Shown one piece after another: positions 1 through 64,000 of a stretch of DNA of 64,000 nt. Location of the stretch: positions 21,220,040 through 21,284,039 of the forward strand of contig NC_045145.1 in assembly GCF_008831285.2 (NCBI RefSeq), read 5' to 3'. The notes beneath the pieces were generated by a model. It worked only from the letters and a program-made list of their open reading frames with translations, was not told where the DNA came from and ran no database searches. How positions within the stretch are numbered: the stretch's first letter is position 1; each line of letters starts with the position of its first letter. The translations under genes were made by a program, and so were the position numbers. The stretch is from Nymphaea colorata (taxonomy: Eukaryota; Streptophyta; Magnoliopsida; Nymphaeales; Nymphaeaceae).

Positions 1-270
1 TTGTAGTTTTCCGGTGGCCACTGGCCTAAGATCCGGCTGCAAGACTTTAGCATCTCCATTGCTCTATTTTTAGTGGTTGTTTTTCTGTATTTAGCCTAGT
101 TTCTTTTAATTGTGTTGTTTGACCTCACATTAGTTAGCATTCCTTGTAGTAGGATTCTTCCTTGGGTTTGTCTTTCTTTAGGTTTGTCTTAGGCGCCTCA
201 AGAGATCTTGGGTATAGAATCGGCTGTAGGAAAGCGTCTAGACCTATTCCGGAGCGAGGTCCTATTAGTT
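1..270. other. Non-coding sequence left of block A1, nothing recognised
   Basis: No reading frame with recognisable content and no terminal repeats are visible. The sequence up to about 270 has no counterpart in front of the second copy of the block at 27,016, so the duplication boundary lies here. It could be the end of an unrelated repeat, but I cannot assign one. Confidence 0.4.
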
Positions 271-529
271 ATGCACTTTATTCGGTAATTTTTCTGAAAA
301 ATGTGGTCCTTATTAGAAAATTACAAAAAAAGTGATTACTTTTCTAAGGTTTTAGCAAAATTTACAGCCGAGAAAAGGAGATTTGTGAAAAAAAGAAAAC
401 TTGATCTTATCAAAACATAAATGGAACATATAACCATTCCATGTGAACATTGTCCTACATGAAAATTTTTCAAAGATCTTAACAACCTCATTCACATCCG
501 GTTGTCATACTATCGCTTGCTTTAGTTAT

Positions 530-550
530 ATATATATATATATATATATA
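530..550. repeat. (TA)n microsatellite, short allele
   Basis: About ten TA units. The matching position in block A2 (27,291-27,361) carries a run of about 35 units followed by CA repeats, so this tract has changed length strongly since the duplication. Reading frames that cross it are artefacts of the repeat. Confidence 0.85.
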
Positions 551-1059
551 GCTATGGGATGGTTTGATGAGATTCACTAGATGAGATTGTGAGGTTAGTG
601 CCACATTTCCATCACTGCATTCAACGAATATCTTTAGAAGAGAAAAATTGGAAAGTGAAGCTAGAACCAACTTACTGAAGCATTTCAGTAAGGTCTAATC
701 AACAATTTATAAGCTAATTAGCTTCTTTAAGGATTTTAAATAAATTCAGATTTAGGTAATCTCGCCTGTGAACTTGTGATTTGTGATCCTTGAATTTGGC
801 GAGCTCGGTAGTCGATCCTATAGTTAGGGGCAGATCTAGACATTTTTATTAAGATGATGAACCATAGTTTTAAATTTTTCAAGGGGGCTGAAATTTAATT
901 TTTCAAACTTCTTATATAGTTAAATACCTTTTTTACAATTACATGTTTTTTCTTTTTTTTCTTTTTAATCTGAAGGAAGGCCATGGTTCTATTGCACCCC
1001 GCTGGGCTCTGCCCTATGTTGAAAAACCAGCCAATAGCCATAGCATAGGACAAATTGAG

Positions 1060-1950
1060 TTCCTGGTGGAGTGAATCCGAGCGATCTGATGCTTGGTTAG
1101 GCTGGCACTTGGCAGGCCCGTGCAAGTTCGGTCCTTAGTTGGATTTCGGTAGACAGTATTCCTATTAACTATAAACAGTAGCATGCACGACACTCGAATA
1201 AAAAACATACTGACCAATGTCTTGAAACAATTTCAGACCATAGTTACAGAAAACAAGTTTTTCTCTTAAAATATAATAAATTAACTAGCGGTTTAAAACT
1301 AAAAAAAACAAGTTTTTTTTGAAAAAAAATGTTAAAAACAAACAAAACGTGTTTTTTTTTTTTCAGTTTTTTTAACGTCAAACAGTTTTTTTTTTATTTT
1401 TTTTATTTGTTGCAAATTTATTTATATGTGTTACTAGTTTCTCACTTATTTTATTTTTTCTCTATTTTTGGTTTTTAAAATTTTTAAAAAATTTACCATA
1501 TTATTTTTAGTTTTTTAAACTCGCCGTTTTATACCCCAAAAAAACCTCACCATTTAAAACTTCATGATGCTATTTGTGACTATAGTTTGGACCAGAGGGA
1601 AGAGAGAAAGATAGCTTTTGCGTCTCACAAATTGCTGGTGCAGCCGCTAAACCATGATGACCCTGCCACTGTTCTTGGACGTGAAAGTTTTCGATCAAGC
1701 TCTGTAATTTCTTGTGGAGGAGGGAGACTCTGATGGGGAGGATTGGTGATGGGGATCTCATGGTGGGGCAAACGGAGATTTATACACAAGAAAAGAGAAG
1801 AAGAGGAGGAAGGCAAGAAGCATGTGCATTTCTTGATCACGCCAACGATCTGACTGAGAGTGGAATCTCTGGCCGTGGACGGCATCTCTGGTTATTTCTT
1901 TAGTTGAAGTTCCCATGGCCAAAGTAGGAAAGATGGGAAAAAGATGCACA
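1060..1950. other. Insertion present only in block A1
   Basis: Block A2 goes directly from the equivalent of about 1,050 to the equivalent of about 1,950 (near 27,870), so this ~0.9 kb was gained in A1 or lost from A2. It holds an AT-rich repeat at about 1,250-1,560 and a more GC-balanced part at about 1,575-1,930 with short open frames on both strands (for example an 86-residue frame on the minus strand, 1,625-1,885). None has a recognisable domain or flanking splice signals I would trust. Confidence 0.55.
1250..1560. repeat. AT-rich dispersed repeat (inverted relative to 4,690-5,010)
   Basis: Runs of A and T with blocks resembling a GTTTAAA / CACGTTTT / CAGTTTTTTAA pattern appear here in one orientation and at about 4,690-5,010 in the other. 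The relationship is imperfect. The copy at 4,690-5,010 is flanked by duplicated sequence (GTGCCCATCAAACA at about 4,425 and 5,010), which suggests an insertion that duplicated a stretch of host DNA. No coding content. Confidence 0.45.
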
Positions 1951-2593
1951 AAAAAAGGAGAAGTCTCTTTCTTTCAGTTCTCACATTGCCAGCTCTTACT
2001 TCCCTGAACTAACAATCTCCACTAAAATTTGGGTTGAATTTGGAAACTTGACTCGATTGGATCGATAATTGATTAGACTCATGCCCTTTTATAGGGGTTT
2101 CCGCTCGACTTGAACTTGTTCGAAAAAACTTGAAGCGATCTCAAGCTTAATTATATTTAAGCTATTTTTTATTTTCACAAAACTTCAATTACATAATTTC
2201 AATATCTAGCACTACTGGGAAAAACCTGTAAGCTAGACATGACTTGCATAAATCAAACTATTATAATATAAACTGCTATAATTAATCTTGCCTACTTTCC
2301 GTGTTTCCTAAGCAATTGATAATGGCTTCATCGCTGAGAGCGTAAAGTATTCTTAAAGCAATGTAGCTAACAAAAAGTATCACTCGCTCATTTGTCTCTC
2401 CTTTCATCATACAATTAAGTTTCGACAACATTCATTCTTGAAAATGGCCTTTAAACATTCGATGTTGCAGTAATAAAGCCCAGCTAACTTAATTATTAAG
2501 AAACCAAAGGGCAGTAGTTGCACATTCCAATTTCTGTCAAATAATTTAATTTTGAGAACAACACATTTATTTGTATGCCCGCAAAAAAGCTTA

Positions 2594-2936
2594 AGGGGCG
2601 TTTGATGAGGCCAGAATTATGGAATTTCAGAATTAAAATATTCATTTTTGATGAAATTAGAATTACACTAATTATCAGTAGAATTATGATTGCAGAATTT
2701 TAGAAATGTTTATGTCTCTTTAGAGAACACGTCATGAAGGTTTTAATTCGTCCATTTTGGCATTTTAATTTGTGTTTCATCAAACACATCATTTTCAATT
2801 TGAAATGAAAATCCAAACTGTCAAATATAAAGGGGAACTAAACCTCCAATTTTAATTCTAATTCCAGTTTAAGGCGAAATTTTGTTTCTACAATTTTAAT
2901 TCTAAAATCGAAATTCGAGGCCGTCAAATGCCCCTT
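2594..2936. mobile_element. Tourist-like MITE
   Basis: The element starts with GGGGCGTTTGATGAGGCC and ends with the near inverted complement, GAGGCCGTCAAATGCCCC. The internal sequence is AT-rich and non-coding. The GGGGCGTTTGAT terminus is typical of PIF/Harbinger-derived Tourist elements. The expected three-base TAA target duplication is visible only on the left. The same element sits at 28,876-29,209 in block A2, so insertion predates the block duplication. Confidence 0.6.
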
Positions 2937-3601
2937 TCAAGTGCAACTAAATCCTTTGTAAACAAAACAAATAAACTTCGCTTGATAATCAAATAAAGAA
3001 AATGTGCTTTTTGAACTTAAACATGTGACCTAAAGGAGAAGCACTGTTTGGGCTATACTCAAGGATGTTAGCAATAGATTTTTTTTTTTTGGTGAGGGAT
3101 AACTTCTTTGTTAAGGAAGGGATTCAGGCTATTGTGGGAGGGGTGTGTATCTCCCTACTAACCTGGATTTAGGGATGTCGACAGATCTGATTCGAATCAG
3201 ATATACTCATAATTGTATCCAGTTTTTTGAACATTCATATACTCGGATTCAAGTACAGATGAAGAAAAATGATATCTAATCTGAATCTATTTTCAGAATT
3301 TGAATCCAATTTTTATATTCATATCTTAATCCTAATCCAAATTTGAACCAGATCTGGCTAATTTTCTAAATGCAAGAGCATTGGGTATAAGATATTTGTC
3401 TAGAACTAAATTTAATATGAATTTAAATCCGATCAGATATTTATGAATATCTGAATTCAAATCCGAACCTCAGATGTTATTTTACAAATCTGAATCAGAA
3501 TTGATTTTTCAATCAAATCTTATATATATATTCTTAGATTTTTTTAATTGCTTGGTCATATCATATGACCAATTCAAATCAGATATATTACCATTCTCAC
3601 C

Positions 3602-3885
3602 TAAATTTGGCATCAGGCCGGCCCGGCCCAACCCGATTAAATTAAAAAATATATTTTAATATAAACTATTATATAAATATAAATAATTATGATAAAATAT
3701 TATAAATATATATATATATATATATATGTAAATTAATAAAAAAAATTTAAAACTAACTTATTAGGCCCGAATCAAGCTTATCGGGCCCACCTGGGCCGGC
3801 CCGATAACAAGTCAGGCCGGCCCAAGCCTTAGTTAGGCCAGGTACCGAATTATCGACGGTGGCCTGACCCAGTGCCCAGTCTTAT
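3602..3885. mobile_element. hAT-like MITE with GC-rich ends and AT-rich core
   Basis: GC-rich arms (GGCCGGCCCGG on the left, GGGCCGGCCCGATAA on the right) flank an AT-rich core with a short TA run. The flanks are TTCTCACC and TTCCCACC, a probable imperfect 8-bp target duplication. It belongs to the same family as 17,151-17,428 and 63,464-63,807. The orthologous insertion is at 29,895-30,149. Confidence 0.6.
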
Positions 3886-4254
3886 TTCCCACCATATTTT
3901 AAATGTCAGTTGACGCCTTTGTTGGAGAATTTTCAAGAACCCGGTGCTCTCGTGGGCAATTTTAATATTATGAGAGAAGAGTCGAACAAGACTGGCAGGC
4001 CGCGAGATTTGAACAGGTGCAAATTGTTCTTCGGCTTTCTATTGAGCTGCAATCCGCGACGGCATTAAAAGTTGTGCTATGTAAGATTTTTAATTTAAAC
4101 AAACAAATGATCTCAATAGCACCAATCTCAAATCAAAAGTTATATAAAAAATCATGGATTTAAGATCAAACCGGAGGAGATCTAACCTTAAATTCATGAA
4201 TTTGAGATCCCCGGTGCTCTCAAATTACTATAAATTTGAGAACTGAGAACAACA

Positions 4255-5100
4255 AAGGCAACACTTGTGCAGTTTCTTCCTTCTTTCTTTGAAGGCAAGC
4301 AACAAGAAACAAACGAAAGCGTGTGCATGGATGTTAAATTGCATGTGATCGTCATTTTCCACAATGAATTTTTTCCATGGTTTCCAAATTAATACATGGT
4401 CAGGATCAAGAAGACTTTGTCTGTGCCCATCAAACACAATAAATTTCGTGAAATTGACCTTATCTTATACATACACCTGAACGCTTGTGCCCATCAAACA
4501 AAATAAATTTCTTATGTAAGTTTCTTCCTTCTATTTGAAGGCAAGCAACAAGAAACAAACAAAAGCGTCTGCATGGATGTTAAATTGCATGTGATAGTCA
4601 TTTTCCACATTGATGTTGCAACCACAAAGAAATTTTCCATAGTTACAAATAAAGTCTCAGGAGTTTTAAAGGGCAGTGTTTTTCTAGTGGCAAGCTTAAA
4701 AAAAATGAGAAAAATATAATAAATTTTAAAAAACTAAATATGGGGAAAAAATACAATAAGTGAAAAACTAATAACACAAACATCACAAAATAAGTAGATT
4801 TGTGACAAATAAAAAATATAAAACAAAAAAAAAACTATTTGGCATTAAAAAACTGAAAAAAAGTGAAAATAGTGAAAAAGGCGTTAAAAAAGCATTAAAA
4901 CCGTCTTTTTTTCGGTTTTAATGTTTATTCTTCAAAAAACACGTTTTTTGAAGTTTTAAATGATCATTTAATTTATGGCATTTTTTTTTTTAAAGAACGC
5001 GTTTTGTGTGCCCATCAAACAGAATAAATTTCTTGCGGCCAAGGAATTGACCTCATCTTATAGATACACCTGCACGCTTTTTCCAAGAGGACTTATCCAA
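4255..5100. repeat. Local partial duplication in intergenic DNA
   Basis: Sequence around 4,285-4,370 (GCAAGCAACAAGAAACAAAC, then GCATGGATGTTAAATTGCATG) recurs at about 4,540-4,610, and the segment starting GTGCCCATCAAACA recurs at about 4,425, 4,490 and 5,010. Block A2 has a single copy (about 30,505-30,690). The extra copies surround the AT-rich repeat at 4,690-5,010. No gene is visible. Confidence 0.55.
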
Positions 5101-5777
5101 CGACACGATGTCCTTCTTATGACCATCAAACACGTAAGGAAGAAAACATCTTGAAGGGAAAAATAAGGTGGAACAGTTGGAAGCAATTGACAGCAAACGG
5201 GCTAATTATTAAAAGAAAAATGGAGAACCATCGAGACTATCAATTTCCCCATTATTTATTATAATTTATTGAAAAATTCCGTTGGACTTCTAAACTTGCA
5301 GCGCCTAACGGATTAACATCCTGAAACTTCAAATCCAAGCTTATACATGCAATCTTTATTCTAGCCTTGTACATGCAATCTTAATTTGAAACTCGTATTT
5401 AATTCTTGGATGAGATTATTTGAATATGTAAATAAGATTAACTTATAAGTGCTGGTGGAGTGGTTGAATATTGTATAGCCATTGATTTAAAATAACCTTT
5501 TGCCCCCTCTGAAATTTTAATAAATAAGTAATACACCCTCTAAGTTTCGATAAGATGCAGCAAGTTTTTGTAATTTGTACCTAACACAAGCTCATAAAAA
5601 TGTTACAAGTCGCAAGTAGTTAATGTTTGAAGAAGCCATTTGTCAACATCAACATATTTAAGAACACATTGTTACTGTCTTATAAATCTACTGCCGTTCA
5701 TAAAACAATGTTCTATTAATTTATTGGATCCATTTTTTTAGCAGGTTGACCGGACAATAACAGAATATTCCTATTTA

Positions 5778-5929
5778 TAAGGCTAGGCATCGGGCTGTCT
5801 TGGGCCAGCCCAAGACTCCACAAAGTCATGTAAGGCCGGACGGAAGTCTTTGCTGACGGTCCAAACCCAACCTGCTTGAATATATAGATCAGCTGTCATT
5901 TTGCGAAATGCAAGTCACAGTTTATGGTT

Positions 5930-5972
<43 letters not shown>

Positions 5973-6103
5973 CAAGCCCCTAGTACCCAACTCGGGTTAG
6001 TTGGTCTACCAATTTTTTTAATCAGGCAGACCCGAGAGTCAAATAACCAACACACGCGCATTACCCAGCTACCATCGAATACTCAGCCCATTGCCCACCC
6101 TTA
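5778..6103. mobile_element. hAT-like MITE containing a TA microsatellite
   Basis: Starts TAAGGCTAGGCATCGGGC and ends TTGCCCACCCTTA, matching the terminal consensus of the other GC-rich hAT-like elements here. Flanks CCTATTTA and ATTATTTA are a weak 8-bp duplication (6 of 8). A TA run at about 5,932-5,970 lies inside. In block A2 only the right part remains (about 31,810-31,920), because the left part is replaced by other sequence. Confidence 0.5.
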
Positions 6104-6819
6104 ATTATTTAATTAAAATTTCATTTCAGGCCCACTCAGTCAAATATGATAAATAAATTAAAAATTCAGGTATGACTAGTTAAATTTCCAACGGCTATAC
6201 CCCTTTGAAGTTATGTATATCTTCTTTCTCCACGAGGAAATTCTTGAGGACCAAGCAAGTCAATGGTCTTATAAAATTATCTTCAAATGGATTGGACGTG
6301 GAATTGACTCAGCATATATAACTTTTTTTCTAGTTTTGGTCATCAGGACTCAAGGGTAGCTGGGAACCACACATGTCAATTTAACTGTGTTTAATTATCT
6401 CAACGGTAAGATCTACAGTGATATAAGATCTTAAAAGTTAGGCTTTTAGATTTGAAATTAATCCTTAATTTCTAAGTTCCAACAAAATTTTGCAATCTTT
6501 TGGTTGAAAGCAATGTTGTGAAGTGCATTGAAGCCAAGAGATGCGTTTAGCCTACGAGGGAAGATGAAGAACAATGTGGCGATATGATGTGCAAATATCA
6601 TGTTTTGAAATATATAATATCTTTAAAAATATAAAAAAATGGTCAAGTAAAAATGATTTGACCAACTAACTTATATGAAAAGCTACTTATGTGTATTCTT
6701 CTATAAATTGAAACTAACTATAGAATATGGTTCAAACTTGAAAAACCTAAAACAAAGGAAAAAGCAAAGTTTGTCAAAAGTGCAATAGTATTTTGTGAAA
6801 ATTTAAATTTTAAGGCTTC

Positions 6820-7095
6820 AAAGTTAGTTTTTTTTTTTTTTTTTTGACCTGGTTGGCCCGATAATTTATCGGGCCGATCCAAGTGAGCCCGATAATTGGT
6901 ATTTTAAAATGTTTTATTAATATACATATATATATATTTGTATAATATTTTATTATAATTAATTATATTTATATTTTATTTTATATTAACAAAATATTTC
7001 TAAATTTAATGGGGCGGAGCTGGAGTTTTCATAGTCGGGTCGGTTCGGGCCCAATTTTTGAATGTCGGTCCGGCCCATGCCCAGGCAGCTTGGTA
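6820..7095. repeat. GC-rich/AT-rich MITE-type repeat, ends unclear
   Basis: Contains GGCCCGATAATTTATCGGGCC and GGTCCGGCCCATGCCC around an AT-rich core, like the hAT-like elements nearby, but I cannot define terminal repeats or a target duplication. A counterpart lies at about 32,880-33,080 upstream of Nudix copy 3. Confidence 0.45.
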
Positions 7096-7293
7096 GTGCG
7101 CGGGTCCTCGTATTGCTTGCTCTCTCTCTAAGTTTGATTTCTTAAATTTATGGTGCAATTACTTCGAAAGCATCGGTGACTTTAATCTGGTCTAAAGCAT
7201 CGGTGACTTTAATCTGGTCTGACATCCTTTTACCGTCGGAAATTTCTCTCCCTTCTTCTTCCTTCATTCCTTCCTTCGCAATCTTTTATGTTC

Positions 7294-7300
7294 TATAAAC
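7294..7300 (+). promoter_or_regulatory. Probable TATA box of Nudix copy 1
   Basis: TATAAAC follows a pyrimidine-rich stretch (CTTCTTCCTTCATTCCTTCC) and precedes a leader conserved in the units at 14,488 and 33,234. The leader starts with a short frame beginning MSSFEF at 7,309. The coding exon begins about 1.1 kb downstream, so a 5' untranslated intron is likely, with its acceptor TAATCTAG ending at 8,370. A 28-base tandem duplication (AAAGCATCGGTGACTTTAAT...) lies just upstream at about 7,165-7,215. Confidence 0.45.
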
Positions 7301-8411
7301 ATCAGGCATGAGCAGCTTCGAATTTGTATCTGAAGTTGAAGAATTTCAAAGGTGGTCTTCTAAGTTTCAACTTTTATGCGTTGGACGTCGATCTTTTCCT
7401 GCTCCGGCAACTCGTTAACTCAAGCTTTTCGTTGGTTGATCATTGCCTGCTCTCTGGCGCTTTTAGGTTTCTCTCCTTCTATCTGTTTCTCTATAATTTC
7501 TTTATAACTTTTGACGCTGCCATACGTACCTTCATCTCCTTCACCCGCTCCGTTGCGCTTGACGTGCCTCCTCCTCCTGTTTTCCTCATGCTTTTCTTTC
7601 AGATCGCCGCATCCTTCCCACCGTTCCTTGTTTGGAATCTGGAAAGAACGCCTCTGATCTTAAAGGCAATATGTCATTTGCTCGTCCATCTATTAATCTC
7701 ATCCAAATATCTTCGACGAGCCTCGTCTTTTTGTCGCTAATGCTCAGGTGGCAATTGTTTTTTTTTTTTATTCACGATAGATGTTTACACACACACATAC
7801 ACAGCCAGGTGTCATACAAATAGTTCGTAAGTTTCGAAAATAGCTAGGCAAAATATATCTGGAGAGATCAACTAGCTAACATATATAGCAGTTACTAACC
7901 ATGGTTCACACCGATACACTTCTAAAGAGGTACAACATGCCTACGTTGAGTAAAGACAGATACTTACAGAGAGAGAGAGAAAAAGAGAGATTACTTTTTC
8001 TTTTTTGTTAATAATACATTAGTGGAATGACATTATTTCTTAATAAGTATGTTTTTTGAACATAATCATCAAATTATGTTTTTTAACATAATCATCAAAT
8101 TACATACGATTATTTCATCAAAAAGGGTTTTAGATATGGTTATGAGACGTTAATATCATAACAATGTATCTTCAGATTATATTCGAGTTATTACGATGCT
8201 TTGTCAGCTTAATCAACACTAATGAATTATTATTTGGAAAAATCATTAAATGCGTGCAAGTGTGGACAAATTTTCATTTACATGAAAATTGAAAAGGTGC
8301 CATATTGTTTTGGATATAGAAATTCAATTTGGTTATCTTTTTTGTTCTTTTTTTTGTTATCATAATCTAGCAAGCGATCCAAGGTCCTTTGAGGTCATAT
8401 ACGGTGGTAGG

Positions 8412-11400
8412 ATGTCGACGTTGGCAAGTTCAGTAGAAGAGGTAATGGAAGTGCTGATTGGGGAGGAAGATAGGTACGATGGGGTGACAGTGAAGATAAA
8501 GGAGCATATGGAGGTTGGGGTGTTTGCCTCCAGACTTAGAGCTTCGATGTCCCGATGGAAACAGCAGGTGACTCTCTTCATCATGATTCCCCTTGATGGT
8601 ATTTTCCACTTTACCTTTGCCGGCTTCTTTAGCTTGATTTTTCATGTTGGTTGGCATTTTAATACCGTCAAATCCATTTTGCCTATGCAACCAACATTAA
8701 TATTCTTTTTCTAAGATTTTCTTTTCAGGCTTTCCTTATTTAAATTTTATAAGTTTTAGCATTGCATGCATGAAATTTGCAAAAACAGTCAAGTACAAAT
8801 GCATGTAGTTTTAGTGTGATACTCACTTTCTTTCTGTTTTTCTGATTTTTCTTATTCAATGTTAAACGTGTATTCGGCACCACATGCATGGAAAGGAAGC
8901 GTTATCGATAGTTAGTTCTTGTGGATTTTCAAATGAATAACTTTTGTTGCGTGGAAAAGGCTGCACATAACTCAAATGAATAACTTTCTTTCTGTTGTTA
9001 GGGAAAGAAAGGAGTTTGGCTCAACATTTCTCTCACATTTGTGGACTTTGTTCCTGTTGCAGTGCAGGTTAACATTACTCCCTTAGCTATACAATCAGGA
9101 ACCTTTACTGCACTCTTTTCTGCACAGGACTGGTTATTCTTTTTTTAATACTTGCAGGAAGGATTTTGGTACCACCATGCGGAGCCAACTCATTTGATGC
9201 TTGTGAATTGGCTCCCCAGCACCCCTCATACTCTGCCAATCTATGCCACACACAGACTTGGAGTTGGTGCTGTTGTCATAAACAATAACAAAGAGGTACA
9301 TGGCTTGTATGAAGCAGTAAAAACCTGTGACTTTCAAGGATTTATTTGTTTATGTCCTCTTATGGAAGTTCAACCTGTTTCTAATATAATGTTGCACATT
9401 TATAATTTAAAATATCTTTTGTGACAAATTATATGATTCAAATTTTTGAATATGACTTTAGGTGCTGGTGGTTCAAGAGAAGTCTGGCCATTTCAGAGGT
9501 TCTGGTGTATGGAAAATTCCTACTGGGGTTGTTGAAGAGGTCATTGTCTTTATAAATGAATTGCTGATATCTTCACTTTGTTTAGCCCCAAGGGGCACAT
9601 CTCAAATGGGCAGGCAGGGACATGTTGCGCAGCATGTTTCCAATTCAACCTTTGGGCGGTGGACAGTGGCGGAGCCACATGGTGGTTGGTGTGGGCAGTT
9701 GGCTGCACCAGCCTCACAAAATTAGTTTAATATATGTGTTAATGTTTTGATATATTTGATTGTTATACATATACCCTGAACAAATTAAAGTTATTGAATG
9801 AGTGCCTCACCAGAAAAAATTTCTGGTTTCGTTAGTGGCGGTGGGGGGTTGGGTTTGCTATGCTCTTGTGCCAAAAAGGAGGGTAGGTCTCTAGTTGAAG
9901 CACATGAACGTGATCTCACCTTTTGGTATTAATCAAGAGGACAAGGAGAAGGGGGATAGGGAGAGGAGCTTGGGCTCTCATTCAAGCAGTGGGATAAGCC
10001 TCCTATTCACCTGAATGTCTTCATTATGTTTCAAGAGTATCAAATAATTGATACTAGTTATGAAAGTGAAACTTTTCTTTGCAGGGTGAGGATGTGTTTG
10101 CTGCAGCTGAAAGAGAAGTGAAGGAGGAAACCGGGGCAAGTTCTTCCATTCTCCTTTCAGCTTTTATACTAATCTGTTGCATTCATTTTAGCTTGTAAGC
10201 CTCAGGTGTTAGTTTCACTTGTACTGACAAAATCTTGCTCTTTTCATTGCATCAGGTTGAAGTAGAATTTGTAGAAATCATTGGGTTCAGGTATGAACTG
10301 TAGGAACATGCACAGTAGGAACATGCACATGCTTGCAACTAAAGCAAGATAACTTGCAAATGCAAGGAAGTATACTAGTCATTTTTCTGAAAAAGGATTG
10401 TCCAATTATCAAACTAACTATTGACAAAAAATCGATGAAACATTAGAGGGAATCTCTAGGATGCTTTGGGCAATTATTGGATGCATGGCTGCATTTTAGC
10501 TGGTTTTTAAGAAACTTCAAAAAATCTAAGAACAAAGAAATCTTTGATTGAGTTGCTGTATACACAGTAATGGTTTCACAGCTCGTGGAGAAGGAAAAGC
10601 AGACTGGTCATAACTCAATCATGTTAGCCATCATGGCATCTTCTTGTAGATTGACATAAAGAAGATTCCTCTGAGATTTGAAAGATTTCTTGACCTGAAA
10701 GTTGATTTGTGCAAATGACACAATGTAGTAGTAAAATGGAAGTGCAATGGGAAATTTGGAATTCCTTTCTGCAACTTCCCTCCATTGATTCAAGATCTTT
10801 TGATCTAAAACCTGCAGGGAAAGTCACAAAGCTCACTTCAACAAGAAATCTGATCTGTTTTTCATATGTATCTTGGAGCCGAAGTCATCGGATATTCTAA
10901 AGCAAGATTCAGAAATTCTGGATGCCCAGGTAAAATTCATCAGTTGTTAGGTATTTCCTAGTCGGACTCTGAAGCTCACTTACTTTCACACACACCGTAT
11001 GGCCTTTCAAGTTCTTTGTTCTTCATTCAAGTCTCCTGGCATATATATTACTCGTTCATGGGAGACAATATTCTCACATGCAAATCTTAAAGCACTTTGC
11101 GGGTGATAGAACAAAACAGGAGGCCTTTGCACTACTTTCAGGATTATCTACATAACCAGTCTTCAAATTTGAGTTTGTCTTCCCTTCTTTTCTTTTGAAT
11201 GAGGATAAATTTCACGTACATATCTTGTTTGACAATGATTTCTAATCCTTGATTTAATGGGAAAAGCTTTTCTAAGTCGTGTGGATCAAAGGACTAATAC
11301 AAGTCGAGAACATGGCCACAGTGGTTAATATTAATACCAACAGTGTTGTAGTTATTTACATTAGAACAGTTTCATCTTATTCCCAATATCTTGTCTCTTC

Positions 11401-11703
11401 CCAAACGGAAAGAAAAAAGATAGTACCATGTCTTTTTGAGTCTTCTTGGATTATCCTGGAACTTTACTCCCAACTGCATATCCTTTTTCCTCATCTCCTT
11501 GAGTTCTGTGTTTCACTCAGTGGATGCCCGTTGAGGAATACGCTGCACAACCCTTCATCCAGAAACGTGAATCAATGAAGAAGATTGCTGAAATGATCTT
11601 GTCAAAGACTAGCAAAAACTATGCAGGATTTGCTCATACGAGTGTTCGCTCCAGCTCCTCTGTGCACTCATTATACCTCAATAACAAGGAATTACTAAAT
11701 TAG
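8412..11703 (+). CDS. Nudix hydrolase, plant ADP-ribose/NADH pyrophosphatase type, copy 1
   Basis: Eight coding exons: 8412-8567, 9002-9067, 9158-9295, 9462-9539, 10085-10135, 10256-10290, 10818-10929, 11521-11703; 272 residues, close to the usual 270-285 for plant cytosolic NUDX2/6/7-type enzymes. The N-terminal half has the family's YDGVTV and YHHAEPTHLMLVNWLP motifs. A complete Nudix box (GX5EX7REVXEEXGV) spans exons 4-6: GVVEEGEDV then REVKEETGV. WMPVEEYAAQP near the C-terminus is also family-typical. Such enzymes hydrolyse ADP-ribose and/or NADH to AMP plus a phosphorylated product; Arabidopsis relatives modulate redox and immune signalling. Substrate cannot be read from sequence. All junctions are GT-AG except intron 5 (10,136-10,255), which begins GC inside GGGGCAAGT. 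The start is the first ATG after the leader acceptor and aligns in all four copies, although the frame is open further upstream. Confidence 0.93.
9583..10030. mobile_element. Insertion in Nudix intron 4 with GGCGGAGCCA-type inverted ends
   Basis: Compared with intron 4 of Nudix copy 2, copies 1 and 3 carry about 450 extra bases. Inside, GTGGCGGAGCCACATGG (about 9,666) and the inverted TTTCTGGTTTCGTTAGTGGC (about 9,821) look like terminal repeats of a small element nested in other inserted sequence. No coding content. The counterpart is at 35,535-36,020, where the right end is better preserved (TTTCTGGCTCCGCTAGTGGC). Confidence 0.5.
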
Positions 11704-13850
11704 AAGCCATTTCTTCCATCAATGGCAACCTGTGACTCTGTTCTCATTTATGACCTTATTTATGTTATTGTTAGTAACCAAGTGAAAGATGTTCAAAGGG
11801 TGTGATTATGTTTTAAGAGTATTGGTTGTAACTATGTGATGACTAAGAATATTGGTTTTAAATCTTCCTTTGTAAAGAAAAATGTTATGGGCTTATGATT
11901 GTGATGTTCAAATTTATGAATAATTACAAAGTTTGAAATGGTCGCCTTTTGGATTTGTTCTCTTGAATTGATATGGTGTGGTGAGTCAGCTTTAACTCAT
12001 AATTAGTTGTTCACATGTGCTTCGTGTACAGAACTTGCGAATAGCCAATAAAAAAATTTTAACCATTTTCGGACTGACTTTTTTGCTTATACTTTTAAAA
12101 GAGGAACAACTACTTTAATTTTCTTCATAAAGGCTGCAGTTTTTATGAAAGCTATGGAATACGGGCTTCAGGTAAACATTCATATAAAAAAATTCGACTG
12201 CAGTTTTATTACTAAATTATATACTTAACTTTGTAAGTATTTTTTTGTTCATGTCAAATGATAGTTTCTTTGATGTTCTTATTTCAAATGTTGACAAAAA
12301 TTTAGATCCTTACTAGGAAAATTACAAAAGGTCGTCACTTTTTTTAAATATTGCAAAATTTTGTTAGAGTCACAGCAAAAGGTAGGCCTCAAAAAAAGAA
12401 AATTCTTAAATAGAACTTGTACATATCTAAGCCTTGATGGAACATATAAACCACTCCACGTTCGTGATAGGACTTGAAACTTGTCCTATATGAAGCATTT
12501 TCAAAAACCATCATAAATTTTATTACGACTTTAGTTTTCTCTTTATACGAACCAAAGCTTAGCTGCCGGATGGTTTGAGATTCACTAGATCATAAAACTA
12601 ATATTTTGAAATAGATAAATTATAACGTGAAGCTAAAACCAATTTATGAAGCATTCAGTAAAATTTCAGTCAACAATCCAAACACTTTACATCAAAGCTC
12701 GAGGTAGTACCAAGTGTGAGGCAAATTTACATTAATCTTTTACTTTTCTTTCTTTCAGCACTGTATGTATGTGAGGAACGTGAATCTTTTTAGTTTCATT
12801 GATCCATTAACTCCAACCATTTACGCTTCCCTCGAAAGCTATGACATTTTCACGGTCGCTTAAGAATCGTCACTTTCCGTCAAAATATTCAAATTGGCAA
12901 ACAAGTTTCAGACTTTCAGTATACATTCAAAATATTAAGTATGAGAAAACGATAAATGTATAATATTCTAATCGACGAATGTACTTTCAAATATTCTCCG
13001 TTTCGGTTAGATTTTACAATTCATTCATTTATTTATTTCCTGTGTTTTTTTTTGTTGGTATTTCGATAATTTTCTTTGGAAACGGGTTTGTGTTGGACAC
13101 ATGCCCATTCAAATTGGTTTAACTCGAATACGGCTGCGGTCTTTGAGGAGATTGAGGCGTTGGGTGCATGCAATAGATATGCTCTCACAAAAAATGTGAC
13201 AAAAAATGAAAAAATGTTACCTGAAAAGTGATTGCGCCGCCATATGAGTCTTTCCTGGGGATTGGACACAATTAAAGTTTCTAAATTTTTTATTAGAGTT
13301 CAAATATCATTTTAAAAAAAAAATTATTTAGAACAAGTGAATTTTTTTAAATTAACACGTAATTTTTAAAAAAAAAAATTTAAGGTGAACCTTTGAAGGG
13401 AGACTCGTTAAAGGAAAAGGTATTCCTGCCAGATTATTATCTGGACAGTAAAATAGAAAGGCAAGGACACTGTATTTTCATGTATACACGGAATCGTAGA
13501 AAAAGTAATCATTTGTGGATACATCCCATGAGATGTGAAGGCAACCAAAGCGTCATACGTTCTTAAAACTTCATCAACTTGTAAATATTTTCCAAAGTTC
13601 TGACCTTATACACGGAATATTCTTAGTCCAAACTTAATTTAATGGTTATATACGCCAGCGTCAGTATGATTAACATGCCAGCGTCGGTATGGTGAATAAT
13701 TAAAACCCTCTTAGTTTCACACTCAAACTTTTTGTAAAGACAAAAATAGAAATAAAAAAATAAAAAGACTATAGAATTTTTTTTTTTTTAACAAATTACC
13801 AAAATGTCATTTCCTCCATTTGGACGCAACTTTCTCTCCTTAATTTGATG
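11704..13850. other. 3' flank of Nudix copy 1, no gene seen
   Basis: Contains the 3' untranslated region and AT-rich intergenic DNA. The part at 12,240-12,680 resembles sequence just downstream of copy 2 (27,005-27,500), suggesting that the Nudix gene and its 3' flank duplicated together more than once. Block homology with A2 ends at about 13,250. I see no supported gene. Confidence 0.5.
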
Positions 13851-15110
13851 CTATTGCCTTTATTCTTCACGAGGAATGCTTTCAGACCAAGCAACTTAAT
13901 GGGTCCTGAAAAACCTAACTACTTCTGATGCAATACTACAGTATGTTTAATCAGACATTGCTTCATGCAATTAATTTTCCACTGAGTGCTAGCTGGTGTC
14001 ATGTGGACCATCCTCATATATCCATATCCACCATTTTGTCTTTGCAACGATCTCTAGTAACAAATTGTTACCATTCAGTGAAACTAGCGCAGATCCATGA
14101 AATACTGTAGTATTTTATGAACTTATCCAAAATTTTGGAGCAAAGTCACTATACAGTAACAATTTATTAAATGCCAAATGACCCCTTTATTTGAAAAATC
14201 TAGCTTCATTGTTATTTATCAAGGTTGAAAATTTTGAATGGTGCTTTTCTCACAAAATTTCTAACTTCACCACTGCCGATTTAGAGTGTTCCAATGAACC
14301 GAACGTCACCTCAGGAGCGGGCGTGCCCAACCAAACTCGTGTATCGACTCGCTTTCCTAGTTTGACATTTTGGGGTGCAGTTACTTGGAAAGTATCGGTG
14401 ACTTTAATCTGTCCTGACATCTTTCATCGTCGACACTCTCCTTCCCTTCTTCTTCCTTCATTCCTTCCTTCGCAATCTTCTATGCTCTATAAATATCAGG
14501 CATGAGCAGCTTCGAATTTGTATCTGAAGTTGAAGAATTTAAAAGGTGGTCTTCTAAGTTTCAACTTTTTCGCGTTGGACGTTGATCCTTTCCTGCTCCA
14601 GCAACTCGTTAACTCAAGGCTTTCGTTGGTTGGTTGATCATTGGCTGCTTTCTAGCGTTTTTGTGTTTCTCTCCTTCTGTCTGTTCCTTTATGATTTGAT
14701 GACGTTGCCACACGTACCTTCATCTCGTTCACCCGCTCCGTTGCGATTGACTTGCGTTCCTTGTTTGGAATCTGGAAAGAACGCTCTGATCTTTAAAGGC
14801 AATAGGTCATGTGCTCGTCCATCTATTAATCTCATCAAAATTTCTTTGACGAGCCTAGCTTTTTTGTCGCTAATGCTCATGTGGGATAGATTTTTATTTG
14901 TAAGCCACATGATAATATCAAACATATACATATATTTAACTTGTTTAGCTTGTTCATTTTCAGCCAACTTACGATGTTAATTATGTAGCGAAATGACTTC
15001 ATGTCTTAATGAGTAGGTTTTTTAACATAATTATCAAATTACATGCGATCATTTCATGAAAAAGGCTTGCAGATATGGTTTTAAGACGTTAATATCATAA
15101 CGATGTACAT
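13850..15110 (+). pseudogene. Orphan Nudix upstream and leader unit, coding exons missing
   Basis: From about 13,850 this resembles the flank before Nudix copy 1 (from about 6,200). From 14,370 it closely matches the promoter/leader of copies 1 and 3, including the pyrimidine tract, TATA box (14,488), the MSSFEF short frame at 14,502 and the following intron-like sequence up to about 15,108 (matching about 8,170). It stops there. No Nudix exon follows; the next gene is the NRAMP transporter. It is a truncated duplicate, with no protein product of its own evident. Confidence 0.75.
14488..14495 (+). promoter_or_regulatory. TATA box of the orphan Nudix leader
   Basis: TATAAATA in the same context as the TATA boxes of copies 1 and 3, and a better match than TATAAAC (copy 1) or TACAAATA (copy 3). 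If active, it would start a transcript reading toward the NRAMP gene. Confidence 0.45.
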
Positions 15111-15201
15111 GCAATCTTAATTTGCAAGCGTTTCCCACAAATTCTAGCCAAATGAATGGATTTGGGGAGGTGTTGAAGCTGTGTGGGGGTTTTGAGAGAG
15201 G

Positions 15202-15209
15202 TATAAATA
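15202..15209 (+). promoter_or_regulatory. Probable TATA box of the NRAMP gene
   Basis: TATAAATA lies 52 bases before the ATG at 15,261, within GAGAGAGGTATAAATACG. A start site about 30 bases downstream would leave a 5' leader of only about 25-30 bases. It lies about 95 bases beyond the end of the Nudix-derived sequence. Confidence 0.6.
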
Positions 15210-15260
15210 CGAAATGGGAATTTACCATGCCTGCATGGTCATCTGCTAGGTCTGTAGAAG

Positions 15261-18223
15261 ATGAACGCAAAAGAAGAGCCAGAGATGACAGGAATTAGTC
15301 ATGGAGGTCAAGTATCGGGTGAGGCTGAAGCGATGAAGACTCTCGAGAGGGAAGCTACTTCCTCAAAGGGGAAGAGTACCAGCAGAGCTCCTTCGGCGAA
15401 AGACGATCTAGAGGCTAACGAGTATCAGAAGCCTGAGCACGGCGACAAACCAGAGCATCTGCCTGAGGTTGGTCTCTCTCTCTCTCTCTCTCTCCCTCTC
15501 TCTGTGCTGAACCTTTGAGTTACTCAAGCAGAAACAGCAACCAGGAGGCGGAAAGCTCCTTTCCTTCTTTCTCTGATATGTGAGTCCTACATATCTACAT
15601 AGTTATGGCTATGAGACTACGTGTCTGCATGTGAGAAAATCAAGTTGATTTTCCAAAGTTGAATTCATTAAAACTTATTTCAAGATTATAGTTAATGGTA
15701 ATATACACACAAGTGAAAATGGAAAACCTTCTTTGAAGCAAAGCATGGCCTCTCTTCCTTTTCATCGTAGCTCATTTCCGCTGTTCAAGATTTGCATGCT
15801 TTAACATTTGGGTTTCTGAAACAGAACCACAGGCCAGGATGGAAGAGGCTGATCTCACATATCGGACCTGCATTCCTCGTTTGCATGGCTTTTATAGATC
15901 CCGGAAGCGGTAAGATAGAAATTTTCTTAGTTGCTGTGTTTAATTTTCATCACCCGAAATATTTCATGTGGAAAGTTTTTAATTAAAGATCATGTCAACT
16001 GCTGTAATGGACGTGCAGTGGAAACATTGTTCCAAACTGCATCACAAAATCAGTACCAGGTATGCTTCAAAAATCTTCAATAGACTATTTAAGAGAAGGG
16101 AGACGCCAGATTTCTTAGTTTGATTTCCTTTTGCAGTTGCTATGGGTTATCCTTCTTGGGTTCATCCTGGTTTTCTTAGTCCAGTCTCTTGCAGCCAATC
16201 TTGGAGTAGTAACAGGTACGTGCTTCATCGCTCATTAACCAGTAAACAAGACGATGTTGAGGTCAAACTCAAAGTGACCAGAAGGTGCTTATATAGCTGC
16301 TTGGAATGTGCAGGAATGCATCTTGCAGAGCATTATAGGCTTGAATACCCCAAATATTTGAATTATTGCTTCTGGATAATTGCTGAGGCTGCTGTTATAG
16401 GAGCTGACATATCAGAAGGTATGAAGGACAAAAGAGATATGACAAAGCAAAACCTCTCTCTCCAACATGTATTTAAATTGGTTCTTTTCTACTTGAACCA
16501 GTCATTGGAACAGCCTTTGCTCTCGACATATTGCTGCATATTCCCGTCGGGGTTGGTATTCTGCTTACAGGCTTGATTCCATTTATTATTGTTGGACTGC
16601 AAAAATATGGGGTAATTAATGGATTTCCCATCATTCTATTAAGTTTAGAGAGAGAGAGAGAGAGAGAGAGCGGTGGTTCTAATGAGAGGTGATTCTGCAT
16701 TCATGGCAGTTCCGGAAGGTGGAAATGGCGCTGGCAATGGTGGTGTTCGTGATAGCTGCGTGCTTCGTTGGGAAGCGTCCATACATGAAGCCCAAGCCTT
16801 CGGAGGTGTTTAAAGGCTTCATCCCTGGATTTAAGAATCGAGACACCGTAGCTAATGGCATTGCCTTCTTAGAGCTCTTATCATGCCGTGAGTTATAAAC
16901 CCCATCTCCCCTTTGTTTTTTCGTTTTTTGTTCCTTCTGAGGTCGGATGCACAGATATTTGGTCGTTGAAGCCTCGAACAAGCTTGTTCTAGGAAGCCCA
17001 CACTGTCCATATCTCCAGTGCAAAAATTGGACAAAAGAACGCTGTGTCCAGTGCGTTTTTGGGAGTGTTCTCAGTGTTCCATGCTCAACCAACCCCAAGA
17101 AGACAGTCACAACACGCTAAAGGCCTGAATATGTAACATGCCATTATGTATAAGGGTGGGTGCCGGACGGGGCCGCCAAGGGTGGGGCTGGGACCCAGCT
17201 CAGGTCTGGCCCGATTCAGCTCGTTAATAATAATAAAAAAATTATTTTTAAATATAATATATATTTTATTACTAAAAATATATTTGATATTAAAAAATAT
17301 TTTATAATTAAAAAATATTTTTTTATTATGACTGGGCCGGGCCGGGTGAAGCAGGGACCTGAGTCTCGAGCCCGATAGGCTGACCCTGTTTTACCACGCG
17401 AGCCGGGCCGGCCGGATGCCCACCCCTAATTATGCATGTTCTTATTAGATTTTGAGGATCGTTATCAAAAATCCACCCCCAGTCTAGGTACGTACATGAG
17501 CCATAACTCGATTCCATATATTGTGCGGCTTCGAGCTTGGTTCGAGGTTAGCTTAAACTCTACCCAATAGAGTAGGTCTCAGTTCAAGCTCCACTTGTTT
17601 AAACTTGTTTATTTGATTTGATCACTTTTTTTTGTTTTCATTTGAAAATTATAAAAGAAAACAGCAAATTAAACGAACTTACTCCAATGCAATCGACCCA
17701 AGTTCAGGTAACTCGAATTCAACTCAATTATAAAACTTGACATGGGGACGGGACCTCAACTAGAGGTGTGCATGGGACCAGGTATCCCACGGGTACCCCG
17801 CCCGTAAAAGCTAGATTGAGCTGACCTCATAAAATTTTAATATTATTTTTATTTTATTAATAATATATATTTTATTATTAAAATATATTTTATATTTAAA
17901 AATTTTATATTAAAAATAATTTTTATTTTAGCCGAGCAGGATTCAAACTCAGGTTTCAAACATCGAACCGTAGGCCGGGCCGGCCGGATGCCCATGAGAA
18001 CCATTGCATGGGATGCTTGTGGTGTTGATAACAATGGAGATCACTCATATGCAGAAATCGTGACAAGGGATCTTGAATTACGTAATTAATTGTGAGATCT
18101 ATGTATAGCGTTGCATGACTGACAAAGCGAACCCGTTTTATCTCTTTCCTTAGGCATAACCTGTTTATTCATTCAGCATTGGTTCTCACAAGAAGACCTC
18201 CTCAGTCTGTCAAAGGAATAAAT

Positions 18224-18261
<38 letters not shown>

Positions 18262-18404
18262 ACAAATACACATACATACATGGGGTTTCAGAGATATGGA
18301 CATTAAAAAAATAATCAAGTTCTTCTAATCAATCTATTTCAAAGTCAAAAGGAATAATTTTTATCCCTTCTTAGTTTTTTCGAAAGAGAAACATATATAT
18401 ATAT

Positions 18405-18483
<79 letters not shown>

Positions 18484-20405
18484 AAAAAGCACTCACAACT
18501 TTCAAGGAAGAGAACTCTCAACTTTCTTATGGGTTTGATTTTAAAACTTAGTAAACTTGTATCTCGTGTGCCTGTAGCGTGGTAGTTTATCTGATTCACT
18601 AGTTCACTTCTGCCGGCTTTTCCTTGCGTATGCACCAGGATGCCTGCCGATATTTCGGCATAGAGAGTGCACCACCAATGGCCCTGGCCCTATTCATCAA
18701 AATCGTTGCCGTCGTTGTCGCTGGAAGCATAAGCTTTGCAAGTAGTACCTCGCCGGCATCAGCAGCTGCACGCAAGGACCTTACTCTATACAATGCGGCC
18801 ATCTTATTGAAGGTACAAAGTGCCGGTCGAACAACCCATCTTTGTTAAACTTGATTAGAACTTCACACACACATGCACACACAAACCCTGAGCAAAAAGG
18901 AGAGGGGGAATTCAAATATGCTGAATATTGCCGGATGACTAAAAATGAAACATCATTTTTCTGAAAGCTAAGCTGTAGCAGCTGAAGTACTATATTTTTG
19001 GTTTTTAATTACATATCCTGCAACAATGTCTGGCATCCGGATTATTACAATTCTTATATATATGTATCCAGATAGTCGGAATTTTTATTAAGATGTAATA
19101 AAATTCAAGGTAAATATTAAGACAATAACACAATAATTGCTTTGGCAGGATGTATTAGGAAAATGGAGCAGACTAGTCTATGGCATCTCAATATTGGCAT
19201 CAGCACAACGCTCTGCTCTTACTGTTGGATGTTCTGGGCAATATGTCACGCAAGTAAGTTTGAGATACGTGGGATGCATACATTTTCATGAAATCTTCAG
19301 TTTGATTTATGTTTTAGACCAATCCCGGCATCATGTTTTGGATCCTCAGGGCCATCTATGGAGATCTCTTGGAACTGTATAGATTCATGGATGCCGCCAA
19401 CTTGGGTGGTGTTATTTCATCTACAGACAACAGTAGACCTAAGCATGAAGATCCATACGCATATCCAATTAGGATTACATGAAACAAAGTCCTATACATA
19501 GCCACCTGTTTCTTGCACTTCTATTGTTTGGACTTGCATCTTTTTTATCATGCTAAGCCGAAATGGTAATTTTTTCAGGGCTTCCTTCAAAAGAAGATGA
19601 AGAAATGGATCACAACAGTTGTGACAAGAGGAGCTGCAATCCTACCAAGCTTGATAGCTGCTCTAGTTGGAGGTCCATCAGCTTGCGCTCGACTAATCAT
19701 CATATCATCAGTATGTATTTCAGATATCCTCCATCTGAATGCCAAGACACAGTTAGTCTATGAAAATGAAACTTTATACATATATGTTGATGCTATTGAT
19801 GGATTTCTTGTTGGGATTAACAAGAGTTGCATATTCTGAATGCAGATGATGCTCTCCTTTGAGCTCCCATTTACCATACTGCCCCTCCTCAGGTTCACCA
19901 GCAGCAGGAAGAAGATGCGTTCATACAAGAACCATATAGCTGTAAGCTTCATTCACAACCAAATTTCATAATTATAAAGACCATATATAAAAACCATATC
20001 CATGTGATTAGTTTCACAAAAAGTGCTGTGGATGCAAAAAAACGTCCTTTGTTCAAATTTGCCCTTTTTTTTCTGTTGCAGGTGATAATTGCAGCATGGA
20101 TACTTGGATTATGTGCAGTAGGAATCAATGTTTACTATCTAAGCGTAGGCTTTGTTGAGTGGCTGGTCAACAACAAGTTGCCAAAGGCTGCGTCAGTGAT
20201 AATAGGGATCACGGTGTTCCCCATTATGATTGTCTACCTTGTAACAGCCGTCTATGTTATCTTCAAGAAGGCTGATGTAACCACAGACAAGACGCCGCCG
20301 CCACTGCCAATGGCAACCAGAAAGGACTCCATGGGCCAGACCATTGAGGAAGAAGAGGAGATACCACACAGAGAGGATCTTGTAGAGATGGCGGAGAGTC
20401 AATAA
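15261..20405 (+). CDS. NRAMP (SLC11) metal-ion transporter, 13 exons, frameshifted in exon 7; possible pseudogene
   Basis: Exons: 15261-15467, 15825-15909, 16019-16059, 16137-16215, 16314-16418, 16502-16611, 16710-16887, 18154-18223, 18639-18812, 19149-19253, 19579-19710, 19846-19941, 20082-20405. All junctions are GT-AG and phases agree, except that exon 7 is one base short. With that base counted the product is 568 residues: a hydrophilic ~70-residue N-terminus, then the multi-pass NRAMP core, which in this family couples proton flow to import of divalent metals. Landmarks are [17 protein letters not shown] (TM1), [30 protein letters not shown] (TM6, across the exon 7/8 junction) and [16 protein letters not shown]. 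Thirteen exons fit the plant NRAMP1/6 subgroup. Odd points: DPGN is DPGS in TM1; a missing G near 16,871 gives a stop at 18,219-18,221 in exon 8, leaving only the first half. A sequencing error cannot be excluded. Confidence 0.92.
17151..17428. mobile_element. hAT-like MITE in NRAMP intron 7
   Basis: 278 bp, starting TAAGGGTGGGTGCCGG and ending CCGGATGCCCACCCCTA, which are inverted complements with few mismatches. Flanks ATTATGTA (17,143-17,150) and ATTATGCA (17,429-17,436) are an 8-bp target duplication with one mismatch, the hAT signature. The core is AT-rich and there is no transposase. Confidence 0.8.
17762..17995. mobile_element. Second GC-rich-ended MITE in NRAMP intron 7, right end decayed
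   Basis: Starts AGAGGTGTGCATGGGACC and ends near GGGCCGGCCGGATGCCCATG, with an AT-rich core like the neighbouring element. I could not find a convincing 8-bp target duplication, so the right end may be truncated. Confidence 0.5.
18223..18480. repeat. CT and TA microsatellites in NRAMP intron 8
   Basis: A CT run begins right after the exon 8 donor (about 18,230-18,259), and a long TA tract occupies about 18,391-18,480. Reading frames through them are artefacts. Confidence 0.85.
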
Positions 20406-22230
20406 TCTAGAAGACCCAAAAATGGCGAGTTATATGCTGCCCTTATTATTTTTTCCTTTCTTTTCTGTATAATCAAATTGGGGATACGCCGTGTACCAGT
20501 ATCAGTGCAATCAAACAAATGAACATAATAGAAAATTATTTCATTACTTTAAAAATATGTACCTCTTCCGTGACAGGCGCACACACACACTCACACATAT
20601 AGAAGGATTCAAATCTGCTGAATTATGGATGCACGGATGACTAAAAACTAAACATTTGCAGCTGAAAAGCGTCCTATATATATAGTTGTTGCTAAAAGCA
20701 AGCGCCATAAAGGATTTCTGCATCACAGACCGTTTTTAATACCCATGTGGTGGTTGTGCATCATCTTGCGTAATGACCAGAATGACTCTGGTGATAAACA
20801 AACAAACCCTTTTTCATGAAAACAAAAGAAAATATAGAGAAAAGTTAAAAGTCTAAAATGATATTTCTTTTTGAAAAAAAATCCTAAAATAACCCAATTC
20901 TCACCTTTTTTGGAGGTGCATATATGTTGTGTGATCATCCCTAAACATGATCATTCATGGAATGGAGGGTCCAATGCCAAAACAAATTCAGCACATGGTG
21001 TGGAAGTCTTGTAGACTTACCTTCAAAGGCAAGCAATGGAAGGAAGAGGAAGAAACTATATTACACGTTTGGTTGTGCAATAGAATCATCTGAAAACTAA
21101 GAGGAACACAGGCGATGGTTTCAGCATGATATATATTTTCACGTTCTCCAACCATAATTAGAAGAAAGCTGTTGATGCGATGTGGAGGAATGGAAGAACT
21201 AGTAACCTTCAATTTTGAGAAGCAGGATGCTCAAAAGGAGGATTAGGAAACAAAAGACATCCAATTATGCAAATGCAATCCACCATAGTTGGCAAACTTG
21301 TTGGGATGACTCGAGAATCGCTCGAGTCAGCTCAGCAATTCGGCCACGAGTCAAGGTCTAGGCTGGCTCGCCCCTGACTTGGCCCTGATTTGCCGAGAAT
21401 CGCCCGATTTAGCTGCAGTAAAAATACATTATGGCTATTTGAATACTTGACTGAATTGAGGAATCGGCCCACGCATCACCCTCCCAAGTAGAGCTGAGGA
21501 AGCAACTGCAAACTCTCTCTCCCTCTCTATTTCATGTGTGCAGGCATGGAATATACGTGAGAGGCATTTAATGGTTGGGGAAAGTAGATTATTGATGTCT
21601 TGGGTCTCTGTACGTGACACAGTACACCTGACTGTGGACATCAGGGGCCAGCAGGGGTCATAGCCCTACTTCATACAAAAATTGTATAGTTATATTTTTG
21701 AAAAATTTTAATACGACTCATGTCAATTTTTTGAAAAATATTATTTGGCTCCCCTACAAATTTTGAAAATATTATTTGGTCTTCTCAATAAAAAACTTTT
21801 TTTTGTTCCACCCGTGTGGGGCACCGTGTCATACAAAGGGGTTTGGAGTACTCACTTTTCCAGATTTTTCTCAACCATGTGCTTTGTAATTGTATGTAAT
21901 TTCCCCGGTTTTTCTCAACCAAGTGCTTTGTAATTGTGTGCAAGTTTCTTCATCTTCTTCTTCGTCTGCTCTTTCCAATGCACTGCACTTCCCTCTTCTC
22001 GCTTTTGAAGCCGAGGACAAGAATAAATTATGCAGGGACAGTTCCGCGAAAGAGCACCCATCTGGGCCTGAGGAGCTTCCTTGAATGGCTTGCAGATTCG
22101 CCAAAAAATTGCTAGGAATATTATACGATTCACTAACAAAAAGTCGGTCAACGACGCAATTGGCTGTCTTTTTCCTTTTGAACTCTCTCTCTCCCCCCTC
22201 GCTTTCTTTCTACTTTCTTCCTTGCCTTGC
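20406..22230. other. Intergenic region between NRAMP and Nudix copy 2
   Basis: Contains the NRAMP 3' region and AT-rich DNA. About 21,300-21,410 has a cluster of ACTCG/CGAGTC words (GACTCGAGAATCGCTCGAGTC), partly palindromic. About 21,855-21,943 has a tandem duplication of roughly 50 bases (TTTTTCTCAACCA..GTGCTTTGTAATTGT twice). No gene that I can support. Confidence 0.5.
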
Positions 22231-22240
22231 TATTTAAAGA
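22231..22240 (+). promoter_or_regulatory. Probable TATA region of Nudix copy 2
   Basis: TATTTAAAGA occupies the position of the TATA box of copies 1 and 3. The leader that follows has a GAGGTTGAAGAACTTCAAAAG segment related to the GAAGTTGAAGAATTTCAAAGG of the other leaders. The short frame starting MSSFEF is not conserved here. The probable leader-intron acceptor is TTTCGCAG ending at 22,944. Confidence 0.35.
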
Positions 22241-22988
22241 GCAGGCGAGACCCTCATAATTCACCAGATCTCAACAATTAGCGGTTTCTCTTCATGTCTC
22301 CGCAGAGGTTGAAGAACTTCAAAAGTAGAGTTTCCGTCGGTTGAATTTTCCAAAATATTTCATGGCCATCTCCACAAAAGATCCATCCTTGACGGTTTTG
22401 TAGTCCTTTGGGTTTCTATCTTTCATCAGTTGCATTACTATGTGGTAATTTAACAACGCTAGTACTCTCGAGGGGACGTTTGGGCTAACCAACTGGTGAG
22501 AAACTGGTTGTCATCAACTGGTGAGAAACTGGTTGTCATTTTGATTATTGTGAGTGCTACTCTTATGAATTGCAACTATTGATAGCTCGATACTCTAATT
22601 GAGGGGTGTATCATGGAGCAACATCCACCTTCGACTCCAAGCGGTGAGCTGGTGAAGGAGAATGCTCCATCTACCGCGTCACGTACAAATAGTTCAGCAG
22701 AAAGTAACCATAGTATATACATCGCACAGATCAAGTAGACATAGTTTATAGCTTTATATTTATGTGCACATCCACGGGTAGTATTAAGTTGTTTATCTAA
22801 GTCATCTTAAGATGTAGATTATATATGTTAATGCAATACGATTTTATGACTTGTATAATTATTTCATGAACAATTTACGTGCGGATACGAGTTTTAAGAC
22901 ATTCAGGTCACAACTAGTTGCATTTTTTTTGTTCCCTTTCGCAGTTTGGTGTTTAAGATCCTGTGGGCTGATATCGGGAAGGAAGTCG

Positions 22989-25900
22989 ATGTCGGGGAGT
23001 TCAAGCGAGGAGGTAGCGTGGGAAGTGCTCACTGGGGAGGAAGATGAGTACGATGGGATGACAGTGAAGATAGAGGAGCGTATGGAGGTTGGGGTGTTTG
23101 CCTCCAGACTTAGAGCTTCCATGTCCCTATGGAAACACCAGGTGACTCTCTTCCTCAGTTATTCGCTCATCTTTTTATATTGCGACATGCATCATCGTTT
23201 CCTTCAACGGCATCGATATTTCACTTTTTACAATTAAACGGCTTCAGTTTTTATTGATCTTGTCAGTTAGTGGAATTTTAGTAAGGCTGGTCAAATCCAT
23301 TTCTCTATGCAATTAAAATGCATCTTTTGCTATGGTTTTCAGCATCACAAAATTTTAAAAACCATTCGGCCATAAATGTTGATTCAATTCCTATATATAT
23401 ATATATATATAGACACACAATTATTGTATATATATTTTTTGAAAACAAGAAAATTGTGTTGTAAGTATATATACACTAAATGTGGGACATCATCTTAGTA
23501 TATAAGTGTTTTTAGAACAACAAAATTGTGTTGTAAGAGCATATATTTCAAGAATATAATCGTTAAGAGATACATTTCGTTATAAAATTATAATTTCTAA
23601 GAGATACCAATATACAATGAAAAAAATTACCTTGAAGTATCAATGCGAAAATAAGCATTTTTTTGTGGGTCTGTGTGGGCAATTGCCACACCTGCCGCCA
23701 CTGCTGGGCATTATAAGGATGATATTTTTTCCCAATCCATTTTTCTCAATTAAAAATTGACATATATGTGCCTCCTGACCAAAATTTATGGCTCAACACT
23801 GGACTTGTTGCATTCACATAAATGGCTATACAAAATTCATATATGTGAACAACATAACTTTCGTTTTGTTGTTAGGGCAAGAAAGGAGTTTGGCTCAACA
23901 TTAAGCTCAAGTTTGCTGAGCTTGTTCCCGTTGCAGTGCAGGTTAACAATACTCTCTTAACTACAAAATCAGGAATCTTAATGCATTCTTTTCTGCACAA
24001 GATTGGTGAATATTCTTTTTCCTTTGATAGCAGGAAGGATTTTGGTACCATCATGCAGAACCTACCTATCTGATGCTCGTGAATTGGCTCCTCAGCACCC
24101 CTCATACTCTGCCTATCTACGCCACACACAGACTTGGTGTTGGTGCTGTTGTCATAAACAGCAAAAAAAAGGTACATGGCTTGAAATTTTACAATGTAAA
24201 ATGCTGCCTCTGTACTTCATAAATGTGTAGAAGCTGCTGATCATTGAGCTAAGAAGCAGTACAAATCTGCGGGTTTCAAAGATTCTTTTGTTTTTACTCT
24301 CTTCTGTTTAGTTCAAAGTACTTCAAACTTTTTAATGTTCCACATTCATAGTCTGATCTATCATCTATCATTTGGGTAGTTATATGATTCAAATTTGTGA
24401 ATAAACATAATTTTAGGTGTTGGTGGTGCAAGAAAAGTCTGGTTATTTCAGAGGTACTGGTGTATGGAAGCTTCCTACTGGGGTTGTTGAAGAGGTTCGC
24501 GGCTTTTATAAATGACTTGCCAATATCTTCAATTTGTTCCAAGATCTTAGCACACCAATGATATTAATTATAGAAATTGAATCACTTCTTGGCAGGGTGA
24601 GGATGTGTATAACGCGGCTAAAAGAGAAGTGAAGGAGGAAACCGGGGCAAGTTCTTCTAACTCTTCCCATTGCAGCTTTTATATGTTGCGTCTCATTCAT
24701 TTTCTTTTTAAGCCTCAGGTGTTAGTTTCATTTGTATTGACATAATCCTGCTTTCCTCGTTGCAACAGGTCGAAGTTGAATTCATCGAAATCATTGGGTT
24801 CAGGTATGGACAATGTGGTCGGTGTGGGCCGGCGTCCACACCAGGCCTTCAAAAATCTAGTTGCAGTAAAGCTGGACTTGGTTAGTCCGGTGGCGGAGCT
24901 AGAAATTTTTTGTTGTGGGGCACTATTATAAAAATTCTCATTTTTGAAGGGGCACGACATACATAAAGAAGTAAATAATTATAAAAAATCTATGTAAAAA
25001 TAAATAAAAAAAATTTTGCTGGCGTGAGCAGTCATATGTAGCTCCGCTGCTGGTTCAGTCACATGTCAATGCCAACATCAGACTTAAGTTGGCAACTCAA
25101 AGTGCCCCTTGGCCAAAAAATCCTGTCTCCATCACTGCAATAAACACATGCACATTCATTCAGTTGAAGCAAAGAACAAGAAATAGGAAGAAAAAAAAAG
25201 TGATTTATTAAGAAAAAAGTACTGTCCAATTGTAAGACTCAATATGAACCTCTAAGATGCTAAAAGTCATATGTATACTCCTCGATTGAGTAGCTCTACT
25301 AATAACCTGTGATGGTTTTTTCAGCTGTTTGGATGCCATCATGGCATCTTCCTGTGGAATGAAAAGCAGAAGTTTCCTTTGTGATCACAAATTTTTCTTG
25401 ACTTAAAGTAGATTTTTGCATATAACACGATGTAGTAGTGCATTGAAGTGCTAGGCGATTCTGAATTCCTGCCTACAACTTTCCTCCATTGAATATAGAT
25501 CTTCTGATCTAAAACTTGCAGGGAAAGTCACAAAGCCCACTTCAACAAGATATCCGATCTGTTCTTTATATGTGTTTTGGAGCCGAAGTCGTTGGCTATT
25601 ACAAAGCAGGACTCAGAAATTTTAGATGCCTAGGTAAAATTCATTGGTTGGTTGGTAGCCATTCCCTAGTTTGATTCAGAAGCTTAACTATTCACTTTTC
25701 ACAAACAATGTGTTTCAATTTCATTTTCTTTCTTCTTCGTTTCGAGAAGGCTGCGGTCTTCCTGCTCATTCACCATTTATGGAGACATTCTAATATACAA
25801 ACCTTAAAGTATCTTGCTTGCCGTGGTAGAACAAAACTAGAAGAGTACTTGGCATTAGTGCCAAGATCATCTGTATCGCCAGTCGTCGGATTTGAGTTTC

Positions 25901-26494
25901 CAATCTCTTCATTTTTTTTCCATTTTTTGCTGAAAGTGGATAAGTTTAATGTGCATGTCTTGTTTGACATTAATTTCCTAATGTTCGGTAAATGGGAAAA
26001 AATGTCTTTAAGTAATGTTTGAAAGAAGCAACTACAACTTGAGACAGCATGGTTGCATTCACTAATATGAATATCAATTTTGTTATAATTACTCACATTA
26101 AAATAATTTGATCATCTTCCCAGCATCCCTTTGTTACATATTCGAGTCCAAGACCATACTCCAAAAAAGATAGTATCTTAACATAAAAATATGTATATAT
26201 ATTTAGTAGCCTGTCTTATTGGCTGTTCTTGGATTATCCTGGAACTTGCGATAATATCCTTCTTTCCTTTCAGAATATCTCTGATCTCCTTGAATTCTAT
26301 GTTTCACTCAGTGGATGCCTGTTGAGGAATACGCTGCACAACCCTTTGTCCAGAAGCGTGAGTCAATGAAGAAGATTGCCGATCTGATCCTGTCAAAGAC
26401 GAACAAAAACTACACAGGATTTGCTCGTGTGGGTGTTCAGTCCAGCACCTCTGTTCATTCCTTGTACCTAAATAACAGGGAACTAATGAATTAG
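22989..26494 (+). pseudogene. Nudix hydrolase copy 2, interrupted by an in-frame TAG
   Basis: Same eight-coding-exon structure: 22989-23141, 23876-23941, 24034-24171, 24417-24494, 24596-24646, 24769-24803, 25522-25633, 26312-26494. The full frame would be 271 codons. The Nudix box is intact (GVVEEGEDV in exon 4-5, REVKEETGV in exon 5-6), and exons 2-4 keep the YHHAEPTYLMLVNWLL region. The last codon of exon 7, CAG in copies 1, 3 and 4, is TAG here (25,631-25,633), directly before the donor GTAAAA. The product would stop at 210 residues, without the final 61-codon exon that begins WMPVEEYAAQP, although that exon is itself undamaged. Intron 5 (from 24,647) has a GC donor. The gene may be a recent pseudogene or give a shortened enzyme that keeps the catalytic motif. 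Confidence 0.88.
24893..25053. mobile_element. Small element in intron 6 of Nudix copy 2
   Basis: GGTGGCGGAGCTAGAAATTTTT on the left and ATGTAGCTCCGCTGCTGG on the right form imperfect inverted ends around an AT-rich core. The ends resemble those of the insertion in intron 4 of copies 1 and 3, so it is probably the same non-autonomous family. Confidence 0.5.
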
Positions 26495-27015
26495 AAGCCA
26501 ATTCTTCAATTAGTGGTTGCCTGTAGTATTCCTTTGTGGCGTTATTGTTTATATTTATTGCCTGTAACTAAGTGAAGGTATTCACAGTGTTGACAATGAG
26601 ACAGATGTTTAAGAATACTGGCTGTTACTCTTCCTATGTAAAGAAAAATGTTTTGGGCAATAAGCAAGGAAAGGGAAAAAGGGGCCTTGTTTGCAAAGTA
26701 AAGCTTGTACTGATTGTATTATTTATAGCAGATTGTTGACGCTGTGATGAATAAATTACAAATTTGTTTGATTGATTTTTGGACTTGTTCTGAGTTTCTT
26801 ATTGAACTGATTAGTGTGGTGAGTCAGCTTATCTAATTTTGAAGTGGGAAACATTTTTTCTGTTTTCTTCTTGAAGGCGCGTAGTGAACATTTATATAGG
26901 AAACTTTAGCTGCAATTTTTCTTTCTTCAAGTTTAGCTTTCTTACTACTTAAATGACGTGCTTACCTTTGTATGTATTCTTTTTTTCTTTTCGTTTCATG
27001 TTAACGAAAGTTTCT
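26495..27015. other. 3' flank of Nudix copy 2
   Basis: A non-coding 3' region related to the 3' flanks of copies 1 and 3 (TGTAAAGAAAAATGTT at about 26,637 matches 11,872). Block A2 starts immediately after. No separate gene is seen. Confidence 0.5.
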
Positions 27016-27287
27016 TATGCACTTTGTTCGGTAATTTTTCTGAAAAATCTTGTTCTTATTAGAAATTACAAGAAAAAGTGATTACTTTTCTAAGGTTTTA
27101 GCAAAATTTACGGCCGAGAAAAGGAGATTTGTGAAAAAAGAAAACTTGATCATATCAAAACATAAATGGAACATGTAACCATTCCATGTATGTGGCAGGC
27201 AGGCCTTGAACATAGTCCTGCAAGAAAATTTTTCAAAGATCTTAATAACCTTATTCACATCCGGTTGTCATACTATCGCTTGCTTTG

Positions 27288-27290
<3 letters not shown>

Positions 27291-27372
<82 letters not shown>

Positions 27373-27373
27373 G
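27291..27373. repeat. (TA)n(CA)n microsatellite, expanded allele
   Basis: About 35 TA units followed by CA repeats. The A1 counterpart at 530-550 has about ten TA units. Confidence 0.9.
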
Positions 27374-28875
27374 AACCAAAGCTAGCTATGGGATGGTTTG
27401 ATGGGACTCACAATCACATCTTCATCACTGCATTCTATATCTTCAGAAGAGAAAAATTGGAACGTGAAGCTAGAACCAATTTACTGAAGCATTTCAGTAA
27501 GGTCTAATCAACAATTTGTAAGCTAATTAGCTTCTTTAAGGCTTTTAAATAAATCCAGATTTAAAGGATCTTGCCTGTGAACTTGTGATTTGTGATCCTG
27601 GAATTTGGCATTCCTGTGAATCAATGTCGATCAATGCCTGGGCTCGGTAGTCGATCCTATAGTTAGGGGCAGAGTTAGGAATTTTTTATTTATAAGATGA
27701 ACAATAGTTTTAAATTTTTAAGGAGGGCTGAAATTTATTTTTTCAAATTTCTTATATAGTTAAATACTTCTTTTACAATTACATGGTTTTTTTTTTTTTA
27801 ATCTGAAGGATGGCCATGGTTCTATTGCACCCGTCTGGGCTCTGCCCCTATGTTGATGAACCTGCCATAGCATAGAACAAAAAGATGAACAAAAAAGAGA
27901 AGTCTCTTTCTTTCAGCTGTCACTTCCCTGAACTAACGATCTCCACTAAAATTTGGGTTGAACTTGAAAGATCGATAATTGATTAGACTCATGCACTTTT
28001 ATGGGGGTTTCCATTCGACTTTGAACTTGTTTGAAGAAACTCGACTGGAGCTCCAGCTTAAATTTATACTCGAAATATTAAATGAGTCAAGTTTAAATTA
28101 TAAGAACTCGACTTGGCTCAACTAAAAGTGGTTCATCGTAATTGAATTAGTTAAACGAGTAAACTAGTTAAATCAATGGCCGAGTTAAACGAGTTAGAAG
28201 AAATGAGACATGTTAATAGAAATGAGTTAAACTAGTTAATCAAGTTGTTTTCAATACTCCATAGTTGAGTTGAGCTCAAGCCCGTTCTATGAAACTCGAA
28301 CCGAGCTCAAGCTCAACTTTTTTGAATCAAGTCCTACTCTATCTCGACGCTTGGGCACAGCCCAATCCCTATGTGATCATCATTACCTAACTATTTTTAA
28401 ATATTAAAAAAAATGTTTCGTTTTATTAATATTTAAGCTATTTTTTATTTTCTCGAAACTTCAATTACATAATTTCAATATCTAGCAAAAAAACCTGTAC
28501 GCTAGACATGACTTACATAAATCAAACTATTATAATATAAAGTGCTATAATTAATCTTGCCTACTTTCCGTGTTTCCAAAGCAATTGATAATGGCTTCAT
28601 CGCTGAGAAAGTAAAGTATTCTTAAAGCAATGTAGCTAACAAAAAGTATCACTCGCTCATTTGTCTCTCCTTTCATCATACAATTAAGTTTCGACAACAT
28701 TCATTCTTGAAAATGGCCTTTAAACATTTGATGTTGTACTAATAAAATCCAGTACTAACTTAATTATTAAGAAACCAAAGGAAAGGAGTTGCACATTCCA
28801 ATTACTGATAATTTTTCTGTCAAATAATTTAACTTTGAGAACAACACATTTATTTGTATGCCCGCCAGGAAAGCT

Positions 28876-29209
28876 TGGGGGTGTTTGATGAGGCCATAAT
28901 TAGAATTAAAATTTTCATTTTTTTATGAAATTAGAATTACACTAATTATCGGTAGAATTATGATTGCAGAATTTTAGAAATGTTTATGTCTCTTTAGAGA
29001 ACACGTCATGAAGGTTTTAATTCATCAATTTTAGAATTTTAATTTATGTTTCATCAAACACATTATTTTCAGTTTGAAATGAAAACCCAAACTGTCAAAT
29101 ATAAAGAGAAACTAAAACTCCAATTTTCATTTTAATTCCAGTTTAAGGTGAAATTTTATTTCTATAATTTTAATTCTAAAATCAAAATTCCAGGCCATCA
29201 AATGCCCCT
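28876..29209. mobile_element. Tourist-like MITE, A2 copy
   Basis: Orthologous to 2,594-2,936: starts GGGGGTGTTTGATGAGGCC and ends CAGGCCATCAAATGCCCC. Terminal repeats have diverged slightly. Non-coding. Confidence 0.6.
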
Positions 29210-29894
29210 TTCAAGTGCCACTAAATCCTTTGTAAAGAAAACAAATCAACTTCGCTTGATAATCAAATAAAGAAAATGTGCTTTTTGAACTTAAACATGT
29301 GACGCAAAAGAGATGCACTGTTTGGGCTATACTCAAGGATGTTAGCATTAGATTTTTTTTTTTTTTTTTTTGGTGGGGGATAACTTATTTGTTAAGGAAG
29401 GGATTCAGACTATTGTGGGAGGGGTGTGTATCTCCTTATTAATCTAGATTTTAGGAATGTCGACAGATCTGATTCGAATCAATATACATACTCTTAGTTG
29501 TATCAAGTTTTTTGAACATTCATATACTCGGATTCAAATACTGTTGAAGAAAAATCATATTCGAATCTGAATCTATTTTCAGAATTTGAATCTAATTTTT
29601 ATATTCATATCTTAATCTGAATCCAAATTTGAACCAGATCTGGCTAATTTTCTAAATGCAAGAGCATTGGGTATAGGATATTTGTCTAGAACTAAATTTA
29701 ATATGAATTTAAATCCGATCGGATATTTATGCATACCTGAATTCAAATCTGAATCCAGTCAGATGTTATTTTTCAAATATGAATCCGAAATGATTTTTTA
29801 ATCAAATCTTATATATATATATATATATATATAAGATTTTTTTAATTGCTTGGTCATATGAGCAATTCAATTCAGATATATTAGCATTCTCACC

Positions 29895-30149
29895 TAAGTT
29901 TGGGCATTGGGCCGGCCCGGCCCAGCTCGATTAAATTTAAAAATATATTTTAATATAAAATAATATATAAATATAAATCGTTATAATAAAATATTATAAA
30001 TATATATACTTGTAAATTAATAAACAAAATTTAAAACTAACTTATCGAGCCCGAATAGGGCTTATCAGGCCCACTTGGGCCGGTCCGGGTATGAGTCGGG
30101 CCAGGTACCGGATTCTCGGTGGTGGCCCGATCTGGTGCCTAGCCTTAAT
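29895..30149. mobile_element. hAT-like MITE, A2 copy
   Basis: Orthologous to 3,602-3,885: TAAGTTTGGGCATTGGGCC at the left end and GGTGCCTAGCCTTAA at the right, flanked by TTCTCACC and TTCCCACC. It inserted before the block duplication. Confidence 0.65.
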
Positions 30150-31339
30150 TTCCCACCGTATTCTAAATGTCAGTTGACGCGTTTGTTGCAGAATTTTCAA
30201 AAACCCGGTGCTCTCGTGGGCAATTTTAATGTTATGAGAGATGAGTCGAACAAGACTGGCAGGCCCCGAGATTTGAACAGATGCAAATTGTTCTTCGGCT
30301 TCCCATTGAGCTGCATGTTTGCTGCAATCCGCGGCGGTTTTAAAAGTTGTGTTATGTAAGATTTTTAATTTAAGCAAACAAATGATCTCGATGGCATGAA
30401 TTTGAAATCAATGTTATATAAAAAATCATGGCGCTCTCAGATTACTACAAATTTGAGATCCAAGGTCAACAAACGCAACGTTTGTGTGGTTTCTTCCTTC
30501 TTTCTTTGAAGGCAAGCAACAAGAAACCAACGAAAGGGTGTGCATGTGATCGTCATTTTCCACAATGAAATTTTCCATGGTTTCAGAATTAATACATGGT
30601 CAGGATCAGGAAGACTTTGTCTGTGCCCATCAAACACAATAAATGTCTTGCGGCCATGAAATTGACCTTATCTTATACATGCATCTGAACGCTTTTTCCA
30701 GCAGGACTTATCCAACGACACGATGTCCTTCTTATGACCATCAAACACGTAAGTAAGAAAACATCTTGAAGAGAAAAAAATAAGGTGGAACAGTTGGAAG
30801 CAATTGACAGGAAATGGGCTGAATTATTAATTGAAAAATGGAGAACCATCGAGAGTATCAATTTCCTCATTATTTAAAGCAAGAGACTTAATTTCTTAGG
30901 GCAGTTCCGTTGGATTTCTAAACTTGGAGCGTGTAACGGATTAACATCCGGAAACTTCAAATCCACTTTTCCCACAAATTCTAGCCTTGTACATGCAATC
31001 TTAATTCGAAGGGTTTAAAACCCGTATTTAGTTCTTGGATGAGATTATTTGAATATATAAATAAGATTATCTTATAAGTGCTGGTGAAGTGGTTGAAGAT
31101 TGTATAGCGACAGATTTAAAATAACCTTTTGGTCCCTCAGACATTTTAATAAATAAGTAATACGCCCCTTAAATTTCGATAAGATGCAGCAAGTTTTTGT
31201 AATTTGCACATAAAACAAGCCCAAAAAAAAAATTACAAGTTACAAATGTTTCATGTTTTAAGGAGCCATTTGCAACACATTGTTACATAATGTTCTATTA
31301 ATCTACTCGATCCATTTTTTTTAGTAGGTTGATAGGACA

Positions 31340-31743
31340 GTAACAGAATATTTCTATGATCAAGATATATATGTTTAGGCTTCACCAAAAAAAAAAATCA
31401 AAAGTTACATAAAAATCAGGAAAAAATAAAAAAAAATTACAGATATGCTCTATAAATTCTGAAAAATAAAAAACCAAAATTACTGGTAGAAGCAGTAAAA
31501 ACCTAAAATTATAAATCTCTCCCTCTTTCTCATGGACTAGGAATTGGGAAGACCTAATGTTTAATGTGTTAAAAATTATGCAATGTACCAGTCGACATGG
31601 ATTATATAGCCTGAAATGGAGCAATACAGCTTCTTATAGTCCATATGCATCGATAATAAAAAGAGGTGTCATTGGAACATCAATAATAAGATCCGATGAC
31701 TCAAATCAGCTGTAATTTTGACAAATCAATGGCGGAGTCATGG

Positions 31744-31804
<61 letters not shown>

Positions 31805-31810
31805 CTAGTA
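31340..31810. other. Substituted stretch plus TA microsatellite
   Basis: Here A2 departs from A1: the left half of the hAT-like element at 5,778 is missing and about 340 bases of unrelated AT-rich sequence are present, followed by a TA tract at about 31,750-31,802. A 1.1-kb region with no gene follows, up to the Nudix promoter. Confidence 0.5.
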
Positions 31811-32879
31811 CCCAATTGGGGTTAGGTTGGCCTGCTAATTTTTTTTAATCGGGCCGGCCCGTGTGTCAAATATCCAACGCAAGTCTGGCTCATCAAGGAC
31901 TGGACCCATAAAATTTTATTTCAGACCCACTCAGTCAAATCTGATAAAGAAATTAATAATTGAGGCATGACTGGTAACGGCTATACCCCTTTGAAGTTAT
32001 GTGTATCTTCATTCTCCATGAGGAAATTCTTCACCACCAAGCAAGTCAATGGACTTCTAAAATTATCTTCAAATGGATTGAACGTGGAATTGACTCAGCA
32101 GATATAACTTTTTTCTAGTTTTAGTCACCAAGACTCAAGGGTAGCTGGGAACCACACGTCAGTTTAACTGTGTTTAATTATATCAACTGTAAGTAAGATT
32201 TGAAATTACTCCTTAATTTCTAAGTTCCAACAAAGTTTTGCAATCTTTTGGTTGAAAGCAATGTTGTGAAGTGCATTGAAGCGTTTAGCCTACGAGGGAA
32301 GACGATGCACAATGTGGCGATATGATGTGTAAATATCATGTTTAAAATTTTGAAATATATAATATCTTTAAAAATAGAAAAAATAATCAAGTAAAAATTA
32401 TTTGAGCAACTAACTTATATGAAAAACTACTGATGTATATTCTAACTGTAGACTATGGTTTCTAACTTGAAAAACCTAAAAACAAAGATAAAAAACAAGT
32501 TTCGTGAAAAATGCAATAGGATTTTATGAAAATTTAAATTTGAAGGCTCCAAAGTTTGTTTTTTTGTCTTTTGTTGGGTTTGTTAGCGCATGAAAGAAAA
32601 AAAAAAAAATCTTGACTCTCAATTCACAAAATTTGTGAAATGAAAGCCAAGATATGAGCAGATACGACTTGTTTCTTAAAATAATTTCATGTCATATAAT
32701 ATCAAATTCAAATATCGAATACAATAAAAATGAATACAAAAAGTGTTTGATATCTTGAAAAAGTGGCAAAAAAAGTGTCAAAAAATTGCCATCTGCTAAT
32801 TTACCATTCTTGAACACCAAAAATCATGCGGTAGACTTGTCTTGCAATTTTCAAAGAACCGGATGTCACCTAAAAAAAA

Positions 32880-33085
32880 AAAGGACCCGGGCTGGCCCGA
32901 TAATTTATACGGCCGGCCTAGGTTTTTTAAATTTTTTATTAATTTTTATACATATTTATAATATTTTATTACAATTAATTATATTTAACAAATTATTTTT
33001 AAATTTAATCAAGCTCCAACACAAGTTTTTTTGAGTCGGAGCATGCACCTTTTAGATGTCAGGCCGACACAATGCTCAGACGACA
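32880..33085. repeat. GC-rich/AT-rich MITE-type repeat, ends unclear
   Basis: Counterpart of 6,820-7,095: GGGCTGGCCCGATAATTTA at the left, AT-rich core, AGGCCGACACAATGCTCAG at the right. Terminal repeats are not resolved. Confidence 0.4.
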
Positions 33086-33233
33086 CGTAAGCATTGTATC
33101 GCTTGCTTTCCAAGTTTGATATTTTAGGGTGCAGTGACTTGGAAAGTATCGGTAACTTTCAGACATCTGTCACCGTCGACACTCTCTCTCCCTTCTTCTT
33201 CCTTCATTGCTTCCTTCGCAATCTTCTATGCTC

Positions 33234-33241
33234 TACAAATA
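33234..33241 (+). promoter_or_regulatory. Degenerate TATA position of Nudix copy 3
   Basis: TACAAATA stands where copy 1 has TATAAACA and the orphan leader has TATAAATA. The pyrimidine tract upstream and the MSSFEF short frame downstream (33,248) are conserved. The changed T to C may weaken this promoter. Confidence 0.4.
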
Positions 33242-33720
33242 TCAGGCATGAGCAGCTTCGAATTTGTATCTGAAGTTGAAGAATTTCAAAGGTGGTCTTC
33301 TAAGTTTCAACTTTTTTTGCGTTGGACGTTGGTCCTTTCCTGCTCCAGCAACTCGTTAACTCAAAGGCTTTCGTTGGTTGGTTGATCATTGGCTGCTTTC
33401 TAGCGTTTTTGTGTTTCTCTCCTTCTGTCTGTCTGTTGCTTTATAATTATTTGATAAACGTTGCCACACGTACCTTCATCTCGTTCACCCGCACCGTTGC
33501 GCTTGAATTGCCTCCTTCTCCTGTTTTCCTCATGCTCTTCTTTCAGATCCCGGCGTTCCTTTTTTGGAATCTGGAAAGAACGCCTCTGATCTTAAAGGCA
33601 ATAGGTCATTTGCTCGTCCATCTTAATCTCATCAGAATATCTTCCACGAGCCTCGTCTTTTTGTCGCTAATGCTCATGTGGCAATTGTTTTTTTTTTTTT
33701 TATTCACGAGTAGTTTACAA

Positions 33721-33753
<33 letters not shown>

Positions 33754-34354
33754 GCCAGGTGTCATCCAAATAGTTTGAAAATTTTGAAAATATATATCTG
33801 GAGAGATCAACTAGCTAACATATATAGTAGTTACTAACCATGGTTCACACCGATGCACTTCTAAAGAGGTACAGCATGCCTTCGTTGAGTAAAGACAGAT
33901 ACTGACAGACACGAGAGAGAGAGAGAAGGAGGGATTACTTTTTCTTTTTTGTTTTTAGCAGGTTCATTTTCAGTCAACTTATGATGTTAATAATACATTA
34001 GTGGAATGACTTTATTTCTTAATAAGTATGTTTTTTTAACATAATCATCAAATTACATACGATTATTTCATCAAAAAAGGTTGCAGATATGGTTATAAGA
34101 CGTTAATATCATAACAATGTATCTTCAGATTAGATTCGAGTTATTACGATGCTTTGTCAGCTTAATCAACACTAACGAATCATTATTTGGAAGAATCATT
34201 AAATGCGTGCAAGTGTGGACAAATTTTCATTTACATGAAAATTGAAAAGGTGCCATATTGTTTTGGATATAGAAATTCAATTTGGTTATCTTTTTTTTGT
34301 TATCATAATCTAGCAAGCGATCCAAGGTCCTTTGAGGTCACATACGGTGGTAGG

Positions 34355-37300
34355 ATGTCGACGTTGGCAAGTTCAGTAGAAGAAGAGGTTATGGAAGTGC
34401 TCAGTGGGGAGGAAGATAGGTACGATGGGGTGACAGTGAAGATCGAGGAGCATATGGAGGTTGGGGTGTTTGCCTCCAGACTTAGAGCTTCCATGTCCCG
34501 ATGGAAACAGCAGGTGGCTCTTTAAATCATCATTCCATTCATTGGTATTCTCCACTTTTACAGTCTTCTTTAGCTTGATTTATCTTGTTGGATTTCATTT
34601 TAATACCGTCAAATCCATTTTGCTATGCAACCAATATTAATATTCTTTTTCTAATTTTTTTTTTCAGGCTTTCGTTATTTAAATTTTATAAATTTCAGCA
34701 TTGCATGCACGAAAGTTGAAAAATGCATGTAGTTTTAGTGTGATGTTCACTTTCTTTCTGTTTTTCTTATTTTTTTTATTCAATGTTAAGCGTGTATTCA
34801 GCACCACATGCATGGAAAGGAAGCGTTATCGATAGTTAGTTTTTGTGGATTTTCAAATGAATAATTTTTGTTGCATGGAAAGGGCTACAGATGACTCAAA
34901 TGAATAATTTTTGTTGCATGGAAAGGGCTACAGATGACTCAAATGAATAACTGTCTTTCTGTTGTTAGGGGAAGAAAGGAGTTTGGCTCAACATTCCTCT
35001 CACATTTGTGGGCTGTGTTCCTGTTGCAGTGCAGGTTAACATTACTCCCTTAGCTTTACAATCAAGAACCTTAATGCACTCTTTTCTGCACATGACTGGT
35101 TATTCTTTTTTTAATACTTTCAGGAAGGATTTTGGTATCACCATGCAGAGCCAACTTATTTGATGCTTGTGAACTGGCTCCCCAGCACCCCTCATACTCT
35201 ACCAATTTATGCCACACACAGACTTGGTGTTGGATCTGTTGTCATAAACAGCAAAAAAGAGGTACATGGCTTGTATGAAGCGACTTTCAAGGATTTATTT
35301 GTTTATGTTCTCTTTTGGAAGTTCAACCTGTTTCTGATATAATGTTGCACATTTATAACTAAAATATCTTTTGTGACAAATTATATGATTCTAATTTTTT
35401 AATATGATTTTAGGTGTTGGTGGTCCAAGAGAAGTCTGGCCATTTCAGAGGTTCTGGTGTATGGAAGATTCCTACTGGAGTCGTCGAGGAGGTCTTTGTC
35501 TTTATAAATGAATTGCTGATATCTTCACTTTGTTAAGCCCCAAGGGGCATATCTCAAATGGGCAGGCTGGGACATGCTGCGCAGCATGTTTCCAATTCAA
35601 CCTTTGGGCGGTGGTTGCGGAGCCACATGGTGGCTGGTGTAGGCAGTTGCCCACACCACCCTCACAAAATTAGTTTAATATACATACATATATATATATA
35701 TATATTAATGTTTCGATATATTTGAATGTTACACATATAAGTGCCCCGAAGAAATAAAGTTATTGAATGAATGCCCCCACCAGAAAAAATTTCTGGCTCC
35801 GCTAGTGGCAGTAGGGGGTTGGGTTTGCTATGCTCATGTGCCAAAAAGGAGGGGTAGGTCTCGAAGTGCAAGTTGAAGCAAGAGAAAGTGATCTTACCTT
35901 GTGCTATTAACCAAGAGGACAAGGAGAAGGGGGGTAGGGAGAGGAGCTTCACTTCCCATTCAGACAGTGGGATAAGCCTCCTGCTCACCCGAATATCTTC
36001 ATTATGTTTCAAGAGTAGCAAATAATTGATACTAATTATGAAAGTGAAAACTTTTCTTTGCAGGGTGAGGATGTGTTTGCTGCAGCTGAAAGAGAAGTGA
36101 AGGAGGAAACCGGGGCAAGTTCTTCCATTCTCCTTTTCGATTCTATACTAATCTGTCGCATTCGTTTTAGCTTGTAAGCCTCAGGTGTTAGTTTCACTTG
36201 TACTGACAAAATCTTGCTTTTCTCATTGGATCAGGTTGAAGTTGAATTTGTAGAAATCATTGGGTTCAGGTATGAACTGTAGGAACATGCACATGCTTGC
36301 AACTCTAGCAAAATAACTTGACATGCAGGGAATTATACGAGTCATTATTCTGAAAAGATATGGTCGAATTATCAAACTAAATATTGACAAAAAAAATTAT
36401 GAAACATTAGAGGGAATCTCTAGGATACTTTGGCAATTATTGGATGCATGGCTGCATTTTAGCTGGTCCTTAAGAAATTTCAAAAGATCTAAGAACAAAG
36501 AAATCTTTGATTGAGCAGCTGTAATACACAGTAATGGTTTCACAGCTCCTGGAGAAGGAAAAGCAGACTGGTCACTAACCCAATCATGAAGCCATAATGG
36601 CATTGACTTGGAGAAGATTCCTCTGAGATTTGAAAGATTTCTTGACTTGAAAGTAGATTTGTGCAAATAACACAATGTAGTAGTAAAATGAAAGTGCAAT
36701 GGACAATTTTGAATTCCTTCCTACAACTTCCCTTCATTGATTCAAGATCTTTTGATCTAAAACTTGCAGGGAAAGTCACAAAGCCCACTTCAACAAGAAA
36801 TCTGATCTGTTTTTCATATGTATCTTGAAGCCGAAGTCATCGGATATTCTAAAGCAAGATTCAGAAATTCTGGATGCCCAGGTAAATTCATCAGTTGTTC
36901 GATATTCCCTAGTCTGATTGTGAAGCTCACTTACTTTCACACACACTGTACGGCCTTTCATGTTCTTTGTTCTTCATTCGAGTCTCCCGGCATATATATT
37001 ACTCGTTCATGGGAGATAATATTCTCACATGCAAATCTTAAAGCACTTAGCGGGTGACAGAACCAAACAAGAGGTCTTTGTACTACTTTCAAGCTTATCT
37101 ATATACCCAGTCTTCAAATTTGAGTTTGAGTCTTCCCTTCTTTTCTTTTGAATGAGAATAAATTTCACCTACATATCTTGTTTGACAATGATTTCCTAAT
37201 CCTTGGTTTAATGAGAAAAGCTTTTTCTAAGTCGTGTGGATCAAAGGATTAGATACAACTCGAGAACATGGCCACAGTCGTTATTATTAATATCAACATT

Positions 37301-37658
37301 GTTGTAATTATTTACATTAGAACAGTTTCATCTTATTCCCAATATCTTGTCTTTCCCAAACAAAAAGAAAAAAGATAGTAGCATGTCTTTTTGGGTCTTC
37401 TTGGATTATCCTGGAACTTTGCTCCCAACTGCATATCCTTTTTCCTCATCTCCTTGAGTTCTGTGTTTCACTCAGTGGATGCCCGTTGAGGAATACGCTG
37501 CACAATCCTTTGTCCAGAAACGTGAATCAATGAAGAAGATTGCTGAAATGATATTGTCAACGACTAGCAAAAACTATGCAGGATTTGCTCATATGAGTGT
37601 TCGCTCCAGCTCCTCTGTGCACTCATTATACCTCAATGACAAGGAATTACTGAATTAG
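34355..37658 (+). CDS. Nudix hydrolase, plant ADP-ribose/NADH pyrophosphatase type, copy 3
   Basis: Exons: 34355-34513, 34969-35034, 35124-35261, 35414-35491, 36064-36114, 36235-36269, 36770-36881, 37476-37658; 273 residues, one more than copy 1 because of an extra glutamate near residue 9. All motifs are intact: YDGVTV, YHHAEPTYLMLVNWLP, the full Nudix box (GVVEEGEDV and REVKEETGV) with its catalytic glutamates, and WMPVEEYAAQ. Intron 5 (36,115-36,234) starts with GC, as in copies 1 and 2. Copies 1 and 3 share the intron 4 insertion, which fits their origin in the block duplication. Intron 1 has a private tandem duplication of about 48 bases (34,855-34,950). The frame is open upstream of the chosen ATG to about 34,187, but the leader acceptor at 34,313 and alignment with the other copies support this start. 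The enzyme class is confident; the substrate is not. Confidence 0.93.
35535..36020. mobile_element. Insertion in intron 4 of Nudix copy 3
   Basis: Counterpart of 9,583-10,030. GCGGAGCCACATGGTGG (about 35,618) and the inverted CTGGCTCCGCTAGTGGC (about 35,792) mark a nested small element, with a short TA run inside. Non-coding. Confidence 0.5.
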
Positions 37659-38694
37659 AAGCCATTTCTTCCATTAATAGCAGCCTGTAACTCTGTTCTC
37701 ATTTATGGCCTTGTTTATGTTATTGTTTGTAACCAAGTGAAAGATGTTCATATTTAATAGTATTGGTTGTAACTATGTGATGATTAAGAATGTTGGTTTT
37801 AAGTCTTCCTGTGTAAATAAAAATGTTAGGGTCATGTGATTGTGATGTTAAAATTTATGAATAATATCAAATTTTGAATTGGTCGTCTTTTGGATTTGTT
37901 CTATGAACTGATGTGGTGTGGTGAGTTAGCTTAACTCATAATTAACTGCTCCCAACTTGCAAATAACCAATAAAAAAAATTCCATTTTTGGACTGACTTT
38001 TTTGTTTATAGTTTTAAAAATGGAACAACTATTTTTATTTTCTTAATAAAGGCTGCTTTTTTTATGAAAGCTATGAAATACGGGCTTCAGGTGAACGTTC
38101 ATATAGAGAAATTCCGCTGCAGTTTTTGTTTTCAATTTTACCTTTTATTACTAAATTACATACTTACCTTTGTAAGTAAATTTTCTTCTTTCATGTTAAA
38201 TGATAGTTTCTTTGATGTTCTTATTTGAAATTTTGATGAAAAGTTCGATCCTTACTAGGATAATTACAAATTGTTGTCATTTTTTTTAAATATTGCAAAA
38301 ATTTGTTAGAGCCACTACAAAAGGTGGGCCTTGAAAAGGAAAATTCTTAAAAAAAAAACTTAGTACATATCTAAGCCTTGATGGAACATATAAACTACTC
38401 CACGTTCGTGATAGGACTTGAAACTTGTCCTATATGAAGCATTTTCAAAAACCATCATAAATTTTATTACGACTTTGGTTTTCTCTTTATACGAACCAAA
38501 GCTAGATGCCGGATGGCTTGAGATTCACTAGATCATGGTGCCATATTTTCATCAGAGCTATAAACTAATGTTTTAAAATAGATAAACTACAACGTGAAGC
38601 TAAAGCCAATTGATGAAGCATTCAGTAAAATTTCAGTCATCAATCCAAACACTTTACATCAAAGCTCGAGGTAGTACCAAGTGTGAGGCAAATT

Positions 38695-38880
38695 TACATT
38701 AATCTTTTACTTTTCTTTCTTTCAGCACTGTATGTATGTGAGGAACGTGAATCTTTTTAGTTTCATTGATCGATTAATTCCAACCATTCAGATTAATCTT
38801 TACTTTTCTTTCTTTCAGCACTGTATTTGAGGAACGTGAATCTTTTTAGTTTTATTGATCGATGAATTCCAACCATTCAC
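38695..38880. repeat. Tandem duplication of about 85-100 bp
   Basis: The segment from TTAATCTTTTACTTTTC to TTCCAACCATTCA occurs twice in a row (the second copy lacks a few bases, TATTTGAGG against TATGTATGTGAGG). Block A1 has one copy (about 12,733-12,835), so the duplication happened in A2 only. Confidence 0.8.
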
Positions 38881-38984
38881 GCTCCCCTCGAACGCTATGA
38901 CATTTTCATGACTGCTTAAGAGTCGTCACTTTCCGTCAAAATATTGAAATTGGCAATACGCTTCAGACTTTCAGTCACATTCAA

Positions 38985-39315
38985 TAGGCAGATAAGAAGG
39001 TAGGAAAAAGAGGAAGTAAAGGAAGAAGAAGTCGTCGTTTGTGCGACGCGGGTTGTGTATGAGAAGCCTTCATCGTCCTCCTCTTCTTTGGTTCTCCTCT
39101 TTTTCTCTGCAATTTGGTGAGCAGGTACTTTTATTCAGTCAATGAGATTCATGCAGATCTTATTCATGGCTCGATAGGTCAAATTTTCTGTTTTTTTTTT
39201 CCTCATACATATATACCATTTTCATTGTCTCAATTTTAGTATTTAAGAAGTGTAGTGTAGCCGGATTGAGGGCCCGAAGATAGTTTGATTCTTACAAATG
39301 TTATTTCTGTATTCT
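38985..39315 (+). other. A2-only segment with an exon-like 5' leader
   Basis: Absent from A1, where sequence on both sides is joined at about 12,945. It is richer in GC than its surroundings and reads like a 5' leader: purine-rich start, GTGCGACGCGGG, a pyrimidine tract, then GAGCAG followed by GTACTT, a possible splice donor at 39,124. It could be an upstream exon of Nudix copy 4, or an insertion of unknown origin. Confidence 0.35.
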
Positions 39316-39430
39316 GCAAACGATAATGTATAATATTCTAATTGACAAGTTTAGTTTCATGAAAGCAAACCTAAATCCCCAAAGTAGTCTCATGCAACAA
39401 ATATGTTCTCACAAAAATGTACGAAAAACG

Positions 39431-40321
39431 AAGGTGGGGAGCATTTTAATTTTTTTTAAGAAGATATGCTTAATTTTTTAATATTTTATAATTTTCCTTT
39501 TGTCGTTTCAAAAGTTCTCCTTTTTTTTACTTCAATGGCGACATTTTAGTTATTATAAATTTATACAATAGGGGTGTACTAACCACCGAAGGCGTCCGAG
39601 TGTGACAAGAAAGAGGAGGTAAAAAAAGCCAAAACTTCGCGCTTTTAAAGTTTCAACGGCAAAAGTTTCGATGATGATTTTAACTCCGTGCTGCTTCCGG
39701 CCAGCATTTTCGAATAGGGTACTCTCTCTTTCTCTCTTTTCCATTCGATTTTCTGGGTTTCTTTTTCCTTCAGTGAAATATGCTTTTGGTTCATGTTCGA
39801 GGTTCAGCTTTCTTGATTGCAGTCGTGCAGAGGCGATCTCTGTGTGCTCCGTATTACTAATTCTAGTGGGACTCCAGTTTGTGCCCATGAGTTCCGTCAG
39901 ATGGAAATGGTTCTGTAATGCGCAGTTGAAATTTTGAGCAAATAGTTTCCCTATTTGCCTCAAAGTATTGGTTCTTTCTTCTTGTTTTTCGTTGCTTGTC
40001 ATCTGCCCTCAATTGCATTTTGAAGTTTTTGAAGTGTTTAGAAAAGTGGTTGTTCCGTCTTGGTTCTCAATTGTTTCCCATTTCATTAAATTTTGGAAGC
40101 CTTTAAGGGACCGCCTGATTGCTTCTGATCTAGTCTGGTTTGTCTTTAAGACAGAGATTTATGAATTTCAAATCGTTGCTTGTAGAAATGGTCAAAAGAG
40201 ATTTCCATTTGGAGTGGAGGAGTGAGGTGCGTATTTTTTCTTCTTGAAGTGATTCTTGGTCTTTATTTGTAAAGAAGCTGTAGATGTTTCACGCTTTCAG
40301 TTGGGCAAATAGTGTGCATGC

Positions 40322-40381
<60 letters not shown>

Positions 40382-41444
40382 GAGGAGGAGAGTGTGGCTT
40401 AAGCCTGGTGCGGTGGTGGAAAACACACACACACACACACACACAATAGCTCGTACGCAGTTTGAAAATTTATAAGCCGTTACCCCGTGTGCCCACCCTA
40501 ATTTGATTATGTTTGTCCAAATCCAACCCGGTTAGCGACTCAAAGCCAGTCACCAGTGAGGCAGTCCAACTGGATCTGATGTTGGTCATGGGTTTATACC
40601 CGGTCCGACTGGAAGGCACTATATGACAGCCTTAGATCCTTGAAGAATTCTGTCTAATTTTGTCTTACCAGGAGCCCAAGGATATGAGATCTTCAACTGA
40701 GATCTCGGTCCGGATGATCCTCACCTCTTACATATGATGCCTTGCGCCGGCGTGGAGTTGCAAGTGGTAAGCAACCTTGTCAATTTCTGTGTATCAGATG
40801 ATGCATCCATGCATTTGTCAAAACCCAAGGCCCGCTTGAGTGTGTTGCGGTTCCTCATTTTGTTTGTGCATTCCCTTCATTTTGGTTTTGAATAAAAGGT
40901 TGGGGGGCCTAACCCCCACGCAGTCTTTCTGCGGAAGGCCCACTTGATGTTGTATCTAATCCAAAATAACCATGTTAGCTTCACATTTGTATATTGGCAT
41001 CCCCATCGCTAATCAAACGGGAGGGGGGAACTTTTCAAAACTGCAGTTGTCTCCAGACAGTATAAATTTCAATCGAACAGTGACTGGCTAGAAGTTCTTG
41101 TTTGTTCGTTCGTTCGTTTTTTTCTTTAAGTTATATAAAGGCATGACCTTCGCTGCAAGCCTGCAATACTATTGGCATTTAAGTAAACCATGTGTTAGAA
41201 GAAACTTTATGTTTTCACAAAGAAAGGTATATTTTCGTGTCAATTTTCGGAAAGCAAAACTGTGGAAAACTTGCTCGTGATTATTGCAGTATTCAAAAGG
41301 TGAGCCTCTTCCTCTCTCCCGCCGCTAATATACTACATTTATTTGGGACTGCTAGTGTCGCAGACGGTCAGCTCGTGACAACTAGAGTGGCTATGCTGCT
41401 GAAAGGGTGAAAGTGGTAGGCGCTTTCCTTGGGATTATACGAGT
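39431..41444 (+). other. Upstream region of Nudix copy 4, possible 5' leader exons
   Basis: About 39,640-39,717 (CGCTTTTAAAGTTTCAACGG to CGAATAGG, then GTACTCTCTCTTTCTC) looks like a first exon followed by a donor and a pyrimidine-rich intron start. A possible acceptor before the ATG is TATTGCAG ending at 41,289. About 40,500-40,900 resembles dispersed repeat sequence. Long open frames on either strand here lack recognisable domains. Confidence 0.3.
40321..40444. repeat. GT, GA and CA microsatellites
   Basis: A GT run (about 40,321-40,339) continues into a GA run (to about 40,377), and a CA run follows at about 40,424-40,444. They generate a repeat-only reading frame of no significance. Confidence 0.9.
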
Positions 41445-44400
41445 ATGTCGGTCCCAACTACCTCACAGGAAGAGGTTGAGGTACTAGTTGGGGAGGAGGA
41501 TCTCTATGATGGAGTCACTGTTACGATCAAGGAGCAGATCGATGTTGGTGTTTTTGTAGCAAAACTTAGAGCATCGCTAACCAAATGGAAGGAACAGGTG
41601 CTCTTTTTTTTTCCCCCCTTTCAACTGCTGTATTTAGAACTTACTTGGTTTTGTCCTCCATTATGCATCATTTCTTCTTTTTGATGGTTCTTTTTGGCTT
41701 CTCCAGTTTGATCCCATCGGCCATCGTAACGATTCAGTTACTTTTTGTTTTTCGCCATTGCCTTTTTCTGGTTAATGAATAATAGGTTTCGTTAATTGAT
41801 AAGCTTCCTTTTGACGTGCGTTCTGGGCAGGGCGCTTCCGAGTGAGATATCCTCTAGTGCAGGGTGCTTTCGTTGATTTACTTTTTACTTGTTAATGTGA
41901 GATATCCTCTAGTGCGTGATGCGATTAGCAACTCTGGGCAGGGCTCTTCCGAGGGCTCTGGTTACTGCTTAGCTCGATTAGCGAGGAAGGCTTTTGGACT
42001 TCACAAATTGGCTGTCAGGACAGGATGATGTAGCCTGTAACCCATGGTTGTATTGTCTTGTGGAGAAAGGGGAAGCTTGGGTTTATGCCAATGCACTTGG
42101 CCAGATAGAACCATTTTCTTTTTCTTCTGGTTGTCTCTTCAATTTGTCGTGGATAGGTTCACTAAGTGATGCAAGTCACAGTTCCTAATCCTGCCAATTA
42201 CAACAATAAGAAGGCCTACTACAATATTGAATCAAGAAAAAAGAGTTTTTAAAGAGAATCAAAGGTTATGTAAAACATGAGGACAAGCTGCATTTATGAT
42301 TCAACCAACCGCCAAAAGAAGGTCCACATGCCCTTTTATATAGGGAAAGGAGAATGACCTTGGGTTGTGACCCAAGCAAAGTAATCTAGATCTAACAGGA
42401 TCCAATCCAAAACTACAAGCCAAAATGTGGTTCAAGCTGGTGATGGACTATAACCACGCCGTCGTTGCCCTTTCGTCAGCTTTGACGATCTACATAGAGG
42501 TGCTCCATCTCAACTGTGCTCTAAATCTATAGTGGATTCAACTGTCGGGGCCTCATAACCTGCACTAGAGCTTTGATGTGGGACTCAAGTCGTGGAGCCA
42601 GATCCAGGCACATAGCAGGTCTGGTCACACTCTGCATCATTCTCCCTTGGTTGGAGAGAGGTCACCTCCCATAAATCATTGTAACTAGAGCAGAGAAATA
42701 GATCAGAGAGATTGAAGACTAGCGAAATATGCCAAACGAAGGATCTAAAAAGGACCATATATTCTTTGGGCTTAGCTTGTTTTAGGTTCCAACAGAACAT
42801 CATTCAGGACAAAGGTAGACCCAGACAAGTCGACCAACTGCAAAACTACCTTCTCATCGACCTTGATCAACATAGGACTTGTAGGTTTCATAGCTTTTTG
42901 AGGTTTTATTTAACCTGGCTATGAATGTCGCGCATATACTCAATGGTATCTAGTGTTGCAGGTGTGATATCTCTGACATTTGGGACCAAGGGTAGATCAA
43001 TAACATGATTTGGGGATCGACCGTATACCACTTAAAAAGGAGTAAATCTGATGTAGCAGAACCAAACATAGATCTGTTTAACCAGGATACATCAATTTGT
43101 TTGGAGATGTTATAGCAGGCAATATGTTTAGACGTGGTAAACCCATGTTAGATGGCTGCATTTAACTGAATTTTTGGTGGTACACGTTTTAATTCTGGAG
43201 TGTTTCAAAGCTTGAAATGGAAAAAAGGTAAAACAGTTGACATCATTTGCTTATTGGCTTGTGTGCCAGAGGATCCTTCTTACCCATCCTCCTTCACATA
43301 TTCTTTTGGTGCTAAATCTTGAAATTGATATTAGGAGATTCACCATTTAGTGCAACCTTAAACTTCACATTTATATAATTTTGGAAAGTTGCAGCTTTGT
43401 ACCTGAATATTTTGTTAGTGGGCTTTTCCATTGTAGCAATAGACTGAGGTTTGTGTAGACCTGCAGCTTATAATGTATTTGTAAGAGTTCCCTAACGTTA
43501 TTGGTTTTCAGAGGAAGAAAGGAATCTGGCTTAACATTCCATGCGACTGTGCGAAGCTTGTTCCTGCAGCCATTGAGGTTAGTGTTGTTCCCTTATTGGT
43601 TCAGCGATAAGTTAAACATCCAGGCATTCTTATTTACTGTTATGACATAACTAAAATGCAGCTAGCCGTTAGTCATCTTTTATTCGTTTTCATTTGCTCA
43701 TGGAGCTAGCAACATAAGTAATGGATTTTCACGATCAGGGAACAAAACTTACTTTCCTAAGCATATATTTTTCAAAGACTTTCAGTATATTTCTTTCATT
43801 TGCTACTTCCATGTTGAAACTGATGTAGGAAATCTTATAACTTCTCAAGCAAAAGGCTTTCAGCAACTGGCTATTCAAGTTTGTCCATTCTCATGAATGT
43901 GGAAAATATTTTTAAAAATGTCATGATAATTTTTATAGATTTACAGAACAATAACTTGCAATGTATGCCAAATTTGAAAGATAAGAAATTCGACCATTAT
44001 ATAGTTTCTTTGTGTCATCATACTAAATAAATGATTTTGTTATGGTTAAAGTTATTTACAACTTTCTGATTTTCTTGTCATTTCAAATTGTACATATGCA
44101 AAACATTTTCTTCCTAACAGTAAAACATTCTACTGAAAGAATTTTCATTTGCCAACAAGTTTGGTGGCAACTGCCAAGATTTTTTTGATATCATTCCAGT
44201 TCCTTGTAAGCACTGGTATTATCTGGTTCAGTGTGTGGATTATAACTCATATATGTTGTCTGTCAAAGATATATCATTCCCTTTCTACTGCTGTTTTGGC
44301 TACATTACACTCAGGAGATGATTGAGCGACTCTTCTGTTGTTTTACAGGAAGGATTTCGGTACCACCATGCAGAGCCCACCTATTTAATGCTTGTAAAGT

Positions 44401-44607
44401 GGCTCCCTGACACTCCAAATGTTCTGCCTATATATGCTACACACCGACTTGGTATCGGCGCTGTTGTCATTAACAACAAAAAGGAGGTATGGCGTCTAGT
44501 TTTTGTTCTGTTAGGTCAAATTTGAACTGTGTTTTTGTTTTACATGTAAAAATAAATTTCATATGTAAGCGATAACAACTCAAATCCTGTGAGTTGCTCT
44601 CTCTCTT

Positions 44608-44664
<57 letters not shown>

Positions 44665-47102
44665 TGTTTTGCAAGCAGACCATAGGACAATAAATCAAAA
44701 TGAGATGAACAAAATAAGTTTGTTGCCTGCAATAGTAACTGCTGTATGGGAATGAAAGTCACATGTTGTGGAAATGCAATTCTAGAACTTTCTTATTTGG
44801 CTTTGAACAGCATCTACTTTCCCAATGATTTGGTATTAGTAGATATCATGTTTGGAAGTTGATTACTAACGTGGGAAAGTAGACGCTTTCCCATGATAAT
44901 GAATAGTGCTTATGCTTTCCAATCAGGCTTTATGCTTTTATGTTTTACAATGTAGAACGTACCTGTTCACAGTAATTATGCTTCTGTCCTCTTCAATGTA
45001 GAACACATACCTCCCTACCTGCCAAGGAAGGAAGCAATAAAAGTATAAAAATTGTGTCTCCTTTTTAATGATTCTTTCCTACGAACTCCTATGCTGCATA
45101 TCACAAGGCACTCTAATTTGAGCAAACTATTGTGCCAAATCATCTGACTTGTGTTTGTAATTTTACATGATTTTAGGTTCTAGTGGTCCAAGAAAAGGCT
45201 GGCTATTTCAAGGGTTCTGGTGTTTGGAAACTTCCTACTGGTGTTGTTGAAGAGGTCTCTATTTCTTTAGGAGTTTAGGTTTATTTTGTGGAGGATGACA
45301 CATACTTGGAACCTTTTTATAATGTTATTGTTTGGTAGGGGGAGGATATATCTACTGGGGCTAAAAGAGAAGTGATGGAAGAAACAGGGGTAAACTATTG
45401 AAAATTCGCCTAATTTAGTTTTCACATAGGTCAATCTGTTGCAGTAATTTCAATCAGTATGGACACTCCTGTGTTTTCTTAATTGTTGCAGATTGAGGCT
45501 GAGTTTGTGGAAATTCTTGGATTCAGGTATGAAGCATGTTAGATTATAAATGTGCATCTTAGTTGAGCTGTCTTAGTTGAGCTGTTTTATTCCATGTAGC
45601 ATATCATGCTATTTAAGGTCAAAGATACAGACTGTGCATCGAACTGAGGAATTCCATCACGTTAGAATGTCATCTGTGATGCTTTTCTCACCAGCATAGG
45701 CCAGAGTGTGCTGATGTATCAGCCATGATGTCTTCATGCAGATTAAAATACAGATATTGCTATGATTTCTCTCATAATCCCTTATATTCCATGTCATAAT
45801 CTCTTACATGGGTTCTGGTCATCAGACAGTTATCCAGATGATAATTATATGTGTAGTGTTAGGATTTATCTGGTTCAGAATATAAAATGTGTAACATGAA
45901 TATGTAACTCAGTGATGACATGGATTGAAGGGGGGCCATGTACTTAAATCAGTTTTGTAATCCTGTACAGTTTCCTTTTTTTGACACTCCTTTTCAACTT
46001 TTAGAGAAAGTCACAAAGCCCATTTCAACAAAAAGTCTGATCTCTTCTTCGTATGTATGTTGGAGCCCAAGACATATGCTATCGTGAAGCAAGACTCTGA
46101 AATTGCAGATGCTCAGGTAAATTCCACCAATTGGTATAGTTACTTTCAAGTATGTGTGAAAAGCTTATTTTTACTTCTCGTAACAGGGCAATGTTCCTTC
46201 GTGACCTTTTAAGCACCTATCAATATTAAGGGTTAGATGACAACACCAATATTGTTAGTCATTATGTTTCAAGGCTCTTATAGTTGGCTTTCCAAATGGG
46301 GGACCATATGTTTACAGTTTTATCTCAATTAGAATTCAGACTTTAGATGGCATTTAGATTCTGATGAGTACATGAAATGGCAGAGTTTTCCTGTACTTAT
46401 CCTAAGGACAGAACTAGATCCTAGTTAGGATAGTGTCGGTGGACCAAGCCAGCCAGTGGTGCCATTTTGGCTGTAGGCACCTGGTGCCTTCCACTGAATG
46501 TGGATGTGGCAACTGATACATATAATTGTTGTGTTACGTTAGTAATTTTTTAACACATTGTTTAAAATACTAAAATATTATTAGTTGTTCTGTGCTGATG
46601 AGAACATCCATCCTGCATTTCAGATAGGAAAATTGCAAGCAGAATTGATGCCAAATGTCATCTTATCCATATAACATTGCAACAATGACACATTTTCGAA
46701 TAACATCTATTCTACCTGGGCAGTTTGACCGTTCTCTTCTGAATAAGTTGTACATTTTTCTTCCCTGTGTAAATCATACTAAGAAGGGCTCTGGCCAATA
46801 TTTATGTTGCTCTTGGTGTTTGTTGGGTTATCCTGAGACTTTGCTTTCAACTGCAAACATATTACCTGATGGGCTGTATGTCTGATGGCTTTGATCTATT
46901 TCCGTGCTTTATTCAGTGGATGCCAGTTGAGGAATATGCTTCGCAACCCTATGTCCAGAAGCACGAGTCCTTGAACATTGTTGCTAACATGGTCCTGGCA
47001 AAGACTAATAGCAGCTACAGAGGATTTGGGGTTACCAGTCCCTCGTCCAGCTCCTCTACCAAAAAACACAACTTCTACCTCAACAACAGCACAGAAAACT
47101 GA
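41445..47102 (+). CDS. Nudix hydrolase, plant ADP-ribose/NADH pyrophosphatase type, copy 4 (divergent)
   Basis: Exons: 41445-41597, 43512-43577, 44349-44486, 45177-45254, 45339-45389, 45492-45526, 46005-46116, 46917-47102; 272 residues. Exons 2-7 have the same lengths as in the other copies. The Nudix box is complete (GVVEEGEDI and REVMEETGI), and YDGVTV, YHHAEPTYLMLVKWLP and WMPVEEYASQP are present. The protein differs from copies 1-3 across its length and has its own C-terminus rich in serine (SPSSSSSTKK, ending NNSTEN). All introns are GT-AG, including intron 5 (GTAAAC). Introns are longer than in the other copies, and the first holds a decayed retroelement. This looks like the older member of the tandem family, outside the duplicated blocks, and is the copy most likely to keep the ancestral role. 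Substrate is unknown. Confidence 0.93.
42560..43150 (-). mobile_element. Decayed Ty3/gypsy retrotransposon fragment (C-terminal pol) in intron 1 of Nudix copy 4
   Basis: On the minus strand, broken frames read in order: VVYGRSPNHVIDL (about 43,031-42,993), a short stretch ending MRDIHSQVK, then GRLVWVYL (related to the chromovirus-type GDLVWVYLRPERF region), and FNLSDLF plus RENDAEC near 42,716-42,620. This order matches the integrase C-terminal end of plant Ty3/gypsy polyproteins. Stops and frameshifts interrupt it. Sequence at 42,170-42,560 may be part of the adjacent long terminal repeat, but I could not find its partner. It is inert and antisense to the host gene. Confidence 0.75.
44597..44664. 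repeat. CT/GT microsatellite in intron 3 of Nudix copy 4
   Basis: A CT run of about 25 units is followed by a GT run. It is intronic and non-coding. Confidence 0.9.
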
Positions 47103-48387
47103 TTCATGATCAGTCCTCCCTGTAGTTGACAAATTTTTTCTTCAAGATGATACAGTTTTTAAATCAGTCCTTGTGCTCCTTGATGTTGTATGTTGTGGAG
47201 CGTAAACGAATGGTGCTTGCATGATGGTATGGTCGTGGCATGCTTTAACATAAAATGCATTCATATTTGGGATAAAGGTGGTGCTCAAACAGAAGATACA
47301 AGCAAGTCTTGAGAAATGTTGCCGGTTTTATGCTACCTAAAGGGTTTCTTTTGAAACTGCAAGTGACTGGGATGCTGTCTTCTATTGTCATGTATCCTCA
47401 TTGTTGTTGCCACTGCGATGAGCTGTTCCATGAGGAACTCGGTTTCTTTTCGTTTTTGCTACTGCAGCTGCGTTCAATTTGTCTGCAGAACAGTTGCAAT
47501 CAAGGGACCTAGCCTCCCATTTCTGGCTCCCCCAATGCTGAGACTAGGTCCCTTGGTTGATCCACTTATGGCGCTGTTCTCTGCACCAGAAACAAAAACA
47601 TGGCATGCCGAAGGGGAAGGGAACAAATTGGCCCAAGCGCCACTTGCCATGGACTCTCTTAATGTCCATCTCCATTGACCTTTACCACTGATCACGAATA
47701 TAGAGAAGGATAACGCTCAAAAGTCCCTTTCCCTCACATGGCATTCGCCCATCCCACGCTTCTCTATCGATTGCTCTTAATGCCCTGCGTTTAATGAAGG
47801 TAAAAGTTGGCCAATCTATGCGCATCAAAATCAATCAGCTTCCCGGGCTCAGTTGCACTTTAAGACCTTTTTTGCCGGCTCTCTCTCCCTCTCTCTCTCT
47901 CTCTCTCAAACCCCCATGTAATCTGCATAACTTGTTTACTATTTCTCGAAATATAATATCAAATGAGCAATTTATAACACATACACTTTTTTCTTCAACT
48001 TTTAATAAAGTAACAGTGACATAACAATTTTGCCTCACAAAAATGTAGTATATATAAGATTCTATGGTTGATTAGAAGATCATTCTTTGTGCATATGTAA
48101 CGTGGGGTTTGTCCAAATACAAAAGACAAAATCGTATGACAGTAGGACTTAAAGAGAAATCAGGTAATTTTCTGTGTGTGAGTGTGCGAACTGCGAGCAC
48201 TTGTATCCATGCATGCGCTGTTCTGTTCTAGAAGAAACTCTCCCTCAACAATAACCCCCCACGCACATAAAAACCGTTTCACACTGATAGACCCATGTGC
48301 AAGTAGTACGGGTACGGTGAACAATCAAGATTTGAGCTTAAGTCCCTGTGCAAGTGCGGACTCGTGAATTGCTTTCCAAGTTCCTAA
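47103..48387. other. 3' flank of Nudix copy 4 and start of the repeat array, no gene supported
   Basis: A 3' untranslated region is followed by sequence at about 47,540-47,690 that resembles the distal promoter of the small-ORF units (CACCAGAAACAAAAACATGGCATGC, CACTTGCCATGGACTC; compare 51,130-51,235). A CT run lies at about 47,880-47,907. Open frames here have no recognisable content. Confidence 0.45.
47497..47559. other. Short hairpin, 20-base stem
   Basis: CAATCAAGGGACCTAGCCTC (47,497-47,516) pairs with GAGACTAGGTCCCTTGGTTG (47,540-47,559) with 18 of 20 Watson-Crick matches, around a 23-base loop. It is too short to call a microRNA precursor without expression data. Confidence 0.45.
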
Positions 48388-48662
48388 GGGAGCGTTTGAT
48401 AGCCTGGGATTTAAGATCCTCAAGATTTGAGAACCGTTATTTAAGATTAGACCCTCCCCCTCTGCAATCTTAAATCCGATCTTCTTTTAATGTAAATAAG
48501 TAAAATAAAGATTTCAAATGTTGTTCTTAAGGTCTGGCCTAGAATCTTTAGCTTGATAACCCATGGATTTTATCACGAATCTTTTGCTATATCAGCAAAA
48601 GCATGCCATGTCAAATATACAATAGATCGTTGATTTCATATCCAGAGTGATCAAACGCTCCC
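48388..48662. mobile_element. Tourist-like MITE with TAA target duplication
   Basis: 275 bp, starting GGGAGCGTTTGATAGCC and ending GTGATCAAACGCTCCC (inverted complements over at least 13 bases), flanked on both sides by TAA (48,385-48,387 and 48,663-48,665). Terminal sequence and three-base duplication are diagnostic of PIF/Harbinger-derived Tourist elements. It has no coding capacity. Confidence 0.85.
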
Positions 48663-48665
48663 TAA

Positions 48666-49790
48666 GAATTTTAAGAGATCCCACATGGCAATTAGCTAGT
48701 GTTGGATCCAGAAACTTTTGGTTGAAGGGCATCAATTGCCTGATGGCTTTTAATACTGATTTCCCACCGAGGAGAGTAAAGGTGCACTTGGTTAGCTGAG
48801 TCCTGGACTCATATTAGGGGCAAAGGCCCAGGTCCAGTGGAGGCAACGCAGGTGGCTGGACTTGGATCTGGATTCCACCTAGTTCAAGATCCAAAGGCCC
48901 GTGTTGACAACCTCTGCTCCTGCGATTAGCTTAAGTCAAATGGATCTACATGCCTTTGTCAAAATCATGTTTCTACGACTCTTTTCCAAATCTGTGGATC
49001 CAAGGGCGGACCCCATATTCATGGATCTTTAATTCTTTGTGGTTCTCAAGTCACTTCAGATCTTTGATCAAGACTATCAAATGCATGCCAACATGCTTTC
49101 AACACTCAAACCTAGCAGCAACGTTACGGTTTATGTGATACCATAGAAGCCAGGCTCTAAAATTAGGTCAGAGTACAATTAAACCCTGAAACTCAATAAA
49201 AAAAAACCACCGAATGTAAATCTTTGTGTGACATGGTTTGCTTCATTGCAGATAGGTGCAGGTAGACTTGGTTCACATTCGGTACCAATACTACCTCAAA
49301 GCAAGACCTGCCTTCAATCAAGCCTTGTTTGCGTCCAAGCCCTAGTACCAAGATGGGGTCTAATACTTAGACAGAGTAGTTTATTATACATTTAAGTGGC
49401 GTCACAACACTTAAGAGTAACATGCAAATTCTTTTGCTGCAATTGAAAAGGAATGCAATCAAAATGTTTGGTTTGGCCTGTCTTCATAACACTATCCTTC
49501 AGGAGAGTAGAAGCTGCTCGAAGAAGGGCTGCAGCCCTTTTCCTTTGCCTCACCCTCGAGTAGTTTGTGACGGGTTAGGGGTCAAGAGAGTTATGCTTAC
49601 TATCGTTTGCAGTCTAAAAAAGTAATATCCTGAAAAACCAATGAAAAAGTAATGCGGCTCCCAATCCAACCAACTATGCGGACCCACTTTGAGTTTGAGG
49701 ACCCATGTGGGATCTCTCCAGGTTCGTATAATGTGAGCTAAAAAGGCAGCAGTACACGTGAAAAAGTGAACAATCACGAGGGCTCAAGTC
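48666..49790. other. Intergenic, nothing recognised
   Basis: No gene, terminal repeats or long microsatellite that I can support. Short open frames lack domains and splice context. Confidence 0.4.
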
Positions 49791-51060
49791 CGTAACTCAA
49801 CCAGGCCAGTTGCCAAGGAGATCCATGAATTACTTCGTAAAAGGTCTCCACCTTTGTAAACCTAAATACAGGGGAGCCCTACTTGACATGTAAATCCACA
49901 TGCCTTGTCAATGTCATGTCTCTACTAGTCACATCATGTTTTCTCTTTTACAGTCAAAATTTGTCTGAGATAAGTGAATACATCATTTTCTACTGCACGC
50001 TTTTTACGGATTAGTAAAATCTTGAGGTCCCTCCTTAAGTATTGTTTCTTCCTTTGCTGCATTTACCTGCATATGAATTGAACTGCATTTGTCTGGATTT
50101 TTACCTGGATCCAGCTGTTAGATCTGGCTCCTCTTGTTTAGATGCACACTTTTTTATTGAAATCTTGGGACCAAATCAAACAACACATACTTTTTTATTG
50201 AAGTCTTGGGTCCAAATCAAACAACAAAAGCAAAGACATCTCTAAACAACATCAAAGTACTTCAGATCTTTCTATAGCCACTTCTTCGGCTATAAGCGTA
50301 GTTTTTGAAATTCATCAATTCTTATCGATGAACCTGCTTGGACCTCAATGCTTTTGTCAATGGAGGGTTTGATGCATGTGTTTGTTAAGGCAAGCCCACT
50401 GGACAACAACTGGAAGGTGCACATCACATGGTCCTGCATGCCAATTGACCCACTTGTTCTGCTGTTCTATGCACCTGAAACAAAAATGATAACATGCTCA
50501 TGATTGGATTTAGCTCCATGGGGACCATAAAGCTAGCCACAAGGGCTTAAGCGAATCAAATTGGCTTTTTGGGCAGAGGAATTAATGGTGTTCATCGGTT
50601 TCCGAATTTCAAGTTATATTGGTGAATGTGATTTTGGGATTTGTGGACTTGCCCACTCTTAGATGAAAGGAATCAGGGTTCAAAATCCCATAAATCCCAT
50701 CGTTTGGTCAGGATTCTTAGAATTACAGCCAGAGAGATCCACCTTGACATGAAGCCTTTGGTCTGCTGTTTGCCTGGATTGGCGCGAGAAGAAGTGAGGC
50801 CAACTTTTTGATGTCCTCAAATGAAAACGGAAAGCATGCGGAGAGGTGAGAGTCGGGAGGTTCCAGTCTTCATGCCGGTGGCAAGATTTCCATCTTCTGT
50901 AACAAAGGATTACGAATCCCTGGATAAGGTTTTGTCTGTAAATGGAAATCAAGAGGTATGCAGTCACAGATTCGTCTTCAATGCTTTCTTCCAAGTTCTC
51001 GGAAGTCGAATTCCATTCATCGATCTGTTTCTTTTTCCTATGTTCATGAACAATTAAGAT
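49790..51060 (+). repeat. Degenerate partial unit of the 47.5-60.4 kb array
   Basis: About 49,800-50,040 resembles 55,730-55,920 (GATCCATGAATTACTTCG..., GCCTTGTCAATGTCATGTCTC...). About 50,575-51,050 resembles the segment downstream of the small ORFs (AGAGGAATTAATGGTGTTC, GGGATTTGTGGACTTGCCC; compare 51,850-52,300). The small ORF itself is missing between them, so this is an older, broken copy. Confidence 0.6.
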
Positions 51061-51393
51061 TAGTTTTCTTCCTTCAGAGAGCGGCCACTGGTTTTCAGCA
51101 ACGCCCTGTGACCCACTTGAGTGCAGTTCTTTGCACCAAAAACAAAATCACTAACATGCCCAGGGGGGAGAGAACGAAGGCTGATGTAATATTCAAATTG
51201 GCTAGAGGGCCACTTGCCATGGACCTTTCACCATTGATATTTGGTTGCACAACTCCACTTGCCTCACATGGCATCCACCTTTTGGTATTTATTCTTCTTG
51301 ACTGTTCTTGTCAAGGAACGCACACCCACTTGACGAAATTGTCGAAATCAATGCATCGCAATTGGGAAGTCGCCACAATGACCACGATCCTGC

Positions 51394-51402
51394 CTATATA
51401 AA
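51394..51402 (+). promoter_or_regulatory. TATA box of small-ORF gene 1
   Basis: CTATATAAA, 103 bases before the ATG. The flanking GATCCTGCCTATATAAACAG is nearly identical in gene 2 and close in gene 3. About 200 bases upstream are also conserved, including CTTGACTGTT-type and CACTTGACGAAATTG motifs with TTGAC cores. Confidence 0.7.
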
Positions 51403-51496
51403 CAGAAGAAGCTCCAAAATTCATTCCACAACCTTCTCCGGCCACCGCCTCCCTCCTGAACTAGCTGGTACCAGCACCTTGTGCCCTCTTAAAGCA

Positions 51497-51754
51497 ATGG
51501 AAAGCTTAGCCAGCTTTGAGGGACTCTGCCTGGCGGTTCCCCTTGTCTTCTTTCTCTTCTTCCTCTTTATGGCGGTGGAGTTCTCTTGGAACAACCGGAG
51601 CATTGGCCTGCCCCCAGATGCTTGCTTCCCTTCAAGCCAAAAATGGCTTGATAGGCACCAAGTTCATCATCCTCCTGTTGCCAGGGGACTCGGATCCCCA
51701 ATCCCTCCTGACCACGTAATTGGCGGCCAGAAATTCATGTATTCTTTCCAGTGA
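51497..51754 (+). CDS. Small single-membrane-segment protein, tandem family member 1 (85 aa), function unknown
   Basis: A single-exon frame starting at the first ATG after a conserved TATA box. Residues 1-8 are polar, about 9-28 form a strongly hydrophobic segment (LAVPLVFFLFFLF), then follows a hydrophilic tail with FSWNN, GLPPDACFP and QKWLDRHQ motifs, ending in YSFQ. It could be a signal anchor or an uncleaved signal peptide; a single cysteine lies in each half. I recognise no family. Members 2 and 3 (54,561 and 58,982) are similar over the whole length with aligned start and stop. This copy has one extra residue near position 57 (HHPPVARGLGS against HLPVTRVLGS). Conservation of frame and promoter across three copies argues for a real gene, though recent duplication alone could also give this. 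Confidence 0.65.
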   Translation: MESLASFEGLCLAVPLVFFLFFLFMAVEFSWNNRSIGLPPDACFPSSQKWLDRHQVHHPPVARGLGSPIPPDHVIGGQKFMYSFQ

Positions 51755-51849
51755 AGACCCCAAGAACTGTTGACGTCCTCAAGCTGATGGACTTTTCACG
51801 AATCTGACAGTCAAGATAAATCACTCACAGGTTGCGAGACATGTTCTTT

Positions 51850-52330
51850 CGGGCAATGGAATTAATGGCGTCATTTGATCTTTCCAGCAACAGGCTGGTT
51901 ATCGTGATGTTGGGATTTGTGGACTTGCCCTCTTTTAAGATTGAAAAGAAATCAGGATTTAGAATCCCATCATTGCTCACAATTCCTAGCAGTCGAGAAA
52001 GATCACCCTGGGAGGCGACCTTCATCTGCTGTACGTTGTGATTTGCGAGGCCGACTTTCTTGCATCTTCAAATCCCCTGCTTCTGATGACGGTGAAAGTC
52101 ATGCGGAGATGGGATAGTCGGGAGATCCACTCCTCATGTCCTGTGTTTGGCGATGGCGTGATATTTCATCTTCTGCAGAAAGATTACAATTCCACCTGTA
52201 TAAGGTTTCATATTGTGAACGGAAATAAAGAATTATACAGTTTTGCTCACACATCTTCCCTCCCTCAATTCGTCTTGAACAGTTTCTTGAAACTCGGAAT
52301 TCATCAACTTGCTTGCTTTTTCTGCTGATG
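51850..52330 (+). repeat. Segment downstream of small-ORF gene 1, co-duplicated
   Basis: Similar to 54,910-55,385 and 59,335-59,795, and more weakly to 50,575-51,050. An ATG at about the same place opens a frame starting MASFDLS in each, but the frames diverge through indels and end at different points (short here). It is either a decayed gene or 3' non-coding sequence of the small-ORF unit. Confidence 0.6.
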
Positions 52331-52419
52331 TAGAGTGCCTCAATGCATCGGCCTCTGTGAATAGTTAAACCATGGCTGTTCCATATAACAAGCAAGAACC
52401 GATGCGGGCTCCCTTGATT

Positions 52420-53362
52420 CAATGATAAACAAAACTCAGTTATATGAATCAAAACTGTAAAACTCAGTCATATGAATCAAAACTAAACAATCAGATGTTG
52501 AATTCCATTGAAGATGCTGAGTTTTTCTTTTGATGATGAGGAAAACCACGCGGTTTCTTCCTTGACGTTTGATGATAATGGTGTCACACGTTACCATGTC
52601 CATTTCCAAACGTTGCTCAGCTTTGAGACATGACACAAAGTCTTCAATTTGACACGACTGCCAAGCGAGACCCATGAAAAGATCTCCAGCTTTCTAAATC
52701 TTTAAGCCAAGTAAATCCACATGCCTTGTCAACGCTATTAGTCACATCATGTCCTCACTTTTTAGAGACAAAATTCGCCTGACATAAGCGAGCGAATACA
52801 TCAGTTTTTTTACATGACTTGGGTTAGTAAAATCTTTGCCTACTGTGTGAACAGAAGAAGCTCCAGAATTCCACAAACCTTATCCAATACCCTCTTCCTC
52901 CATAGTTAATTGGTGCAGCAGCTTCGTTAAGTAGGCAAAGATTTTACTAACCCAAGTCATGTAAAAAAACTGATGTATTCGCTCGCTTATGACAGGCGAA
53001 TTTTGTCTCTAAAAAGTGAAGACATGATGTGACTAATAGAGACATGGCGTTGACAAGGCATGTGGATTTACTTGGCTTAAAGATTTAGAAAGCTGGAGAT
53101 CTTTTCATGGGTCTCGCTTGGCAATCGTGTCAAATTGAAGACTTTGTGTCATGTCTCAAAGCTGAGCAACGTTTGGAAATGGACATGGTAACGTGTGACA
53201 CCATTATCATCAAACGTCAAGGAAGAAACCGCGTGGTTTTCCTCGTCATCAAAAGAAAAACTCAGCATCTTCAATGGAATTCAACATCTGATTGTTTAGT
53301 TTTGATTCATATGACTGAGTTTTACAGTTTTGATTCATATAACTGAGTTTTGTTTATCATTG
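52420..53362. repeat. Near-perfect inverted repeat, arms 425 and 433 bp, loop 85 bp
   Basis: The left arm 52,420-52,844 is the reverse complement of the right arm 52,930-53,362. By eye I find four substitutions and one 8-base indel (CATGTCTC, present only in the right arm). The outer edge is CAATGATAAAC and the inner edge GTAAAATCTTTGCCTACT. Arm sequence is related to array DNA at 55,510-55,920, and parts of it to 60,040-60,140 and 49,790-50,040. The loop (52,845-52,929) resembles the 5' untranslated region of the small-ORF genes. A mirrored pair of frames starting MGLAWQSCQ is a by-product of the symmetry. If transcribed it would fold into a long hairpin. Confidence 0.92.
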
Positions 53363-54110
53363 ACGAAAGCAGTTTTTGACTCTAAAAGGGATGAGGGAAT
53401 GGAGAGATGATCACTTGGGTGTTGGATCTCCTTCCATTTATCTACTCGAATTTAATCATACAAGAAATAGATGACTACTCTGAAACTTCATGCGGCTTTT
53501 ATTTTTTGAAGTTGGTTTTTTGCATCTGACGTGATCTACCATTTCCGTGATGTACTGCTTATATTGTTTCGCTTGTGGCCTAATATTTAATTGGTTCATT
53601 CATATCTGTACTGGATTTCACTTGTGATTGTATATACATATATATATATATATATATATAACCTCAGAATTGCCTTTCAGTAAGCATTTCGTTTGAGTTT
53701 TGCAGCATTACAGCAAAAATGGCCTCTTTCGACATATTACTAAACGGCTAGTCTCAGTCCTGATATTCCTACATCTGTAGAAAACCCATTCAGCCAAACT
53801 TTTGTAGTAAATTGGGGATTCATACCCGTGAACCAGAATGGGGCTCAAGGTTTTTTTTTTTTTTTATAATATAATGGAAGGTTTCATGCATGTATTTGTT
53901 AATCAAGCCTAGTTGACCACTAGAAGGTGCAGAACATGGGCCAAGTCAGAAATTTGTGACTAAAAAGCACTAGTAATAAATTTTGAATTTTTAAAAGACA
54001 TAAACATGTAAATGAAAAAAGTTACCCTAAAATGTGAACATAAAAATAAACATTTTTTGTGGCTTTCTGTGGGCAAGTGCCCACACCTGCCTCCACCCCT
54101 GGTGCAAAAG
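53363..54110. other. Intergenic, with TA microsatellite and poly-T
   Basis: A TA run at about 53,636-53,660, a T run at about 53,851-53,866, and GTGGGCAAGTGCCCACACCTG at about 54,070 (a word also seen at 23,670 and 35,640 near GGCGGAGCC-type elements). No gene is supported. Confidence 0.5.
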
Positions 54111-54457
54111 CCAGACCATGCCCTGTGACCCACTTGTGGTGCAGCTCTTTGCACCAAAAACTAAAGCACCAACATGCCCAAGGGGGAGAGAACGAAGGCT
54201 GATGTAATATTCAAATTGGCTCAAGGGCCACTTGCCATGGACTGACTCTTCAAGTGCCGCCATCTCCATTGTCCTTTCACCATTGATATTCATGACAATA
54301 AGCCTCTGTTGCACAACTCCACTTGCCTCACATGGCATCCGCCTTTTGGTATTTATTCTTCTTGACTGTTCGCGTCAAGGAAGGCACACCCACTTGACGA
54401 AATTGTCGAAATCAATGCATCGCAGAAGTCTTGCAGCCAGAATGATCATGATCCTGC

Positions 54458-54466
54458 CTATATAAA
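54458..54466 (+). promoter_or_regulatory. TATA box of small-ORF gene 2
   Basis: CTATATAAA, again exactly 103 bases before the ATG, inside the same conserved promoter and leader as gene 1. Confidence 0.7.
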
Positions 54467-54560
54467 CAGAAGAAGCTCCAGAATTAATTCCACAGCCTTC
54501 TCCGGCCATCTCCTCCCTCCAGAACTAGTTGCAACCAGCATCTTCCGCTGTCTTAAAGAA

Positions 54561-54815
54561 ATGGAAAGCTTAGCTAGCTTTGAGGGACTCTGCGTAGCGG
54601 TTCCCCTCGTCTTCGTTCTCCTCTTCCTCTTCATGGCGGTGGAGTTCTCTTGGAACAACCAGAGCATTGGCTTGCCCCCAGATGCTTGCTTCCCTTCAAA
54701 CCAAAAATGGCTCGTCAGGCACCAAGATCATCTTCCTGTTACCAGGGTACTTGGATCCCCAATCCCTCTTGAACACATAATTGGTGGCAAGAAATTGATG
54801 TTTTCCTTCCAGTGA
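54561..54815 (+). CDS. Small single-membrane-segment protein, tandem family member 2 (84 aa), function unknown
   Basis: Same layout as member 1: hydrophobic segment at about residues 9-28 (VAVPLVFVLLFLF), then FSWNN, SIGLPPDACFPSNQKW and a tail ending in FSFQ. Start and stop align with members 1 and 3. Substitutions in the hydrophobic segment are conservative. The region upstream (about 54,120-54,460) is a close copy of that of member 1. No known family is recognised. Confidence 0.65.
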   Translation: MESLASFEGLCVAVPLVFVLLFLFMAVEFSWNNQSIGLPPDACFPSNQKWLVRHQDHLPVTRVLGSPIPLEHIIGGKKLMFSFQ

Positions 54816-54909
54816 AGCGCCCCACCTCAAGTTGATGGACTTCTGACATTCAGGATCGACGCCTGTTATTGTAAATCACATGTCAGTTGGAAAAATTTCT
54901 CTTTGGCAG

Positions 54910-55920
54910 AGGAATTAATGGCGTCATTCAATCTTTCTTGCAATACTCTGGTTACCTTGGTGAACGCGATGATGGGATTTGTGGACTTGCCCTCTTTTAA
55001 GATGATAAGGAATCAGGATTTAGAGTCCCATCATTTGCTCACAATTCCTAAAAGTCGAGAAAGATCGTTTTCTGAGGACCTTCATCTGCTGTATGTCAGG
55101 ATTCGCGAGGCCAACTTTCTGCATCTTCAAATCCCCTGCTTCTGATGAAAATGGAAGTCAAGCGGACATGTGATAGAGTCGGGAGTCCACTCCTGATGTC
55201 CCGTGTTTGCCGATGGCGAGATATTTCATCTTCTGCAGAAAGATTACAAACCAGCAAATCCCCCTGTACGAATGTTTTATATTGTGAAGGGAAATAAAGA
55301 ATTATACAGTTTTGCTCGCACATCTTCACTCCCTCAATTCCTCTTCAGCTCTTTCTCGAGACTCGGAATTCATGAACTTGTTTTCTTTTTTCTGCAGACA
55401 AACATAAATTACTGTCGAGTGCCTCGATGCTTCTGCTTCTGTAAAGAGTTAAACATGGCTGTCCACATAACGAGCAAGAGCCGATGTGGGCTCCCTTGAG
55501 TTCAAAGAAGAATAAAATTCTGTTACATGAATCAAAACTAAAGCAAACAAATGTTGAATTCCATTGAAGATGCTGAGTTTTTCTTTTGATGATGAGGAGA
55601 AGAACCACGCGGTTTCTTTCTTGACGTTCGATGATAATGTAGCTTCACTTTACCATGTCCTTTTCCAAATATTCCGCAGCTTTGAGAGATGAACCCAAAG
55701 TCTTCAACTTGACACGATCACCAAGCGAGAGCCATGAATTGCTTCCGAAAAGATCTCCAGCTTTCTAAGTTCAAATCCACATGGCTTGTCAAGGCCATGT
55801 CTCTGGTAGTCACATCATCATATTCATGCTTTCTCTTTTAAAGACAAAATTCGTCTGACATAAGCGAATACATCATTTTTGACTTCACGTTTTTGCATGA
55901 TTTGGATTAGTGAAATCTTT
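54910..55920 (+). repeat. Segment downstream of small-ORF gene 2, co-duplicated
   Basis: The first half (to about 55,385) matches 51,850-52,330 and holds a frame starting MASFNLS that ends after about 76 residues. The second half (about 55,510-55,920) is the closest direct-orientation relative of the inverted-repeat arms (AAATGTTGAATTCCATTGAAG...). No recognised protein. Confidence 0.6.
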
Positions 55921-56224
55921 GGGTTCCTTCTTCCTCAATTATTATTCTTTCTTTCCTGCGTTTACCGGCATTCGGGATCAACCGCACCTATCTGGATTGG
56001 ACCTGGATCCGGCTGCTAGATCTGGATCATTTTGTTTAGATGCTTACTTTTGAATGAAATTTTGGGTACAAATTAAAAAAAATAAACAGAAACCAAAGAC
56101 AATCTCTAAGCAACATCAAAGAACCTAAGATCTTTTGTACAGCCACCACATCGGCTATAAGCAAAGGTTTCGACATCATATATTTTAGAAAAATTTTTTG
56201 TCTTATATAAAAAATTTAATTAAA

Positions 56225-56335
56225 AATTTTATTTTTTAATTTTAAATGGATTGGGCCAGGCCAGGCCCAGGCCAGGCCCAGGCCGAGACCCGGGCTATCG
56301 GGCCGAGCCGGGGCCAGGCCCGATGCGCACCCTAC
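56225..56335. repeat. GC-rich fragment of a hAT-like MITE
   Basis: Repeated GGCCAGGCC / GGCCCAGGCC words end in GGCCCGATGCGCACCCTA, like the terminus of the hAT-like elements. The other end is lost in AT-rich sequence. Confidence 0.45.
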
Positions 56336-57124
56336 ATGCACCTCCTATCCCCAAAAGTGGGTGGCCCCAAAATGGTAATTTATGCCTAGCTGATACTACA
56401 CACTTGGAACCGGACATAAGCGTGGGAGTAGGACATAGTAAAGTTATTGTTTCTGTTTTCATTTATTCTAATATTTTTTTGTTTAATAATTCATCATTTG
56501 AAAAATAAATAATGTAGATAATGAATATGTGTGTTTGTTTGTTCAAAAATTTATTGATCTTATGCATGAAGTAGGCTCTTATCGCATTGAACTTTAGCAT
56601 TGTCCCCACAAAGATTAGCCACACCAGCAATATATATCTCTTGTAGGAAAGCCACAAAAAGAACACTCCTCAACTGATCATAAAACTAAAAATATTGGAA
56701 AATGTTTAAAATCTCACATGCTGCATGACTTCATCAAGACTGTCCGCTTAGACTTTGTAAGCAAAAGTGAGTTAAAAAAAACCGACACAGAAAGTAGGAC
56801 CCCTACCATTCACTCGGAGTTGAGTGAGAACTTTGGCTTTCTACTGGGCAGAGGGTCTTTGCCATTCAACTGGAGTTGAAGAAAATGAAAATGCCTGACT
56901 CTTGTTGTGAATTCAGTCTGCCATTCAAACTGAGTAGTCAAAGTACTAGTTTCTCTCTATATGTATAGAACACTATTGTGTATTAATAATTGGGTTTGGT
57001 AGCAACTTGTAAAACCTATTGCATATAATTTTACATCAAGATTGACAAATATCGGTTCAAGAGGAGACCTTTTCTGAGTTCCTTAGAATGGAGAAAGGAA
57101 TGCTCTCCCAATAAAAGTAAGTTT

Positions 57125-57330
57125 GGGCATGGCTCGGCCCAACTATTAAAATCGGAGCTCCATCCTGGAGCCCATTAAATTAAAAAAATATATTTTTTAA
57201 TTTAAAATAATATATAAATATGATTAATCATAATAAAATATTATATATATATATTAATAAAATAAATATTTTAAAAAAAAATATCGAGGCCAATTGGGCC
57301 GGTTCGATAGCCCAGGCCCGAGTCTGGGTA
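57125..57330. mobile_element. hAT-like MITE, right end incomplete
   Basis: Left end TAAGTTTGGGCATGGCTCGG matches the left end of 29,895-30,149, with an AT-rich core. The right side has GCCAATTGGGCCGGTTCGATAG and CGAGTCTGGGTACC, but the terminal sequence is missing, so no target duplication can be scored. Confidence 0.5.
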
Positions 57331-57501
57331 CCTACTGGTGGCCACATGGCTTGTCACAATCATGTCTCTGTTGCTTATGTACTACACAGTCCACTCATGT
57401 AACAATAATGTTATGATGATGATAAAAATGATTGTTAAATAACTTTATTTAAGTTTAAATTTGAATTTCATTGATGTAAAAAAAGGGAAAAAATAAACGC
57501 A

Positions 57502-57533
<32 letters not shown>

Positions 57534-57839
57534 TCATGTTTTCTGGCTTTTTCATTCAACTTGTGTTATTTTTTTCGTTAATATCACGATATCTGTGGCA
57601 ATGGGTCGGAGAGAAATTCAATGTAAAAGCACAAGACCAGGGCATGGTTCATTCTAGACAGGTGAAAGTAGGCTCGGTCCAAACTCGATCTTATTTTGGT
57701 CTTCTTTGAGTCCTAACCCTTAGTATCCAGACAGCATCTACTGCTTGCAGAGCACAGTTTATCATACATATTAGCTGGGCCTCCATAGCTCCTTGCTGTA
57801 ATTGAACTCTCCAGCATTTTCATAGTAGAGCCATGTACA

Positions 57840-58140
57840 TGTAACTCTCCACCAGAAAAGGCCATCATGCACATGGAAAAGGGAAGGGAAGATCAACAAT
57901 TGAGTTCATGTCAATGAACATAGCGAGCCACTTGCCAAGCAAGATCCATGAATTGCTTAGGAAAAGGCTTCCATCCCCCAGCATTCTAAAAATTAGAGAG
58001 TCCCCACTTAACATGCTCAGGCCACGACAAGTAGAGATCTACATGCCTTGTCTATGTCAAGTACATGCTTCCCTACTACCGGTTATATTCATCTCTTCTC
58101 TTCTTCTGTTAAATCTTGTCTGGAACAAGTGAAAACATTA
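57840..58140 (+). repeat. Partial array unit
   Basis: AAGATCCATGAATTGCTTAGG and ACATGCCTTGTCTATGTCAAG are related to 49,800-50,040 and 55,730-55,920. No small ORF accompanies it. Unrelated intergenic sequence with a TA run lies on its left (57,505-57,532). Confidence 0.55.
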
Positions 58141-58678
58141 TTTGCGACCTGCGAAGGACTGAGTCTAAGTGTCATCTACATTGATATTCATGCCCACAGA
58201 CAGTAAGCGTCGGTTGGACAGCCCCGCTTGCCAGTTGCCTCACATGGCATCCACCTTTTCGTATTTATTCTTCTTCACTGTTTCCGTCGACGAAGGTGCA
58301 AGTAGTCTTAGCTGAGTGGACCGGACCACTTTGAGCGCTTGATCGATAAGACTCTGAGTGGTCCATAAGACTATCTTCCGGCTGACATCAGTAAAGGACT
58401 TAGTGATCTAATATATATATATATATATAAAGAATAAAGCGGTTTCCGACGTTAGCAGAAGTCTTTTTTTTTTCACAAAAAAGTTGTTCTTAATTAGAGA
58501 CTGTATGCAACAGGGGAGGACAAGAAAAGCCCTTTGAATTAAAAGTGTATAACTGAGATATTAATATATTTCGGCAAAAAAAAAAAAAAAAACTACTAAT
58601 GGGGCGGCTTCTCATTAAGTCAATTTCTAGCTTGAATGAAAGCAACTGGCGGTAGCCATTCTATGCCATTCGTTTTGT

Positions 58679-58711
<33 letters not shown>

Positions 58712-58872
58712 CTTCTTTCTCGTGGCTTTTGACACGATGCTTAAGAGAACAATGTGAATCTTGAAAAAAAACGAGACGACCGACTTCACGAAATTGTGAA
58801 GCTCACTAGATGGCAAGCAATTGGGAAGTCCATATCCACGATTCTTGAGGTCGGAATGATCGTCATCCTTGC

Positions 58873-58881
58873 CTATATAAA
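58873..58881 (+). promoter_or_regulatory. TATA box of small-ORF gene 3
   Basis: CTATATAAA, 109 bases before the ATG, in the same context as genes 1 and 2. Upstream homology is less continuous: a poly-T tract (58,679-58,709) and other sequence interrupt it. Confidence 0.65.
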
Positions 58882-58981
58882 CAGCAGAAGCTCCGGAATT
58901 AATCCCACAGCCTTCTCCGGCCATCGCCTCCACCCACTACTAATTGCAACCACCAGCACCTTCTGCCTTCTTGTCTTACAA

Positions 58982-59236
58982 ATGGAAAGCTTAGCTAGCT
59001 TTGAGGGACTCTGCCTAGCGGTTCCCCTCGTCTTCTTTCTCCTCTTCCTCTTCATGGCCATGGAGTTCTCTTGGAACAACCAGAGCATTGGCTTGCCCCC
59101 AGATGCTTGCTTCCCCTCAAACCAAAAATGGCTCGGTCGGCACCAAGATCATCTTCCTGTTACCAGGGTACTCGGTTCCCCAATCCCTCTTGACCACATA
59201 ATTGGTGGTCAGAAATTGATGTATTCTTTCCAGTGA
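58982..59236 (+). CDS. Small single-membrane-segment protein, tandem family member 3 (84 aa), function unknown
   Basis: Same layout as members 1 and 2: hydrophobic segment LAVPLVFFLLFLF, then FSWNN, SIGLPPDACFPSNQKW, GRHQDHLPVTRVLGS and a YSFQ end. The frame is open upstream of this ATG (to about 58,754), but the conserved TATA box and the match to the other members support starting here. No family is recognised. With three intact copies in about 7.7 kb, this is a young tandem family. Confidence 0.65.
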   Translation: MESLASFEGLCLAVPLVFFLLFLFMAMEFSWNNQSIGLPPDACFPSNQKWLGRHQDHLPVTRVLGSPIPLDHIIGGQKLMYSFQ

Positions 59237-59342
59237 AGCACCCCAAGAAGTTGATGGACTTCGTCGAATGTGGCATTCAAGATCGACACCTGCTATTGTA
59301 AATCAGACGGGTTGGAAGAATTTCTTTTTGGCAAAGCAATCA

Positions 59343-59702
59343 ATGGCGTCATTCGATCTTTCCTGCAACAGTCTGGTTATCTTGGTGAATGTGATGTTGG
59401 CGTTTGTGGAATTGCCTTCTCGTAAGATGAAATGGAATCAGGATTTAGAATCCCACCATTTGCTCACAATTTCTAGAAGTCGAGAAAGATCACCCTGTGC
59501 TGAAGACCTTCATCTTCTGTATGTCGGGATTCGCGAGGCTAACTTTTCTGTACCTTCAAATCCCCTTCTTCTGATGAAAATGGAAGTCCTGCGGAGATGT
59601 GAAGGAGTCGGCGGGAATCCCCTCCATAGCGAGATCTTTCATCTTCTGGAGAAAGATTATAAACCCCCCTGTATAAGTCTTTGTATTGTGAAAGGAAATT
59701 AA
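59343..59702 (+). CDS. Candidate ORF (119 aa) downstream of small-ORF gene 3
   Basis: The longest version of the co-duplicated downstream frame: starts MASFDLSCN, has ESHHLLTISRSRERS and EDLHLLYVGIREANF, ends CIVKGN. Copies downstream of genes 1 and 2 share the start but are cut short by indels. Either this copy preserves a gene lost elsewhere, or it is a chance open frame in a duplicated 3' region. No domain is recognised and no splice context is evident. Confidence 0.3.
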   Translation: MASFDLSCNSLVILVNVMLAFVELPSRKMKWNQDLESHHLLTISRSRERSPCAEDLHLLYVGIREANFSVPSNPLLLMKMEVLRRCEGVGGNPLHSEIFHLLEKDYKPPCISLCIVKGN

Positions 59703-60087
59703 AGAATTATACAGTTTTGTTCACACATCTTTCCTCCTTCAATTCATCTTCAAGTGTTTCTTGAAACTCGGAATTCATTAATTTCTTTGTTTTTTCTGCT
59801 GATGAACATAGATTGCTTTACATCACTCAACAGTAACTATAAATAAGATGAAACTCTTCTTTTGATTTATTACACCAATAAACGGCACATGGGTCGCCCG
59901 TATAAATGGTCGGAAAAGCCTGTCCCAGTGCCTCGTTCCAAGGCCTACAGATGTTTCGGCCTCTGTGAAGAGTTGAACCATGGTTGTCCATGTAACGAGC
60001 AAGAACCGACGCGGGCTCCCTTGATTCAGAGATAAACTCTGATATATGAATCAAAACTGAGCAATCAGATGTTGAATTCCATCGAAG

Positions 60088-60369
60088 ATGCTGTGTTTTT
60101 CTTTTGACGATGAGGAAAACCACGTGGTTTCCTTCACGTTTGTGATTAAACACACTACCGGAATATTGACTCTCGACGTAACACGCTTGGGTGCCCTTCA
60201 CTTTTTTGTCGATGAAACTTCAGATACTCAAACAAACAACGCCATGAGAAAGCTCGCGCAGCATTGGGACATGAGCCAAAGTTTCAACTTACACGATTCA
60301 CAGAACCACACCTCCCTCTTACTGCCTGATCACGCAGGTAGATGCATCTTACAGGTCAATCGGCAATAG
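60088..60369 (+). CDS. Candidate ORF (93 aa), low support
   Basis: Frame starting MLCFSFDDEENHVV, in sequence related to 55,570-55,730 and to the inverted-repeat arms. The related copies open with the same MLSFSFDDEE-type start but terminate after 40 or so residues. This copy carries extra sequence after position 60,140. No domain is recognised. A minus-strand frame of 124 codons (59,827-60,201) overlaps it, so coding strand and coding status are both uncertain. Confidence 0.2.
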   Translation: MLCFSFDDEENHVVSFTFVIKHTTGILTLDVTRLGALHFFVDETSDTQTNNAMRKLAQHWDMSQSFNLHDSQNHTSLLLPDHAGRCILQVNRQ

Positions 60370-60399
60370 TAAGATCGGAAAATGTTTTTTTTTTAAGAG

Positions 60400-60690
60400 A
60401 TTCATGAAACAGTGTGACATAGCACATAGTTTTATGAATTTGCACCGGCTTTATGTGGCAGATTCAAGATTGGGGTAGGTTTTTTGAGTCCGATTTGTTG
60501 CTCTAACACAACATATAGTTATATAATTTGGTGTAAGTTCTTCTAGTCAGATTCATGAAACACTATGACTCCGCATATAGTTATATAAATTTTAAAATCG
60601 GTTTTTTGAGTCAGATTCATTGTAACACGGCACATAATTATATAAATTTACCTCTAATTTATGCTGCAAATTCATGAAACAGTAACCCAC
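60400..60690. repeat. Degenerate tandem repeat, about four units of 70-90 bp
   Basis: Each unit resembles GATTCATGAAACA, then a TGTGACATAGCACATA-like word, then GTTATATAAATTT, and a GGTTTTTTGAGTC word. Starts are near 60,401, 60,463, 60,551 and 60,613. The units are diverged and have no coding role. Confidence 0.55.
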
Positions 60691-60699
60691 TTGACCAAG

Positions 60700-63455
60700 C
60701 AAGTGCTAAAATATATATTACTGGTTACCGCTCCCATGAAATTCAACCTTGTGATCCACATGGTGGGAGTGGATGATCCCTTGAATCTGCACAACAAAAA
60801 AGATGCACAAGGGCTGCGAGTCGTTTAAGAATTGGGCAGCCATGAAAATGCCACAATTTTCTGATCTAAAAAAGGCTATTTCAGTTCAGAGACACAGAAA
60901 TCCGCCATTAAAATCCACAATTTTTTGATCGATTTCAGATGGACAACATAGAAGTCCAAATACATGGTCAAATTTGATGACAACACAGATTATTTCAGGG
61001 GTACTGCAAATATTTGTAAGCTTTTATAGATTCCAAAGGACCCCTTTGGAATCTAGAGCATCAAATATCTGGTGATGGATTGAGTTGTATCTTCAAGCCT
61101 GCCAGACTTAAAATTTTGCTGAAACTATCAAACCAGTACTGAACATACGAAGATTGAAATCCGCCGGCCAATCTCTATCGTCAGATGGTTTTTTTTATAT
61201 TTTGTGATACTAAAAATTGTTTTAAATGATGCATTCCACGACAGTAGTTGATTGGCCACAGTTTTTATCCAATGAAACGCACCATTTGCGACGGTTTTTT
61301 GCCATCATAAAATTTTAAAAAACATCCTGCTATAAATGTAGACGGCTAATTTTTTTAACATACGAATATGTACATCATTGCTTTCGTCATGGGTCCAAAC
61401 GGTTTGGATTCAGATTGGATATCCGAATGACTCTAAACTTCTTTAGTCCAATCCGAAAAAATCATACCTGCTCAATAATTGGAGCCAGTACCACTTTTCT
61501 GCTCGACGTCATAATTTTTCCATCAAAAGTATTCCACTATGACTAAATTTCGATTGAGAAATTCAAGAGTGCCGCGGATACGGACTGGTTAATTCTGACC
61601 TATGCCCATGCTCATGTGTGTGTGTGTGCAGGCACACGCTTACGGATATCGACAGCTTTTTGCAATGATCAAATATATATATATATGTGTGTGTATCATG
61701 ATCTCACAAATAACGGGAAAAACATGTTGCTTGCACTATTTTATCTCTGCTCTCAGGGTCTTAGGCAGATTCGGACCTAGGTGGACACTGGTATACCCAT
61801 CAACAAGTGTCGTGCATCTACCGTTTGTAGCTTAAAAGAATAGTGTCCACAAGAATCAAATTAACGACCAATCTTTCACTTGCCCGCCAGTTGTGCTACG
61901 CCCCTCGAGCCCTTGATCAGGTTTCAGTGAGTTAACTAGGTGCCTGAGGGGATTTTATGGTTCAGATACCTTGCCCAGATCAGATCCAGCAAAGTCTGTC
62001 ACAGGAAAAACCATAACCGGATCACAAGCAGCAACAATATTGTTTTCTAAAACATCTACCTAGAGATTAAGGTGTGTCGATTTTAGCTGGAACTCATGCT
62101 AGAGCCAATTAAGCTTGAGTGAAGTTTGACAGTTCTTTTAATAACCAGTACCAGCAAATGTAAGCTAAATACTGGATCGGACCACTTTCGTTTCTCCAAA
62201 CCCAGATCCTGTGGAATCCACCAGTACCATGGATCGTATCATTTTTGACCCATGGGCCTTCAATTTTCTCATCCTCTCGCTCACATTATAGAGACCCACT
62301 TGTGGTGTCCATTTGCACACCTAAAAGGAACCATGGCACTTGAGCAAGGGAACAGACCCATGTGCATAACCATGGGAAACGTAGACCCACTTGTCTCCTT
62401 TAAGAGTCACCAACTGGGTTCGTTAAAGATAGTAGCCATCGAACCTAGACCAAGTAGCTCATGTCTACAACAATCAACCCGATCTTGTCTAGAAAAGTCC
62501 CCATGTGATGAGTCCCAATTACATGACCCCACATGTAGTTGTGAACCTCATGAGTCTAGTGAGCTCGATCACCTTTTGTTATTTATTTCTCTTATCAGTT
62601 AAGCAACAAGTGGGTGCGGTTGATGGACTAGGTCAGGCCTACTTTTGGTTTGATTAAAGCCCAACTCCTTGGTTTAGTGAGCCTTCTTCTTCGTGTTCTT
62701 AGATAGTGATATATCAAAGTGGGTTTTAGTAAGACATTTATTGGGCCAAGGTCACTTGCATTTAAGGCCGCTTTCTTTTCTTTGAGACCTCAGACGATTC
62801 CCAGTCCTCCAGATATTTAAAGAAAAGCTTCTTACGTTTGGGCTGTTAGGGCCATGTATAACATGGCATTTTCCCTTCAGAAAAAAATTAATTACTTCAC
62901 GTTGGACTAGCTTAAGGCATTTCATAAAGAGTTAACTTCATCCATCTTTCCAAGTTTTAATTTCTGGGTGAGTAGGAGTATTTTATTTTACCATACAAAA
63001 GAAAATTAAACCTTCCACTCAATTTTCCATCCTCTAAGATACATGGTCTGCTTTTCGTACCGCCTTCATCGTGTTTTAATTTGTACATCAATGGTCCCTC
63101 CTTTTTTAGCACAAAGAATTGATGTCTTGATATTTTAAAATGAAGACTGACTGCCTACTAGCCTCCACCCTATTCATTGCACCAACCTCCTTGAGATTAT
63201 CTTTTTAAGTTTTTTTTTTTTTTCTTTTGTTTGAGGGTGAATGGTTCATATCCATTGCCCCAAAAAAAAGGAACTGCATCTTCCTTGTGCTCATCACCCT
63301 CAAGGTCAAGAGTTTGTGTTGGGACCCTAGAAGATAAGTGCACTTGTAACAGTGATCACGAGATTTAAACATTTTTCTAAGTTTCAATTTAAGACAATTA
63401 ATTGCAGAGAGATTAGACCAGAACCACAACTTATTTGGTCTAATGATATCTAATG
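60700..63455. other. Intergenic, nothing gene-like supported
   Basis: Contains a short TG/TA microsatellite (about 61,615-61,695) and a region with AAACGCACCATTTGCGACGG at about 61,275 that could be MITE-derived. A 116-residue open frame at 62,252-62,602 has no recognisable domain, no introns and no promoter context I would trust. Confidence 0.4.
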
Positions 63456-63463
63456 TCTTTGAC

Positions 63464-63807
63464 TAAGGCTGGGTATCAAGCTGGGCCACCGGCAGGTACC
63501 CGGTACCGGGCCCGACTTGAGTCCCGGCCTAGACCCCAAAAAAATACACCAGGTCAACCCGATAATTTATTTAGCTGTGGGCCGGGTGGGCTCGATAATT
63601 TTTTTAATATTTATGTTATTAATTGTTATATAAAAATATAATATTTTATTACAATTAATTACATTTACATATTATTTATATTAATATATATATATATATA
63701 TACATATTAATTTAATCGAACCGAACTTGAGCTTGAGTTTTAATGGTCGGATCAAGCCTAGAATTGAACTAGTTTTGGGCAGCGAGCCTGCCCGATGCCC
63801 AAGCTTA
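63464..63807. mobile_element. hAT-like MITE with 8-bp target duplication
   Basis: 344 bp, starting TAAGGCTGGGTATCAAGC and ending CCCGATGCCCAAGCTTA (imperfect inverted complements). Flanks TCTTTGAC (63,456-63,463) and TCTTTAAC (63,808-63,815) match at 7 of 8 positions. AT-rich core with a TA run; no transposase. Confidence 0.8.
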
Positions 63808-63815
63808 TCTTTAAC

Positions 63816-64000
63816 ATTGGCTTGTTGCTTGTTGAATGGGAAGGAATTTCTAAGCGTCAACTTTTTATTGCTCTCCACATCTTTTTGTTGAGAGCAGTTA
63901 CTGTAGTTGTTCCACTACCCAGAAAACTGTTTCTCCCCATCCAGATACAGGGATGTGCACGTGAACCTCACGGGGCACTGTGGCCTGTGGAACTCAACAA
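63816..64000. other. Right edge of window, nothing recognised
   Basis: Short non-coding sequence after the hAT-like element. GGGATGTGCACGTGAACC near 63,951 could begin another element, but the window ends before this can be judged. Confidence 0.35.

Follow-up and report, generated by a model that had tools for sequence, protein, structure and literature searches.

How a long and nearly perfect inverted repeat came to lie within a tandem array of small-peptide genes, and what it might do there, is the question raised by this locus in a 64,000-nucleotide stretch of DNA (the window). Most accounts of how small-RNA loci arise are pieced together when many of the traces have already been lost. At this locus ~13 kb hold the original arm, its inverted copy, three related arm sequences and the source of the loop; together they make the order of events largely readable and the record of the birth unusually clear. 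We consider it fairly probable that the repeat is a recent inverted duplication, formed within the tandem gene array and not by a transposon, which would give rise to hairpin siRNAs if transcribed.

The left arm (52419-52844, + strand) is 426 nt long and the right arm (52930-53363, − strand) 434 nt, with a loop of 85 nt between them (52845-52929). The arms differ by 4 substitutions in 426 aligned columns, at left-arm positions 52537, 52658, 52754 and 52782, and by a single 8-base gap, the bases being missing from the left arm after 52734. A preliminary description of this DNA had reported arms of 425 and 433 bp, four substitutions, one 8-base indel and an 85-bp loop; alignment recovers all of these, with each arm 1 base longer at its outer end. 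The longest exact inverted word with copies no more than 3 kb apart in the window measures 120 nt (52538/53244); in all 12 first-order Markov simulations it stayed at 13-15 nt. When the whole window was compared with itself by BLAST with the low-complexity filter on, four inverted pairs emerged at E ≤ 1e-8, which join the arms to each other and to their own paralogues, while a looser scan of 47-61 kb gave 22 inverted pairs, including short AT-rich ones unrelated to the arms. The predicted RNA fold of 52419-53363 has an energy of −770.4 kcal/mol, compared with −217.2 ± 7.7 for shuffled sequences (n = 20). Perfect duplex runs of 118, 120, 76, 19, 27 and 62 bp occur along the arms, and 303 21-mers lie wholly inside perfect duplex. 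By this model, an RNA crossing the inverted repeat would fold into ~420 bp of near-perfect dsRNA. The arms, the fold and the 303 21-mers thus present the long near-perfect inverted repeat for dsRNA that a natural hairpin-siRNA locus requires as one of its features.

The surrounding array consists of tandem units. In self-comparison, units 1 (51103-52838) and 2 (54120-55921) align collinearly at 78%, and unit 3 (58843-59817) aligns in the same way with each of them at 80-83%, with an extra piece at 59950-60146 (76-82%). Relics of older units occupy 47.5-51.1 kb and a region near 57.7-58.1 kb. Units 1 to 3 each carry a small-peptide gene, listed here with putative ends:

51394-52250, + strand: small-peptide gene 1 (unit 1), with a TATA box at 51394, an ORF at 51497-51754 (85 aa) and a poly(A)-like AATAAA at 52224

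54458-55320, + strand: small-peptide gene 2 (unit 2), with a TATA box at 54458, an ORF at 54561-54815 and a poly(A)-like AATAAA at 55293

58873-59720, + strand: small-peptide gene 3 (unit 3), with a TATA box at 58873, an ORF at 58982-59236 and a poly(A)-like ATTAAA at 59698

The three TATA positions are those of a CTATATAA box present in each unit. The ORFs, of 84-85 codons, all start with MESLASFEGL followed by C, and the poly(A)-like element of the three units sits within a longer conserved stretch. Among the three in-window genes dN/dS is 0.22-0.41. A DNA search of the assembly with unit 2 as query, from which the relatives of the peptide gene are known, revealed a fourth, more diverged copy just past the end of the window (L015:1210-1455); it has its own CTATATAA box and a dN/dS of 0.40-0.48 against the other three. 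The conservation of TATA box, poly(A)-like element and ORF, together with these dN/dS values, indicates that the three ORFs and the fourth copy are probably real small-protein genes. Their 84-85 aa products are hydrophobic in the N-terminal half; comparison with Pfam gave matches only below the curated cut-offs, and comparison with PDB no convincing relative, the one match having E 0.46.

The inverted repeat lies downstream of gene 1, and its end is 1.2 kb upstream of the ATG of gene 2. Homology among units 1, 2 and 3 continues uninterrupted across the left boundary at 52419, which identifies the left arm as the original downstream flank of unit 1, standing, as judged by this collinearity, in the ancestral position and orientation of an array unit; the inverted right arm is the newer copy. 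The loop and the relatives of the arms are as follows:

52845-52929, + strand: loop, a diverged core-promoter/5'UTR fragment of a peptide gene, matching 51401-51480 and 54465-54545 at 71-72%

55513-55921, + strand: arm homologue downstream of gene 2, 76-78% identical by BLAST, without an adjacent inverted partner

60034-60146, + strand: arm homologue fragment downstream of gene 3, 87-88% identical over 117 columns

49887-50320, + strand: older arm homologue, a relic of unit 0, of which 49887-50023 is 73-78% identical to the arms

The left arm is 82.5% identical to the unit 2 homologue over 383 ungapped columns; the right arm is 98-99% identical to the left arm and 78% to unit 2. The unit 0 relic is also collinear with unit 2 past the end of the arm (49892-50320 with 55773-56184). 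In the 407.8-Mb, 783-contig assembly, a search that by its method skips very common words, and in which 4 of 4 first-look candidates were scored, found arm homology in four places including the repeat itself, all of them in this array. The kinship of the arms to DNA near gene 2 and to the rest of the array, claimed in the preliminary description, is borne out by the matches at 55513-55921, 60034-60146 and 49887-50023, and its further claim of a young repeat built of array sequence is supported by the unit collinearity and by the polarised differences described below. Where unit 3 passes out of the arm homology, it enters an open frame of 97 codons that has no match in Pfam (60076-60369) and either belongs to another gene or is open by chance. 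Between units 1 and 2, the spacer contains a dispersed repeat of ~170 bp (53935-54110), ~570 bp from the inverted repeat, which is matched on C1 to C14 of the assembly; used as a query, this spacer gave 665 first-look candidates, of which 40 were scored, compared with four for the arms.

All five differences between the arms can be polarised with the help of paralogues. On the left arm, the derived states are the substitutions at 52658 and 52754 and the 8-base deletion after 52734, with polarisation weaker at 52658, where it leans on unit 2 alone, and at 52754, where the alignment is gappy. The right arm carries derived bases at 53245 and 52992 and retains the 8 bases lost from the left. Derived changes thus fall in both arms, two in each plus the left deletion, a distribution arguing for a young but genuine duplication. 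The loop adds a second component to this history. Its bases 52850-52924 match 51401-51480 in gene 1 at 72% with 41.1 bits and the corresponding segment of gene 2 (54465-54545) with 39.7 bits, compared with a maximum of 28.3 bits for 60 mononucleotide shuffles of the loop against the whole window; gene 3 is matched more weakly, at 58880-58918 (E 0.004). Bases 52843-52850, which align with the CTATATAA box of the genes, read CTGTGTGA. This homology, newly recognised here, makes the loop a relic of a promoter/5'UTR stretch from the same gene family.

The inner ends of the arms bear on how the two components met. Unit 1 ceases to be collinear with units 2 and 0 when the arm has only a few bases left to run inward. 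Those last bases, which both arms share, look to the eye like the beginning of the gene fragment, and this points to fusion of flank and relic as the first step and inverted duplication as the second. The downstream flank of unit 1 would have been fused beforehand to the promoter/5'UTR relic, and a template switch during replication or repair would then have recopied the flank in inverse orientation. Microhomology beyond 1-2 bases is not evident by eye at either junction, so that the template switch can only be inferred.

The same boundaries bear on two other origins. A transposon with long terminal inverted repeats (a MITE, foldback element or TIR-MULE) would share the overall shape of the locus, with its long arms and short interior. 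At the left boundary, however, collinearity with units 2 and 3 runs on without a break, where an element would have the first of two insertion junctions. No convincing target-site duplication flanks the repeat: within 6 bases of slop at the ends, only one exact 4-mer was found among matches of at least 4 bases, and it overlaps the arm end. Nor were dispersed copies of the arms found in the 407.8-Mb assembly. With target-site duplication, paired insertion junctions and dispersed copies all missing, a MITE or TIR transposon is rejected, and we regard any such origin as extremely improbable. An assembly artefact, in which two haplotypes were joined inversely or a palindromic chimera was formed, would equally account for a difference of ~1% and a small indel, as expected between two haplotypes. 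Against it, the left flank is not repeated in reverse complement to the right of 53363, and an artefact would need two breakpoints because the outer flanks differ. In addition, the loop is a gene relic, the window contains no N, and no match to the arms is listed on another contig (4 of 4 candidates scored). We consider this explanation very unlikely.

Divergence between the arms is 4 changes in 426 sites (Poisson 95% interval 1.1-10.2 changes), compared with 17.5% between the left arm and unit 2. Substitution rates of 7e-9, 2.5e-9 and 1.5e-8 per site per year place the duplication at ~0.7, ~1.9 and ~0.3 My, respectively (4/430 sites), and gene conversion between the arms could make this apparent age too young. 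Two marks that silencing might leave in the DNA are not seen. None of the 4 inferred arm changes is C-to-T or G-to-A, four being too few to decide, and the arm CpG observed/expected ratio of 0.75-0.81 is above the window's 0.59, not below it as methylation decay would have it.

The left arm starts 665 bp past the gene 1 stop codon and 195 bp past the conserved poly(A)-like signal, with the probable gene 1 end at ~52250, upstream of the inverted repeat. The element at 52224 should stop most gene 1 transcripts before they reach the repeat. AATAAA is frequent in 51-61 kb, with 14 on the + strand, and the transcript ends placed here are only probable because of it. Under the proposed mechanism, gene 1 read-through or another transcript would cross the inverted repeat, the RNA would fold into ~420 bp of dsRNA, and Dicer-like enzymes would cut it into 21-24-nt siRNAs.

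The repeat may instead be an inert rearrangement scar, a young inverted duplication that is untranscribed and without effect. This reading is possible, if less than probable, and it shares its account of origin with the siRNA-producing duplication, so that the two likelihoods are not strictly exclusive. Consistent with inertness, the inverted repeat lies beyond the conserved poly(A)-like signal, the TATA-like stretch of the loop is altered, and the arms lack coding constraint in an array that holds several other relics. A coding identity for the arms is in fact rejected: the tested frames of arm, unit 2 and unit 3 gave no Pfam match, differences between arm and unit 2 fall evenly enough by coordinate modulo 3 (26, 19 and 22) that codon-position bias is absent, gaps mostly break the frame (2 of 10 lengths are multiples of 3), and unit 2, whose longest open stretch has 59 codons, does not retain the 85-codon one that is the longest of the arms. 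Dicer readily accepts long near-perfect dsRNA as a substrate, also at low transcription, which counts against inertness even at a locus that is little transcribed. So does the report that most gene-proximal inverted repeats of Arabidopsis Col-0 yield siRNAs (PMC12595863).

According to that source, 634 of 885 Col-0 inverted repeats are no more than 3 kb from a gene, and ~486 of these 634 (~77%) make 24-nt siRNAs; ~68% of those Arabidopsis repeats are ascribed to transposable elements (PMC12595863), so the base rate may not carry over to this locus. In Cvi-0, read-through at the VIM4-VIM2 inverted repeat is reported to give siRNAs acting in cis and in trans (PMC13213937), and 28 hairpin loci have been identified in maize pollen by their 22-nt siRNAs (PMC11390486). 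On the strength of the Arabidopsis base rate, VIM4-VIM2 and the maize pollen hairpins, production of siRNAs from the arms is plausible, with a chance somewhat above even. The reading of a recent, non-transposon inverted duplication with hairpin siRNAs if transcribed therefore draws on several lines: unit collinearity, polarised differences, loop homology, restriction of arm homology to the array, the fold and the 303 duplex 21-mers, along with the Arabidopsis base rate, the VIM4-VIM2 precedent and the lack of any arm 21-mer within 3 mismatches of the predicted transcripts. Counted against it are the poly(A)-like element at 52224, the frequency of AATAAA, the lack of a deamination mark and a base rate heavy in transposable elements.

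What such siRNAs would match is the next question. The target flanks start 220 bp (gene 2) and 336 bp (gene 3) past the poly(A)-like signals. In an exact search of the window outside the hairpin (52400-53370), 30 of 406 left-arm 21-mers occur in unit 2, 1 in unit 3 and 2 in unit 0; the counts for the right arm are 24 of 414, 1 and 2. With transcript ends placed from AATAAA or ATTAAA, the former common here, none of the 406 left or 414 right 21-mers matches either strand of the transcripts predicted for genes 1-3 with up to 3 mismatches, and the nearest, in gene 2, has 4. Arm matches fall outside the predicted transcripts and past the poly(A)-like signals, and for this reason DNA methylation of gene-end chromatin is more likely than mRNA cleavage. 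Any siRNAs would act mainly in cis and would at most methylate the paralogous flanks at 55.5 and 60.0 kb; the mRNAs of the peptide genes, predicted to contain no arm sequence, would not be the main target. In a stronger version of this proposal, an siRNA locus at most ~1 My old would use a dead relic as its spacer, and its flank siRNAs would jointly tune the array through gene-end chromatin, not mRNA cleavage; this we consider unlikely.

A gene-silencing hairpin of the SULF/YUP type would act differently, its arm siRNAs silencing the peptide-gene paralogues through their mRNAs. The 30 exact 21-mers in unit 2, with more in units 2, 3 and 0 at 1-2 mismatches, are in its favour, as are the precedents of SULF and YUP (PMC12371187) and of VIM4-VIM2 (PMC13213937). 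An AATAAA at 55511, right at the unit 2 arm homologue, allows a longer gene 2 transcript, which could enter the homologue by some tens of bases. The matches with up to 3 mismatches nevertheless fall outside the predicted transcripts, and the fourth gene copy has neither arm-like sequence nor an inverted repeat in the 9 kb read. Silencing through the mRNAs is thus quite improbable.

These results bear on the function that the preliminary description had assigned. Its observation is confirmed and its interpretation partly upheld. What it called gene-family sequence is the array's own DNA, as it said, although the arms derive from downstream flank and not from coding sequence or predicted UTR. 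The siRNAs that it expected to match paralogues would find exact 21-mers in the flanks of units 2, 3 and 0 and none, within 3 mismatches, in predicted transcripts, which weakens its view of the targets. Its suggestion of a route to a new MIRNA gene is likewise weakened: the foldback is 945 nt long, well over ~300 nt, the arms lie outside the predicted mRNA, and Rfam at gathering score gave no family match anywhere in the window. Precise miRNA/miRNA* excision is a further criterion for a plant MIRNA gene. The MIRNA reading is unsupported here, although a plant precursor above 300 nt is a warning, not a failure, in a current validation tool as described in PMC12594335.

A comparison with known systems places the locus. 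The inverted repeats found near Arabidopsis genes (Arce et al. 2023, as presented in PMC12595863) are likewise long and within 1-2 kb of genes, and the 24-nt siRNAs and local methylation associated with them would be expected here too; they differ in being ~68% derived from transposable elements, whereas the present repeat combines array flank with a gene-relic loop. VIM4-VIM2 and PAI4-PAI1 of Cvi-0, as described in PMC13213937, share the inverted arrangement in a gene family with paralogues elsewhere and make hairpin RNA, by read-through in the case of VIM4-VIM2. Their arms, in contrast, are gene sequence, while here they consist of flanking DNA downstream of the predicted mRNA. SULF of Antirrhinum and YUP of Mimulus are also taxon-specific loci formed by incomplete or inverted duplication, yet in the account of PMC12371187 they have a protein-coding origin and the named targets Am4'CGT and RCP2, and no such target is seen here. 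In the MIRNA inverted-duplication model of Allen and colleagues (PMC3237417), the locus could stand at the very first stage, with near-perfect arms and extended similarity to the source; it departs from that model in its 945-nt foldback, in matching no known miRNA family and in arms that do not come from the predicted mRNA. By analogy, if functional, the locus would work like the gene-proximal and VIM/PAI inverted repeats, a kind already known. It offers a testable contrast to the SULF/YUP type, in that its hairpin arms match gene flanks and not messages.

Elsewhere in the window, open frames at 8286-8711 and 22818-23234 match the Nudix hydrolase domain PF18290 above cut-off, which suggests a Nudix gene cluster in its left part.
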